This document shows positions 1-54,223 of a stretch of DNA of 54,223 nt, piece after piece. The notes beneath the pieces are model-generated. The model was not told the origin of the DNA. It worked only from the letters and a program-made list of their open reading frames with translations, and did not search any database. Position 1 is the first letter of the stretch, and every line of letters starts with the position of its first letter. The stretch is from Halanaerobium saccharolyticum (GTDB lineage: Bacteria > Bacillota > Halanaerobiia > Halanaerobiales > Halanaerobiaceae), in contig NZ_QLME01000022.1 in NCBI RefSeq assembly GCF_003259895.1, positions 1 through 54,223 on the forward strand. Direction: 5' to 3'. The translations under genes were made by a program, and so were the position numbers.

Positions 1-430
1 CATTTTCTCATTCAATTTTTAAATTCTTAAAATTGAATCCAATCTACTTATTTACAGTTTTTTACTATTTTCTTTGCCTATTTTGCAAACACCTAATTTT
101 TGAATATTAAATAACTTTGTTCTAAAATTCGCAAAACATAATAAAAAAAATTAAAGATATTAATGTCAAATTGAGACAAAAGTTGTTTATAATATAATTC
201 ACAAGTTTCTACAATAATTATATACTATTTATTGATGATACTAAAATAATAATATCTTATGCTGGATAACTTTATGTTATATAGGACTTTCATTTTAATT
301 AGGATTTTGCATAGCTGCTGTAAACTTGTATAATGAGTGACAGTTAAAATTTGAAGGATAATAAATTTAATAAAGTTGATTTACTACAGCCAGAAGAATT
401 AATAAAAGTTATTAATTTATCTGTTATCAT
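1..430. other. AT-rich intergenic region
   Basis: No convincing gene is visible. The one promoter-like element is TTGCAT (307-312), a 16-bp spacer and TATAAT (329-334) on the plus strand. A TTG-started frame from 351 runs through the copper promoter that follows, so I do not treat it as a gene. The left end may hold regulatory DNA of a gene outside the window. Confidence 0.5.
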
Positions 431-434
431 TAAT

Positions 435-498
435 TTGACTACTATAATTCTGAGTGCTATACTATGTTTAAATACACAGGTGGGGTATATGGGGTATA
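435..498 (+). promoter_or_regulatory. Copper-responsive promoter with CsoR-like operator (copy 1)
   Basis: TTGACT (435-440), a 17-bp spacer and TATACT (458-463) form a strong promoter. The spacer end and the bases after the -10 are nearly identical to the promoters at 6183 and 42609 (CTGAGTGY-TATACT-ATGTTTAA). The putative operator ATACACAGGTGGGGTAT lies at 472-488, at or just downstream of the expected transcription start. The GGGGTATAT half is repeated in tandem (482-490 and 491-499). ATAC-N6-GGGGTAY resembles known CsoR operators, and a csoR gene is at 10580. Confidence 0.75.
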
Positions 499-550
499 TT
501 AAATAAAACTAATAATGCAACAGGGGAGTAAATTTCTTGGGGGGATGATT

Positions 551-1000
551 TTGAAAAAAACATTAAGGTTAATTGCTATTTTTACACTTACTGCTTTAAT
601 TATTTTTGCAGCAGGTGAATATATTATTTGTGGAATATTTTATTCTATGGAAGGACAGGCTTTTATTGAACATCAGCTTCTAATGTTTTCTGCTATTATG
701 GGTGATGTATTTATTGCACTGGGATTACTTTTACTGTTGGCTTTTGTAAATAGAAGAAGTGACTGGTTTTTAGATAAGTGGGAACGCAAGGATATTGTGA
801 TTCATCTTCTTTATTCCACGCTGCTGGCGTTTTATTTTGAAGCCCATGCACTTTATACCGGGCGCTGGGGATATAGTGAATCAATGCCTCTAGTAAAAGG
901 TACATCTATTGGTTTAGTTCCAGTTTTATTTCTTATTATTTTAATTCCACTTATTTTTTATATAACAGAAAAGATTTATAAATTTAGATATGATAAATAG
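551..1000 (+). CDS. Small integral membrane protein, copper operon leader
   Basis: The protein has about 149 residues and four predicted membrane helices. Between helices 2 and 3 is a polar loop rich in W, D and R, and a conserved-looking stretch (FYFEAHALYTGRWGYSESMP) precedes the last helix. I do not recognise a named family. The TTG at 551 is chosen because a GGGGGGATGAT ribosome site lies just upstream; ATG 545 and ATG 515 are alternatives with worse spacing. It is the first gene after a CsoR-type promoter and 84 bp ahead of the CopB-type ATPase, so a role in copper handling or in assisting the pump is inferred from position only. Confidence 0.7.
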   Translation: MKKTLRLIAIFTLTALIIFAAGEYIICGIFYSMEGQAFIEHQLLMFSAIMGDVFIALGLLLLLAFVNRRSDWFLDKWERKDIVIHLLYSTLLAFYFEAHALYTGRWGYSESMPLVKGTSIGLVPVLFLIILIPLIFYITEKIYKFRYDK

Positions 1001-1084
1001 GGAGCGTACAAATATCTTAAATATATATAATTTAAAAAACAATTAGATTTTATATAATGAAGATTAAAATGGGAGGTATTAAAA

Positions 1085-3019
1085 ATGGATCATCAGAAAA
1101 TGTTAGAGGATTTTAAAAAGCGGTTTAAAATTTCTTTAGTGATTACAGTTCCAATTTTATTGCTTTCACCAATGATTCAGAGCTTTTTTGGCTACAGTTT
1201 TGAGTTTGTAGGCAGTCAATATCTTTTGTTTTTGCTTTCTACAGTTATTTTCTTTTATGGAGGCTGGCCATTTTTAACAGGTTTAAAAGATGAACTGAGT
1301 GATAAACAGCCAGGAATGATGACCTTAATTGCTCTGGCAATTTCTGTTGCCTATTTTTACAGTTCAGCAGTTGTCTTTGGTCTGGAAGGTAGATTTTTCT
1401 TCTGGGAGCTGGCAACACTAATTGTCATTATGCTCCTGGGACACTGGATTGAGATGCGGTCTGTTATGGGTGCCTCTCAGGCTTTAGAAGAACTGGCCAA
1501 ATTAATGCCAGATCAGGCTCATAAAATTGTTGATGGAGAAGTTAAAGAAATTAAAATTAAAGAATTGGAAAAAGGAGATCAGGTTTTAGTTAAACCAGGA
1601 GAAAAAATTCCTGCGGATGGTATAATTTACGAAGGCAGCTCCTATATAGATGAGTCCATGTTAACAGGAGAATCAGAACCTGTAGAAAGAGGAGAAGAGG
1701 AAGAAGTAATAGGTGGTTCAGTTAATGGTGATAGTTCAATTAAAATTAGAATAGAAAAAGCGGGGGATGAGAGTTATCTGTCTCAGGTTATAGAAATGGT
1801 TAAAGAATCTCAGGCTGCTAAATCTAAAACTCAAAATTTTGCTGATAGAGCAGCATTGTGGCTAACTATTATTGCAATTACAGCTGGTACCCTAACTTTT
1901 GGCAGCTGGTTTTATATAACAGGAGATTTGGCCTTTGCCATAGAACGGATGGCAACAGTGATGGTTATCACCTGTCCCCATGCATTAGGACTTGCGATTC
2001 CACTGGTAGTAGCAGTTTCTACCACCCTATCTGCTAAAAATGGACTGCTGATCCGCAACCGGACTGCTTTTGAAAATTCACGCAAAATAGATACTGTTTT
2101 ATTTGATAAAACTGGAACCTTAACTGAAGGAGAATTTGGAGTCGAAGCAGTAGAAAGTTTTGCATATGAGTATAATAAAGAAGATATTTTACAGAAAGCA
2201 GCTTCCCTGGAACAGGAATCAGAACATCCAATTGCAAATGGAATAGTAAAAAGGGCTGAAACTGACGAAGTTGAGCTGCTGAAAGTTGATGATTTTGAGA
2301 TAATTAAAGGTAAAGGAGTAATTGGAAAGATAAATGGTACTGATTTTAAAGCAGTTTCTCCAGGTTTTCTGGAAGAAAATAATATCGAAGTACCACAGTC
2401 TGCTTTAAAAGAAGGTCCCTTTACTGAAGTCTTTATTCTGGAAGCGGGAAATTTAATCGGAATGATTAGACTTGCTGATCAGATTAGAGAAAGTTCTTAT
2501 CAGGCTGTACAGAAACTTAAGGATAGAGGGATTAAAGTTAAGATGCTGACAGGAGATAATCAGAAAACTGCTGAATATGTAAGTAATGAGCTTGGTTTAA
2601 CTGATTATTTTGCTGAAATATTACCTGACGAGAAACAGAAAAAAGTAGAAGAACTTCAGGCTCAAGGTGCTTTTGTGGCGATGACCGGTGATGGTGTTAA
2701 TGATGCTCCAGCCCTGGCAAAAGCAGATATCGGGATTGCAATCGGTTCTGGTACAGATGTAGCTGCAGAAACGGCAGATATTATTCTGGTTGAAAGTGAT
2801 CCACTTGATGTTTTAAAGCTGATTGAATTTGGCAGCCTGACATTTAAAAAGATGATTCAGAATTTATTCTGGGCTACAGGTTATAATGCCTTTGCGATTC
2901 CACTGGCTGCTGGTGTGCTGGCAGGTTTTGGAATTATGATTTCGCCTGCAGTGGGTGCAGTACTGATGTCAATGAGTACAGTGATTGTAGCAATCAATGC
3001 CAAAATGTTAAAGTTTTAA
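1085..3019 (+). CDS. copB: CopB-type copper-exporting P1B ATPase
   Basis: This 644-residue P-type ATPase has no N-terminal HMA domain and no long His-rich tail. The actuator motif TGES is near residue 194. The transmembrane metal motif is CPH (C297-P298-H299), which defines the P1B-3 (CopB) group, not the CPC of CopA. The phosphorylated Asp is D341 in DKTGTLTEG, and TGDGVNDAP marks the hinge. P1B-3 pumps export Cu(II) or Cu(I) across the cytoplasmic membrane. GGGAGG precedes the ATG. It follows the small membrane protein under the copper promoter at 435 and ends before a strong terminator, so the two genes form an operon. Confidence 0.92.
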   Translation: MDHQKMLEDFKKRFKISLVITVPILLLSPMIQSFFGYSFEFVGSQYLLFLLSTVIFFYGGWPFLTGLKDELSDKQPGMMTLIALAISVAYFYSSAVVFGLEGRFFFWELATLIVIMLLGHWIEMRSVMGASQALEELAKLMPDQAHKIVDGEVKEIKIKELEKGDQVLVKPGEKIPADGIIYEGSSYIDESMLTGESEPVERGEEEEVIGGSVNGDSSIKIRIEKAGDESYLSQVIEMVKESQAAKSKTQNFADRAALWLTIIAITAGTLTFGSWFYITGDLAFAIERMATVMVITCPHALGLAIPLVVAVSTTLSAKNGLLIRNRTAFENSRKIDTVLFDKTGTLTEGEFGVEAVESFAYEYNKEDILQKAASLEQESEHPIANGIVKRAETDEVELLKVDDFEIIKGKGVIGKINGTDFKAVSPGFLEENNIEVPQSALKEGPFTEVFILEAGNLIGMIRLADQIRESSYQAVQKLKDRGIKVKMLTGDNQKTAEYVSNELGLTDYFAEILPDEKQKKVEELQAQGAFVAMTGDGVNDAPALAKADIGIAIGSGTDVAAETADIILVESDPLDVLKLIEFGSLTFKKMIQNLFWATGYNAFAIPLAAGVLAGFGIMISPAVGAVLMSMSTVIVAINAKMLKF

Positions 3020-3099
3020 ATTTGATTTAAATATAATAATAATTTCATTAGTTGTTTTCAGACGCAGTTAATGAAAAATTAAATATTTATTGATTATAA

Positions 3100-3151
3100 C
3101 CTCAGCTAACTTCAGAATTAAATTTTTTGAAGCTGGCTGAGGTCTTTTTTT
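3100..3151 (+). terminator. Rho-independent terminator after copB
   Basis: The arm CCTCAGCTAACTTCA pairs imperfectly with TGAAGCTGGCTGAGG, followed by a run of T at 3144-3151. It closes the copB operon and separates it from the next ATPase operon. Confidence 0.85.
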
Positions 3152-3159
3152 GTAAAAAA

Positions 3160-3200
3160 TGATTTATATCATAGCTGCCTTCCCGAAAAATAGTTATACT
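3160..3200 (+). promoter_or_regulatory. Crp/Fnr-type box and -10 element ahead of second ATPase operon
   Basis: A perfect inverted repeat TGATTTATATCA (TGAT-N4-ATCA, 3160-3171) matches the core of Fnr-type sites. A -10 TATACT lies at 3195-3200, and no good -35 exists 17 bp upstream (tagctg). With a start near 3207 the palindrome centres at about -41.5, the usual place of a class II Crp/Fnr activator site. The operon ends with a Crp/Fnr gene (5464), so autoregulation is likely but inferred. Confidence 0.6.
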
Positions 3201-3233
3201 GGTGATACAAAGTAATCAGGGAGGTTGTTTAAG

Positions 3234-5075
3234 ATGAAAAAGAAATTAAAAATAGTAATGATATCAGGAATTTTAATTGCAATAGGGTGGTTAAGTAATT
3301 TATTGAATTTTGATCCACTAATTTTCAATACAGCAATGGTAGCAGCTGCTATTGTTGCAGGATATCAGGTAGCTATCAGCGCCTATAACACTTTAAAGAT
3401 GAAAGTAATCAGTATTAATTTGCTGGTAACAATAGCTGCTGTAGGGGCAGTTATTATTGGAGAATACTGGGAGGCTGCCGCTGTGACATTTTTGTTTGCC
3501 TTTGGCTCCTATTTAGAAAGCAGAACAGTAGGCAAAGCCAGAGATGCAATAAGGGATCTGATGGATCTGGCTCCCAATCTGGCTGCAGTTATCAGAGATG
3601 GAGAAGAAAAAGAGATAGCTGCAGAAGAAGTAGAGATCGAGGAGGTAGTAATCGTCAGGCCGGGAGAAAAAATTCCGGTTGATGGTACTGTAATTAAAGG
3701 AAAAAGTGAGGTTAATCAGGCAGCTATTACCGGAGAATCAATACCGGTTAGCAAAGAAACCGGAGATGAAGTCTTCAGCGGTACTATAAATAAAAATGGC
3801 TATCTGGAAATTAAAACAGAAAGGGTTGGAGATGATACTACTTTTGGTAAAATAATAGAGCTGGTAGAAGAAGCTCAGGAAGAAAAAGCTCCAACTCAAA
3901 AACTGATGGAGCGTTTTTCAAAATATTATACTCCGGGAATTATTCTGCTTGCCCTTATTTCTTATTTTATCAGCGGCAGTGTCAGACTTTCTTTAACCCT
4001 ACTGGTTATTGGCTGTCCGGGAGCGTTGGTTATTTCAACTCCAATATCTATTGTAGCCGGAATTGGTAATGGTGCCAAAAATGGAATTTTGATCAAGGGA
4101 GGTGAATATTTAGAAAAATCAGGTGAAATCGATATGGTTGCCTTTGATAAAACTGGAACTTTAAGTAAAGGAGAAGCAGAAGTTGATCAGATAATAACTT
4201 ATAATAAAGATAAAGCTGAAGTTTTAAGGCTGGCGGCCGCTGCCGAATTTAATTCTGAACATCATCTGGCCCGGGCCATCAAAAAGAAAGCAGAGAAGAT
4301 GCTGGAAACTGAATTCAATTCTCCAATTAATTTTGAATCTCAGACCGGAAAAGGAATAACTGCTCAAATTGATGGTAAAGAAATTATGATTGGAAACAGC
4401 AGGTTATTTAATGAGCAGGGAATTGAAATTAAGCCAGAAATTGAAGAACAAAAAAACATTCTGGAAGAGCAGGGCAAAACAGTTGTAATAGTGGCAGAAA
4501 ACAAACAGATTATAGCGCTGATTTCAATTGCGGATAGGCCAAGAGAAAATGCCTATCAGATTGTAGAAAAATTAAAGCAGGTAGGCATCAAAAAAGTAGT
4601 AATGTTAACCGGAGATAATAAGAAGATTGCAGAATCGGTTGCCAGTGAGCTAAAACTTGATGGTTATAAAGCAGAATTGCTGCCAGAAGATAAGGTAAAG
4701 GCAGTGGAAGAATATCAAGAAGAAGGCTATAAAGTTGCTATGGTAGGAGATGGAATAAATGACACTCCTTCTCTGGTAACAGCAGATATTGGGATCGCAA
4801 TGGGAGCAGCCGGTACAGATGCTGCAATTGATACAGCAGATATTACTTTGATGGCAGATAACTTAAATAAATTACCATATGCAATTGGACTTAGCAAAGC
4901 AGCTAATAGAAATATAAAACAAAATGTAGTTTTTGCTGTTCTGATTGTTTTCGCTCTGCTGGCAGGCGTTTTAGGTCAGAAAGTATTTCTGGCTTCTGGA
5001 ATGCTGGTTCATGAGTTAAGTGTTTTAATAGTAATCTTTAATGCTATGCGTCTATTGAGATATGATATAGCTTAA
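3234..5075 (+). CDS. P1B-type heavy metal ATPase with variant CPG motif
   Basis: This 613-residue pump has the actuator TGES, phosphorylation site D305 (DKTGTLSKG) and hinge GDGINDTPS, all typical of P1B ATPases. Sequence around the channel (ALVISTPISIV, then GAKNGILIKGGE) matches the Zn/Cd/Pb ZntA-CadA branch. The metal motif, however, reads C261-P262-G263 instead of CPC. The N-terminus has no HMA domain; a free HMA protein follows at 5146. AGGGAGG sits 9 nt before ATG 3234. Together with the HMA and Crp/Fnr genes it forms an operon behind an Fnr-like box. Cation specificity cannot be read from the sequence; a divalent metal such as Zn, Cd or Fe is my guess. Confidence 0.88.
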   Translation: MKKKLKIVMISGILIAIGWLSNLLNFDPLIFNTAMVAAAIVAGYQVAISAYNTLKMKVISINLLVTIAAVGAVIIGEYWEAAAVTFLFAFGSYLESRTVGKARDAIRDLMDLAPNLAAVIRDGEEKEIAAEEVEIEEVVIVRPGEKIPVDGTVIKGKSEVNQAAITGESIPVSKETGDEVFSGTINKNGYLEIKTERVGDDTTFGKIIELVEEAQEEKAPTQKLMERFSKYYTPGIILLALISYFISGSVRLSLTLLVIGCPGALVISTPISIVAGIGNGAKNGILIKGGEYLEKSGEIDMVAFDKTGTLSKGEAEVDQIITYNKDKAEVLRLAAAAEFNSEHHLARAIKKKAEKMLETEFNSPINFESQTGKGITAQIDGKEIMIGNSRLFNEQGIEIKPEIEEQKNILEEQGKTVVIVAENKQIIALISIADRPRENAYQIVEKLKQVGIKKVVMLTGDNKKIAESVASELKLDGYKAELLPEDKVKAVEEYQEEGYKVAMVGDGINDTPSLVTADIGIAMGAAGTDAAIDTADITLMADNLNKLPYAIGLSKAANRNIKQNVVFAVLIVFALLAGVLGQKVFLASGMLVHELSVLIVIFNAMRLLRYDIA

Positions 5076-5145
5076 AAAAGATAATTTTGGTTTATAGAAT
5101 ATTTTTTAGAAGAATTTAAATAATATAATCTGGAGGTAGAAACAA

Positions 5146-5361
5146 ATGAAAAAAATTAAACTTTATTTAGAAGAGCTGAGCTGTCCTGATTGTGCAAATA
5201 AGGTAGAAAAGGTTTTGAGTAAAACAGAGGGAGTAACTGAGGCTGATGTTCATTATACAACCAGTAAGGCTAATGTAAAGTATGATCCGGCCAAAATTAA
5301 TCCGGATGGGCTAAAAAAAGCAGTGGCAAAAACAGGATATCAAGTGGAAAAGACTAAATAA
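5146..5361 (+). CDS. Free heavy-metal-associated (HMA) metallochaperone
   Basis: The 71-residue protein is a single ferredoxin-like HMA domain. The metal loop is LSCPDC (C13 and C16). The rest of the fold (ANKVEKVLSKTEGV, then YDPAKI) fits CopZ and the N-terminal domains of ZntA. It lies 70 bp after the CPG ATPase, which lacks its own HMA domain, so it probably delivers metal to that pump or acts as its detached regulatory domain. GGAGG precedes the ATG. Confidence 0.88.
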   Translation: MKKIKLYLEELSCPDCANKVEKVLSKTEGVTEADVHYTTSKANVKYDPAKINPDGLKKAVAKTGYQVEKTK

Positions 5362-5369
5362 ATAATAAA

Positions 5370-5436
5370 GGGCATTTGCTTTTCTCTTTAAGTCTGATTA
5401 CTCAAAATCATATTAGCTGGAGAAAACAGATGCCCC
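5370..5436 (+). repeat. Imperfect inverted repeat between HMA and crp genes
   Basis: GGGCATTTGCTTTTCTC (5370-5386) is an imperfect reverse complement of GGAGAAAACAGATGCCCC (5419-5436). It is not followed by a T run, so it is more likely an mRNA processing or stability hairpin, or a binding site, than a terminator. Confidence 0.5.
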
Positions 5437-5463
5437 CAAATTTTATAACTAAGGGTGGATAAT

Positions 5464-6132
5464 ATGGACTCCTGTAATCATGATGCTTGTGTGAGAAAAG
5501 TACCAATTTTTTCTGATCTGGATAATGAAAAAATAAATAAATTGAATAGTCTGGTCAAACAGAGAGAATTCAAAAATGGTGAATTAATCTATCTGGAAGG
5601 AGAGATAGGAAAAAATATCTATATTATTGAATCGGGACTGGTCAAATTATATAGAAGTAATGAAGAGGGAAATCAGTATATCTTAAGATTATTAAAAGAA
5701 GGTAATTTCTTTGGTGAACTGGTATTATTTAAAGAAGAGCAGTTGAACAGCAGTGCAGAAGCTGTAGGGGACTGCAGTATCTGTCTGCTTCCAAAAAATG
5801 CACTGGAGAAATTAATTAAGTCATCATCAGAACTTTCCTATAAACTTCTATCAGCAATTACCAGCCGTTTAAATAAAACAGAAAATAAACTGCAGTCTCT
5901 GGCTCTGGAGGATGCAAAAGAAAAAACAATGCGTTTATTATTGGAGCTGGCTAAGGAAAGTGGCATAAAAAAAGAGAATGGTATTTTAATAAATTTACCG
6001 CTGAGCCGGGATGGTCTGGCAAATTTGATCGGAACAACTCAGGAAACACTAAGCCGCAAATTATCAGAGCTGCAGCAGGAAGAAATTATTTCAATGCAGG
6101 GACAGAAAAAGATTTTAATTAAAAATAATTAA
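5464..6132 (+). CDS. Crp/Fnr family transcriptional regulator
   Basis: The protein has about 222 residues. An N-terminal cyclic-nucleotide-binding-like beta barrel (about 12-120) is followed by a long dimer helix and a C-terminal winged helix with the motif DGLANLIGTTQETLSRKLSEL. The N-terminus carries two cysteines in CNHDAC before VRKVPIF, a pattern seen in many clostridial Crp/Fnr members; it is too short for a classical four-Cys Fnr cluster. ATG 5464 is preferred over GTG 5455 because AAGGGTGG lies 6 nt before it. It is the last gene of the CPG-ATPase operon and probably acts at the palindrome at 3160. Confidence 0.88.
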   Translation: MDSCNHDACVRKVPIFSDLDNEKINKLNSLVKQREFKNGELIYLEGEIGKNIYIIESGLVKLYRSNEEGNQYILRLLKEGNFFGELVLFKEEQLNSSAEAVGDCSICLLPKNALEKLIKSSSELSYKLLSAITSRLNKTENKLQSLALEDAKEKTMRLLLELAKESGIKKENGILINLPLSRDGLANLIGTTQETLSRKLSELQQEEIISMQGQKKILIKNN

Positions 6133-6152
6133 AATAATAGGTTGTTGATAAG

Positions 6153-6184
6153 ATACTGCTCTAGATTTGGGGCAGTATTTTTTT
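6153..6184 (+). terminator. Terminator after the Crp/Fnr gene
   Basis: ATACTGC (6153-6159) and GCAGTAT (6172-6178) form a 7-bp stem followed by seven T. The end of the T run overlaps the -35 box of the next copper promoter. Confidence 0.85.
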
Positions 6185-6238
6185 GACTTTATTAATCCTG
6201 AGTGTTATACTATGTTTAAAGATACCGTATAGGGGTAT
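6183..6238 (+). promoter_or_regulatory. Copper-responsive promoter with CsoR-like operator (copy 2)
   Basis: TTGACT (6183-6188), a 17-bp spacer and TATACT (6206-6211) are followed by the operator ATACCGTATAGGGGTAT at 6222-6238. The stretch from the spacer end to the operator is almost the same as at 451-471 and 42624-42646. It drives the methyltransferase gene at 6266. Confidence 0.8.
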
Positions 6239-6265
6239 ATAGAATCAAATCAAGGGGTTTTAATT

Positions 6266-6898
6266 ATGAGTAAAAATGACACAATTAAAAAGCGATATAA
6301 TCGAATTGCTCCAATCTATGATTCATTAGAACTGCTTATGGAAAAAGGAAAAATGGGGGGCTGGCGTCAGAATCTCTGGCAGAAAGTTCAAAATAAAATT
6401 GACAAAGCTGGAATGAAGCTTCTGGAAGCTGGAGTCGGAAGCGGTAAAAATATTGAATATTATCCGGATGATCTTGAAATTTTTGCCATAGATTTTAGTC
6501 CTAAAATGCTTAAAGAGGCAGAGAAAAAGGCACAAAAATATAATAAAGAAGTTAATTTGTTGGAAATGGATATTCAGGATCTGGATTTTGAAGATAATTA
6601 TTTTGATCTGATTATCAACAGCTGTGTATTCTGCTCGGTACCTGATCCGGTTAAAGGTCTAAAAGAATTAAAAAGAGTACTTAAACAAGATGGCAGGATA
6701 ATAATGCTGGAGCATATGCGCAGCCAGAATGAATTTGTTGGTAAGATGATGGATTTGTTTAACTGGGTTAGTCTCTACACCTGGGGAGCGAATATTAATC
6801 GCAAAACAATGCAGAATATAGAAAAAGCTGGACTTGAACTGGTTGAGGTTAATGATTTGATGTCTGATATTGTTAAAGAAATTGAGCTTAAGAAGTAA
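6266..6898 (+). CDS. Class I SAM-dependent methyltransferase (UbiE-like)
   Basis: This 210-residue enzyme has the Rossmann methyltransferase motifs: LLEAGVGSGKNIEYY (motif I, about residues 52-66), an acidic residue after strand 2 in IFAIDFSP, then DLIINSCVFCSVPDP and LKQDGRIIMLEHMR. The layout matches UbiE/MenG-type small-molecule methyltransferases, but no substrate can be named. AAGGGG precedes the ATG. It is the first gene after a CsoR-type promoter and 83 bp before copZ. This ties it to the copper response, which is unusual for this family. Confidence 0.85.
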   Translation: MSKNDTIKKRYNRIAPIYDSLELLMEKGKMGGWRQNLWQKVQNKIDKAGMKLLEAGVGSGKNIEYYPDDLEIFAIDFSPKMLKEAEKKAQKYNKEVNLLEMDIQDLDFEDNYFDLIINSCVFCSVPDPVKGLKELKRVLKQDGRIIMLEHMRSQNEFVGKMMDLFNWVSLYTWGANINRKTMQNIEKAGLELVEVNDLMSDIVKEIELKK

Positions 6899-6905
6899 TT
6901 TAATC

Positions 6906-6956
6906 TTGACAGAAACACTAAGTGATGTTATTATTATTTATACCCCTTACATGTAT
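6906..6956 (+). promoter_or_regulatory. copZ promoter with CsoR-like operator
   Basis: TTGACA (6906-6911), a 17-bp spacer and TATTAT (6929-6934) form the promoter. The 17-bp element ATACCCCTTACATGTAT (6940-6956) is the same operator type in reverse orientation; its reverse complement fits ATAC-N6-GGGGTAT. It again sits at the expected transcription start. Confidence 0.72.
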
Positions 6957-6981
6957 AATGTATAAAGGAGATGTTAATAAA

Positions 6982-7191
6982 ATGAAAAAAACAATTATTA
7001 TAGAAGGTATGTCCTGTGGACACTGTGAAATGCATACTAAAGAGGAATTAGAAAAAATTGATGGTGTTGTTTCTGCAGAAGCTGATTCTGATCAGGGTCA
7101 GGCTGTAGTAGAAATGGAAAAAGAGGTAACAGAAGACAAGTTAAAGGCCGCTGTTGAAGAAGCTGGCTATAACTATATAAGAACTGTATAA
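6982..7191 (+). CDS. copZ: Copper chaperone CopZ
   Basis: The 69-residue HMA domain has metal loop GMSCGHC (C12 and C15). It should bind Cu(I) and pass it to CopA or CsoR in the cytoplasm. ATG 6982 is chosen because AAAGGAG lies 11 nt upstream; the longer frame from 6922 would run through its own promoter and operator. Confidence 0.9.
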   Translation: MKKTIIIEGMSCGHCEMHTKEELEKIDGVVSAEADSDQGQAVVEMEKEVTEDKLKAAVEEAGYNYIRTV

Positions 7192-7214
7192 ATTTAAAAA
7201 ATTTTAATCTAAAT

Positions 7215-7231
7215 ATACATGGTAGGGGTAC
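7215..7231 (+). promoter_or_regulatory. CsoR-like operator upstream of the RseC-like gene
   Basis: ATACATGGTAGGGGTAC fits ATAC-N6-GGGGTAY. TATACA (7214-7219) could be a -10 overlapping it, but I find no good -35. The site may control an internal promoter or block read-through from copZ. Confidence 0.5.
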
Positions 7232-7262
7232 ATTTTTTTAAGCAAATAGGAGGTAAACTCCA

Positions 7263-7703
7263 ATGGAAGAATTAGCTACTGTAGTTAAAAGAAAAAAGAA
7301 TAAGGCAGAAGTAAAAATAATCAGACATTCTGCCTGCAGTAAATGTGATAAAAGCTGCAGTCTTGCTGGAGACAGCCATGATCAGGAAGAAATTGTGCTG
7401 GAAGTTGAAGATGAGATTGGTGTTAAGACAGGAGATCAGGTTTTAGTAGAAATGGAAAAAGGTAATCTTTTATTTGCTACTGTGGTTGTCTATGTAATTC
7501 CAATATTTTTAATGATTGCTGGATATTTTTTTGGAGTCTGGATAGCATCTTTGTTGAATACACAAGCAGCAGAACTGGCAGGTATTGCTGGTACTTTTGC
7601 TTTTTTAATTCTTTCATTTTTGATAAATAAATTATTTAACTCTCGTCTGAAAGAAATATCTTCTTTTCAGCCTAAAATCAGACGAATAATTAATAGAAGC
7701 TAA
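7263..7703 (+). CDS. RseC/MucC-family (SoxR-reducing system) membrane protein
   Basis: The protein has 146 residues. The N-terminal cytoplasmic part carries the cysteine cluster CSKCDKSC (about 23-30), followed by a small beta domain ending GDQVLVEMEKG. Two membrane helices (about 75-93 and 100-120) and a basic tail follow. This is the layout of RseC-family proteins, which accompany Rnf electron-transport complexes and sigma-E/SoxR control. Its place between copZ and copA, with a CsoR-like site 32 bp upstream, suggests a thiol or copper role. AGGAGG precedes the ATG. Confidence 0.8.
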   Translation: MEELATVVKRKKNKAEVKIIRHSACSKCDKSCSLAGDSHDQEEIVLEVEDEIGVKTGDQVLVEMEKGNLLFATVVVYVIPIFLMIAGYFFGVWIASLLNTQAAELAGIAGTFAFLILSFLINKLFNSRLKEISSFQPKIRRIINRS

Positions 7704-7810
7704 ATAATTAACTATATATAAAGAGCCCACGAGATTGCTTTTAGAAGTCTAAGTAAAGAATAAATTCTACCCATAGAATCACTAGTATATACTCTGAGGA
7801 GGATAATAAG

Positions 7811-7942
7811 ATGTCTAAAGACAAAAAAAGCTGGTGGGATAAATTTGTTGATAAACTGGCTTCGGCCAATGAAAAGCAGTATGGAGATGATGTTCCGGAC
7901 TGCTGTGGAGATGGAAAAACAAAAAATGAAAATGGGAAGTAA
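7811..7942 (+). CDS. 43-residue Cys-Cys protein, LDCC-motif-like
   Basis: The frame starts MSKDKKSWWDKFVDKLASAN and ends with a VPDCCGDGKTK segment. GAGGAGG lies about 8 nt before the ATG. An amphipathic Trp/Phe helix, then NEKQYG, then a vicinal Cys pair matches, as I recall it, a family of tiny putative metal-binding proteins with an LDCC motif; here the motif reads PDCC. It sits between the RseC-like gene and copA, which supports a metal-linked role. The length of about 40 residues is normal for such proteins. Confidence 0.75.
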   Translation: MSKDKKSWWDKFVDKLASANEKQYGDDVPDCCGDGKTKNENGK

Positions 7943-8016
7943 GTCTGGTATTATTAAATGAATTTAATAATGTTTTAAATAATAAATTTTTATAAATTTA
8001 ATGGAGGTGCAGAATA

Positions 8017-10503
8017 ATGGCAAGTAAGAAAATAACTTTAAAAATAACAGATATGAGCTGTGCCAGCTGTTCTCAGACAGTAGAAAAATCTTTAAACAAA
8101 GCTGAAGGAGTAAGTGAGGCACAGGTAAATTTTGCGGCTGAAAAAGCATATATTACTTTTGATCCGCAGCAAAGCAGCAGAGATAAATTAATTGAAGTTG
8201 TTAAAAACAGCGGCTATGGTGTTAAAGAAGAAAAGGCAAAGACTTCTTTTAAGGTAGGTGGAATGACCTGTGCCAGCTGTTCATCAGCGGTAGAGAAGGC
8301 TTTAAGTAAAAGTGAAGGTGTTTATGAGGCCAATGTTAATATTGCAACTGAAAAAGGTCATGTAGAATATAATCCAGAAGTCTTGAGCAAAAATGATTTT
8401 CGAGAAATTGTTAAGAATGCTGGTTATGAGCTGCTCAGTTTTGAAGATGAAGAAACAGATAAAAGTAGTGAGAGTGCTGAGGATGAACTCAGTGATGATA
8501 TGAAAAAAGTTAAAGAAGCAAAGAAGAAGATGTGGGGTACCTGGGCCTTTACAATTCCAATTATGCTCTGGATGATTCCGGAGATGTTCTTTGGGATAGC
8601 CTGGCCCAATATGCAGATCTTTAATCTGGGAATGATTGTCTTAGCAATCCCACCACTTTTTGTCTTTGGACGCAAAACTTTTATTACTGCCTATAGAGCA
8701 GTAAGCCACGGCAGTGCAAATATGGATGTACTGATAGCAATGGGTACTGGTGCAGCATTTATTACTGGGCCAGCAGTTTTCTTTACTCCGATTGCCAATT
8801 ATGCAGGAGTTTCAGCAATGATTATGGCTTTTCATTTAACCGGACGTTATATAGAAGAAACTGCAAAAGGTAGGGCTTCTCAGGCAATTCGTAAACTACT
8901 GGAACTGGGCGCTAAAACTGCCACAATTATTGAGAATGGAAATGAAAAAGAAGTTGCAATCGAAGATGTACAGCCTGAAGATATCATGCTGATTAAGCCA
9001 GGAGAGAAAATACCAACTGATGGAGAAATTGTAGAAGGCGAGACCACAGTTGATGAGTCTATGGCAACTGGAGAGTCAATGCCTGTTAAGAGAACTGAGG
9101 GAGATGAGGTAATTGGTGCTACAGTTAATCAGAATGGCTTGATTAAGGTAAAGGCCACCAAAGTTGGTAAGGATACTTTCCTTTCTCAGGTAGTAAAAAT
9201 GGTAGAGGAAGCTCAGGGAACTAAAGTTCCGATTCAGGAATTTGCTGATAAAATAACAGGAATATTTGTCCCCACTGTTTTGGTTATAGCGGCCTCGACT
9301 TTTGTATTATGGTTAATCTTTCCTGATGGATTAAGAGAAGTGGGCTTCTGGGCCCAATCTTTTCTGCCCTGGGTTGACCCAACACTGGGAACATTTACTC
9401 TGGCTATTTTCGCAACAATTGCCGTTTTAGTAATCGCGTGCCCCTGTGCTTTGGGACTGGCAACTCCAACTGCTCTGATGGTTGGAAGTGGAATTGGAGC
9501 TGAAAATGGAGTTCTAATCCGTAAAGGTGAGGCAATTCAGACAATGAAGGATGTACACACAATTGTTTTTGATAAAACTGGAACCATTACCAAGGGAAAA
9601 CCTGAGGTAACAGATATAACTGCAGCACCCGACAGCAGTGAACAGGAATTACTGCAGCTGGCTGCAAGTGTAGAAGCAGGTTCTGAACATCCACTGGGAG
9701 AGGCAATAGTTCGAGGAGCCAAGGACAGAGAAATTGAAATAAAAGAAATTAAAAACTTCAACTCTGTAACCGGTAAAGGAGTTAAAGCAGAAGTTGAAGG
9801 TAAAGAGGTACTTGTTGGAAGTAGAAAATTAATGGAATCAGCTGAAATAGATACTTCTGATTTTGAAGATGAACTGCAGAGACTAGAAAATGAAGCGAAA
9901 ACCGCAATGCTGGCTGCAGCTGATGGTAAAATGCTGGGAATAGTCGCTGTAGCAGATGCTTTAAAAGAAGATTCAGTTCAGGCAATTGCTGAACTTAAAA
10001 AATTAGGCTTAGAAACTGCAATGATCACTGGTGATAATCAGCGTACAGCAGAAGCAATAGCAAAAGAGGTTGGAATTGATCATGTAGTTGCCGAAGTAAT
10101 GCCGGATGGGAAAGTAGATAAGGTAAAAGAACTGCAGTCTGAATTTGGTGTGATTGCTATGGTTGGTGATGGAATCAATGATGCACCAGCTTTAACTCAG
10201 GCAAATGTTGGAATAGCAATTGGTACAGGGACAGATATTGCAATTGAGTCATCAGATATTACTCTAGTTCGTGGAGATTTGTCTTCTGTAATTACAGCAG
10301 TTAAACTTTCCCGGGCAACATTTAGAAAAATTAAACAGAATTTATTCTGGGCTTTTTTCTACAACTTAATCGCTATTCCGGTTGCAATTTTAGGTCTCCT
10401 GCATCCAGTAATTGCTGAGATGGCAATGGCTACAAGTTCAATTAGTGTTGTCACAAATGCTAATCTCTTGCGGCGCGAAAATGTACAGGCAGATTACAAA
10501 TAA
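8017..10503 (+). CDS. copA: Copper-exporting P1B-1 ATPase CopA
   Basis: This 828-residue pump starts with two HMA domains (about 4-70 and 75-141), with metal loops DMSCASC and GMTCASC. The transmembrane motif is CPC (C475-P476-C477, CPCALGLATP) and the phosphorylated Asp is D519 (DKTGTITKG). SEHPLG contains the nucleotide-binding HP motif and GDGINDAPA is the hinge. Two HMA domains and CPC define Cu(I)-exporting CopA. GGAGGTG precedes the ATG. I see no CsoR-type site directly in front of it, so it may be transcribed from the promoters at 6906-7231. Confidence 0.96.
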   Translation: MASKKITLKITDMSCASCSQTVEKSLNKAEGVSEAQVNFAAEKAYITFDPQQSSRDKLIEVVKNSGYGVKEEKAKTSFKVGGMTCASCSSAVEKALSKSEGVYEANVNIATEKGHVEYNPEVLSKNDFREIVKNAGYELLSFEDEETDKSSESAEDELSDDMKKVKEAKKKMWGTWAFTIPIMLWMIPEMFFGIAWPNMQIFNLGMIVLAIPPLFVFGRKTFITAYRAVSHGSANMDVLIAMGTGAAFITGPAVFFTPIANYAGVSAMIMAFHLTGRYIEETAKGRASQAIRKLLELGAKTATIIENGNEKEVAIEDVQPEDIMLIKPGEKIPTDGEIVEGETTVDESMATGESMPVKRTEGDEVIGATVNQNGLIKVKATKVGKDTFLSQVVKMVEEAQGTKVPIQEFADKITGIFVPTVLVIAASTFVLWLIFPDGLREVGFWAQSFLPWVDPTLGTFTLAIFATIAVLVIACPCALGLATPTALMVGSGIGAENGVLIRKGEAIQTMKDVHTIVFDKTGTITKGKPEVTDITAAPDSSEQELLQLAASVEAGSEHPLGEAIVRGAKDREIEIKEIKNFNSVTGKGVKAEVEGKEVLVGSRKLMESAEIDTSDFEDELQRLENEAKTAMLAAADGKMLGIVAVADALKEDSVQAIAELKKLGLETAMITGDNQRTAEAIAKEVGIDHVVAEVMPDGKVDKVKELQSEFGVIAMVGDGINDAPALTQANVGIAIGTGTDIAIESSDITLVRGDLSSVITAVKLSRATFRKIKQNLFWAFFYNLIAIPVAILGLLHPVIAEMAMATSSISVVTNANLLRRENVQADYK

Positions 10504-10579
10504 GAACTATAAATAAAATATAAATTATGAATTATAATTGCAAAATATAATCTAGGGAAAAGAAGAATGGGGGGGTTTG

Positions 10580-10855
10580 ATGAATTCCTTATGTGATTTA
10601 GATAAAAAAGAGTTAACAACTCGTTTAAGAAGAATAGAAGGACAGGTACGTGGTCTGCAGCGGATGGTTGAAGAAGATAAATACTGTGTCGATATCCTGC
10701 ATCAAATTAATGCGGTTCAGGGAGGCCTTAAAAAAGTTGGCCTTAAAATTTTGGATAAACATGTCCACGGCTGTGTTCAGAGAGCTGTTAAAGATGAAGA
10801 AGGCGATGATGTCATTAATGAATTGATGGAGGTACTGGCAAAATTTACTGATTAA
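10580..10855 (+). CDS. csoR: Copper-sensing repressor CsoR
   Basis: The 91-residue all-helical protein of the DUF156/CsoR family carries the Cu(I) ligand set C36, H61 and C65 (YCVDILHQI and HVHGCV). RRIEGQVRGLQRM is the DNA-contacting helix typical of the family. Apo-CsoR blocks promoters and Cu(I) releases it. ATG 10580 is preferred over TTG 10577; a G-rich stretch at 10569-10575 is the ribosome site. It lies 76 bp after copA and is the obvious candidate for binding the five ATAC-N6-GGGGTAY sites. Confidence 0.93.
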   Translation: MNSLCDLDKKELTTRLRRIEGQVRGLQRMVEEDKYCVDILHQINAVQGGLKKVGLKILDKHVHGCVQRAVKDEEGDDVINELMEVLAKFTD

Positions 10856-10910
10856 ATTTTAATTATTGTCATTAAGATGATTATTAAACAAACTTAAATC
10901 CTAATAGCAT

Positions 10911-10942
10911 AAAAAAACCAGGGTTTTTACACCCTGGTTTTT
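10911..10942. terminator. Bidirectional terminator between csoR and dps
   Basis: CCAGGG (10918-10923) pairs with CCCTGG (10932-10937). Seven A precede it and five T follow it, so it can end transcription from both convergent genes. Confidence 0.88.
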
Positions 10943-10959
10943 ACATTTAAAATTATTTT

Positions 10960-11397
10960 TTATTTAGCTAAAATGGCTTTTAAGAACCAGATATTTTGAC
11001 TGTAACCAGCTACATGATCTTCGAAGGCCCCAACAACTTCGAAGTCACCAGCATCATCAGCATCATTTCTAATTTCTGTTGCTAATTTTTTCATTTCTTT
11101 TAGATCAGCAAATACTTCATTTAATACTTCATCTACACTGTACTTTTTAGAATCTAATTCTTCAATAGTAGCAGCTCCCTGATATTCATTCAACTTTACT
11201 AAAGGGAATTCACCTTTCATTTTCATAATTTCAGCTACTTCATCATACTTTTCAAAGAAATCATTGTAAAGATCTTCAGTAAAGTTATGAACCTGCATAA
11301 ACTGCTTACCCTCTACATTCCAGTGTAAGTTGTGTAGTTTTGTGTTTAATACCGCTAAGTTCGCTAAATAAGTGTTCATTTTTTCGTAATTTTTCAT
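10960..11397 (-). CDS. dps: Dps-family mini-ferritin
   Basis: The protein has 145 residues. HNLHWNVEG near residues 22-30 is the Dps ferroxidase signature, followed by an acidic helix (EDLYNDFFEKYDEVAE). Dps dodecamers oxidise and store iron and protect DNA from peroxide. AGGAGG lies just before the ATG on the minus strand. It is convergent with csoR and has its own strong promoter (11463-11491) with a direct repeat just past the start site. Confidence 0.92.
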   Translation of the reverse strand: MKNYEKMNTYLANLAVLNTKLHNLHWNVEGKQFMQVHNFTEDLYNDFFEKYDEVAEIMKMKGEFPLVKLNEYQGAATIEELDSKKYSVDEVLNEVFADLKEMKKLATEIRNDADDAGDFEVVGAFEDHVAGYSQNIWFLKAILAK

Positions 11398-11427
11398 TTT
11401 GAATTCCTCCTGTTGTGAATTTTATTT

Positions 11428-11491
11428 ATTCTTATTAGTAATCATTCTTATTAACTATTTATATAATAACTTAATAAATTTAATATGTCAA
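11428..11491 (-). promoter_or_regulatory. dps promoter and direct-repeat operator
   Basis: Read on the minus strand, TTGACA (11491-11486), a 17-bp spacer and TATTAT (11468-11463) form a near-consensus promoter. Just downstream of the expected start, ATTCTTATTA (plus-strand spelling) is repeated at 11428-11437 and 11444-11453 with a 16-bp period. This is a likely repressor site; it does not closely match the PerR or Fur consensus. Confidence 0.65.
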
Positions 11492-11598
11492 GGAATTGTT
11501 AAAATTGTAAAATGAGATACATTACACTACTTATAAATTTGATATTTTAAAATTCTAAGAGTATAATAATAAATATAATAATTTTTAGTGATCAATAA

Positions 11599-11627
11599 TT
11601 GACAAATCATAAAAACTGTGATTTAAT
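11599..11627 (+). promoter_or_regulatory. Promoter of the ktrB riboswitch operon
   Basis: TTGACA (11599-11604), a 17-bp spacer and TTTAAT (11622-11627) lie just upstream of the c-di-AMP riboswitch. Confidence 0.65.
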
Positions 11628-11639
11628 AAAAAAAAGAAA

Positions 11640-11785
11640 ATATATATCTGTTGTCTAATCTCATTCGAGAGCGGGGGACCCACTTTTTTGGGGCGAATCT
11701 ATTTTAGAAGAAGACCTTTACTTCTAGCCCGACAGCTAACTCCGTAGACCTTATTAAGGGACAGACTGCCTGTCATGGCTTTATT
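11640..11785 (+). ncRNA. c-di-AMP (ydaO/yuaA) riboswitch 1
   Basis: The conserved ydaO blocks are visible: GAGCGGGGGACCCA (11669-11682), GGGGCGAATC, an AGACC hairpin segment and AGCCCGACAGCTAACTCCGTAG (in two parts, about 11725-11746). The class binds cyclic di-AMP and usually turns off K+ uptake and cell-wall genes. The same blocks recur at 19550-19630. An intrinsic terminator at 11796 follows, then ktrB. Confidence 0.9.
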
Positions 11786-11795
11786 TTAACTATTG

Positions 11796-11823
11796 ACACT
11801 ACAGTCTATCTGTAGTGTTTTTT
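11796..11823 (+). terminator. Riboswitch-controlled terminator before ktrB
   Basis: ACACTACAG (11796-11804) and CTGTAGTGT (11810-11818) form a perfect 9-bp stem followed by T's. It lies between the riboswitch and the ktrB start, the expected expression platform of an OFF switch. Confidence 0.88.
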
Positions 11824-11895
11824 GCATTTATTAGACTTTTTATTAATAATTTAAAGATGTATGTAATTGAAGAAATTGGAATGGGAGAGTCAGAA

Positions 11896-13218
11896 ATGAA
11901 GATAAGTAAGAAAAATTTAACTCCAGCTCAATATTTAGTTAGCGGTTATTTTATAATAATTATGCTGGGTGCACTGCTTTTAATGCTGCCTGTTGCCACA
12001 ACTGATGGTCAGGGGTTGAATGCAGTTGATGCAGTTTTTACTGCTACTTCTGCTACCTGTGTTACAGGTTTAATTGTAGTTAATACCAAAGAAGCTTTTA
12101 CAATTTTTGGTTCAACAGTGATTATGCTTTTGATTCAAATTGGTGGACTGGGTATTATGTCTATGTCAACCCTATTTGCTTTTATTATTGGTAAAAAAAT
12201 TAGTCTTAAAGAAAGATTAATCATCCAGGAAGATTTAAGTCAGTATCAAATTTCGGGGATGGTAAGGCTGGTTCAGTATTTATTAGGATTTACTTTTGCT
12301 ATAGAAGGAACTGCAGCTGTAATTTTATTTGCAAGACTGGTTCAGGATTATCCTGCTGGTAGAGCAGTCTATTTAGCAATTTTTCATTCGGTCTCTGCTT
12401 TTAATAATGCCGGTTTTGATCTTTTTGGTAATAGTTTAGAAAGTTTTACTGGTGATGTAACCATTAATTTTGTTATTATGGCTTTAATTATTCTGGGAGG
12501 TATAGGTTTTGGAGTCATGGTAGAAGCTTATAATCGGGTTAAATTTAAAAAGTCAACTCTGCAGACCAAAATTGTAATTATAATGACTTTAGCTCTGCTG
12601 GTATTTGGTTTTATTGTCTTTTTTGCTCTAGAATATAATAATACACTGGCAGACCTGCCCTTACTTGATAAAACTCTGGGGGCGATGTTTTTATCAGTTA
12701 CTCCAAGAACTGCTGGATTTAATACAGTTGCTACTGGAGCTTTAAAACAATCCTCTTTATTTATAATTATTATCTTAATGTTTATTGGTGCTTCTCCGGG
12801 GTCCACAGGTGGAGGAATCAAGACAACGACTTTTGGAGTCATGTTAGTTACTCTAAAAAATATGATTATAGGTAAAGAAGATATGGAAATATATAATCGT
12901 AGATTTGAAAAGAAAATTGTTTATGAGGCTTTTACTATTACGATGCTGGCTGTTGGACTGGTTGTTTTAGTGACGACATTGCTTTTAGTAATCGAAGAAT
13001 TCCAGTTTATAGATGTTTTATTTGAGACAGTGTCAGCATTTGGTACTGTTGGACTTTCAACCGGGATTACCGGTCAATTATCTGATATCAGTAGAGTCTT
13101 GATCACAGTAACTATGTTTGCCGGCAGAGTTGGACCATTGACTTTAGCCCTGGCATTTGGAGAAAGAGTAAGAAAAGGTAAATATCACTATCCAACTGAG
13201 AAAGTAATGGTTGGTTAA
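11896..13218 (+). CDS. ktrB: K+ uptake channel subunit KtrB
   Basis: This 440-residue TrkH/KtrB protein has four membrane-pore-membrane repeats. Pore-loop glycines are visible in ATCVTGLIV, SAFNNAGFDLFG, TPRTAGFNTV and FGTVGLSTG. ATG 11896 follows GGGAGAG at 6 nt; the longer frame from 11815 would start inside the terminator and is rejected. It pairs with the RCK protein KtrA directly downstream. KtrAB is a Na+-dependent K+ uptake system used in hyperosmotic response. The operon is headed by a c-di-AMP riboswitch. Confidence 0.93.
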   Translation: MKISKKNLTPAQYLVSGYFIIIMLGALLLMLPVATTDGQGLNAVDAVFTATSATCVTGLIVVNTKEAFTIFGSTVIMLLIQIGGLGIMSMSTLFAFIIGKKISLKERLIIQEDLSQYQISGMVRLVQYLLGFTFAIEGTAAVILFARLVQDYPAGRAVYLAIFHSVSAFNNAGFDLFGNSLESFTGDVTINFVIMALIILGGIGFGVMVEAYNRVKFKKSTLQTKIVIIMTLALLVFGFIVFFALEYNNTLADLPLLDKTLGAMFLSVTPRTAGFNTVATGALKQSSLFIIIILMFIGASPGSTGGGIKTTTFGVMLVTLKNMIIGKEDMEIYNRRFEKKIVYEAFTITMLAVGLVVLVTTLLLVIEEFQFIDVLFETVSAFGTVGLSTGITGQLSDISRVLITVTMFAGRVGPLTLALAFGERVRKGKYHYPTEKVMVG

Positions 13219-13239
13219 TTTCGATAGGGGGAAGATTAG

Positions 13240-13893
13240 ATGAAACAGTTTGTTGTTGTAGGTTTGGGAAGGTTTGGTGCCAGTGTTGCCACAACTCTGG
13301 CAGAAAATGGACATGATGTTTTAGCTATTGATCGTGATCCAGAAAAAGTGCAGGCGATTAGTGGAGATGTAACTCATGCTGTAGAGGCTGATGCTACTGA
13401 TGAGGAAGCATTGAAAACTCTGGGAGTCAGAAACTTTGATGTAGCAGTAGTCAGCATTGGGGATAATGTTTCGGCAAATATCTTATGTACTTTAATCTTA
13501 AAAGAATTAAATTTACCATATGTGATTGTAAAAGCTCCTGATACTTTACATGGTAAGGTCTTAACTAAAGTGGGGGCAGATAGAGTTGTTTATCCAGAAC
13601 GGGACATGGGAGCCAGAATTGCTCAAAATCTAATTTCTTCCAATGTTTTAGATTATATTGAGTTTGCCCCGGAATATGGTGTAATTGAAATTTTAGCCAG
13701 CGAGAAAATGACTGGTAAAACTTTAAAAGAACTTGAATTGAGAGCTAATTTTGATGTTAATGTAATGGCAATTAAAAGGGGAGAACAGCTATATATTTCT
13801 CCCGGAGCAGATGATAAAATTATGGAAGGCGATAAGCTGGTTTTAATGGGTAAAAATGAAAACTTAGATAAAATGAGAGATTTTGGTAACTAA
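13240..13893 (+). CDS. ktrA: K+ uptake regulatory RCK subunit KtrA
   Basis: The 217-residue protein has an N-terminal Rossmann RCK_N domain (GLGRFGASVATTL, with D31 in the ligand loop AIDRDP) and a C-terminal RCK_C domain (about 135-217). This is the single-unit length of KtrA. It forms an octameric ring that gates KtrB in response to ATP/ADP, and its C-domain can bind c-di-AMP in relatives. AGGGGGAAG precedes the ATG, 21 bp after ktrB. Confidence 0.93.
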   Translation: MKQFVVVGLGRFGASVATTLAENGHDVLAIDRDPEKVQAISGDVTHAVEADATDEEALKTLGVRNFDVAVVSIGDNVSANILCTLILKELNLPYVIVKAPDTLHGKVLTKVGADRVVYPERDMGARIAQNLISSNVLDYIEFAPEYGVIEILASEKMTGKTLKELELRANFDVNVMAIKRGEQLYISPGADDKIMEGDKLVLMGKNENLDKMRDFGN

Positions 13894-13943
13894 ATATTAC
13901 CTGGTTATTTTAAAGATAATCTTTTGTTAAGGAGTGTAAAAAG

Positions 13944-15785
13944 ATGAAAATAAAAACATTGAAAGGCAAAATGCTCCTTGGTTTTGCAGTAATGATTATT
14001 ATAATTGCAGGAGTTGTTGGCTGGAGCATTTATAACTTCGAAATACTTTCCAGTGCTATCAATGATATTATGGTAGAAAATTATCGAAGTATTACTGCCA
14101 GCGACAGTATGGTTGAGGCAATTGAGAGACAGGATAGTGCTTTACTTCTTTTAATTAGAGCACCCGAAGATAGAGGCCAGGAGATTTTTCGTCGTAATGA
14201 AAAAGAATTCTATACCTGGCTGGCCCGGGCAGAAGATAATATTACAATTGAAGGTGAAGGTGAGATTCTTTCTCGCATTAATGATAATTATCTTAACTTT
14301 GTTTCCAGTTTTGATAACTTCTATAATGCACCAGCTGGAACCAATGAAACTGGTGAGCGCTGGGAAATTTATAATGAAGAATTATTACCTACTTTTACAG
14401 AAATCAAAAATGATATTAGAGAATTAAGAGAAATTAACAGACAGGAAATGGTTAATGCTCAACAGAATGCTGACAGCAGAGCTAATCAGGCAATAATTTA
14501 TACGATTGTTCTGGCATTAATGGTAATTATATTTTCTCTAATTTTTGCTATTTATCTTACAAAACAGATTCTGCGGCCGATTAAAGAACTGGAAAAAGGG
14601 ATCAAAAAAGTAGCTGACCGAAACTTTCAGCAAAAAGTTGAAGTTGCTTCTGAAGATGAAATTGGTGTTTTAGCCGATGAATTTAACGAAATGATTTCAA
14701 AGCTCCAGGAATATGAGAAACTTAATGTTAAAAAATTGTTGATGGAAAAGGAAAAATCCGAAGCTGTAGTTAATAATTTAAGCAGCCCTTTAATTGTAAC
14801 TGATCAGGATCATAAAATTGTGCTGATTAATGAGGCAGCAAAAGAATTATTTTCTATAAAACAGGATGTAATAGATACTCATTTTCTAGAGGTTATTCAG
14901 GCAGAAGAAATTTTTGAATATATTAAGAATCCTAATGCAAAAGAAAAAAATACTTTTAAACTTAAAACAAATGATAAGAAAAGACATTATCGTATTTCAA
15001 CCAATCAGGTAATTGATGATGCGGAAGAATATCAATTTACAGTTACTCTTTTAGAAGATATTACCAGGTTAAAAGAAATAGATAATATGAAATCGGAATT
15101 TGTTTCCACTGTCTCTCACGAATTTAGAACACCTCTAACTTCAATGAATATGGGTTTAAGTATGGTAATTAATGAAGATACAGGAGAGCTAAATGAAGAG
15201 CAGCGAGAACTGTTGGAAGCTGCTTATGAAGATGTAGAAAGGTTAACAGAGCTGGTTAATGATTTGCTTGATCTTTCTAAGATTGAGTCTGGTAAAATTG
15301 AAATGGAATTTGATAAAGTTGATATTAATGACATTATAGAAAAAACACTTAATCCATTTTATAAACAGGCGGAAGAAAAAGAAATTGAGCTTGAATTTAA
15401 GCAGTCAGAAGATAATATATTTGCCTGGGCAGATCCTTCCAAAATCAGCTGGGTTATTTCTAACCTAGTCGGAAACGCACTTCGTTATGCAGATGAAGGG
15501 AAAATTGGGGTTTCTGCAGAAGTAAAAGGTAGAAGGGTCCTGGTCTCAGTTGCTGATAATGGTCCTGGAATACCAAAAGAATATCAATCCAAGATTTTTG
15601 ATAAGTTTGTACGTGCCGGAAACGATAAAGATGAAAAAAGTGGTACCGGACTTGGTCTGGCTATCTCAAAGGAGATTATTACTGCCCATAATGGTAGAAT
15701 CTGGGTTGACAGTGAAGAAGGAGAAGGTTCAACCTTTTCTTTCTATATTCCGAGATTTGGCTATCAGGAGGAAGATAATGAGTAG
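13944..15785 (+). CDS. Membrane sensor histidine kinase (HAMP-PAS-HisKA-HATPase)
   Basis: This 613-residue kinase has a membrane helix at about 9-30, an extracellular helical sensor domain, and a second helix at about 183-207. HAMP follows at about 208-262 (LRPIKELEKGIKKVADRN), then PAS at about 270-370. The HisKA phosphoacceptor is H392 (SHEFRTPL). The ATPase has an N box (NLVGNALRYA), a G1 box (DNGPGIP) and a G2 box (GTGLGLAI). It overlaps the next response regulator by 8 bp and lies between ktrA and trk genes, so K+ or osmotic sensing is inferred from context. Confidence 0.92.
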   Translation: MKIKTLKGKMLLGFAVMIIIIAGVVGWSIYNFEILSSAINDIMVENYRSITASDSMVEAIERQDSALLLLIRAPEDRGQEIFRRNEKEFYTWLARAEDNITIEGEGEILSRINDNYLNFVSSFDNFYNAPAGTNETGERWEIYNEELLPTFTEIKNDIRELREINRQEMVNAQQNADSRANQAIIYTIVLALMVIIFSLIFAIYLTKQILRPIKELEKGIKKVADRNFQQKVEVASEDEIGVLADEFNEMISKLQEYEKLNVKKLLMEKEKSEAVVNNLSSPLIVTDQDHKIVLINEAAKELFSIKQDVIDTHFLEVIQAEEIFEYIKNPNAKEKNTFKLKTNDKKRHYRISTNQVIDDAEEYQFTVTLLEDITRLKEIDNMKSEFVSTVSHEFRTPLTSMNMGLSMVINEDTGELNEEQRELLEAAYEDVERLTELVNDLLDLSKIESGKIEMEFDKVDINDIIEKTLNPFYKQAEEKEIELEFKQSEDNIFAWADPSKISWVISNLVGNALRYADEGKIGVSAEVKGRRVLVSVADNGPGIPKEYQSKIFDKFVRAGNDKDEKSGTGLGLAISKEIITAHNGRIWVDSEEGEGSTFSFYIPRFGYQEEDNE

Positions 15786-16200
15786 AATATTAGTAGTAGA
15801 TGATGAAAAAAACATCAGACTTGTAGTTGGCAAAAGTCTGGAAAAATCAGGTTTTGATGTTCATTATGCAGTTGATGGAGTAGAAGCAGTTGATCAGGCA
15901 AATAAGTGTAATCCTGATCTGGTGCTGCTGGATCTGAGATTGCCCAAAATGAATGGTTTTTTAGTACTGGAAGCTCTTAAAGGTGATACTCCGACTGAAG
16001 ATATTCCGGTAATCATTCTTTCTGCATTATCAGATGAGGACGATGTTCAGCGAGCGATTTCCCTGGGAGCTGAAGACTTTTTAGTTAAACCAATAAGTCA
16101 GAGTGATCTGCTGGCTGCGGTAGAAGCAAATATTAGGACGGAAGAAAGTAAAAATACTAAAGAAGAGGAAAATGAGGAGGAAGAAAATAATGAAGAATAA
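15778..16200 (+). CDS. Single-domain response regulator
   Basis: The 140-residue CheY-like receiver has acidic pocket DDE (8-10), phosphoacceptor D52 (LLDLRLP) and the conserved Lys in LVKPISQSD. The C-terminal 15 residues are very acidic and there is no output domain. ATG 15778 overlaps the kinase stop and has AGGAGGAAG upstream; a longer frame in the kinase gene is rejected. It probably relays phosphate from the kinase at 13944. Confidence 0.9.
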   Translation: MSRILVVDDEKNIRLVVGKSLEKSGFDVHYAVDGVEAVDQANKCNPDLVLLDLRLPKMNGFLVLEALKGDTPTEDIPVIILSALSDEDDVQRAISLGAEDFLVKPISQSDLLAAVEANIRTEESKNTKEEENEEEENNEE

Positions 16201-16885
16201 AATATTAATTGTTGATGATGAAAAAAATATTCGTTTGACTTTAAAAACTGCTTTATCAAAAGCTGGTTATGAGGTAGAAACTGCTGTTAATGGTGAAGAC
16301 GGCTTAAGTAAACTACAGGAAGAAAAATTTCCAATTGTGCTATTGGATATGAAAATGCCGGGGATGGATGGGATTCAATTTTTGAAAAGAATTACAGATG
16401 ATGAAATTGAAACTAAGGTAATTATGATTACTGGTTATGGAAGTGTAGAAACTGCTGTGGAGACTTTAAAACTGGGTGCAGTTGATTATCTGCGCAAACC
16501 ATTTAAACCAGAAGAAATTATTGAAATTGTAGAAGACGTTTTTGAGCGTTATCAAGTAGAAAATAGTGAAAAAGAAGTAGAAACATTTGATGAATATATT
16601 ATGCTGGCGAAAAATGCAATTAATAAGAGGAATTTTTCTAAAGCAAAGGAAATGCTGCAGAAAGCTACCTCTTTAGATTCTGAAAAACCGGAGCCTTTTA
16701 ATCTTTTAGGAATTATCTATGAGATGCAGCACAAACAGGGTGAAGCAATGAAAATGTATAGAGCAGCTCTAGCCTTAGAGCCTGGATATAAGCCGGCCAA
16801 TGACAATATTGAGCGGGCCGGTGAGAGTATGGGTTCAATTGATCTGGATAATGTTAATTTCGGGGATGATGAGGAGGAAAAATAA
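16190..16885 (+). CDS. Response regulator with C-terminal TPR repeats
   Basis: The 231-residue protein has a receiver domain (about 1-120) with D53 in LLDMKMPGMDG and Lys in YLRKPFKP. A C-terminal segment (about 138-215) resembles two tetratricopeptide repeats (AINKRNFSKAKEMLQKA, then LLGIIYEMQHKQGEAMKMY). There is no DNA-binding domain, so output is probably protein-protein contact. The start at 16190 follows GAGGAGGAAG, and the gene overlaps the previous regulator by 11 bp. Its stop abuts the TrkA gene start, so the partner could be a Trk component. Confidence 0.88.
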   Translation: MKNKILIVDDEKNIRLTLKTALSKAGYEVETAVNGEDGLSKLQEEKFPIVLLDMKMPGMDGIQFLKRITDDEIETKVIMITGYGSVETAVETLKLGAVDYLRKPFKPEEIIEIVEDVFERYQVENSEKEVETFDEYIMLAKNAINKRNFSKAKEMLQKATSLDSEKPEPFNLLGIIYEMQHKQGEAMKMYRAALALEPGYKPANDNIERAGESMGSIDLDNVNFGDDEEEK

Positions 16886-17299
16886 ATGTTTATAGTGATT
16901 ATTGGCTGTGGAAGGACCGGTTCTCTGCTGGCAGGGAACCTTTCCCGCTCCGGTCACGAAGTAGTTGTGATTGAGCATGATCCAGAGTCATTTGCTCTGC
17001 TGCCAGTAGATTTTTCCGGTTTTCAGATTGAAGGAGATGCAGCAGAAAATGATATTTTAAAAGAGGGAAGAATTGAGTCTGCTGACCTGGTGATAGTAAG
17101 TACTGGAAATGATCAGATAAATTATCTGGTTTCACAGATGGCAAAAGTTAACTTTGATGTACCAAGGATAATGGTCAGAATAATTGACCCTGCAGTAGAG
17201 AAAATGTACGAAAAAGTAGAAAGAGTAGAGGTCTTTTCGCAAATTTCTCTTTTAGCTGAAAATATGATCAATAAAATTGAGCGAGAAGGGATGAGATAA
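16886..17299 (+). CDS. TrkA N-domain protein (RCK_N only)
   Basis: The 137-residue protein is a single NAD-binding Rossmann RCK_N domain (IIGCGRTGSLLAGNL, acidic E30 in VIEHDPES). It lacks the C-terminal RCK_C domain. Full TrkA has two N-C units; here the next gene supplies one N-C unit, so the two proteins may form the ring together. Its start immediately follows the stop of the TPR regulator. Confidence 0.88.
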   Translation: MFIVIIGCGRTGSLLAGNLSRSGHEVVVIEHDPESFALLPVDFSGFQIEGDAAENDILKEGRIESADLVIVSTGNDQINYLVSQMAKVNFDVPRIMVRIIDPAVEKMYEKVERVEVFSQISLLAENMINKIEREGMR

Positions 17300-17301
17300 A
17301 T

Positions 17302-17964
17302 GTGGATATTATATTAGTTGGTGGAGGTAAGTTGATTTATCATCTTGCAAAGAAATTAATATCTAAAGGCCACTTTTTAACGATAATAAATAAAGATAGG
17401 AAACTGGCTGAAGATTTAGCCAGAGAAATTAATGCGACAGTTGTGTTGGGAGATGCTACTAATAAGACTGTATTAGAAGATGCAGGGGCTTATAAAGCAG
17501 ATAATTTAGTTTCTTTAACTCAAAAGGACCACAATAATCTTTTTATCTGCAAAATGGCAATGGAATATTTTGGTGTCGAAAGAACAACAGCTCTGGTCAA
17601 CAACCCAGAAAATGAAGAGTTATTTAATACTTTGGGGATTACTGGCATCTTCAATATTACTGATCTAATCAGTTCAATAATTGAACAGAGTGTGTCTGCA
17701 GATGATGTAAGTAATTTAACAATGATTGAAGAAGGAAAATTAAGTATTTTTCAGGTGGAGGTATCTCCTAACTCAGAAGCTGTTGGCAAAGAAATAAAAG
17801 ATATAGATTTACCGATGACTATCGTATTAGGTGGAATAATTCGTAATGGTGAAATTACAATTCCGCGTGGTGGTTCTCAAATTAAGTCTGGAGACAAAAT
17901 AGTGATTATTTCGCTGCCCGAAGAACAGGCAGAAGCTATTAAAGTTTTTGGTGGTGAAGAATAA
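17302..17964 (+). CDS. trkA: TrkA family K+ uptake regulatory protein
   Basis: The 220-residue protein has RCK_N (VGGGKLIYHLAKKL) and RCK_C (about 135-220, ending KSGDKIVIISLPEEQ). GTG 17302 is the start; an ATG two bases upstream is in the wrong frame. AAGGGATGAG is the ribosome site. It follows the RCK_N-only gene by 2 bp and precedes trkH by 1 bp, so the three form a tight unit. Confidence 0.9.
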   Translation: MDIILVGGGKLIYHLAKKLISKGHFLTIINKDRKLAEDLAREINATVVLGDATNKTVLEDAGAYKADNLVSLTQKDHNNLFICKMAMEYFGVERTTALVNNPENEELFNTLGITGIFNITDLISSIIEQSVSADDVSNLTMIEEGKLSIFQVEVSPNSEAVGKEIKDIDLPMTIVLGGIIRNGEITIPRGGSQIKSGDKIVIISLPEEQAEAIKVFGGEE

Positions 17965-17965
17965 A

Positions 17966-19450
17966 ATGAAATATAAAAATTTACTTATTTCTCGCTATTT
18001 CCTGATTTCAAAATATACTGGAATCATAATTATGTTTGCCGGGGCAGCTATTGCTTCACCGCTTTTATTTTTGATTGCATATCCAGAAGAGGCTGCTCTA
18101 GCGCCACATTTTTTGCTGGCAGCAGGGTTCTCAGTTCTGGTCGGTCTGGGACTCTATATTTATGGTAGTAAACATCAGGAAAAAGATGTCGAATTATCAT
18201 TAAATGAAGGAAGTATCATAGTTATTTTTTCCTGGTTGGGAGCAATTTTCTTTTCGGCAATTCCCTTTATTACAATTCTTGATATGAGCTGGACAAATTC
18301 TATTTTTGAGGTTGTAAGTGGCTGGACAACTACAGGTTTATCTCTGGTAGATGTGACAACTGCTCCCAAATTAATATTAATCTGGCGCAGTATTATGCAG
18401 TTTTTCGGTGGTGCAGGTCTGGCGGTAATTGCTTTATCATCACTGCTGCCCGTGCACGGGATGGGGCTTTATATGGCTGAAGCCAGAAGTGACAAACTAT
18501 TACCTCATGTCAAAAGATCAACGATGATGATTATGAAGATTTATACTTTTTATACAGCAGCCGGAATATTTTTATATTATATTTCTGGAATGCCGATGTT
18601 TGATTCAATTAATCATTCGATGGCAGCAATTTCTACAGGCGGGTTTTCTACACAACCGGATAGTATAGGTCATTATAATAGTCTTTCTATTGAAGTAGTA
18701 ACCATTGTTTTAATGTTTTTAGGCACAATTAATTTTGCAACTCATTATACTTTGATTAAAGGAAAAATTAGAGTATTTTTTAAAAATGCAGAGATTCGCT
18801 TAATGATTACTTTATTTATGCTTTTAACACCAATTTTAATGTTTTTCTCTTTAAATAGCTTATATCCCAGATTAAGTGAAAATTTTAGGATCACTTTTTT
18901 TCAGATCATTACGGCTTTATCAACAACCGGATTTTCTACCATAGCTTTTGCCGGCTGGCCTCTATTTGCTAATTTTATTATCATTTTAATTATGCTGGTT
19001 GGTGGAGGAACAGGTTCAACTGCCGGTGGTATTAAGCAGTATAGGATCTATTTGATCTTTAAATCAATCTACTGGGAAATTAAAGAACAATTTTTACCCC
19101 GCAGAACTGTAAGCAGTAATTATCTCTGGCGGGGAGAAAATAAATTTTATGTCAAAGATCAGCATGTTAAGGAGGTAGCCAATTATATAATTTTATATTT
19201 ATTTACTTTTTTTGTTGGAGTGGCGATTCATACTGCTTATGGATACTCTCTTTTAGACAGTATGTTTGAGTTTGGTTCTGCCTTAGGAACTGTAGGACTT
19301 TCGATTGGTTTAATTTCTCCTGAAGCACCAGCCGGTATTATCTGGACTCAAACTATTGGTATGTTTTTAGGAAGATTAGAGTTTTTCATTATTCTATATG
19401 CCGGGATTAAATTAGTTAAAGATGGAATTTATATTTCGAAACATGATTAA
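17966..19450 (+). CDS. trkH: Trk K+ transporter channel subunit TrkH
   Basis: The 494-residue membrane protein belongs to the TrkH/TrkG group, longer than KtrB. Pore loops include SGWTTTGLSLV, AAISTGGFST, TALSTTGFST and SALGTVGLSIG. ATG 17966 starts 1 bp after the trkA stop. This is the second K+ channel of the operon. No terminator separates it from ktrAB and the two-component genes, so one c-di-AMP-controlled transcript is possible. Confidence 0.92.
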   Translation: MKYKNLLISRYFLISKYTGIIIMFAGAAIASPLLFLIAYPEEAALAPHFLLAAGFSVLVGLGLYIYGSKHQEKDVELSLNEGSIIVIFSWLGAIFFSAIPFITILDMSWTNSIFEVVSGWTTTGLSLVDVTTAPKLILIWRSIMQFFGGAGLAVIALSSLLPVHGMGLYMAEARSDKLLPHVKRSTMMIMKIYTFYTAAGIFLYYISGMPMFDSINHSMAAISTGGFSTQPDSIGHYNSLSIEVVTIVLMFLGTINFATHYTLIKGKIRVFFKNAEIRLMITLFMLLTPILMFFSLNSLYPRLSENFRITFFQIITALSTTGFSTIAFAGWPLFANFIIILIMLVGGGTGSTAGGIKQYRIYLIFKSIYWEIKEQFLPRRTVSSNYLWRGENKFYVKDQHVKEVANYIILYLFTFFVGVAIHTAYGYSLLDSMFEFGSALGTVGLSIGLISPEAPAGIIWTQTIGMFLGRLEFFIILYAGIKLVKDGIYISKHD

Positions 19451-19514
19451 TAAGATTTTAATTTGGTAGGAAAAATGGTTTAGTCGCTAATTAAATTTTC
19501 AAGAATAAAATTGA

Positions 19515-19645
19515 ATATTTTAAACCGCTTAATTTCAGTTTAACTGAAAGTGGGGGACCCAATTTTGTGGCTAATCCTAGTTCAGGAGAGAGACCTTTTA
19601 CTCTTAGCCCGTCAGCTAACCTCATCAGCTTATAAAAGGGAAGTA
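19515..19645 (+). ncRNA. c-di-AMP (ydaO/yuaA) riboswitch 2
   Basis: It shows the same blocks as riboswitch 1: AGTGGGGGACCCA (19549-19561), GGCTAATCC, AGACC and AGCCCGTCAGCTAACCTC (19606-19623). It lies upstream of kdp with a terminator at 19704. Confidence 0.9.
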
Positions 19646-19703
19646 ATTTGGATCACCTGAGTAAAATGAAAGTAGTTGATCTAAATTAAATTTCTTATTT
19701 ATA

Positions 19704-19736
19704 AGTCACTTCAGTTAATCCTGTTGTGGCTTTTTT
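19704..19736 (+). terminator. Riboswitch-controlled terminator before kdp
   Basis: AGTCACTTCAG (19704-19714) pairs with CTGTTGTGGCT (19721-19731) with one G-T pair and two mismatches, followed by six T. It is the likely expression platform of riboswitch 2. Confidence 0.7.
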
Positions 19737-19769
19737 CTATATAATATAATAAGACAGGAGTGGTGTTAA

Positions 19770-19859
19770 ATGGATTTAGGAAATATTATTTTAGGAGTTG
19801 TAACAATTTTTGTATTTATTTATCTTTCGTATGTTCTATTTTTTCCAACAAAGTTCTAA
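19770..19859 (+). CDS. kdpF: KdpF-like small membrane subunit
   Basis: A 29-residue frame (starts MDLGNIILGVVT, ends FFPTKF) forms one hydrophobic helix. Length and position 15 bp before kdpA match KdpF, the lipid-like stabiliser of the Kdp complex. AGGAGTGG lies 8-9 nt before the ATG. Confidence 0.85.
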   Translation: MDLGNIILGVVTIFVFIYLSYVLFFPTKF

Positions 19860-19874
19860 AAGGAAGGTGATATA

Positions 19875-21611
19875 ATGTTAAATATATTAGCTTTAATTGT
19901 TTTTTTTGTTCTATTATTTGCTTTAATATATTTATTTGGAGAGTATATAGCCTGGATTTATAAAGATCAAACGAAAAGCAAGAGTAATTTGCCGGGAAAG
20001 TTGAAATTTATTAAAAAATTGGATAGACCATTTAAGTTTCTGGAAGCTAAAATATTTTTGGTTCTCAATATTGATTCAGATCAGGAAATGAACTGGAAGC
20101 AGTACTTATTTTCTTTACTGATCTTTAATGGTGTCTTATTTATCTTTCTGTTTCTAGTTTTTAGATTCCAGAACATTCTTCCTCTAAATCCTCTTAACCT
20201 GGAAGGTATGAGCTGGCATCAGGCTTTCCATACTGCAAGTACTTTTGTCAGCAATACAAATCAGCAGCATTATGCAGGCGAAACTCTATCTTATTTCTCA
20301 CAGCTATTTGCTGTTGGTCTGGCAATGTTTTTATCTGCCGGTACTGGTCTGGCACTTGCTCCGGCTTTTACTCGAGGAATTCAGAATCAAGAAAATAGTA
20401 AGTTAGGAAATTTTTATGTTAATTTAATTAAAGGCTTAATTAGATTTTTACTTCCAGTTTCTTTTGTAATCGGAGTGATTTTAATTTCTCAGGGTTCACC
20501 CCAGTGGTTTGGTGGAGAGATAGTAGTTAATACAATTGAAGGAGTTAAACAGGCAATTCGAGTTGGCCCTGTAGCCGGGATAGAAGCAATTAAAACTCTT
20601 GGAACAAATGGTGGAGGTTTTTTTGCAGCTAATGCTGCTCATCCATTTGAAAACCCAACTATATTTTCCAACATGCTCCTTAATTTAATTATGCTGGCCA
20701 GTCCAATGGCAATTATTTATGCTTTTGGAATCTGGATGGGGAAAAGAAGACATGGAGTTATTTTGATTGGTGCTTTATTTGTTATTTTTCTTGGTCTTTT
20801 CTGGGTTACTGCAGCAGGAGAAATGCAGCCTAATAGAGCAGTAACAATGGCAGAAGAAAATTTGCATATAAATCAGAGTTTGGGTAATATGGAAGGAAAA
20901 GAAACTCGTTTTGGCAGCCTTTTGAGTTCACTCTGGGCGATTTCTACAACTTCAACTACCAATGGTGCAGTTAATAGTATGCATAATAGTTATAATCCTC
21001 AGGGTAGTGTAGGGCCATTCCTGGCAATGGCTATGAACTGCCTCTATAATGGACTTGGAGTTGGATTACTTAATTTAATGACCTATATCTTTATCTGCGT
21101 TTTTATAGCAGGTCTGATGATCGGTCGGGCTCCTCAGTACTTAGGTAAACGGATTGAATGGCGGGAAGTAAAAATCGCAGCTTTAATTATTCTTTTACTG
21201 CCTGTATTAGTTTTATTCCCAACTTCTATTGCAGTTATTACTGAAGCTGGAAAAGAAGCCATTCATAATCCTGGTTTTACAGGTTTTTCAGAAGTGCTGT
21301 ATGAAATGTTTTCTGCAGGAGCCAATAATGGCAGTGGTATGGAAGGATTAATTGATAATACAATGTTTTATAATCTGCTCAATGGTGGTGCAATTTTAAT
21401 GGGAAGATATCTTCCTATTTTTGGTCAGCTTTTAATAGCAGGTTATTTGTCTAACAAGAAAATTCGTCCTGAAACTGAAGGAACACTTAAAGTAGAAAAT
21501 CTATCATTTCTGATTCTATTTGTTGGTGTAATGATTATTATTGGTGGCTTAATCTTTATGCCTGCATTAGCAGTAGGTCCAATTGCAGAAATGCTAAATG
21601 GAGGGATGTAA
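19875..21611 (+). CDS. kdpA: K+-transporting ATPase subunit A (KdpA)
   Basis: The 578-residue membrane protein carries the K+ selectivity loops of the Kdp system. Pore signatures seen are [44 protein letters not shown] and [10 protein letters not shown]. KdpA is a channel-like relative of TrkH and binds K+ with high affinity. AAGGAAGGTGAT precedes the ATG. The length is normal. Confidence 0.97.
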
Positions 21612-21612
21612 G

Positions 21613-23649
21613 ATGTTCGATATAGATTGGGAACAGCAGTGGACAGCAATCAAACAGTCATTTATCAAATTGGATCCCGGATATTTAATTAAAAACCCGG
21701 TTTTGTTTGTAGTAGAACTCTGTACAATCCTGACAATAATATTAACTATTTATCCACCTTTATTCAATGGTCAGGAACCTACCTGGTATTATCTTACAAT
21801 TACATTAATTCTGGTCTTTACTCTTTTATTTGCAAATTATGCCGAATCTCTGGCAGAACTCCAGGGTGAGGCTCATGCAGATAGTCTCAAGGCATTACAG
21901 GTAGAAAGTGAGGGGAAGAGACTAAAAAATAAGGATATTGAATTAGATGAGATAACTGAAGCTGATTATGAAGTTGTAGCTGGTGAAGATATAGAAAAAG
22001 GGGATTATGTTTTTGTAGAAAAAGGAGATATTATACCCCGTGATGGAGAGGTTGTTGAAGGTAGTGCTTCTATTGATGAATCAGCAATTACAGGAGAATC
22101 TGAACCTGTAATTAGAGAAAGCGGTGGAGATAGAAACTCGGTCACAGAGGGGACTGAAGTTTTAAGTGATGTACTTAAAATTGAAGTTACTGCTGCTGTA
22201 GGAGAGTCATTTTTAGATAGAATGATTGGTTTGGTAGAAACAGCATCCAGACAGAAAACTCCTAATGAAATCTCTATGACGTTGCTTCTGGCCAGTTTTA
22301 CTTTCGTTTATCTGGCAGCTGTTGTTACTATGCGTTTCTTTGGTATGTATGTTGATATGAATGTTGATGTGGCAAATTTAATCGCTCTTTTAATTGGTTT
22401 AATGCCGACAACCATTGGAGCCTTACTGGCCTCGATTAGAATAGCCGGGATGACCAGAGTAACCAGAGAAAATATTATTGCTAAATCAGGTAAGGCAGTT
22501 GAATCAGCAGGAGATCTTGATGCTTTGATTTTAGATAAAACTGGAACAATTACAACTGGAGAAAGGATTGCGGAAGAATTTATTGCTGTTGGCAGTGAAG
22601 ATAATGAATTATATAAAGCCTGTCTCCAGTCTTCATATTTTGACGAAACTCCAGAAGGCCGTTCAGTAGTTAACTTAGCTCATGATCTGGATGTTGATGT
22701 GGATGAAAGCGAGCTGAAAAAGGAAAATTTTGTGGAGTTTTCTGCTAAAACCAGAATGAGTGGTATTGATCTGCCTGATGGTACTGAAGTTAGAAAAGGT
22801 TCCGTAGAAGCGGTTGAGGAATATGCAGATGAGATTCCAGATGGTTTAACAGATAAAGCACATGAGATAGCAGATAGTGGTGGAACTCCTCTGGCTGTAG
22901 CAGTTGATAAAAGAATTCTTGGTTTGATTGAGCTCCAGGACGAATTGAAAATTGGAATTAAAGCCAGAATTCAGGAACTGCAAGAAATGGGTGTCAAATG
23001 TATTATGGCAACCGGTGATAATGAGAGAACTGCCCGTTATGTAGCTGAGCAGGCTGGTATAGATGAATATTATTCGGAGTTTAAGCCAGAAGAAAAAATT
23101 GAACTGGTTGAAAAAATACAGGAAACAGGAAAATTAATTGGTATGACTGGTGATGGAACAAATGATGCTCCTGCTTTAGCTAAAGCTGATGTAGGACTTG
23201 CTATGCAGGCTGGAACCAATGCTGCTAAGGAAGCTGGTAATATGGTTGACCTTGATTCTGATCCGACCAAGTTAATTGAGGTAGTTGCTATTGGTAAGCA
23301 GCTTTTAATGACCAGAGGTTCTCTAACAACCTTCAGTATTGCCAATGATATTTCCAGATATTTTGCTCTGGTTCCTGCAATTTTCAGTGCCGGAATACCT
23401 GCTTTACAGCAGATTAACTTTATGAATTTATATTCACCACAGAGTGTAGTAATTGCTTCTTTAATTTATAATTCACTGATTATCCCTTTCTTAATTCCAC
23501 TGGCCATGAAGGGTGTGGATTATAAAGCGGAGAGTTCTTCTAAATTACTGCGTAAAAATCTATTTCTTTACGGTGGAGCCGGTTTAATTGCACCATTTAT
23601 TTCTATTAAATTAATTGATATGCTATTAGTAATGCTGGGGGTGTTTTAA
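21613..23649 (+). CDS. kdpB: K+-transporting ATPase subunit B (KdpB)
   Basis: The 678-residue P-type ATPase subunit has phosphorylated Asp D308 (DKTGTITTG), actuator TGES, hinge GDGTNDAPA and the KdpB-specific membrane sequence [17 protein letters not shown] 21613 has GGAGGG 7 nt upstream, overlapping the end of kdpA; an in-frame ATG at 21598 lies inside kdpA and is less likely. It couples ATP hydrolysis to K+ movement through KdpA. Confidence 0.97.
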
Positions 23650-24219
23650 ATGAGTGTTAAGAAAAATTTATTAACAGCTATTAAGTTTATTTTAGTGTCA
23701 TTACTGCTTTTTTCAATAATTTATCCTCTGCTGCTTGGGGGAGTTGGACAGCTTTTTGCTGATAAAGCAGAAGGAAGTATAATTTATCGGAATGGAGAAG
23801 CTGTAGGATCACGTTTAATTGGTCAAAATTTTGAAAGTGACAGTTATTTTATCTCCAGACCTTCTTCAATTAATTATGATGCCTCTATTTCTGGTAGTGA
23901 TAATCTTGCTGTTTCAAATCCGAAATTACAGCAGAGATTGGCAGTTGACTTAGAGGAAATTGAAGCAAAATATGATCCTGAGAATACTGCAGTACCTGTT
24001 GATCTAATTACTGAATCAGCTTCGGCACTGGATCCACATATTTCTCCAGAGGCAGCCTATTTTCAGGTTGACTATCTCAGTCAGAATACTGGTCTTGCAG
24101 AATCGGAGCTAAATTCTTTGATCAGTGAACATACTGAGGGAGCATTATTAGGCTTATTTGGAGAAAGCAGAGTTAATGTGCTGGAATTGAATCTTGCTCT
24201 AGAGGAGGTATTAGATTAA
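23650..24219 (+). CDS. kdpC: K+-transporting ATPase subunit C (KdpC)
   Basis: The 189-residue protein has one N-terminal membrane helix (about 10-32). It carries KdpC signatures GQNFESDSYFISRPS, DLITESASALDPHISPEAA and GLFGESRVNVLELN. It starts directly after the kdpB stop. KdpC stabilises the complex and contributes to ATP affinity. Confidence 0.96.
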   Translation: MSVKKNLLTAIKFILVSLLLFSIIYPLLLGGVGQLFADKAEGSIIYRNGEAVGSRLIGQNFESDSYFISRPSSINYDASISGSDNLAVSNPKLQQRLAVDLEEIEAKYDPENTAVPVDLITESASALDPHISPEAAYFQVDYLSQNTGLAESELNSLISEHTEGALLGLFGESRVNVLELNLALEEVLD

Positions 24220-25046
24220 TGAATGATAAATTAAAAGAAAACTGGCCCGGATATAATAAAATCCTGCTTCCTTTAGGTCATAAAGCTGATATCAACAATT
24301 TAACTGATCTAGCTTCTTATATTATTGATCGAAAAAAGGGAGAGGTCAAATTTATTCATGTTATACGTGAAGGAAGTTATATAGATTTACCGCGTGAATG
24401 GAGAGAAGGAGCAAAGAGAGTTACAGAAAGTCACCATAAAATGATGACTTATGGGATTCACAGTGATCGAGAGATTGTAACTTCTAAAACTATAAAAAGA
24501 GGGATTTTAGAGACTGCTTTTGATATGGAGGCAGAAGCTATAATTTTAGGCTGGGGACCCAAGCCTGGAACTAAAATTTCCAAAATGGCTTCAAATATAA
24601 TGGATAATTTTCACGGGGATGTGATCATCTATAAAAATAGAGTTGATATTGATCAGACCAAAAGAGTAATGTATCCAGTAGCCAAAGAACCTTCTACAAG
24701 CAGACTGAATTTAATTAAACATATAGTACAGGAAACAGGGGCTACTCTAACTTTGGCCCATTATGTAGATAAAAGAGATGGAAGCCGTCAGAAAGGAAAA
24801 GAAGTACTGGCATCAGCAAAAGAAAAAGCTCTTGAATTTAATATTGATGTTGAGACAATGATGTTGGAGGGGGATTCTCTAGCAGCAAGTATAAAAAAAG
24901 CTACAGAAGATTTCGAACTGCTGGTTATCGGGCCTTCTGGAGACTGGTGGGTTTATCAGACAGTATTTGGTCGCACAACTGATAAGATTGCCGAGGCTGC
25001 TCAGTGTTCTGTATTACTGCATAAGTATAAAAGTGAAGATGAATAA
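24219..25046 (+). CDS. Tandem universal stress protein, kdp-linked
   Basis: The 275-residue protein has two Usp-like alpha/beta halves (about 12-145 and 150-270). The second ends with the nucleotide-site pattern VIGPSGDWW...GRTTDKIAEAAQCSVLL. The ATG overlaps the kdpC stop by one base, so it is translationally coupled. KdpD kinases contain a Usp domain, and no KdpD or KdpE is present here; this protein could supply that sensing role, which is inference. Tandem Usp proteins also occur with other transporters. Confidence 0.85.
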   Translation: MNDKLKENWPGYNKILLPLGHKADINNLTDLASYIIDRKKGEVKFIHVIREGSYIDLPREWREGAKRVTESHHKMMTYGIHSDREIVTSKTIKRGILETAFDMEAEAIILGWGPKPGTKISKMASNIMDNFHGDVIIYKNRVDIDQTKRVMYPVAKEPSTSRLNLIKHIVQETGATLTLAHYVDKRDGSRQKGKEVLASAKEKALEFNIDVETMMLEGDSLAASIKKATEDFELLVIGPSGDWWVYQTVFGRTTDKIAEAAQCSVLLHKYKSEDE

Positions 25047-25108
25047 AAAACAGCCAGCGTCTTTCTGATTTCACAGAAAAATACTGACTGTATATAAAAT
25101 ATTCTATT

Positions 25109-25147
25109 AAAGACTGTAAAGGCTTATTTTGCCTGACGCAGTCTTTT
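25109..25147 (+). terminator. Terminator of the kdp operon, inside the htpX 3' end
   Basis: AAAGACTG (25109-25116) and CAGTCTTT (25139-25146) form the outer stem, and AGGC/GCCT extends it inside. Five T follow on the plus strand. The hairpin overlaps the last codons of the convergent htpX gene. Confidence 0.65.
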
Positions 25148-25960
25148 TATTCTTTCTGCAGTTGGTGGATGGGAACTAAATAATTTGGCCATTCCCTCAC
25201 GCGATAGTGGATTTAAAATAAACATATGGGCTGCTGCTTCATTGATCTGCATCTGCTGACCACCCTGACTGTAGCGTTCCATTTTCTCCAGAGCGCTGGC
25301 CAGACCTTCAGGATTGCCGGATATTTTGCCACCAGTTTCATCAGCAATATATTCTCTGGAGCGGGAAATTGCCATTTTAATTAAAATAGCTGCCAGAGGT
25401 GCAAAAATAATCGCAGCTAACTGTAATAAAGCTCCAGCTCCATTATTACGACGACGGCCACCAAAGATCATTCTAAATCTTCCTATTCTGGACAAAAAGG
25501 CCAGGGCACCAGCCATTACAGCTGCCATAGTACTAATTAGAGTATCTCGATTTTTAACATGAGCCAGTTCGTGGGCGATTACTCCTTCCAACTCATTTTC
25601 ATTTAACAATCTAATTAAGCCCTGAGTGACTGCAACAGCAGCATGTTCAGGATTTCTTCCGGTTGCAAAAGCATTTGGCTGATTTGATGGTGTTAAATAA
25701 ATATCTGGCATCGGCATTTCAGCATTCTGAGTAAGTTTTTTAACTATCCTATAAATTTCAGGAGCTTCACTTTCACTTAAGGGCTTGGATTTTGTCATTT
25801 TGATTGCAATCTTATCACTATTCCAGTAGCTGATAAAGTTAATTGCCAGGGCAAAAATAAAGGCCATTACAATTCCATCTTCACCGGCAATCATTCCTCC
25901 AAAAAACATAAATACAATTATTAAAGCAAACATCAATAAAAATGTTTTTGTGCGGTGCAT
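25124..25960 (-). CDS. htpX: Membrane zinc metalloprotease HtpX (M48)
   Basis: The 278-residue protease has two N-terminal membrane helices (about 7-24 and 28-46). The zinc motif is HELAH (H130, E131, H134), followed by membrane segments (about 148-200) and the third ligand region SREYIADE. HtpX degrades damaged membrane proteins. The start at 25960 has GGAGG 8 nt upstream on the minus strand; a longer start at 25984 is less likely. It is convergent with the kdp operon. Confidence 0.93.
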   Translation of the reverse strand: MHRTKTFLLMFALIIVFMFFGGMIAGEDGIVMAFIFALAINFISYWNSDKIAIKMTKSKPLSESEAPEIYRIVKKLTQNAEMPMPDIYLTPSNQPNAFATGRNPEHAAVAVTQGLIRLLNENELEGVIAHELAHVKNRDTLISTMAAVMAGALAFLSRIGRFRMIFGGRRRNNGAGALLQLAAIIFAPLAAILIKMAISRSREYIADETGGKISGNPEGLASALEKMERYSQGGQQMQINEAAAHMFILNPLSREGMAKLFSSHPPTAERIKRLRQAK

Positions 25961-26280
25961 ATTAGTATTTCCTCCAATTTTCAATTTTAATTAAAGACTA
26001 TAATTAAATTCGATCTAATATAATTTTACAGTAAATTTACCTGCTATACAAATTAAAATTTGATGAGAAAATAAGCCTTAAAATAGAGGAATTTATTTAT
26101 CTTTGTTTAAATATGGATATAACGATAAAATATTATTTGAAGGTGGCTAAAAAGAAGAAGCAGATCTTCCTGTAGTGGGAAATCTGGCCAGGTTAATTAA
26201 AGAAATTGATAATGAGTAAGAAAAGTTACTTAAATTTTTAATATTAATAATCCTACCTACCTAGAAAGGGGGGTTAAATT
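25961..26280. other. Intergenic region with possible gene remnant
   Basis: There is no intact gene. From 26152 a short in-frame stretch would read EEADLPVVGNLARLIKEI and end at a stop near 26218, but an in-frame stop lies just before it and there is no start or ribosome site. It looks like the tail of a decayed gene of unknown identity. GGGGGG at 26267-26272 is the ribosome site of the next gene. Confidence 0.35.
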
Positions 26281-27033
26281 TTGGATGCTGCAGCTATAAC
26301 AATTATATTTATTGTTCTTTCGGCGCTGATAGCGGTTGTCATTAGAAAAATAAAGAAAGATAAATGTTTAAAAGATTTTAGAGATGATATAGTAACTTTA
26401 GAACTTTTAAATGGGCAGCAGTATAGAGGTCAATTAAAACTTAAAAGCTCGGGTTTAAAATTTAATTATCCAGAGTTAATTGAAGATGAACAAAAACTTA
26501 AATTTCTCAGTTTTTTGCTTTATAAAAATGAATATCCTGATATTCAGGCAGTAGTGCGTTATCATAAGGATTTAACTGAAGAAGGTAAGAAGTTGAGAGA
26601 AAAAGATTTCAAAAAAACATTTCAGCCCTCTCGTTGGAGAAAGTTCAGGAGATCAGTCTTGAATTTCTTAAAAATTATCAAAGATGCTGTTATTGAAATA
26701 ATAAATATGATGACCAGTCACCTTTCCAAAACAACACCCGTTGGAGCAGCTATCAGCAGCAATGACAGCCAGGTTAATAAAATGAAAAATGAGGTTTATA
26801 GTTTAGTTGAAACTTCTTATGAGCCGCTGCTTGAAGATTATATAGGTGAACGAGTAATTTTGGAATTAAAGCAGGGTAATGACTGGGTTAAATATAATGG
26901 AGTTTTAAAAGATTATACGGCAGAATTTATTGAACTTATAGATGTGGATTATGGGACTGAGGAAATTGGTAAAATCGATGCTGATTTGATTGTCCTCAGA
27001 AAATATGGGATAGTTCGCAACTTAAGTAAATAA
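26281..27033 (+). CDS. Membrane-anchored protein of unknown function
   Basis: The 250-residue protein has one N-terminal helix (about 3-21), a basic linker, and two similar beta-rich segments: DIVTLELLNGQQYRGQLKL (about 37-55) and ERVILELKQGNDWVKYNGVL (about 192-211). Both look like small Sm- or SH3-like barrels, suggesting an internal duplication around a helical middle. TTG 26281 with a G-rich ribosome site 8 nt upstream is the start. I do not recognise a named family. Confidence 0.75.
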   Translation: MDAAAITIIFIVLSALIAVVIRKIKKDKCLKDFRDDIVTLELLNGQQYRGQLKLKSSGLKFNYPELIEDEQKLKFLSFLLYKNEYPDIQAVVRYHKDLTEEGKKLREKDFKKTFQPSRWRKFRRSVLNFLKIIKDAVIEIINMMTSHLSKTTPVGAAISSNDSQVNKMKNEVYSLVETSYEPLLEDYIGERVILELKQGNDWVKYNGVLKDYTAEFIELIDVDYGTEEIGKIDADLIVLRKYGIVRNLSK

Positions 27034-27079
27034 AATTTGAATAAATTATTTTTAACAATATAAAGAAGGAGTGGTTTTG

Positions 27080-27418
27080 ATGCCTTATATTAAAGTACAG
27101 ACTAATCAAAAAGTGGAAAAGGAAAAAGGACTATTAAAGAAGTTATCTGCTGAAATGGCAGAACAGCTGGGAAAACCAGAATCATATATTATGACAGCAC
27201 TGGAAGCTGAAACTAGAATGACTTTTGGCGGCAGCACAGAAAAGACAGCCTTTATTCAGGTAAAAAGCATTGGTTTAAAAGAATCAATGACCGAAGAACT
27301 ATCTCAATTCCTCTGTCAATTTCTTGAAACAGAATTAGAAATTGAGCAGGACAGAATATATATTGAATTCGCAGATGCTCCAGGTGCAATGTGGGGCTGG
27401 GATGGCGGTACATTTTAG
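27080..27418 (+). CDS. MIF-like tautomerase
   Basis: The 112-residue protein starts MPYIKVQTN; removal of Met exposes the catalytic N-terminal proline of the tautomerase superfamily. Its length, the PESYIMTALE segment and the C-terminal MWGWDGGTF match macrophage migration inhibitory factor homologues (phenylpyruvate tautomerase type). AAGAAGGAG lies 9 nt before ATG 27080, which supports this start over GTG 27071. The physiological substrate is unknown. Confidence 0.9.
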   Translation: MPYIKVQTNQKVEKEKGLLKKLSAEMAEQLGKPESYIMTALEAETRMTFGGSTEKTAFIQVKSIGLKESMTEELSQFLCQFLETELEIEQDRIYIEFADAPGAMWGWDGGTF

Positions 27419-27433
27419 TTGAGGGGGTAGCTA

Positions 27434-28399
27434 ATGGCAGCACTGATTACAGGCTATTATGTAGAAAAAAATTATATTAAAAAATTAGAAAATTTAACAG
27501 AAGAAGTTTCTAAAAAAAGTGAAGATTCTTTTAGCTGGTATCACCTCAATGTTCTGGAGGAGGAGGCGAAAAACTGGTTAAAAGAGGAGAGCGGCTTATC
27601 TGATATTGTGATTAAAGAATTAATTTCAGAAGAAACCAGGCCCCGTATTTTAAAAGATGAAGCCGGGATACTTCTTAATTTGAGAGGGCTAAATTTAAAT
27701 CCAGATTCAGACGAAGAAGATATGGTCTCACTGCATATGTGGATTGAGCCAGGAAGAATAATTACCACCCGCAGTGAGCGTATATTTACAATTGATGATA
27801 TCAATCAAAGCTATCAGAAGGGTAAAGGTCCCAGAACAACTGCTGATTTTCTGATTCAAGTGATTGATGGGATAAGCAATAGAATTAGTGATTATATTTA
27901 TGATATTGAAGAACAGATTGATGAGATGGAAGAAGAAGTTTTAACTGCAGAAAGATCTAAACTGCGCTCGCTGATTTCAGAAAAAAGAAGAGAAGCAGTT
28001 ATTATTCGCCGCTATATAGTACCTCAGCGGGAGTCGATGGCCCGGCTTTATAGAGAAAAAATAGGCTGGCTGGATGAGGATGATAAAGAACACATTTATG
28101 AGTTTTCCAACCGTGCAATTCGTCAGATAGAGGAACTAGATACTATCCGTGATCGAGCAGCACTGGTCCAGGAAGAATTAAATAATAAGATAAATGATCA
28201 GATGAACCGAACTATGTATATTCTCTCTATTGTCGGTAGTATCTTTTTGCCGCTGGGATTTCTGACCGGTTTATTTGGAATAAATATTGGGGGAATGCCT
28301 GGTACTGAAAGTAATACAGCTTTTGCTATTTTTTCAATAATAATGGTTTTGATCATCGGGGTTGAGTATTGGCTGTTTAAAAGAAATGACTGGATTTAA
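27434..28399 (+). CDS. CorA/ZntB-family divalent cation transporter
   Basis: The 321-residue protein has a large cytoplasmic N-domain with long helices (about 145-250) and two C-terminal membrane helices. The loop motif after the first helix is GLFGINIGG. The canonical CorA motif is GMN; GIN with NIGG is typical of the ZntB-like subgroup, so Zn or Mg transport are both possible. GAGGGGG precedes the ATG. Confidence 0.88.
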   Translation: MAALITGYYVEKNYIKKLENLTEEVSKKSEDSFSWYHLNVLEEEAKNWLKEESGLSDIVIKELISEETRPRILKDEAGILLNLRGLNLNPDSDEEDMVSLHMWIEPGRIITTRSERIFTIDDINQSYQKGKGPRTTADFLIQVIDGISNRISDYIYDIEEQIDEMEEEVLTAERSKLRSLISEKRREAVIIRRYIVPQRESMARLYREKIGWLDEDDKEHIYEFSNRAIRQIEELDTIRDRAALVQEELNNKINDQMNRTMYILSIVGSIFLPLGFLTGLFGINIGGMPGTESNTAFAIFSIIMVLIIGVEYWLFKRNDWI

Positions 28400-28497
28400 C
28401 TTGTATTTATATATTTCTAGCAGAATAATTGCTGTATAATTCAGAATTTTTCTTGTAAAATGATTATCAATGTACTATAATTAGTTAAACATAAACG

Positions 28498-28514
28498 CGG
28501 ATAATTTAAATCCG
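28498..28514 (+). repeat. Short palindrome upstream of peptide ABC operon
   Basis: CGGATAATTTAAATCCG has 5-bp arms (CGGAT/ATCCG). A similar element, CGGATATTTAAATTCCG, occurs at 35777-35793 ahead of the lipoprotein gene. They may be operators of one regulator or weak terminators; the sequence does not decide. Confidence 0.4.
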
Positions 28515-28592
28515 AGTTAAAAAGATGGTAGTTTTGATCATCCCAATCCCGAATATAGATAACTGTTGATTAAGTCTTTAAAGGAGGCCAAA

Positions 28593-30131
28593 ATGTTAAA
28601 AAATAAATATATATTTATTTTCATAACTGCTGCTTTGTTGTTTAGTCTCTTAACTAATCCGGCAGCTGCTCAGGATGACAGCCTTAATATCGCTATTCCC
28701 GGTAGAGCTCAGACTCTTGATCCGGCTTATCTGCAGCGGGTTTTATCTGACTGGCCGGTAATGAATTCAGTTTTTAATGGCTTGGTTAAATATGAACCAG
28801 GAACTTTTGAGGTAGTACCAGATTTAGCTGAAGAATGGGAAGTCTCGGAAGATGATACTGAAATTACCTTTCAGTTAAAAGAGGGGATAGAGTTCCATAA
28901 AGATTATGGAGAATTCACAGCTGAGGACGTTAAATTTTCTTTTGAAAGAATAATTGCAGAAGATGCAAATTCACCAGAAGCACAGTCCTTTAGCAATTTA
29001 GAACGAGTTGAAATCGTTGATCAGTATACAGTTAAATTAATTTTAAGTGAACCTATGGGTCGACTTTTCACTTCAACTCTTCCTTTTAATGCTGGTTTAA
29101 TTGTCAGCAAAGAGGCAGTTGAAGAGATGGGCAGAGAAGAATTTGCCAGTAATCCTATAGGTACAGGGCCCTATGTATTTGAAGAATGGGATGTCAACAA
29201 TAATATAACTCTGCAGAAAAATGAAAATTATTTTGAAAGAGAAGCGGACTATGGAGAGATTGTTTTTATGCCAATGTCTGACCCTACATCTCAGGAACTG
29301 GCTTTACAGTCAGGGGAGATTGATATTGGCCAATTAACTCTCGATAATTTTGATCAGATAAGTCAGATGGAAGAATTTGAAGCTGAAATTTATCCAGATC
29401 TGGCAATCCAATATGTTGCATTTAATACCAGTAAAGAACCACTAAATAATGAGAAATTACGAGAAGCTTTAAGATATATAATTAATCCAGAGGAAATTCT
29501 GGTTGGAGCTTTTGCTGGCAAAGCGGAAAGAGCATATTCTATTTTACTTGAAGATATGACCGGTTACTGGAAGGCACCCTCATTTGATTTAGATGAGGCT
29601 GGAGAAGAGCGTGTCTGGGAACTGCTGGCAGAAGCCGGTTATCCTGAAGGAGAAGGGCTTGAGCTTGAATATGTTACTGATGCTACTGAAGAAAGAAGAT
29701 TGATTGGGGCTTTGATTCAGGATCAATTATCTCGCTTTAATATTGAGTTAAATGTTGAGGCATTGGAAGTTGGTCCAAAAATAGACCGCTGGCAGGAAGG
29801 TAGTTATGATATAACCTATGCCAGGTTTACTAATACAGTTGATCCAGGTTATAATTTCCAGTGGAATTTAACTGATCAGATAGGTAAATGGAATTTATTC
29901 CACTGGTCAAATGAAGAATATGATAGACTCTGGCAGGAAGCTGAGACTACTCTGGATACTGATTTGCGGGCTGAAAATTACGAGGAAATGCAGAAGTTGA
30001 TGCATAATGATTCGATTGGAATCTGGGTTACTCATGGAGTTAAAACACCTGCCTGGACTACTGAAGTTGATCCGGTCTTTTCTCCAGATGGAGTAGTTCT
30101 CCCCTGGTTAATTACCAGTAGTGAAGAATAA
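28593..30131 (+). CDS. ABC transporter substrate-binding protein, peptide family 5
   Basis: The 512-residue secreted protein has a signal peptide ending near AAAQDD (about residue 27) and no lipobox Cys. Family 5 signatures are TLDPAYLQ, LAEEWEVSEDDTEITFQLKEGIEFHKD and ANPIGTGPYVFEEW-like sequence (SNPIGTGPYVFEEW). It should capture di- or oligopeptides or a similar ligand such as nickel complexes for the permease genes downstream. AAAGGAGG precedes ATG 28593. A terminator follows, so it may be made in excess over the permeases. Confidence 0.9.
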   Translation: MLKNKYIFIFITAALLFSLLTNPAAAQDDSLNIAIPGRAQTLDPAYLQRVLSDWPVMNSVFNGLVKYEPGTFEVVPDLAEEWEVSEDDTEITFQLKEGIEFHKDYGEFTAEDVKFSFERIIAEDANSPEAQSFSNLERVEIVDQYTVKLILSEPMGRLFTSTLPFNAGLIVSKEAVEEMGREEFASNPIGTGPYVFEEWDVNNNITLQKNENYFEREADYGEIVFMPMSDPTSQELALQSGEIDIGQLTLDNFDQISQMEEFEAEIYPDLAIQYVAFNTSKEPLNNEKLREALRYIINPEEILVGAFAGKAERAYSILLEDMTGYWKAPSFDLDEAGEERVWELLAEAGYPEGEGLELEYVTDATEERRLIGALIQDQLSRFNIELNVEALEVGPKIDRWQEGSYDITYARFTNTVDPGYNFQWNLTDQIGKWNLFHWSNEEYDRLWQEAETTLDTDLRAENYEEMQKLMHNDSIGIWVTHGVKTPAWTTEVDPVFSPDGVVLPWLITSSEE

Positions 30132-30154
30132 GAAGTTATTAAAAAGCTGCAGCA

Positions 30155-30190
30155 CCTGAATCTGGATTTAAATATTCAGATTCAGGTTTT
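30155..30190 (+). terminator. Terminator after the substrate-binding protein gene
   Basis: CCTGAATCTG (30155-30164) and CAGATTCAGG (30177-30186) form a perfect 10-bp stem followed by four T. It probably acts as a partial terminator that sets the ratio of binding protein to permease. Confidence 0.8.
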
Positions 30191-30276
30191 ATCTAAACAA
30201 TTATTTTAGAGACCCATAGTTTTAATTAAACCAAAAAGCTTTATTCTTTTAAATTTAAAAGCTGGAGGATTATTAT

Positions 30277-31215
30277 ATGTTTATCTATATCACAAAACGC
30301 CTCTTATGGGTGATTCCAACTATTTTAACAGTTTTATTAATTTTATTCAGCCTCAGTTATTTACTGCCGGGAGATCCAGCGGACATTATACTTGGCCCCA
30401 GAGCCACTCCAGAAATGGCAGAGGAACTTGAGAGCCGGCTTGGACTTGATAAACCCTGGTATCAGAGTTATCTGCTTTATCTGCAGAATATAATTAAGGG
30501 AGATCTTGGAACTTCAATTTTTAGAGACCGCTCTGTTTTAGGAGTAATTGCAGAAGTTCTACCTTATACCATTGTTTTAACTCTTGCGGGGATGGGACTT
30601 GCTGTTTTTAACGGAATTTCTATTGGGCTGCTGGCTGCTAATTATAATAATAGTTATTTAGAAAAATTTTTAACCCTCTTTTCATTTATTACAGCTTCAA
30701 CTCCGACCTATATTGCCGGAGTCTTATTGATTGTTATTTTTTCAGTTAATTTTAATCTAATACCTTCAATTGGGATTGGTGAGGGTGGGACTTTAAGCAG
30801 TCTGCATCACTTAATTGGACCGGCTCTGGCGCTTTCAGTTGGCTGGACAGGTTATATTGCTCGCTTAACCAGAAGTTCAATGCTCGAAACCCTGGATCAG
30901 GAATTTATCCAGACTGAAAAATCTTTTGGTATACCTCGCTATTATATACTTTATAAATATGCTTTAAAAAAAGCAATCAAGCCAATTATTGCAGTAATTG
31001 GACTTGGAATCGGAAGGCTGCTCGGAGGAGCTGTGTTTGTGGAAGTGATTTTTAATCGTCCGGGTTTAGGTAGATTGATTGTTGATTCAGTTAATGAGCG
31101 TGATCTTCCTTTAGTTAGAGGAGGAGTTTTAGTTGCTGCCCTTTTATTTGTAATTGCTAATTTAATTGCAGATATCTCATATGCCTATTTTGATCCCAGA
31201 ATCAAACAAAAATAA
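30277..31215 (+). CDS. ABC transporter permease, DppB/OppB type
   Basis: The 312-residue permease has six membrane helices. It has the DppB hallmarks LPGDPADIILG near residue 30, LGLDKPWYQSYLLYL, and the coupling (EAA) loop with GIPRYYILYKYALKKA. It forms the channel with the DppC-type protein downstream. TGGAGG precedes the ATG. Confidence 0.92.
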   Translation: MFIYITKRLLWVIPTILTVLLILFSLSYLLPGDPADIILGPRATPEMAEELESRLGLDKPWYQSYLLYLQNIIKGDLGTSIFRDRSVLGVIAEVLPYTIVLTLAGMGLAVFNGISIGLLAANYNNSYLEKFLTLFSFITASTPTYIAGVLLIVIFSVNFNLIPSIGIGEGGTLSSLHHLIGPALALSVGWTGYIARLTRSSMLETLDQEFIQTEKSFGIPRYYILYKYALKKAIKPIIAVIGLGIGRLLGGAVFVEVIFNRPGLGRLIVDSVNERDLPLVRGGVLVAALLFVIANLIADISYAYFDPRIKQK

Positions 31216-31232
31216 TCAGCTGGAGGTTGAAG

Positions 31233-32108
31233 ATGTTTAAAAGCCAGAAGTTTTTTCGCTTCAAAAAAAAGACGATCAGAGTGATTAAAATAATGAAAAA
31301 AGATTATAAAGCCTATCTGGGTGGTTCAATTATTATGCTGATTTTAATTTCGGCTATTTTTGCTCCCCTGATTGCTCCTGCTGATCCTTATGAAACTAAT
31401 GTGGCTAAAAGGCTGGAAGGTCCCAGTCTGGAAAATTTATTGGGGACTGACAGCCTGGGTAGAGACATTTTAAGCCGTCTAATTTATGCAGCTCGCCCTG
31501 CAGTTCTGGTTTCTTTTGGGGGCATAATTCTTTCATTAATTATTGGCATAATTCTGGGACTATTAGCAGCCTATGTAGGTGGTATACTGGAAAATTTAAT
31601 TTTATTTATTTTTGATGTAATTCGTGCGTTTCCTCCAATAATTTTAATTTTAGTTTTGCTTTCTATAGTGGGTCCTTCACTGTTGAGTGTTGTAGTTATC
31701 CTGGGAGTCACTATTATGCCCCGCTACGGAAGGGTAGTCAGAGCAGATACTCTGTCTGAAAAAGAAGAGGATTTTGTTGAGGCAGCCAGATCACTGGGAG
31801 CTGGTAATTCACGCATAATTTTCAAGCATATTCTGCCCAACATTTTTGCCTCAGTCCTTGTCTTGAGTGGAATGGATATGGCTTCAATGATTATGTGGGA
31901 GGCAGGACTTTCCTTTTTAGGACTGGGATTACAGCCTCCTTTGAGCAGCTGGGGAGTAATGCTGCAGGAGTCATATCAGTATATTCAGACTGCCCCCTTA
32001 ATGATAGTCTGGCCTGCTCTGGCAATAATGTTAACTATGCTTGGTTTTTCGACTTTTGCAGAGAGCCTGCGGGTAGCTTTAAATCCAAAATTGAATCAGG
32101 AGGTATAA
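31233..32108 (+). CDS. ABC transporter permease, DppC/OppC type
   Basis: The 291-residue permease has an N-terminal cytoplasmic stretch and six helices. Signatures are APLIAPADPYETN, LLGTDSLGRDILSRLIYAAR and the coupling loop EAARSLGAGNSRIIFKHILPN. ATG 31233 has TGGAGG 6 nt upstream, favouring it over TTG 31227. It is the partner of the DppB-type gene 17 bp upstream. Confidence 0.92.
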   Translation: MFKSQKFFRFKKKTIRVIKIMKKDYKAYLGGSIIMLILISAIFAPLIAPADPYETNVAKRLEGPSLENLLGTDSLGRDILSRLIYAARPAVLVSFGGIILSLIIGIILGLLAAYVGGILENLILFIFDVIRAFPPIILILVLLSIVGPSLLSVVVILGVTIMPRYGRVVRADTLSEKEEDFVEAARSLGAGNSRIIFKHILPNIFASVLVLSGMDMASMIMWEAGLSFLGLGLQPPLSSWGVMLQESYQYIQTAPLMIVWPALAIMLTMLGFSTFAESLRVALNPKLNQEV

Positions 32109-32114
32109 AGTCTG

Positions 32115-33089
32115 ATGCCGGATAAAATCTTAAAAATAAATAATTTAGCAGTTGAATATAAAAATAAGGGCAGCTATTTAAGGGTGCTGGAAGATATAAA
32201 TCTGGAACTTGACAGTGGTGAGATTCTGGCTCTGGTCGGAGAAAGTGGTTCCGGAAAGTCGACTTTAGGGAAAACAATCTTAAGATTACTGCCGGATTCA
32301 GCCAGGATAAAAAAAGGTAGTATATTTTTTAAAGGTAAAGATATCTGCAATTTATCCGAAAAAGATTTCAATGATCAGATTCGGGGCCAGGAAATGGCAA
32401 TGGTAATTCAAAATCCACAGAATGCTCTTAATCCAGTCTTTAAAATAGGAACTCAAATCCTTGATGTTCTATATTTTAAGTCTAAAAAACAAAAGAGTCG
32501 GAAAGAGTTAAAAAAAGAAGCCGTTCAAATTTTAAAAAAAGTTGGTATTTCAGATCCAGAATATCGATTCAACGAATACCCCCATCAATTTAGTGGCGGC
32601 ATGAAACAGCGGGTAATGCTGGCTATGGCATTTATCTCAAATCCATCTCTTTTGATTGCAGACGAGCCAACAACAGCTCTGGATTTGACAGTAGAGGCCC
32701 AAATTTTAAACTTATTATCTAATCTGGTAGATGAATACAAAACATCTATACTATATATCAGTCATGATTTGGGAGTTGTTGCCGGTTTAAGTGACAGAAT
32801 TGCTGTGATGTATGCTGGTGGTATAGTAGAGGTTGCTCAGACCAGAGAATTATTTGATCAACCCAATCATCCTTATACAGAGGCACTTTTAAAGTGTCTG
32901 CCGGATTATCAGCAAACAGAGGAGCTGCAGACTATTCCGGGAGAGGTTCCTGATCCCGGCAATTATCCGGAAGGCTGTAAATTTCATCCCCGCTGCAGCT
33001 ATAGTTTTGATCGCTGTCGTCAGGAAGTGCCCCTGCTTAAAGAAATTGAACCAAATCATTTTTCAGCCTGTTTTTTAAATGACCGTTAA
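32115..33089 (+). CDS. ABC transporter ATPase, DppD/OppD type
   Basis: The 324-residue ATPase has Walker A GESGSGKST, Q-loop VIQNPQNALNP, signature FSGGMKQR and Walker B LLIADEPTTALD. The C-terminal extension has the Cys motif GCKFHPRCSYSFDRC typical of peptide-type ABC ATPases, some of which bind an Fe-S cluster there. CAGGAGG precedes the ATG. Confidence 0.93.
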   Translation: MPDKILKINNLAVEYKNKGSYLRVLEDINLELDSGEILALVGESGSGKSTLGKTILRLLPDSARIKKGSIFFKGKDICNLSEKDFNDQIRGQEMAMVIQNPQNALNPVFKIGTQILDVLYFKSKKQKSRKELKKEAVQILKKVGISDPEYRFNEYPHQFSGGMKQRVMLAMAFISNPSLLIADEPTTALDLTVEAQILNLLSNLVDEYKTSILYISHDLGVVAGLSDRIAVMYAGGIVEVAQTRELFDQPNHPYTEALLKCLPDYQQTEELQTIPGEVPDPGNYPEGCKFHPRCSYSFDRCRQEVPLLKEIEPNHFSACFLNDR

Positions 33090-33101
33090 GGAGATAAAAA
33101 A

Positions 33102-34082
33102 ATGGCTTTAGTTGAAGTTAAAAATTTAAAAAAATATTTTGTTAATAATGATGGCCTGCTTTATAAACTGGCCAATAAGGGTCCGATTAATGTCAAAGCA
33201 GTTGATGATGTAAGTTTTAAGATTGAAAAAGAAGATACTCTGGCTGTAGTTGGGGAAAGCGGCTGTGGAAAGACAACTGTGGCTCGATCTGTTTTGAGAC
33301 TAATCGAACCAACTGCAGGAGAGATTCTGTATAAGGGAAAATCAATTAATGATTTTAATAAAAAGGAACTAAAAAATTTTAGGTCAGATGCCCAGATGAT
33401 TCTACAGGATCCCAGGTCTTCCTTAAATCCTCGTTTTATTGTCGAAGAGATTGTTTCGGAACCATTATATATTCATGATCAAATTGATGATGATTATAAT
33501 TTACTGGACCGAGTCTGGGAGCTGCTTGATATGGTGGGACTTGCTAAACGATATTCGGAACTTTTCCCCCACGAATTAAGTGGTGGTCAGGCAAGAAGAG
33601 TAGGAATAGCAAGGGCCCTTGCTTTACAGCCGGAGTTTATAGTCTGTGATGAACCAACTTCTGGTCTTGACATTTCAATAATGTCTGCTATTTTAAACCT
33701 GATGAAAAAATTGCAGCAGGAATATCAGCTGACCTATCTCTGGATTTCTCATAATTTACATGAGGTAAGATATATCAGCAATAAAGTGGCAGTAATGTAT
33801 CTGGGTAAAATAGTTGAGATTACAGATACTGACACAATTTTCAATAATTCAGTCCATCCTTATACAGAGGCCCTGTTTTCTTCCTTAAGAGGAGTTAATG
33901 ATGACTGGAATTATAAAGAGCGCGAGATTATAGAGGGAGAAGTACCAAGTCCGATTAATCCACCTTCTGGCTGCAGTTTTCATCCCCGGTGTAAATATAG
34001 TTTTGATAAATGTAAAAAGATTGAACCAGAACTCGAAGCAGTTGAGGCAGGTCATTTAGCTTCCTGTCATTTATATAATTAG
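33102..34082 (+). CDS. ABC transporter ATPase, DppF/OppF type
   Basis: The 326-residue ATPase has Walker A GESGCGKTT, Q-loop ILQDPRSSLNP, signature LSGGQARR, Walker B FIVCDEPTSGLD and the C-terminal GCSFHPRCKYSFDKC motif. It pairs with the DppD-type ATPase 12 bp upstream to power the two permeases. It is the last gene of the peptide transporter cluster. Confidence 0.93.
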   Translation: MALVEVKNLKKYFVNNDGLLYKLANKGPINVKAVDDVSFKIEKEDTLAVVGESGCGKTTVARSVLRLIEPTAGEILYKGKSINDFNKKELKNFRSDAQMILQDPRSSLNPRFIVEEIVSEPLYIHDQIDDDYNLLDRVWELLDMVGLAKRYSELFPHELSGGQARRVGIARALALQPEFIVCDEPTSGLDISIMSAILNLMKKLQQEYQLTYLWISHNLHEVRYISNKVAVMYLGKIVEITDTDTIFNNSVHPYTEALFSSLRGVNDDWNYKEREIIEGEVPSPINPPSGCSFHPRCKYSFDKCKKIEPELEAVEAGHLASCHLYN

Positions 34083-34114
34083 AATTAAAGTTGAAAAGGA
34101 GATATTTTAGGTAT

Positions 34115-34522
34115 ATGAAAACTTCAAGAAAAACAGATTATGCAGTTCATGCATTGATGATATTAGCAAGAAATAAAAAGGAAGAACTATCTGTTAAAGA
34201 ACTGGCAGAGATAGGAAATGTATCTTCATCTTATCTGGCTAAAGTAATGCAGAGCTTATCGGCAGCTGGAATTGTAAGTTCAGCTGAAGGGAAAAAAGGT
34301 GGCTATACTTTAAATAGAGCTGCTGAAGAGATTAACCTGGCTCAGATAGTGGAGCTTTTTGAAGCAAAAGAAAATGTTTTTGAATGTGTAGATGAAATCC
34401 GTGGCTGTAAAATTACAGATAGATGTAAGATCAATCGTGTGTTTGGGAAGGCCTATCAAAAAATGCTGGCTGAACTTGAACAGACAACTATTAAAGACAT
34501 TATTAATCCTGAAATTATTTAA
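34115..34522 (+). CDS. Rrf2-family regulator with Fe-S type cysteines
   Basis: The 135-residue winged-helix protein starts MKTSRKTDYAVHALMILA and has the recognition helix SSSYLAKVMQSL. Three cysteines (C91, C98, C104 in ECVDEIRGCKITDRC) match the cluster ligands of IscR/NsrR/RsrR-type Rrf2 proteins. ATG 34115 is chosen because family members begin there. It lies 15 bp before the glutaredoxin-thioredoxin reductase gene and probably regulates it in response to redox, iron or NO. Confidence 0.9.
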   Translation: MKTSRKTDYAVHALMILARNKKEELSVKELAEIGNVSSSYLAKVMQSLSAAGIVSSAEGKKGGYTLNRAAEEINLAQIVELFEAKENVFECVDEIRGCKITDRCKINRVFGKAYQKMLAELEQTTIKDIINPEII

Positions 34523-34537
34523 AAGAAAGGATTTGAT

Positions 34538-35728
34538 ATGATGGAAACTCCGAAGATCGAAATTTATACAAAAGAATGGTGTCCATACTGTAGACGTGCA
34601 AAGTCAATGCTGAAAAGTCTGGGGCTTGAATTTACTGACTATGACATAACTGATAACGAGGAACTCCAGCAGGAAATGGTAGAGCGTAGTGGCAAAGAAA
34701 CTATTCCGCAAATATTTATTAATGATCAAAAAATTGGCGGTTATGATAGTCTAATTGAAAAGGTAAGTACAGGTCAGCTGGATGAGATGATTGAATTTGA
34801 AAGGCCAAACTGCAGTGAAAAAGACTGGGATGTGGCCGTGATTGGGGCTGGACCGGCTGGTATGACGGCAGCGGTTTATGCAGCTCGAAAAGGTTTGAAG
34901 GTTCTTCTGGTAGCCAGAGATATCGGAGGTCAGGTTTTAGAAACTGATACCATCGATAACTATCTGCCTGAATATGGAACCACTGGACCGGATCTGGTGC
35001 AGGACTTTTTAACTCATCTTCGTAATTATAATATAGATACCCTTTTTGGAGAAGAAATACTGGACATCAAACACGAAGAAAAAGGACATACTCTAGTTAC
35101 CAAAAGTGAAAAAGAAATCGAGACTAAAGCTGTTATTATTGCTGCTGGAACCAAAAAGAGACATCTTGGAGTGCCGGGAGAACATCAGTTAAAAGATAAG
35201 GGCGTAAGTTACTGTGCTACCTGTGACGGCTTTTTATATGAAGATCAGCCGGTTGCTGTTGTTGGTGGGGGTAATTCTGGCCTGGAATCTGCTCTTGATA
35301 TGGCCAAAATTGCAGCTGAAGTTTATTTAATCATTAGAGGAGAGCAGCCATCTGGCGATAAAAGTCTGCAGGATAAGGTGGATAACTCAGATAAAATAGA
35401 AATTTGCAAATCCTATGAGACGACTGAAATAAATGGCGATCACGAGGTTGAATCTGTTAAAATTAAAAATACAAATACAGGTAAAGAACTTGATCTTGCT
35501 GTTAAAGCAATTTTTATTGAGATTGGTTTAATACCAAATACAGGTTTTGTCTGTGAGCGGCTGGAGACAAATCAGAAAAACGAGATTATTATTGATAAAA
35601 ATAATCAGACAAGTATAGAAGGAATTTTTGCTGCCGGTGATGTGACAGTTATTAAAGATAAACAGATTGTAATTTCTGCTGCTGAGGGAGCAAAGGCGGC
35701 TCTGAGAGCTAATGAGTATTTGAGTTAA
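34538..35728 (+). CDS. Glutaredoxin-thioredoxin reductase fusion
   Basis: The 396-residue protein joins a glutaredoxin-like domain (about 5-82, active site C15-P-Y-C18, plus TIPQIFINDQKIGGYD) to a thioredoxin reductase-type flavoprotein (about 95-396). The flavoprotein has FAD motif GAGPAGMTAA, redox pair C226-A-T-C229, NAD(P)H motif GGGNSGLESA and FAD motif GIFAAGDVT. Electrons could pass from NAD(P)H through FAD and CATC to the attached CPYC. The fusion is unusual because free-living anaerobes of this type often lack glutathione. GAAAGGA precedes two adjacent ATGs (34538 and 34541). Confidence 0.92.
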   Translation: MMETPKIEIYTKEWCPYCRRAKSMLKSLGLEFTDYDITDNEELQQEMVERSGKETIPQIFINDQKIGGYDSLIEKVSTGQLDEMIEFERPNCSEKDWDVAVIGAGPAGMTAAVYAARKGLKVLLVARDIGGQVLETDTIDNYLPEYGTTGPDLVQDFLTHLRNYNIDTLFGEEILDIKHEEKGHTLVTKSEKEIETKAVIIAAGTKKRHLGVPGEHQLKDKGVSYCATCDGFLYEDQPVAVVGGGNSGLESALDMAKIAAEVYLIIRGEQPSGDKSLQDKVDNSDKIEICKSYETTEINGDHEVESVKIKNTNTGKELDLAVKAIFIEIGLIPNTGFVCERLETNQKNEIIIDKNNQTSIEGIFAAGDVTVIKDKQIVISAAEGAKAALRANEYLS

Positions 35729-35929
35729 AATTAAAAATTTGTTTTAAAAGGTTGTATTTCTTTTTACTAAATACTCGGATATTTAAATTCCGGATTAAAG
35801 ATAAATGATATAGATGTATTTGATTTAACTTACGAAAACAGTATATTTTACTAAACTTAAGGTGGATTTGTATTTTCAAATTTGGAAAGGCGATAATTAT
35901 CTTTGAGCAAAAAAGGAGGAAAAAATAAA

Positions 35930-36463
35930 ATGAAAAGAAAATTAGGTTTAGCAGCAGTTATTGTTCTGGGACTTTTTTTACTAGCAGCATGTGGAGGTAA
36001 TGGGGCAGATCAAAATCAGGAAGAAGCAGCTGATACGGTTACAACGGCTTCAATAGTAAGTGAAGCAGAGGAGTTCAGACAGGCTATTAGTGAGGATGGA
36101 ACCTGGATAATTGCCACTCTAAATGATTTGAATTTTGATGAGGAACTTGTTGTTGAGGGAACTTTCTATAATGGTGGTGACTCGGAAAATGATATTTATC
36201 GTAAAATAGCAGCTTATGCTCAGGATGATGAACGCAATGTAACAGACAGGTATACAATTACAGCTCCTCAGATGACTATTAACAGTCCTAATACACGATT
36301 TCAGGGCGGTGTTTTTGAAGGAGATATAGTTGTAGAAGCTAATGGATTTACACTCTATGATGCAACAGTTGAAGGAAACATCTATTTTGCCAGTGAAGAA
36401 TTTCAGGAATCTGCAGAGATCGCTGAAGATAGTGAAGTTACAGGTGAGATGGAAGTTCAGTAA
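35930..36463 (+). CDS. Lipoprotein with beta-helix-like domain
   Basis: The 177-residue protein has a lipoprotein signal peptide ending in LLAAC (lipidated C22 or close), then an acidic linker. The C-terminal part is rich in short beta repeats (TITAPQMTINSPNTRFQGG, then VVEANGFTLYDATVEGN), like a small right-handed beta-helix or pectate-lyase-type fold. AAAGGAGG precedes ATG 35930. It is attached to the outer face of the membrane; the function is unknown. Confidence 0.8.
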   Translation: MKRKLGLAAVIVLGLFLLAACGGNGADQNQEEAADTVTTASIVSEAEEFRQAISEDGTWIIATLNDLNFDEELVVEGTFYNGGDSENDIYRKIAAYAQDDERNVTDRYTITAPQMTINSPNTRFQGGVFEGDIVVEANGFTLYDATVEGNIYFASEEFQESAEIAEDSEVTGEMEVQ

Positions 36464-36496
36464 TAAGTTAAAAATTAATCTGATTTAAATATCACT

Positions 36497-36550
36497 ACTC
36501 AAACTCCGCATTTGTAAAAGCATAATTTATAAGCGGAGTTTGAGTATTTA
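36497..36550 (+). terminator. Long hairpin after lipoprotein gene
   Basis: ACTCAAACTCCGC (36497-36509) and GCGGAGTTTGAGT (36533-36545) form a perfect 13-bp stem with a 23-nt loop. ATTTAAAA follows, so it is a weak intrinsic terminator at best. Confidence 0.65.
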
Positions 36551-36713
36551 AAAAGGAAATTTAATCTATGGGTGCTCTTCTTTGCTGCAAATTTATCCAT
36601 AGGCAATTAGTTTAGAAATACATAGTGCAAAATTACTTGTTTTAATAAATCTGAAATGTTAAAATTTTTATAAATAACAATAGATAAAATAGAAAATAAG
36701 GTTGGTGCTTACA

Positions 36714-38147
36714 ATGAGTAGAGATTTAAGTCTTTTAACTGATTTTTATCAATTAACTATGGCCCAGGGATACTGTAAAAAGGGCAAAACAGAAAAAGCA
36801 ATTTTTGACCTTTTTTACCGGGAAAATCCCTGTAATAATGGATATGCTGTTTATGCAGGTTTAGAACAGTTTGTTGAATTTGTGCAGGATTTAAAATTTA
36901 AAGAAGATGATATTCAATATTTAAGAAGTCAGGGATTTAATGAAACTTTTTTAGATTATTTGAGAAATTTTGAATTTACAGGGGATATTTATTCAGTGCC
37001 AGAAGGTAGTGTTGTTTTTCCGAATGAACCACTGCTTAAAGTAGAAGCCCCAATTTTACAGGCCCAGTTATTAGAAACTCCCCTTTTGAATTTTATTAAC
37101 CATCAGGCATTAATTGCTACTAAAGCAGCCAGAATAACTGAGGCAGCTCAGGGGAAAGATGTGCTGGAGTTTGGTCTGCGTCGGGCACATGGACCTGATG
37201 CAGGAATCTATGGAGCCCGGGCTGCAGTAATTGGTGGCTGTGCTGGAACTTCCAATGTTTTAACCGGTAAGAAATTTGGAGTTAAAGTAAGTGGTACTCA
37301 TGCTCACAGCTGGGTAATGAGTTTTGAAAGTGAATTAGAAGCTTTTCGGACCTATGCTGATAATTTTCCAAATAGTGCTATACTCTTAGTAGATACTTAT
37401 GATACTTTAAAATCAGGTGTTCCCAATGCGATTAAAGTTTTTAAGAAGATGAAAGAGAAAGGAATCGAATCAGATCTTTTTGGAATTAGACTTGATAGTG
37501 GAGATTTAGCCTATCTTTCTAAAGAAGCCAGAAAAATGCTTGATCAGGCAGGTCTGGAAGAGGCTGTGATAGTTGCTTCTAATAATCTTGATGAAAATAT
37601 TATTACATCACTAAATTTACAGGGAGCTCAGATTGATCTCTATGGTGTCGGAACTAAACTTATTACATCTTATGATTGTCCGGCCTTTGGTGCAGTATAT
37701 AAGATGAGCGAATATAACGGTCAGCCTAAAATAAAACTTTCTGATAATATTAAAAAGATGACTAATCCCGGTAATAAAAAATTATTAAGAATTTACGATA
37801 AAGATTCTGGCGAAATTAGAGCTGATTTAATTAGTCTGCAGCAGGAAGAAATTAGTGAAAATCAGGATTTAACTCTTTTTGATGCCAGAGATACCTGGAA
37901 AACTACCACTTTAAAAAAAGGTAATTATCGACTTAGAGAAATGATGAAACCAATTTTTAAAAATGGAAAACTGGTCTATGATTCTCCCTCCGTAGCTGAA
38001 ATTAAAGAGTATGTAGAGCAAGAAAAGGATAGTCTGGGAGAGGAATATAAGAGATTAACAAATCCTCATATTATGAAAGTAGATTTATCAGATCAATTAT
38101 TTAACTTAAAATCAAAACTAATAGAAAAAAATAAAATGGATAAGTAG
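36714..38147 (+). CDS. pncB: Nicotinate phosphoribosyltransferase
   Basis: The 477-residue enzyme belongs to the NAPRTase family. Recognisable segments are SLLTDFYQLTMAQGY at the N-terminus, EFGLRRAHGPDAGIYGARAA, the active-site SGTHAHSWVMSF and DSGDLAYLSK. It joins nicotinate and PRPP to make nicotinate mononucleotide for NAD salvage. ATG 36714 is the start. A small CTATGG/CCATAG hairpin (36566-36602) lies in the leader. Confidence 0.95.
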   Translation: MSRDLSLLTDFYQLTMAQGYCKKGKTEKAIFDLFYRENPCNNGYAVYAGLEQFVEFVQDLKFKEDDIQYLRSQGFNETFLDYLRNFEFTGDIYSVPEGSVVFPNEPLLKVEAPILQAQLLETPLLNFINHQALIATKAARITEAAQGKDVLEFGLRRAHGPDAGIYGARAAVIGGCAGTSNVLTGKKFGVKVSGTHAHSWVMSFESELEAFRTYADNFPNSAILLVDTYDTLKSGVPNAIKVFKKMKEKGIESDLFGIRLDSGDLAYLSKEARKMLDQAGLEEAVIVASNNLDENIITSLNLQGAQIDLYGVGTKLITSYDCPAFGAVYKMSEYNGQPKIKLSDNIKKMTNPGNKKLLRIYDKDSGEIRADLISLQQEEISENQDLTLFDARDTWKTTTLKKGNYRLREMMKPIFKNGKLVYDSPSVAEIKEYVEQEKDSLGEEYKRLTNPHIMKVDLSDQLFNLKSKLIEKNKMDK

Positions 38148-38184
38148 ATTTTACCTGGTAAAATAAAATGTTAGGGGGTAAATT

Positions 38185-39267
38185 ATGACGATTAGTAAAA
38201 AGGAAAGAGCAAAAGGTGCTTTGATGGGTGCGTTTATCGGAGAAGCTCTGGGTGTTGGCCCTCACTGGTATTATGATTTAGAAGAAATGCGCGCAGAATA
38301 TGGTGAATGGATAGATGATTATACAGAACCAAAATCTGATAGATATCATGGAGAACTGGAAGCAGGAGAAATATCACAGCCGGGAATTATATTAAAGATG
38401 ATGGCTGAACATTTAATTGAAAATGACGGTTATGATCAGGATGCTTTCTGTAAAATGATGGATCAAGATTTTTTGCCTGAAATTTCCGGAAAGGCGATGG
38501 CTGGTCCTGGAGGTTATACAAGTCAGTCAATGCGGCATCTCTGGCGGGCCAGAGTTGAAAAAGAACTGCCCTGGGATCAGGTAGCAGGTAATGCAGATAC
38601 AACTGAATCAATTGAAAGAAATATTGCTCAGGCTATTTTCTATGCTGATGATCTTGAGTCATTAAGTTTAAATATAACGGCAAATACTGCTCTTATTCAA
38701 TCTGACAATTTAATTGGATCTTTAACTGTGGCCTTCAGTTCAGTGCTGGCATTTTTGATCCAGGGGGAAAGCCTTGATCCAGAAATTTCCACTAAATTAA
38801 TGCAGGCTGTTGACCAGGGAAAGCTGCCTTTTCATAAGGTAACTTCGGGTGATTTAAATCAACCTCCCAAAAATAACATGGTTAAGGAGTCAGATCTTTA
38901 TGGTGAAGGAATGTTTGCATCTCCTGATGCTTTGCTTTCTCCGTCTTACATGGCTCGAGCAGCTCAGGATAAAGAAATAGTAATTGAACCAGCCTGGAAA
39001 GCCTCTATAGTTTATGGTATGCCCTGTGCTATTTACCATATGCTGCCTGCCGTTTATTATTTATCTGCAAGATTTAAAGATGATTTTGAAGCTGGAGTTC
39101 TGCATGCTTTAAATGGTGGAGGTCAGAATCAGGTAAGAACTATGCTGACAGGTGCTTTGATTGGAGCTCAAGTTGGATTTTCTAAAATTCCCAGAAGATT
39201 TATAAAGGGACTGCAGCAAAAAGACGAACTACTTGCTCTGAGTGATAAGCTGGCCAAAAAAGTATAG
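38185..39267 (+). CDS. ADP-ribosylglycohydrolase-family protein, divergent
   Basis: The 360-residue all-helical protein resembles DraG/ARH proteins: N-terminal GALMGAFIGEALGVG corresponds to the family GDALG motif, and C-terminal GGGQNQVRTMLTGALIGAQVG to the GGDTDT-AGALxGA motif. The acidic metal ligands of both motifs are changed (D to E, and DTDT to GQNQ), so canonical Mg-dependent removal of ADP-ribose is doubtful. It may bind or cleave another NAD-derived ligand; its place 37 bp after pncB points to NAD metabolism. AGGGGG precedes the ATG. Confidence 0.82.
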   Translation: MTISKKERAKGALMGAFIGEALGVGPHWYYDLEEMRAEYGEWIDDYTEPKSDRYHGELEAGEISQPGIILKMMAEHLIENDGYDQDAFCKMMDQDFLPEISGKAMAGPGGYTSQSMRHLWRARVEKELPWDQVAGNADTTESIERNIAQAIFYADDLESLSLNITANTALIQSDNLIGSLTVAFSSVLAFLIQGESLDPEISTKLMQAVDQGKLPFHKVTSGDLNQPPKNNMVKESDLYGEGMFASPDALLSPSYMARAAQDKEIVIEPAWKASIVYGMPCAIYHMLPAVYYLSARFKDDFEAGVLHALNGGGQNQVRTMLTGALIGAQVGFSKIPRRFIKGLQQKDELLALSDKLAKKV

Positions 39268-39327
39268 GAGATAGATTATCAATTTTAACAGATTACACAA
39301 AATGGATTATACAATTGTTTTTTAAAG

Positions 39328-39370
39328 AGCTGTTCTGTTTAATTAAGATCTTAACAGAACAGCTTTAATT
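39328..39370. terminator. Convergent terminator
   Basis: AGCTGTTCTGTT (39328-39339) and AACAGAACAGCT (39353-39364) form a perfect 12-bp stem between two convergent genes. A/T-rich flanks on both sides allow bidirectional use. Confidence 0.8.
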
Positions 39371-40253
39371 ATTTTCTATAGCTGCTAAATAACTTAAAGT
39401 ATTTGTGATATTGATCTTCAAAAATACTATTTTTTAAGTAAACAAAATTGAATTCTCTTTTGATATTAAAATCGATAATCTTCAAATCTGAGATGAGATT
39501 ATTAGCTAATTCTTTTTTTGCTGCTGCCTGATAGATAAAAGAAATTCCTCTATTCTTTGCAACCAGTTCTTTGATGGCATTAAGATTACCAATTTCTAAT
39601 TTGTTAGCAAAACTTTTTTGGCTTAAATTATTGGTATAAAGAATCTGCTCTAATATTTCACGGGTTCCTGATCCGTTTTCTCGTAAAATCAGACGTGAAT
39701 CCAACAAATCTTCCAGTCTAATTTTCTGCTGGCTGTATTTTGAGAGAGGGGAACAGATTCCAATAAACTTCTCATTACTGAAAAGCTGATAATCAAATTT
39801 AGACTTATCAAAAAAACCTTCTAAAAGAGCAAAATTTATTTCACCTGCTTTTAATTTATTGAGCAGAGTTTCTGTATTTTCAACCAGCATATCAAAGTTA
39901 AGCTCTGGATTTTTTTTCATAACCTGATTTAAAACATTCGGCATTACAAACTCACCGATTGTGAGAGTAGCTCCAAATTTAATGGTTTGAGTATTTGATT
40001 TTTTTTTGATAGTTTTTTCTATTTCCTTACTGTCTGCGGTCATTCTTTCGGTATATTTATATAATTTCTTTCCAGCTTCAGTGATCTCTAAACTTTTGCC
40101 GCTGTAATTAAATAACTTAACACCATAATGTTTTTCTAGATGTTGAATGTGTTGAGTTACAGTGGGTTGAGTAATATGAAGCTTAGATGCAGTCTTAGTA
40201 TAATTTTTAATTCTGCAGAGCTGCAGAAAAGTCTGATGTCTGAAATCTATCAT
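39369..40253 (-). CDS. LysR-family transcriptional regulator
   Basis: The 294-residue protein has an N-terminal winged helix (TASKLHITQPTVTQHIQHLE, about 20-39) and a periplasmic-binding-like effector domain (about 90-290). The effector domain resembles the CysB/CysL/YwfK branch, which responds to sulfur compounds. It is divergent from a YeiH-type exporter gene with a 105-bp AT-rich gap, the usual layout for a LysR regulator and its target. Confidence 0.92.
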   Translation of the reverse strand: MIDFRHQTFLQLCRIKNYTKTASKLHITQPTVTQHIQHLEKHYGVKLFNYSGKSLEITEAGKKLYKYTERMTADSKEIEKTIKKKSNTQTIKFGATLTIGEFVMPNVLNQVMKKNPELNFDMLVENTETLLNKLKAGEINFALLEGFFDKSKFDYQLFSNEKFIGICSPLSKYSQQKIRLEDLLDSRLILRENGSGTREILEQILYTNNLSQKSFANKLEIGNLNAIKELVAKNRGISFIYQAAAKKELANNLISDLKIIDFNIKREFNFVYLKNSIFEDQYHKYFKLFSSYRK

Positions 40254-40358
40254 TTTATCACCTATAATTTTAATTTATTGATTTATAAAATATTATAATT
40301 TCATTTTATCGTTAATTTATTATAAAATCAAGAATGAAATCAATAAGGAGGAGATAAA

Positions 40359-41378
40359 ATGACAGAGTCTAAAAATTATATAGCTGGAATTATCCTTACA
40401 ATTTTATTAGCTTTAACTGCTAAAGCAGTAAGTACGTATATACCAATGCATTTGATTAGTGCCAGTGTTTTTGCGCTGTTACTGGGGATGTTATTAAATC
40501 CGATTATTAAAGAACTAACTTTTTTCAACAGCGGAATTAAATTTGTTTCTAAAAAAATTCTAAAAACAGCAATTGTACTGATGGGGCTTACATTAAGTTT
40601 TTCTCAGGTTTTATCAGTTGGAGGTTATTCTTTAATTGTGATGACTTTTACCTTACTGACTGCCTTTGGGGGAGGTTATATATTTGGGCGTCTGTTTAAG
40701 ATGAACTGGAAACTTTCCAGTTTGATTTCTGCAGGTACTGGTGTCTGTGGAGGTTCAGCAATAGCTGCAGTGGCACCAACAATTGAAGCTCATAATAGTG
40801 ATATTGCATATGCGATTTCTGCGACTTTTATTTTTGATATATTAATGGTTATTCTTTTTCCGATAGCTGGTAGATATTTTGGGATGAGTGATCTAGGTTT
40901 CGGACTCTGGGCAGGTACAGCAGTTAACGATACATCCTCTGTAGTTGCTGCAGCTTATACATTTTCTGATGCAGCAGGTGCCTTTGCAGTAATTGTAAAA
41001 CTGACAAGAACTTTATCAATTGTTCCGATAGTAATGATTTTTTCTTATATAAATGCTAGAGAAAATAAGAGGCTGGGTAAAAAATCTAACAAATCAGCTA
41101 AAGTGATTAAGATTAAAAACATTTTTCCCTATTTTATTCTGCTTTTTTTAATGATGGTTGCGGTTAAAAGCACAGGTATTGTTTCATCTGATTTAAGCAG
41201 TAATATTGCTGCTGTTTCAAAATTTATGATGGTAATGGCTCTAGGTGCAATTGGCTTAAAAACAAATTTTAAGGAAATTTCTGATTCTGGTATCAAACCA
41301 TTATTACACGGTCTTATAATTTCAACACTGGTAGTAATAGTTTCCTTTACGGTCCAGCTTTTTATCGGTCAGTTTTAA
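40359..41378 (+). CDS. YeiH/UPF0324 family membrane transporter
   Basis: The 339-residue protein has about ten membrane helices. The family signatures AGTGVCGGSAIAAVAP and WAGTAVNDTSSVVAA are clear. Members are called putative sulfate or sulfite exporters, but few are tested. It is divergent from a LysR regulator. AAGGAGGAG precedes the ATG. Confidence 0.92.
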   Translation: MTESKNYIAGIILTILLALTAKAVSTYIPMHLISASVFALLLGMLLNPIIKELTFFNSGIKFVSKKILKTAIVLMGLTLSFSQVLSVGGYSLIVMTFTLLTAFGGGYIFGRLFKMNWKLSSLISAGTGVCGGSAIAAVAPTIEAHNSDIAYAISATFIFDILMVILFPIAGRYFGMSDLGFGLWAGTAVNDTSSVVAAAYTFSDAAGAFAVIVKLTRTLSIVPIVMIFSYINARENKRLGKKSNKSAKVIKIKNIFPYFILLFLMMVAVKSTGIVSSDLSSNIAAVSKFMMVMALGAIGLKTNFKEISDSGIKPLLHGLIISTLVVIVSFTVQLFIGQF

Positions 41379-41435
41379 GCATTTAATTTTAGCAGTTTAT
41401 ATGTTAAGCTTAAGCTAAAGGAAGTGATTATTAAT

Positions 41436-42422
41436 ATGGAAAACATAAAATTTAAAGCACTCGAAGTCAGCGAAGTTGAAGGCGAATTTAAAAGAAAAAT
41501 TATAGAAAAAGAAATTAGTGATTTACCCGAAGGTGATCTGATAATCAACGTTAAATACTCTTCTTTAAATTACAAGGATGCTCTTTCTTCAAATGGTAAT
41601 AAAGGGGTTACCAGAGAATATCCCCATACTCCAGGTGTTGATGCGGCAGGCATAGTTGTGGAAGATCAGAGTGGGACTTATAGCAAAGGTGATGAGGTCA
41701 TAGTTACTGGTTATGATTTAGGAATGAATACTGATGGTGGATTAGAAGAATATATTCGAATACCGGCAGAATGGGCTGTGAAATTACCGGAGAATTTATC
41801 TTTAAGAGAAAGTATGATTTATGGTACAGCTGGTTTTACAGCTGCTCTTTCAGTTTATAAACTCAGAGAGGCAGATATTGATCAAGGTAATATTTTAGTT
41901 ACTGGTGCTTCGGGAGGGGTTGGCAGCTTTGCCTCTGCTATTTTAGCAAAGTTAGATTATAATGTTACAGCTGCTACTGGTAAAACTGAAGCAAAGGCTT
42001 ATTTTAATAATTTGGGAGTTCATAATATTATTGACAGGAAAGAAGTTGATGATGATTCTGGAAAAATGCTCTTAAAAGAAAAATGGGATGGAGTAATTGA
42101 TACTGTAGGTGGAAATATGCTGTCTACTGCTATTAAATCAACCAGCTATGATGGAGCTGTAACCTGCTGTGGAAATATAGCCTCTGCAAAATTGAATCTA
42201 AATGTTTATCCCTTTATCTTGAGAGGTGTCAGCCTGATCGGTATAGATTCAGTTCAGTGTAAGAGAAATTTAAGGGAAGAAGTCTGGCAAAAAATTGCTT
42301 CTGACTGGAAGCTTGATCAAATTGATGAATTTTCAAAAGAAATTGGTTTAGACGGCTTAGATGAACAGATTGAAACAATGCTGGCAGGAAATTCTAAAGG
42401 AAGAATTCTTGTTAAATTATAA
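41436..42422 (+). CDS. AcuI/YhdH-type quinone/acrylyl-CoA reductase
   Basis: The 328-residue zinc-free MDR enzyme has nucleotide motif TGASGGVGSFASAIL. N-terminal SSLNYKDALSSNG and TPGVDAAG are typical of YhdH/AcuI, which reduces acryloyl-CoA with NADPH. ATG 41436 has AAGGAAGTGAT upstream, favouring it over GTG 41424. It lies 57 bp after the YeiH gene, and the two may share the LysR control. Confidence 0.9.
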   Translation: MENIKFKALEVSEVEGEFKRKIIEKEISDLPEGDLIINVKYSSLNYKDALSSNGNKGVTREYPHTPGVDAAGIVVEDQSGTYSKGDEVIVTGYDLGMNTDGGLEEYIRIPAEWAVKLPENLSLRESMIYGTAGFTAALSVYKLREADIDQGNILVTGASGGVGSFASAILAKLDYNVTAATGKTEAKAYFNNLGVHNIIDRKEVDDDSGKMLLKEKWDGVIDTVGGNMLSTAIKSTSYDGAVTCCGNIASAKLNLNVYPFILRGVSLIGIDSVQCKRNLREEVWQKIASDWKLDQIDEFSKEIGLDGLDEQIETMLAGNSKGRILVKL

Positions 42423-42450
42423 ATTAAGATAAACTTAATAATCAATTTTA

Positions 42451-42484
42451 AAAGAGTGGCTGCATCAACAGCTGCTCTTTTTTA
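42451..42484 (+). terminator. Terminator after the AcuI-type gene
   Basis: AAAGAGTGGCTG (42451-42462) pairs with CAGCTGCTCTTT (42469-42480) apart from an internal mismatch, followed by T's. Confidence 0.82.
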
Positions 42485-42608
42485 TTGAAATAATTATATA
42501 ATCATTTTAAAAAATTCATATTCTCTTCATATTTATATTCTATAATAAACTTAGATTAGAATTGAGAAGACAGCAATTGTTTAATATCTAACAATTACGA
42601 TATTGTTA

Positions 42609-42663
42609 TTGACAGGAACAATCCTGAGTGTTATACTATGTTTAAGATACCTAATAGGGGTAT
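42609..42663 (+). promoter_or_regulatory. Copper-responsive promoter with CsoR-like operator (copy 3)
   Basis: TTGACA (42609-42614), a 17-bp spacer and TATACT (42632-42637) are followed by the operator ATACCTAATAGGGGTAT (42647-42663). The 23 bases ending just before the operator match the promoter at 6197-6221 nearly base for base, although the loci are 36 kb apart. It places the DUF305 operon in the same regulon as copB and copZ. Confidence 0.82.
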
Positions 42664-42702
42664 ATTTGGGGATGAATTTGAGTTTCAAAGGAGGCCAATT
42701 TA

Positions 42703-43263
42703 ATGAAAAAATATTTAATTATTACTTTAATTATTTTAACAATTATTGCTGCAGGAGCTAATTTAACTTTTGCTCAACCCGGTCCAGGAATGATGGGACC
42801 CGGGATGATGGGTCCTGGAATGATGGAATCAGTTGACAGTGAATATGAATTTTTAGTTAAAATGATACCTCACCATGAGGAAGCAGTTGCTAATGCAGAA
42901 ATTTTAAGAGAAAATACTAATAGAGATAGAATGAGGAAATTTGCTGAAGATATTATAGAAGTCCAGACTCAGGAAATTGAAGAGATGGAAAAATATCTGG
43001 CTGAATGGTATCCAGATAGAAGCAATAATTATCAGTATCAACCAATGATGGGGAATTACGAAGGTTTAGCTGGAGAAGAACTTGATCGCGCTTTTTTAGA
43101 AGATATGATTTTTCATCACATGGGAGCAGTAATGATGTCACAGCAGTTAATTGTTCAGGGACTGGATGAACATCGCGAAGTATATTTACTTGCTCAAAGT
43201 ATTAGAGATAGTCAGCGCGAAGAAATCTTTATGATGAGAGACTGGTTAAATAACTGGTATTAG
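42703..43263 (+). CDS. Secreted DUF305 protein, copper-linked
   Basis: The 186-residue protein has a signal peptide (about 1-24), a Met/Gly/Pro repeat (GPGMMGPGMMGPGMM, about 27-41), and two DUF305 motifs: MIPHHEEAV (H57-H58) and MIFHHMGAVMMSQ. DUF305 is a ferritin-like helical family often found with copper resistance genes; Met-rich and His-His motifs suit Cu(I) binding outside the cell. AAGGAGG precedes the ATG. It is the first gene after copper promoter copy 3. Confidence 0.9.
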   Translation: MKKYLIITLIILTIIAAGANLTFAQPGPGMMGPGMMGPGMMESVDSEYEFLVKMIPHHEEAVANAEILRENTNRDRMRKFAEDIIEVQTQEIEEMEKYLAEWYPDRSNNYQYQPMMGNYEGLAGEELDRAFLEDMIFHHMGAVMMSQQLIVQGLDEHREVYLLAQSIRDSQREEIFMMRDWLNNWY

Positions 43264-43312
43264 TAAATATTGATATTACTAAATAAAATTTTTTAAAAGA
43301 GGGGGAATTATT

Positions 43313-43624
43313 ATGATGGGTTTTGGCCCTGGAATGATGGGTGGAGGATTTTCGTTTATTTTCTGGATAGTAATTATTGGAGTTGTTTACTACTTTTTTA
43401 AAGAATATAATAGAAATAACCACCACAGAAAGGACAATCGTAGACACGGTGATCACAGATCGGGTGGCCCGGGTTATAAAGATCGAAGCCGATTTGATAA
43501 TGGGAAAATAATTGAACATCAACAGAATGGAAAAAGTGCTGAGGAAATAGCAAGACAGCGCTATGCAAAAGGTGAAATTTCAAAAGAAGAATTAAGAGAA
43601 ATTCTGGATAATTTAAACAACTAA
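43313..43624 (+). CDS. SHOCT-domain membrane protein
   Basis: The 103-residue protein starts with a Met/Gly-rich segment (GFGPGMMGGGF), then one membrane helix (about 14-31), then a His/Arg-rich linker. It ends with a SHOCT domain (ARQRYAKGEISKEELREIL). SHOCT ends are short oligomerisation tails common in membrane stress proteins. The Met/His content fits copper binding. GAGGGGG precedes the ATG. Confidence 0.88.
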   Translation: MMGFGPGMMGGGFSFIFWIVIIGVVYYFFKEYNRNNHHRKDNRRHGDHRSGGPGYKDRSRFDNGKIIEHQQNGKSAEEIARQRYAKGEISKEELREILDNLNN

Positions 43625-43666
43625 CTCTAAGATAAATGATATTAAAAAATTTAAAGGGGGAAAATC

Positions 43667-44056
43667 ATGAGTGAATATGGAATCCAAAGAACAGTTAAAC
43701 TTTCTTATCAGGAAACCATTGATAAGGCAAAAGAAGAACTAAAAAAGGAAGGTTTTGGGGTTCTAACTGAGCTTGACATGAAAAAAATATTTAAAGAAAA
43801 GCTGGATAAAGAGATGAATAATTATATAATACTTGAAGCCTGTAATCCTGCTTTTGCCTTTGAAGGAATAGCAGAAGAGCCTGGGCTCGGTCTTTTACTT
43901 CCCTGTAATGTGATAGTTTATGAAACTGAGAATCAGGAAGTTAAAGTAGCAGCGGTTGACCCCGAAAAAGCACTTGGAATGTCAGCAAACAAAAGAGTAA
44001 ATGAAATTGCACAGGAAATTAAAGCACGGTTAGAACGAGTTATAGAGAATGTTTAA
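43667..44056 (+). CDS. DUF302 protein
   Basis: The 129-residue cytoplasmic protein has DUF302 signatures KLSYQETIDKAKEELKKEGFGVLTELDMK, split here as KLSYQETIDKAKEELKKEG and FGVLTELDMKKIFKEK, then IILEACNPAFAFEGI, GLLLPCNVIVYE and AVDPEKALG. DUF302 proteins recur near copper and heavy-metal genes, but the function is unknown. Cysteines in EACNP and LPCNV are the family-conserved ones. AAGGGGG precedes the ATG. It is the third gene of the copper-controlled operon. Confidence 0.9.
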   Translation: MSEYGIQRTVKLSYQETIDKAKEELKKEGFGVLTELDMKKIFKEKLDKEMNNYIILEACNPAFAFEGIAEEPGLGLLLPCNVIVYETENQEVKVAAVDPEKALGMSANKRVNEIAQEIKARLERVIENV

Positions 44057-44089
44057 ATATTATAAATTCAATAATTATGCTTCAAAAAT

Positions 44090-44118
44090 TTGACAAAGTG
44101 AAAATTAAGTGATAATCT
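44090..44118 (+). promoter_or_regulatory. Promoter of the SAM riboswitch transcript
   Basis: TTGACA (44090-44095), a 17-bp spacer and TAATCT (44113-44118) lie about 50 bp before the riboswitch. Confidence 0.65.
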
Positions 44119-44167
44119 ATATAATCAAATAATAGTAAAATTGAAATTCAATTAAAATTTAATAATT

Positions 44168-44275
44168 CATCAAGAGTGGTGGAGGGACTGGCCCTTTGAA
44201 ACCCGGCAACCTACCTATAAGGTAAGGTGCTAAATCCTGCATTTCAAAGAAATGATAGATGAGAGGAATTTAAAA
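44168..44275 (+). ncRNA. SAM-I (S-box) riboswitch
   Basis: Classic S-box blocks are present: ATCAAGAGTGGTGGAGGGA (44168-44186), CTGGCCC, TGAAACCCGGCAACC (44198-44212), AAGGTGCTAAATCC and GATGAGAGG (the 3' strand of P1, about 44258-44266). It binds S-adenosylmethionine and turns off methionine genes. Two intrinsic terminators follow before metQ. Confidence 0.95.
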
Positions 44276-44276
44276 G

Positions 44277-44338
44277 CCCTCTCACGAGGGTTTATTTTTT
44301 TACCACTTTTGCAGTTATTAATGTAGAAGTGGTTTTTT
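44277..44338 (+). terminator. Tandem terminators downstream of the SAM riboswitch
   Basis: The first terminator is CCCTC (44277-44281), GAGGG (44286-44290) and a T-rich tail. The second is ACCACTT (44302-44308), AAGTGGT (44327-44333) and six T. The first is the normal riboswitch platform; the second is an extra stop. Confidence 0.85.
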
Positions 44339-44503
44339 GTTTTCAAGTAGATTATAATTGATTTTTGTTGGCACTAATATTTGCGCAAACTAATTCTATA
44401 AGGGGAGGTGATAAGTTTAAGCGGTGGATCAGACTGAAGATTATTGATTGAGAATTAAAAAATAAATTTAAAATATTTTAAAAAAGTAGAGGAGAATTTA
44501 ATT

Positions 44504-45319
44504 ATGAAAAAAACAATAAAATCAATTTTTATTAGCAGTGGAGTAGTTTTAGCAGTGACTTTATACTTGTTTTTAGCAGCAAATACAGCAGTGGCGGCAG
44601 ATCCAGTTTTAAAAGTTGGGGCAACTGCTGGCCCGTTTGCTCAGATTCTGGAGGCTGTAAAACCCGTTTTAGCAGAAGATGGTGTCGAACTGGAAATTAT
44701 TGAATTTAGTGATTATGTAACTCCCAATTTAGCACTTGAAGATGGTAGTTTAGATGCAAATACATTTCAGCATATTCCTTATTTTGAACGCTTTACATCA
44801 GATCGTGATTTAGATTTAGTTTCAGTCGCCAAAACTATTATTATCCCAATTGCAATTTATTCTGATAAATACGAATCATTGAGTGAGTTACCGGCTGGTT
44901 CTACAATAGCAATTCCCAATGATCCAACAAATGGCGGCAGAGCCTTACTATTATTTGAAAAAGCAGGACTAATCGAATTAGATGAGTCAGCAGGAATATC
45001 AGCTACTATTATGGATATTACTTCTAATCCTAAAAATCTGGAATTCCATGAGGTTGAGGCTGCACAAACAGCGAGAGTCATCCCAGATGTAGCAGCAGCG
45101 GCAGTTAACTCCAATTATGCACTGGAATTAGGCATGAACCCCAGAGAAGATTCGATCTATATTGAAGATGAAGATTCACCTTATGTCTGCATAGTGGCAG
45201 TAAGACCTGAGGATAAAAATGATCCCTTAATTGAAAAATTCATAGCTGCCTATCAGTCTGAAACAGTAAGGAATTTCATTAACGAAAAATTTAATGGTTC
45301 TGTGATACCTGCCTTTTAG
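44504..45319 (+). CDS. metQ: MetQ-like methionine-binding protein
   Basis: The 271-residue NlpA/MetQ-family solute-binding protein has a signal peptide ending near AVA-AD (residue 31). Signatures are LKVGATAGPFAQILE, LANEDGSLDANTFQH-like sequence (LEDGSLDANTFQHIPYF), IPNDPTNGGRALLLFEKAG and AAVNSNYALE. Unlike most MetQ proteins it has no lipobox Cys, so it may be freely secreted or held by an uncleaved helix. No MetN or MetI gene follows. The S-box upstream supports a methionine-type ligand. AGAGGAG precedes the ATG. Confidence 0.88.
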   Translation: MKKTIKSIFISSGVVLAVTLYLFLAANTAVAADPVLKVGATAGPFAQILEAVKPVLAEDGVELEIIEFSDYVTPNLALEDGSLDANTFQHIPYFERFTSDRDLDLVSVAKTIIIPIAIYSDKYESLSELPAGSTIAIPNDPTNGGRALLLFEKAGLIELDESAGISATIMDITSNPKNLEFHEVEAAQTARVIPDVAAAAVNSNYALELGMNPREDSIYIEDEDSPYVCIVAVRPEDKNDPLIEKFIAAYQSETVRNFINEKFNGSVIPAF

Positions 45320-45391
45320 GCTTGAAATTATAAACAACAAATTAAGTGAACAACTCAAATCAAAATGAACTATAATTAAGGAGCTGCAATT

Positions 45392-46564
45392 ATGCCAGAA
45401 TTAAATTCAAAGATAAATAGCTTTAGTGATTCAGTTATTAGAAGAATGACCCGAATAGCCAATAAATATAATGCAATAAACTTGTCCCAGGGCTTTCCTG
45501 ATTTTGACCCGCCAGCTGAATTAAAAGAGTCATTAAAAGAAGTCGCAGCAGGAAGTATTCATCAGTATGCGGTTACCTGGGGCGCAGCAAATTTTAGAGA
45601 AGCCCTGGCCAGAAAGCAGTCTAAATTTATGGGCTTAGAGATTGATCCCGAACAAGAAGTAGTTGTAACCTGTGGCAGTACAGAAGCGATGATGGTAGCA
45701 ATGATGACAGTCTGCAGCCCTGGAGATAAAGTAGTTGTTTTTTCTCCTTTTTATGAAAATTATGCTGCAGATGCTATCCTTTCAGGCGCTGAACCTATTT
45801 ATGTCAATTTACAGCCACCTGAGTTTAATTTTGATCCAGCAGAATTAGAGCAGGCTTTAAAAGAGGGAGTTAAAGCTCTAATTCTCTGTAATCCTTCTAA
45901 TCCAAGTGGAAAGGTCTTCAGCCGCTCCGAGTTAGAAACAATTGCTAAATTGGTAGAAAAATATGATGCTTTTGTGATCACTGATGAGGTGTATGAACAT
46001 ATTGTCTATTCACCCCATCAGCACACATATTTTGCTTCACTGCCGGGAATGTTTAAAAGAACAATTTCCTGCAGCTCACTATCTAAGACTTATTCCATAA
46101 CCGGCTGGAGACTTGGTTATTTAATAGCTCCAGCAGAAATAATTAATGGTGCCAGACAGATTCATGACTTTTTAACCGTTGGCGCTGCAGCCCCACTCCA
46201 AGAAGCAGCTGTCACGGCACTTAATTTTGAGGATCAGTATTATCAGAAATTGGAAAAGAGATATGAAGAAAAAAGAGATCTTTTCCTGGCAGGTTTGGAT
46301 GAGATAGGTCTTAAATATACTAAGCCTCAGGGAGCATATTATATCATGGTAGATATCAGTGAATTCAATTTTGAAGATGATCTTGAATTCTGTGAGTGGA
46401 TGATCAAAGAAATCGGAGTTGCAGCAGTACCGGGCTCCAGTTTTTTTAAAAAAGATATTAATCATTTAATACGTTTTCATTTTGCCAAAAAAGAAGAAAC
46501 TTTAAAAGAAGCTTTAAAGCGGCTGGAAAAACTGCCGGAAAAGGCAAAAATGAGAAAAATTTAA
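45392..46564 (+). CDS. PLP aminotransferase, methionine/kynurenine type
   Basis: The 390-residue class I aminotransferase has PLP lysine K232 (SLSKTYSITGWRLGY), NPSNPSGKV and the N-terminal INLSQGFPDFDPP. The last is characteristic of the YbdL/kynurenine aminotransferase branch, which prefers methionine, His and aromatic amino acids. Its place after metQ behind a SAM riboswitch supports methionine or its keto acid as substrate. GGAGCTG precedes the ATG. Confidence 0.9.
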   Translation: MPELNSKINSFSDSVIRRMTRIANKYNAINLSQGFPDFDPPAELKESLKEVAAGSIHQYAVTWGAANFREALARKQSKFMGLEIDPEQEVVVTCGSTEAMMVAMMTVCSPGDKVVVFSPFYENYAADAILSGAEPIYVNLQPPEFNFDPAELEQALKEGVKALILCNPSNPSGKVFSRSELETIAKLVEKYDAFVITDEVYEHIVYSPHQHTYFASLPGMFKRTISCSSLSKTYSITGWRLGYLIAPAEIINGARQIHDFLTVGAAAPLQEAAVTALNFEDQYYQKLEKRYEEKRDLFLAGLDEIGLKYTKPQGAYYIMVDISEFNFEDDLEFCEWMIKEIGVAAVPGSSFFKKDINHLIRFHFAKKEETLKEALKRLEKLPEKAKMRKI

Positions 46565-46600
46565 TTTAAAATTAAAAAGAAAAGGAAGTGTTTGAGAGAT

Positions 46601-47701
46601 ATGCATTTAGTAATGGGTTCTCCAAATAGATACATGCAGGAAAAAAATATTTTAGCAGAAGCAGGTCAACATATTGCGCCTCTGGGTAAAAAAGCTTTAC
46701 TTGTAGGAGATGAGACCACATTAGAGGTGGTTAGAGAAAAGATGAATAAGAGTTTAAAGGAAAGTGAGATTGAATTTAGAGAAGAAATTTTTGGAGGTGA
46801 GGTGACAAAAAAGGAAGCTCACAGAATAGCTGCTTTACTTGAAAAGGATAATTTTGATTTAATTATAGGTATCGGTGGTGGGAAAGCAATTGATACGGCA
46901 AAAGCAGCGGCAGCTTATTCTGATCGCAAACTAATAACTATTCCAACCATTGCCTCAAACTGTGCTGCCTGGACTCCGCTGTCTGTTTTTTATGACCAGC
47001 AGGGAACTTTTGAGGAATATATTATTTTTCAATATAGTCCTGTTTTAGTACTGGTAGATACTGAAATTATTGCTGATTCCCCCTTAAATTATTTTAAAGC
47101 CGGAATTGCAGATACAGTGGTTAAGTTTTATGAAGCGCGAGCTTCTGCTGCCAATAAAGAGAAAAATGCTCCTACCAGAGCCGCTTTAAAAGTTGCTGAA
47201 GAATGTAAGGATGTTTTGTTTGAATTTGGAGTTCAGGCAGCAGCTGATCTGGAAAACAAAAAAGCTACTAAAGCAGTCGAAAAAACTGTTGATAGTATAA
47301 TTGCTCTGGGAGGAATGGTAGGTGGAATTGGTGGTGATAACTGCCGGATTGCTGGAGCTCATGCTGTGCACAATGGTTTAACAGTTCTTCCAGAAACACA
47401 TGATCTTTTACACGGAGAAAAAGTAGCCTTCGGGAATCTGGTTCAGCTGGAACTGGAAAAAAATGAGGCTGAGTTTGATGAACTATTGTCTTTGCTGAAT
47501 AAATTGGACCAACCAGTAACCCTGGCTCAACTTGGTTTAGATAGGGTAACAGATAGTGACTTAGCCAGAGTGGCTGCTAAAAGCTGTAGCTCGGAAGAAT
47601 CTATTCATAATCTACCTTTTAAAATAACAGAAGCGGCTGTTTTAGAAGCTATTAAAAATGTTGATTCTAAGGCTAAAGAATATCTCAGTCAATTAGGATA
47701 A
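46601..47701 (+). CDS. Iron-type dehydrogenase, YbdH/glycerol dehydrogenase family
   Basis: The 366-residue enzyme has NAD motif GIGGGKAIDTA (about 90-100), PTIASNCAAWTPLSVFY, and metal-ligand regions GIADTVVKFYEA, GAHAVHNGL and HDLLHGEKVAFG. It resembles E. coli YbdH (HcxA), a hydroxycarboxylate dehydrogenase encoded beside the methionine aminotransferase YbdL. Here too the aminotransferase is the neighbour, so reduction of a 2-keto acid from methionine is a good guess. ATG 46601 is better spaced from AAAGGAAG than TTG 46592. Confidence 0.86.
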   Translation: MHLVMGSPNRYMQEKNILAEAGQHIAPLGKKALLVGDETTLEVVREKMNKSLKESEIEFREEIFGGEVTKKEAHRIAALLEKDNFDLIIGIGGGKAIDTAKAAAAYSDRKLITIPTIASNCAAWTPLSVFYDQQGTFEEYIIFQYSPVLVLVDTEIIADSPLNYFKAGIADTVVKFYEARASAANKEKNAPTRAALKVAEECKDVLFEFGVQAAADLENKKATKAVEKTVDSIIALGGMVGGIGGDNCRIAGAHAVHNGLTVLPETHDLLHGEKVAFGNLVQLELEKNEAEFDELLSLLNKLDQPVTLAQLGLDRVTDSDLARVAAKSCSSEESIHNLPFKITEAAVLEAIKNVDSKAKEYLSQLG

Positions 47702-47859
47702 AACTTTTTGTTAAAAATGATAACCTTCCTGCTCTAAATTGATGGTTTAATTAATATTCTTTATTGAATTGCTTGTTTTATTACAGCTAAAATGTTAAAA
47801 TTTGATAGATGAGAAAAAGAAATAAATAATTAAATTTTTAGATACAGGAAGGTGCAAAA

Positions 47860-48579
47860 ATGAAGGATAAGTTTATTAGTGATTTAAAAAAGACAGGTAA
47901 AAAAGGAATAGAAGAACTGTTAATATATTTAGAAGAAATTGATTTTTATAAAAAGCCGGCCAGCATCAGGCACCATTTAAATGTTACCGGTGGTCTGTTA
48001 GAACACACAGAAAATGTTAAAAGAGAGTATTTAAAACTTAATCAGGAAATTAATGCAGGTATTCCCCGGCATAATATTATTCTACAGGCCTCACTCCATG
48101 ATCTGGAAAAATGTTTTGCCTATACCTCAGAGATGCAGCATACCATAACTCCAGGTCAGAACAACTTTTTGAGAAGCCTGGTCAGAGATAATATGGATCT
48201 TTACAATACTTATGGACTGGATAAATATGTAGAAGATAAGGAATTTATTATTTCTAAAGAGTATGCCAGCGACTTAATCAAGTGGTTTAAAGATGGCAGA
48301 AATATAGCTCCTCCGGATGTGAATAGTGATTGGAACTATAATGAAAATAATTTGCCTTTAAATCATTCGATGCGTTCAATTCTGGAGGCAACCAGGTTTA
48401 TTGAACTGGAAGAGAGAGATATACTTGCGATTACCTATCATATGGGACCTTATGGCCCTTTTGATGAACGTAAACGCTCTAAAGCAGAAGAACTATACCC
48501 TGATGTAAGACTGCTGCATCTGGCTGATTCTATAGCCACTAAAAAAGAAGATATTGAAGAGTCTTTAAATAATGATTAG
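47860..48579 (+). CDS. HD-domain hydrolase
   Basis: The 239-residue protein has an HD-type metal site: H38/H39 region RHHLNVTGGLLEHTENV, LHDLEK (the His-Asp pair near 89-90) and later LPLNHSMRS and ITYHMGPYG. The domain resembles the HD part of YhaM-type 3'-5' exonucleases and of nucleotide phosphohydrolases. The substrate cannot be told. GGAAGGTG precedes the ATG. Confidence 0.8.
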   Translation: MKDKFISDLKKTGKKGIEELLIYLEEIDFYKKPASIRHHLNVTGGLLEHTENVKREYLKLNQEINAGIPRHNIILQASLHDLEKCFAYTSEMQHTITPGQNNFLRSLVRDNMDLYNTYGLDKYVEDKEFIISKEYASDLIKWFKDGRNIAPPDVNSDWNYNENNLPLNHSMRSILEATRFIELEERDILAITYHMGPYGPFDERKRSKAEELYPDVRLLHLADSIATKKEDIEESLNND

Positions 48580-48611
48580 TTTTTAGTAGACGAACTAAGG
48601 AGCTAAAACAG

Positions 48612-49073
48612 ATGAAGAATAATTTTGCATATTATGATTCCCCGATTGGTTTAGTTGAGATTCAGGCTGATAAGGAAAAAATAGTTAGCTTAGATTTTAA
48701 AGAAGAGAAGCGCTACCAGGAGGTTGCTAATCCAGTTCTATTGACCGCAAAAAAACAACTGGATGAATACTTTAAAGGAGAGCGAAAAATATTTGAGCTG
48801 CCACTGGAAATTGAAGGCACAGAGTTTCAGGAAAGTGTCTGGCAGCAATTATTAGAAATTCCTTATGGTAATACCTTTTCTTATAAAGAAGTTGCAGAAG
48901 CAATTGGCAATAATAAAGCCTATAGAGCAGTTGGAAATGCGAATAATAAAAATAGAATCCCAATAATTATTCCCTGCCACAGGGTGACAGCAAGTAATGG
49001 AAAACTTGGCGGCTATGGTGGAGGAATCTGGCGTAAAAAATGGCTGCTGCAGCATGAAAAAGATAATTTATAA
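48612..49073 (+). CDS. ogt: Methylated-DNA-protein-cysteine methyltransferase
   Basis: The 153-residue suicide alkyltransferase has the active-site motif IIPCHRV (C122), preceded by YKEVAEAIGNNKAYRAVGNANNKN (read as two parts) and followed by GGYGGGIWRKKWLLQHE. It removes O6-alkyl groups from guanine in DNA. It lacks an Ada regulatory domain. It lies 32 bp after the HD-domain gene. Confidence 0.95.
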   Translation: MKNNFAYYDSPIGLVEIQADKEKIVSLDFKEEKRYQEVANPVLLTAKKQLDEYFKGERKIFELPLEIEGTEFQESVWQQLLEIPYGNTFSYKEVAEAIGNNKAYRAVGNANNKNRIPIIIPCHRVTASNGKLGGYGGGIWRKKWLLQHEKDNL

Positions 49074-49110
49074 ATTTTAAGTAGAGTTTAATCGGTTTAA
49101 TAATTTACTA

Positions 49111-49166
49111 AAAATCTCAGCCGGGGCAGTTAAACTTATGTATTAATTGTGAAGCTGAGATTTTAA
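49111..49166 (+). terminator. Hairpin after ogt
   Basis: AAAATCTCAGC (49111-49121) and GCTGAGATTTT (49154-49164) form a perfect 11-bp stem; the T's of the 3' arm act as the tail. It marks the end of the ordinary chromosomal genes before the mosaic region. Confidence 0.7.
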
Positions 49167-49315
49167 TTTGAGAATTGAATTCAGAAAATTATTTTAATTA
49201 TTGTTGTGAAAGTAAAAAGAATCCAGCAATTTATTAATATTGGTAAAATTTGAAGGATAAGACTAATGTTTGTTGAATATATAAATTAAGTTATTTATGT
49301 TAGGAGAGATTAATA

Positions 49316-49822
49316 ATGGCCAGAAGAGAAGTGTTAATGATTGGTAATCCTAAATTACGGGAAGAATCAGCTAATATAACTAATTTTGATAACCTGTTAA
49401 AAGAAGTTGTGCAAGATTTGAAGGATACATTATCTTATCTTCAAAAAGAAAAAAATATTGGCAGAGCTCTAGCTGCTCCCCAAATAAGTTATCTAAAAAA
49501 AGCAATTTACTATAATTCAAATGGGGAAGAGATAGTTATGGTTAATCCAAAAATTATCTGGAAGAGTGAAGAAATGTTTGATGTCTGGGATAGCTGCTTT
49601 AGTTTTGAGGTTGCCTTTTTTGTTAAAATTAAGAGGTATAAGAAAATAAAAGTAAGATATCAAAATGAAGATGGAAAAGAAGTAGTTCAGCAATTTGATG
49701 ATGATTTGTCAGAACTATTTCAACACGAAATCGATCATCTTTATGGTAAACTAGCAACTGATTATTTAATTGATAGTGAAAATATTATAATGAGAAGCGA
49801 ATGGGAAAAAAGATATAAATAA
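49316..49822 (+). CDS. Divergent peptide deformylase-like protein
   Basis: The 168-residue protein keeps the deformylase order of three motifs but with changes. GRALAAPQ (49-56) stands for GxGLAAPQ, WDSCFSF (91-97, metal ligand C94) for EGCLS, and QHEIDHLYG (H137, E138, H141) for QHEIDHLxG. All metal and catalytic residues (C, H, E, H and the Q of AAPQ) are present, so it may be active, but it is probably not the housekeeping Def. Resistance-type or accessory deformylases of this kind occur in mobile regions. TAGGAGAG precedes the ATG. Confidence 0.85.
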   Translation: MARREVLMIGNPKLREESANITNFDNLLKEVVQDLKDTLSYLQKEKNIGRALAAPQISYLKKAIYYNSNGEEIVMVNPKIIWKSEEMFDVWDSCFSFEVAFFVKIKRYKKIKVRYQNEDGKEVVQQFDDDLSELFQHEIDHLYGKLATDYLIDSENIIMRSEWEKRYK

Positions 49823-49910
49823 ATATGAAAATCTGCCTGATATTATAAATCAGTTAATATTGGAAAAAAGTTTAGATTTACTTAATGAAAAATATTCGAT
49901 AAGGTTAATT

Positions 49911-49969
49911 GCATTATGATTTAAGTTTCTTCAAAAAGCTATGAACATTTATTGAAAAACGAGTTATGC
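49911..49969 (+). repeat. Possible short attC-like site (site 0)
   Basis: The 59-bp element begins GCATTAT (49911-49917) and ends GTTATGC (49963-49969). Inner arms AGTTTCTTCAA and TTGAAAAAC pair with one unpaired base. The layout is that of an integron 59-base element, but the left core is imperfect. The sequence after it (GACATAGCACA) resembles what follows the other sites. Confidence 0.45.
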
Positions 49970-50005
49970 GACATAGCACAAAATGTTCATGATGAGGAGG
50001 AAATA

Positions 50006-50722
50006 ATGAACTCATTCATCAAAAATATTAATGATATACAGCCAAGTCAACTTTATATAAACAGAGAAAAATTATTTGCAGTTGAAAAATACTTAAATTC
50101 AATATCTTTAAATGATCTTGAACCTTTACCCATTAAAAAAATTGGTAAAAGAATCTTTTTTACTGATGGTCACACTAGGGCTTTTGTGTTATCTAAAAGA
50201 AGAAAAAAGAAAATTAAAGTTTATTGGGATGAAGATGATCTTGACTGGATAGAATATTTTATTTGTTTAAACTGGTGTGATAAAGAAGATATTAAACAAA
50301 TTCAAGATCTTAATAATAGAATCATATCTGATTCAAACTATCAAAAATTATGGTTAGAGAAATGTAAACAAATGAATAAAAATCTTAAGACCAATTTAGA
50401 TCAATTTATTATGATAAAACACATATCAGATATTCAAGAAAAGATAAGTATTTCTAAGTTAATATTAAAAGATATGTTTAAATGCTCTGATAAATCAGGA
50501 AAAATAAAAAAATATATTAATGAAATTAAAGATAAATATTTTATTGCTTCTTATATTGGAAACATACCTTTTGGATTTCTATCAATAAAAGAGAAAAATT
50601 ATTTCACTAGTGAAATTTATATTATGGGTATTTTAAAAGAATTTAAGGGAAGAAATCTAGATGAAAAACTCATTAAAAAAGCAACTGAAATTTTAAATAA
50701 AAAAATTAATTTATTAAAATAA
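50006..50722 (+). CDS. ParB-like N-domain fused to GNAT-like acetyltransferase
   Basis: The 238-residue protein has two parts. Residues about 8-75 resemble a ParB/Srx nuclease domain, with the motif FTDGHTRAFVL (DGHTR at 54-58). Residues about 155-238 resemble a GNAT domain (YFIASYIGNIPFGFLSI, then GILKEFKGRNLDEKLIKKA). The usual acetyl-CoA loop RxxGxG is degraded to KGRNLD, and the protein stops soon after it, lacking the last third of a GNAT fold. GAGGAGG just before ATG 50006 fixes the start; a longer frame from TTG 49952 runs through site 0. It ends 17 bp before an attC-like site. Confidence 0.72.
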   Translation: MNSFIKNINDIQPSQLYINREKLFAVEKYLNSISLNDLEPLPIKKIGKRIFFTDGHTRAFVLSKRRKKKIKVYWDEDDLDWIEYFICLNWCDKEDIKQIQDLNNRIISDSNYQKLWLEKCKQMNKNLKTNLDQFIMIKHISDIQEKISISKLILKDMFKCSDKSGKIKKYINEIKDKYFIASYIGNIPFGFLSIKEKNYFTSEIYIMGILKEFKGRNLDEKLIKKATEILNKKINLLK

Positions 50723-50739
50723 AAATCTGTGCTACGATC

Positions 50740-50871
50740 GCATAACATGGAATTGGCGTCATGCCTTCTGTCATAAAGCTTGCAATCTAACCAATCACGG
50801 GTATGAAAAAGCAAGCTTTACGCCAGTTCCTATGGAATCAGGCACGAGCGCAAATCCCAGTAACGTTATGC
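50740..50871 (+). repeat. attC-like site A
   Basis: The 132-bp element has ends GCATAAC (50740-50746) and GTTATGC (50865-50871), which are perfect reverse complements. Inside, GGAATTGGCGT (50749-50759) pairs with ACGCCAGTTCC (50820-50830), and AAAGCTTGC (50775-50783) with GCAAGCTTT (50811-50819). An L-type box CAAATCCC is at 50851-50858. The length and nested pairs resemble Vibrio-type attC repeats. It shares long stretches with site B at 52989. Confidence 0.7.
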
Positions 50872-50881
50872 GAAAGGCTAA

Positions 50882-51124
50882 GAAGGTGATTTAAATCAAA
50901 ACAATGGTTATTATAATTATTATGGATTGATAGGTAATTATGAAAGTTTGGAAGAATTCTTTAATATATCACTCAAAATATTATATAAATGGTTAAATAG
51001 AAGAAGCCAGCGAAAAAGTATGAACTGGGATAAATTTGAAGAAGTTATAGGATGGTATAATATCTGTAGACCGAGAATAGTTGAGAGGATAAATAGACAG
51101 TTAAGGTTTAACTTTGCCAGATAA
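50882..51124 (+). pseudogene. Group II intron maturase, C-terminal fragment
   Basis: The frame is open from 50882 (after a TAA at 50879) to the stop at 51122-51124 and has no proper start. It reads YYGLIGNYESLEEFF, then YKWLNRRSQRKSMNWDKFEE, and ends PRIVERINRQLRF. This is the C-terminal end of group II intron reverse transcriptase/maturases, lacking the RT domain and most of the X domain. The fragment begins about 10 bp after attC-like site A. Confidence 0.88.
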
Positions 51125-51144
51125 CGGATGTGAATATTACTGAA

Positions 51145-51220
51145 GAGCTCAGTGCGGTAATTCTGCATGCTAAGATCTGTGCGGGGGTGAGCAGGTAACT
51201 GCTAATCCTACCGTGACTAC
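51145..51220 (+). mobile_element. Group II intron domains V and VI (3' end)
   Basis: Domain V: GAGCTCAGTGCGG (51145-51157), loop TAATT, CTGCATGCTAAGATC (51163-51177), with the catalytic AGC and a 2-nt TG bulge; two mismatches in the lower stem suggest decay. Domain VI: GGGGGTGAGCAGGTAACTGC onward to CCTACC (about 51183-51212), with a candidate branch A. The intron probably ends near 51220 (GTGACTAC). The 5' part of the intron is missing. Confidence 0.75.
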
Positions 51221-51298
51221 GAAATGGAAGCTAAATTGGTGGAAAAATGTATTGAAAAAGAATAATTGATACTACATTGGATTAAGGAGTGTTTACAT

Positions 51299-52072
51299 AT
51301 GGAAAACGAAGAAACATTAATTCACGATTTTGATTCAAACTTGATTTGTGATTATTTTGGAAGATTGGAACGGCAGGGACCTGGTAGCACTGAATCTACC
51401 ATTAGGGCATTAAGTTTTATTGACAATTTTTCAAATGAACTAAAAATTGCGGATTTTGGTTGTGGAACAGGCGGTCAAACAATGACTCTTGCACAAAATA
51501 CAAAAGGAACCATTACTGGGCTTGATATTTTTCCCGATTTTATTGGAAAATTTAATACAAACGCTGAAAAGATCGATTTGCAGAATAAGGTAAAAGGCAT
51601 TGTCGGTTCAATGGATAATTTACCGTTTCAAAATGAAGAATTTGATGTTATATGGTCTGAAGGTGCTATTGCCAATATAGGTTTTAAAAAAGGCTTGAAT
51701 TATTGGAAAGGCTTTCTAAAAAAAGACGGCTATATTGCTGTAACATATGAGTCATGGTTTACCGATGAACGACCTACTGAAATTGAAAATTTTTGGGTTG
51801 ATGCTGTTCCTGAAATAGGTACAATAGGGCATAATATTTCAATAATGCAAAAAGCCGGTTATAGTCTTGTTGCCGCATTTACATTGCCTGAAAAATGTTG
51901 GACGGATAATTATTTTATTCCACAAAAATCAATACAAGAAACATTTTTGGAAAAAAATGCTGGAAATAAAGCCGCAGAGGCTTTTGTTGAATATATGAAG
52001 TATGAAGCGAAGTTATATTCAAAATACAAAAAGTATTATGGATATGTTTTTTATATTGGTAAAAAAATATAA
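51299..52072 (+). CDS. Class I SAM-dependent methyltransferase
   Basis: The 257-residue methyltransferase has motif [17 protein letters not shown] (about 49-64), GLDIFPDFI with the acidic ribose-binding residue, [21 protein letters not shown], and [11 protein letters not shown]. The substrate is unknown. AAGGAG lies 9 nt before ATG 51299. The coding style (TTG, CTT, GCC and CCG codons) looks different from the surrounding AT-rich genes. It is followed by an attC-like site (52096) of a different type, so it probably arrived as a cassette from another bacterial group. Confidence 0.88.
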
Positions 52073-52095
52073 AAAATGAAGTACGCCGCCACTTC

Positions 52096-52198
52096 GGATA
52101 ACAATATATTGCCGACTCTATTCCTGGCGTCATTTCGTCCAAATCCATCAAACCAAGACTAAGGGTTGCTGGACTTCGGAAATACGGTTACGTTGGGT
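52096..52198 (+). repeat. attC-like site C (different type)
   Basis: The 103-bp element runs from GGATAAC (52096-52102) to GTTGGGT (52192-52198); the latter fits the attC core GTTRRRY exactly. Inner arms TATTGCCGA and TCGGAAATA (52175-52183) pair with one mismatch, and GTCCA/TGGAC form a further short pair. The sequence is unlike sites A and B. TGACAT follows, as after site B. Confidence 0.6.
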
Positions 52199-52262
52199 GA
52201 CATTTGCCGATTAGTAGATTGCGAAACAAAAAACCTTCTGATTAATGAACTCAAAAGGTTTA

Positions 52263-52658
52263 TCATTCTATTGAATTTGTATTATTTTTAAGACATAACG
52301 TTAGTTCTTTTTTCGATAACTGGCCAGAAGCTACCTTAATCATCATTTTATAGGCATCTTTCTCAGAAGCTGTAATTTCTAGACCATTTTTTTGTAAAAA
52401 AGTATCCATAGCTACAAAAGCTATTCTTTTATTTCCATCAATAAATGGATGGTTATTACAGAGATGATAGCCATAAGCTGCTGCCATTTTTAACAATGAA
52501 TCGTGTAAATATTCCCCCTGGTAAGTTGCTTTAGGCTGTTCAAGAGCTGAATCTAATAAATTTTTATCTCTAATACCAAAACTACCACCATAAATTTTAA
52601 CAAGTTGTTCATGGAAAAAAAGAATTATGTCTTTAGGTATAAATTTAATATCATTCAT
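52263..52658 (-). CDS. doc: Doc-type Fic toxin
   Basis: The 131-residue protein has the Doc/Fic active motif HPFIDGNKR (70-78), which differs from AMP-transferring Fic enzymes (HPFxxGNGR) in having K. Doc proteins phosphorylate and inactivate EF-Tu. Its ATG overlaps the stop of the antitoxin gene by four bases (ATGA). The pair runs against the other genes of the region. Confidence 0.92.
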   Translation of the reverse strand: MNDIKFIPKDIILFFHEQLVKIYGGSFGIRDKNLLDSALEQPKATYQGEYLHDSLLKMAAAYGYHLCNNHPFIDGNKRIAFVAMDTFLQKNGLEITASEKDAYKMMIKVASGQLSKKELTLCLKNNTNSIE

Positions 52659-52879
52659 TTAGCTAATTCCTTAAGAGTATTTTTGTATTTTTGGTTAGTC
52701 TTATCAAAAGCTTTAGCCCAATCTTCAAATTCTGGATTAAAAGGGGTTACTGTAAAACCATCTTCATTTTCAATGATATGAAGTTCTTCCCCTTCTTTAA
52801 GATTATATTTTTCTTTAAGCTCTTTAGGAATAGTAAAGCCATAGCTGTTACCAACTTTTCTTAATTTTATAGTTTTCAT
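52655..52879 (-). CDS. AbrB/MazE-like antitoxin
   Basis: The 74-residue protein has an N-terminal SpoVT-AbrB swapped-hairpin DNA-binding domain (LRKVGNSYGFTIPKELKEKY, about 5-24) and a C-terminal toxin-binding tail (about 50-74). Doc is usually paired with Phd; an AbrB-type partner is also known. GAGGTGAT precedes the ATG on the minus strand, with a TATAAT-like -10 close upstream, so the pair has its own promoter and probably represses itself. Confidence 0.88.
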   Translation of the reverse strand: MKTIKLRKVGNSYGFTIPKELKEKYNLKEGEELHIIENEDGFTVTPFNPEFEDWAKAFDKTNQKYKNTLKELAK

Positions 52880-52988
52880 AGTTTATCACCTCAAATATAT
52901 TATAACATTTGTATTACTGAAAAGAAAGCAGGTAAAAGAAAAAAAATAAGTAATTATATAAAGAGAAGGTCAAAAGAAGCAAACAATC

Positions 52989-53119
52989 AGATAACATGGG
53001 ATTGGTGTCATGCCTTCTGTCATAAAACTTGAAATATTAAGCAGCAAGAAATATTAAGGCAAGCTTTACGCCAGTTCCTACTTAACCAGGTGCGAGCGCA
53101 AATCCCAGGAACGTTATAT
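52989..53119 (+). repeat. attC-like site B
   Basis: The 131-bp element has ends AGATAAC (52989-52995) and GTTATAT (53113-53119), pairing at six of seven positions. L-type boxes GGGATTGG (52998-53005) and CAAATCCC (53099-53106) pair well. It shares CATGCCTTCTGTCATAAA, GCAAGCTTTACGCCAGTTCC and GAGCGCAAATCCCAG with site A, so A and B are two copies of one repeat about 2.2 kb apart. Confidence 0.72.
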
Positions 53120-53191
53120 GACATTTATCAAATTAAATATATATATATAATATTGATAGGTAGTCTTATATGTTTAGGAGGAATCTTATTA

Positions 53192-53641
53192 ATGAACTTT
53201 GAGAATAATCAGTTTGAATTTATTTCATCAGATTCTAAATGGTATAGCCAAGTAGTGAAACTTAGATATGAAAGTTTTTTTAAACCTTTAGAATTACCTA
53301 TGGATATTATGTTTGATCAAAATGAAGAGAATAGTATTCATTTAGTTTGTGTTAATGGAAAGAGGTTGCTTGGTTATGGGAGACTAACAATAAGTCAAGA
53401 AATTAGTCAAATATCTCAGATGGTTGTTAATTCTTCTGTAAGAGGTAATGGGATAGGAACTGAAATTATGAAAAAAATTATTGATAAAGCAATACAAAAG
53501 AACAGCGAAAAGATTTATTTAAATGCTAGATTAAATGCTATTGATTTTTATAGAAAATTTGATTTTAAAACAGTAGGCGAAGTCTTTCCTTCTTTTAAAA
53601 CAAAAATACCCCATCAAAGAATGGAAAAGTCATGTAAATAA
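53192..53641 (+). CDS. GNAT-family N-acetyltransferase
   Basis: The 149-residue GNAT protein has beta strands LVCVNGKRLLGYGRLTI and the acetyl-CoA loop VRGNGIGTEIMKKIIDKA, followed by IYLNARLNAIDFYRKFDFKTVGE. The length and motif are complete. AGGAGG 12 nt before ATG 53192 fixes the start; a longer frame from 53090 runs into attC-like site B. The substrate is unknown. It is the first gene after site B. Confidence 0.9.
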   Translation: MNFENNQFEFISSDSKWYSQVVKLRYESFFKPLELPMDIMFDQNEENSIHLVCVNGKRLLGYGRLTISQEISQISQMVVNSSVRGNGIGTEIMKKIIDKAIQKNSEKIYLNARLNAIDFYRKFDFKTVGEVFPSFKTKIPHQRMEKSCK

Positions 53642-53642
53642 T

Positions 53643-53861
53643 AATGGACTTTATAAATATTCGCGTAATCCTATGTACCTAGCTTTCTTTTTATATTTTT
53701 TAGGTTGTAGTTTTTTAATAAATTCACTTTTTTATTTTATAATATTACTTATATTTCAAATTTTAGTTCATTATCTTATATTATCAGAAGAAAGATGGTG
53801 TATTAAAGAGTTTGGAGAGGAATACAAAAAGTACAAGAAAAAAGTTAGACGGTATATTTAA
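53643..53861 (+). pseudogene. Isoprenylcysteine methyltransferase-like protein, C-terminal fragment
   Basis: From 53646 the frame reads GLYKYSRNPMYLAFFLYFLG, which is the SAM-binding core of ICMT/phospholipid methyltransferase-like membrane proteins (RxPMY motif). It ends with EERWCIKEFGEEYKKYKKKV, typical of their C-terminus. The N-terminal membrane helices are missing and no ribosome site fits; the in-frame ATG at 53673 lies inside the motif. The fragment starts within 10 bp of the GNAT stop, so a deletion or recombination joined the two. Confidence 0.75.
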
Positions 53862-53865
53862 GTTG

Positions 53866-53925
53866 GAGACCGTGCTACTTTTTATAACATAGCATCTCCG
53901 TGACGGCTAAAGAATAGCACAGCAA
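53866..53925 (+). repeat. Possible degenerate attC-like half site (site D)
   Basis: GTGCTAC (53872-53878) is followed by TTATAAC (53882-53888), as GTGCTAC precedes GCATAAC at site A (50729-50746). GGAGA...TGCTA pairs with TAGCATCTCC (hairpin with a 3-nt bulge). No matching GTT core is found on the right, so the site may be broken. Confidence 0.35.
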
Positions 53926-53967
53926 GAGCTTCTTTTACATTAACATTAACTAAATTTGGGGGATAAT

Positions 53968-54147
53968 ATGCAGAAAATAACTAAAAACTTTGTAAAAAAA
54001 TCTTTTGAAAAAGCTACAGAAAACTATAGTAATGCGATTGAAAATATTGGGTTGTGGGAATCCGAGAAATATGTAATCAATAAATATTTTGATAAAAATA
54101 AATCAATGTTAGATGTCGGTTGTGGAGCAGTGTTTTTTGCAAGTTAA
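53968..54147 (+). pseudogene. Truncated SAM-dependent methyltransferase
   Basis: The frame starts MQKITKNFVKKSFEKATENY with GGGGGAT as ribosome site. It runs to methyltransferase motif I (MLDVGCGA), then diverges and stops within six residues (VFFAS). The sequence matches the family up to about 54129 and is broken there, probably by insertion of another element. Confidence 0.75.
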
Positions 54148-54223
54148 AATTCCCGGTTTTTGCAAAGTTTTTTTCACAGCCACCCAATAGGGAAAAATTA
54201 AAGTGAATTTTGGGCTCCTTTCA
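54130..54223. other. Junction with an unidentified element at the right edge
   Basis: After the break the DNA holds two similar phrases, TTTTTTGCAAGTT (54134-54146) and GTTTTTGCAAAGTT (54157-54170), then non-coding sequence to the edge. It may be the end of an insertion sequence, but no transposase or terminal repeat can be seen in the window. Confidence 0.35.

Follow-up and report, generated by a model that had tools for sequence, protein, structure and literature searches.

The stretch of DNA analysed here (the window) comprises 54,223 nucleotides from the 3.3-Mb draft genome of Halanaerobium saccharolyticum. Between positions 42703 and 44056 it carries three genes in the same direction, encoding a DUF305 protein, a SHOCT-like protein and a DUF302 protein, which form one tight operon with intergenic distances of 49 and 42 bases and without any terminator-like site found on the + strand between the genes. 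The outer coordinates given in the initial annotation are exact: the -35 box begins at 42609, and the DUF302 stop codon ends at 44056. The parts of the operon and the related features elsewhere in the window are:

42609..42637, + strand: promoter with -35 box TTGACA, a 17-nt spacer with the conserved CCTGAGTG, and -10 box TATACT preceded by TG
42647..42663, + strand: predicted CsoR type-2 operator ATACCTAATAGGGGTAT, TAC-N9-GTA, overlapping the presumed start of transcription
42703..43263, + strand: DUF305 (CopM-family) protein of 186 aa, Met-rich, with two HH motifs; predicted to bind Cu(I) in the periplasm
43313..43624, + strand: small SHOCT-type protein of 103 aa with a Met-Met-Gly N-terminus, one membrane helix, a His/Arg-rich loop and a C-terminal SHOCT segment
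43667..44056, + strand: DUF302 protein of 129 aa, predicted cytosolic, with invariant C59 and C80
472..488, + strand: operator of the copB operon, one mismatch to the ATACCTAATAGGGGTAT-type site
6222..6238, + strand: operator of the methyltransferase gene, exact match
6940..6956, - strand: operator of the copZ promoter, one mismatch
7215..7231, + strand: weaker operator with two mismatches, ahead of the RseC-like gene that precedes copA-csoR
10577..10855, + strand: csoR, encoding the presumed repressor of all listed operator sites

A SAM riboswitch (44164-44265) lies directly after the operon, ahead of a gene for a MetQ-like lipoprotein, and as the interval from DUF302 to this riboswitch yielded no terminator, transcripts of the operon may continue into it. 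Two c-di-AMP riboswitches (11642-11765 and 19516-19645) precede potassium-uptake genes resembling the Trk and Kdp systems.

The promoter, whose -10 box occupies 42632-42637, had been described as a near copy of those of copB and the methyltransferase gene, and local alignment of the 75-base promoters confirms this, with scores of 31 (copB) and 44 (methyltransferase), compared with at most 18 for some 3000 random 75-mers drawn from the window; the promoter-operator block is common to all three. Promoter spacers are normally not conserved. Here, the 17-base spacer is unusually constant, as its element AA.CC.GAGTG is kept in 11 relatives and, in the genome itself, is found with 0-2 mismatches at the promoters of the DUF305 operon (42620-42631), the methyltransferase gene (6194-6205) and copB (446-457), while one further two-mismatch site, on contig C7, has no operator. 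The element could possibly point to a second regulator or to a special form of promoter.

CsoR operators are G-tract pseudopalindromes that follow the rule TAC-N9-GTA / ATATACCCCTNAGGGGTATAT (PMC3902906), and positions 42647-42663 fit the published type-2 rule exactly, including the G-tract and the location at a promoter. The genome contains three exact matches to ATACC-N5-GGGGTAT, of which 0.22 would be expected from composition in 3.3 Mb, and these precede the methyltransferase gene, the DUF305 operon and a membrane-permease operon on contig C2. With up to one mismatch allowed there are only six sites genome-wide, four of them inside the window, the one-mismatch sites being those of copB, of copZ and of a region of contig C20 where ORFs are nearly absent. 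The RseC-like gene ahead of copA and csoR has a two-mismatch site before it; the two-mismatch class as a whole showed no excess over a reversed-pattern control in the genome, and the operator evidence is limited to the sites with 0-1 mismatches and this one site beside the copper cluster. A pattern with different spacing, ATACCYNNNRGGGTAT, was rejected with matches below chance, the correct spacing having been obtained by setting the promoters side by side.

The presumed repressor is encoded in the copper cluster, whose ATPases are assigned by NCBIfam to the copper-translocating subfamily, and is the sole PF02583 match in the genome. Its best PDB match is a CsoR (4m1p, E = 4.5e-24), and it keeps the Cys...His-x3-Cys ligand pattern (KYC, HVHGC). 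The proposal that the promoter ties the operon to copper is thus strongly supported and can be narrowed to CsoR, given the exact operator, the single CsoR of the genome and conservation in relatives, and copper control of the operon via CsoR is very probable from these sequence data. As paralogues of CsoR sense other signals, it is conceivable that the main signal for the operon is a different metal or stress, like silver, zinc or sulfide, acting via a non-copper sensor of the CsoR family, like CstR or RcnR, and in Haloferax the gene for a SHOCT-domain membrane protein is induced by silver, with copA induced too (PMC10694973). This explanation is improbable, as the repressor is closest to CsoR structures and retains their Cys...His-x3-Cys pattern, the operator is common to copB and copZ, and a response to Ag(I), which would mimic Cu(I), presents no contradiction to copper control.

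The exact CsoR-type operator on contig C2 (251066-251082, locus L025) lies immediately before a membrane operon of two genes, of which the second product is an ArsP_1-like permease, and a YHS-ArsP_1 permease is encoded near DUF302 in a haloarchaeon (L102). The methyltransferase (6266-6898), whose gene also has an exact CsoR-type operator before it, is of class I with UbiE/PmtA-like scores that are all below the cut-offs; relatives of it are found near DUF302 in loci L054, L057 and L071, of which the archaeal L071 also has a copper ATPase. To our knowledge, no role has been described for such a methyltransferase linked to copper. The RseC-like membrane protein (7263-7703; SoxR-reducing system family, below cut-off) is encoded between copZ and copA.

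Within the Halanaerobiales, a relative of the window DUF305 protein was identified in 16 of 38 genomes. Promoter and operator are kept in 11 of the 15 DUF305 loci that have upstream sequence, 43-85 bp upstream, the other four being without an operator, and every one of the 11 occurrences of ATAC-N9-GTAT in the 51,879 bp of these loci is at a DUF305 promoter. In five relatives (G010, G012, G015, G016 and G022) csoR and DUF305 share a contig and are 9-13 kb apart. A SHOCT gene follows DUF305 in most relatives and DUF302 follows in five besides the window; the DUF305 gene of one relative (G013, locus L015) has one in-frame TGA, which may reflect a pseudogene or a sequencing error. The likeness of the promoters could also stem from a recent functionless duplication, the three genes then being housekeeping genes of the neighbouring YeiH/alcohol dehydrogenase-like block, and this upstream block is kept in several relatives. 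However, relatives with as little as about 57-60 percent protein identity still have the operator and the spacer, whereas the upstream flank is not conserved, and in G022 (locus L011) the DUF305 gene directly precedes copB instead, so that a duplication of this type is highly unlikely.

The DUF305 protein matches Pfam PF03713 (E = 4.5e-38, 131.1 bits versus a cut-off of 27) and the CopM structure 5fej in the PDB (E = 1.2e-20), and reaches 89.1 bits for the NCBIfam CopM model (NF049983; cut-off 90), so that by Pfam, PDB and NCBIfam, the last of which falls 0.9 bits under its cut-off, it is placed with the CopM copper-metallochaperone family. The first 24 residues or so form a signal peptide as judged by eye, and the 162-aa mature protein contains 17 Met and an HH motif in each half, Met-richness and HH both being conserved in a 14-member alignment. 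Halanaerobiales have an outer membrane, and hence the term periplasm is apt. In Synechocystis, CopM is a copper-induced periplasmic protein involved in copper resistance, which binds one Cu(I) with a KD of 3.7e-16 (PMC4335983). By homology to CopM, the DUF305 protein can be expected with good confidence to bind Cu(I). The description of all three families as unknown or barely known hence does not apply to DUF305 (PMC4335983, PDB 5fej), but stands for DUF302, for which no assigned function was found.

The second protein scores 21.8 bits (E = 1.5e-4) for SHOCT (PF09851), under the 27-bit cut-off, and is hence referred to as SHOCT-like only. Its RYAKGEISKEEL segment is conserved in ten aligned relatives. 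Conservation covers M8-M9-G-G-G-F-S at the N-terminus and also the C-terminal segment, but does not extend to the His-rich loop. The HH of this protein was therefore rejected as a metal site. Of the Met-rich and His-His motifs that had been ascribed to the first two proteins, the DUF305 protein has both, while in the SHOCT-like protein the conserved Met-Met-Gly-Gly-Gly stands and the His-His does not. SHOCT genes with Met/Gly-rich starts are located 18-112 bp before DUF302 in loci from unrelated phyla (L072, L096, L110, L102 and L116), so that the pair is old. A full-text search found no literature joining SHOCT, copper and CsoR; for the SHOCT domain and copper it gave a single relevant paper, the Haloferax study on silver (PMC10694973).

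The DUF302 protein is a clear member of its family (PF03625, E = 3.2e-21, 75.4 bits versus a cut-off of 23), and its predicted structure (pLDDT 95.8) matches 1j3m and 1q9u over the full length with Z of 19-21 and TM of about 0.9. A PDB entry titled as a CrcB fluoride transporter (7tj1) aligns over the whole domain, and its title was given no weight; the weaker fold matches, to KA1 and START-like structures with Z of about 6-8, do not rise above the background given by common folds. Each of the 44 aligned DUF302 sequences, down to 20 percent identity, has both C59 and C80, where the search pattern behind many of these sequences contains the first Cys, so that the bias-free part of this result is C80 and the members found by Pfam. 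As the protein has these two Cys and no signal peptide, it is most likely cytosolic; it has no His and few Met.

The neighbourhoods of DUF302 were surveyed in 80 loci in genome contigs with 770 kb of flank. A copper-type ATPase (CPC or CPH) is encoded within 6 kb in ten loci, with 0.3 expected from a rough assumed 1.5 such genes per 4 Mb, and the ten belong to Bacteroidota, Ignavibacteria, Chloroflexi, Patescibacteria and an archaeon; among the Bacillota neighbourhoods listed no copper ATPase was seen, about five loci being outside this list. Multicopper oxidase, Met-rich and DUF305 genes are also found near DUF302 (L106, L109 and L110). In L076, from a Kaiserbacterium, csoR-ccdA-copB diverges from a two-gene operon ending in DUF302 with ATACCCCTAGGGGGTAT between them, by its sequence a second and independent CsoR-type site ahead of DUF302. 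Rhodanese genes accompany DUF302 in 14 of the 80 loci, and thioredoxin and OsmC-like genes in five each (blastp clusters, with rhodanese and thioredoxin confirmed by Pfam on cluster representatives). A TusA-like gene was seen by eye in L167, and DUF302 has been reported in the context of sox clusters (PMC5037610) and an sqr operon (PMC5061849). Judged from these gene contexts, DUF302 is not tied to copper everywhere, and other DUF302 genes are in sulfur contexts.

DUF302 might instead serve as a persulfide/sulfide or thiol-stress protein and owe its place in copper operons to the attack of Cu(I) on thiols and Fe-S clusters, while DUF305 and the pumps would carry out the copper work. The two invariant Cys, the lack of His and the few Met, together with the sulfur-related neighbours, agree with such a role. 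The CsoR-type operators that directly precede DUF302 operons in two lineages far removed from each other (the window and L076) and the Cu-ATPase neighbours in 10 of 80 loci speak against it, leaving this explanation a serious contender that falls somewhat short of even odds. That DUF302 has a thiol or Cu(I) role is, from its sequence and neighbourhoods, about an even bet. A broader and more tentative suggestion, well short of an even chance, is that the DUF302 clade with Cys-Asn-Pro / Leu-Pro-Cys represents a widespread unnamed cytosolic family, which may bind Cu(I) or Cu(I)-persulfide via its Cys pair and work with SHOCT membrane and Met-rich periplasmic proteins as a cross-membrane buffer, under the control of CsoR from Halanaerobiales to Patescibacteria.

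The best explanation of the locus, to which we give a probability of roughly 0.78, is an operon that belongs to a copper regulon under CsoR and would buffer copper in the periplasm (DUF305), the membrane (SHOCT) and the cytosol (DUF302). Without surplus copper, CsoR would occupy ATACCTAATAGGGGTAT immediately after the -10 box and prevent transcription. Binding of Cu(I) to CsoR would release it, and the operon would be made along with copB, copZ, copA and the methyltransferase. The exported DUF305 protein would then bind periplasmic Cu(I) like CopM, while the SHOCT protein would reside in the inner membrane, its Met-rich end facing outwards, and may link or anchor, and DUF302 in the cytosol may bind or help to detoxify Cu(I) by its invariant Cys pair, or repair thiol damage caused by Cu(I). 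The release of CsoR and the role of DUF305 are modelled on close homologs in tested systems, whereas the remaining steps, namely copper induction, repression by the window CsoR, topology and the parts played by SHOCT and DUF302, are inferred. The initial annotation had envisaged an extracellular and membrane copper buffer, which agrees with the signal peptide of the DUF305 protein and the one membrane helix of the SHOCT protein, but has to be widened to three compartments, as DUF302 is most likely cytosolic.

The operon thus consists of partly known parts, and the new piece is the link of DUF302 to copper handling, by which a family with a structure solved in 2004 and no assigned function found becomes directly open to testing as a copper or thiol protein, with two residues as candidates. 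The DUF302 structures TT1751 (1j3m) and APC35924 (1q9u) have the fold and the two Cys in common with the window protein (36 and 32 percent identity), yet are structural-genomics proteins without assigned function or metal. CopM of Synechocystis PCC 6803 (copMRS operon; PDB 5fej and related entries) is, like the window DUF305 protein, an exported, Met-rich, two-HH protein from a copper-controlled operon (predicted for the window), but is under two-component CopRS control in place of the predicted CsoR, and no SHOCT or DUF302 partner has been described for Synechocystis. The curA copper-tolerance cluster of Myxococcus xanthus likewise has a DUF305 lipoprotein beside copA, but differs in its regulation by CorSR and in that DUF302 and SHOCT are not mentioned (PMC3707914). 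The predicted CsoR regulon is extended to a CopM-type protein, a type that the cited literature has only under two-component control. CsoR-copZA regulons are present in both Bacillus subtilis and Streptomyces lividans. The latter resembles the window in its TAC-N9-GTA G-tract operator before copper genes and in the location of CsoR in the copper cluster (PMC3902906), whereas the regulon predicted for the window adds copB, the methyltransferase, the ArsP-type permease pair and the DUF305-SHOCT-DUF302 operon.
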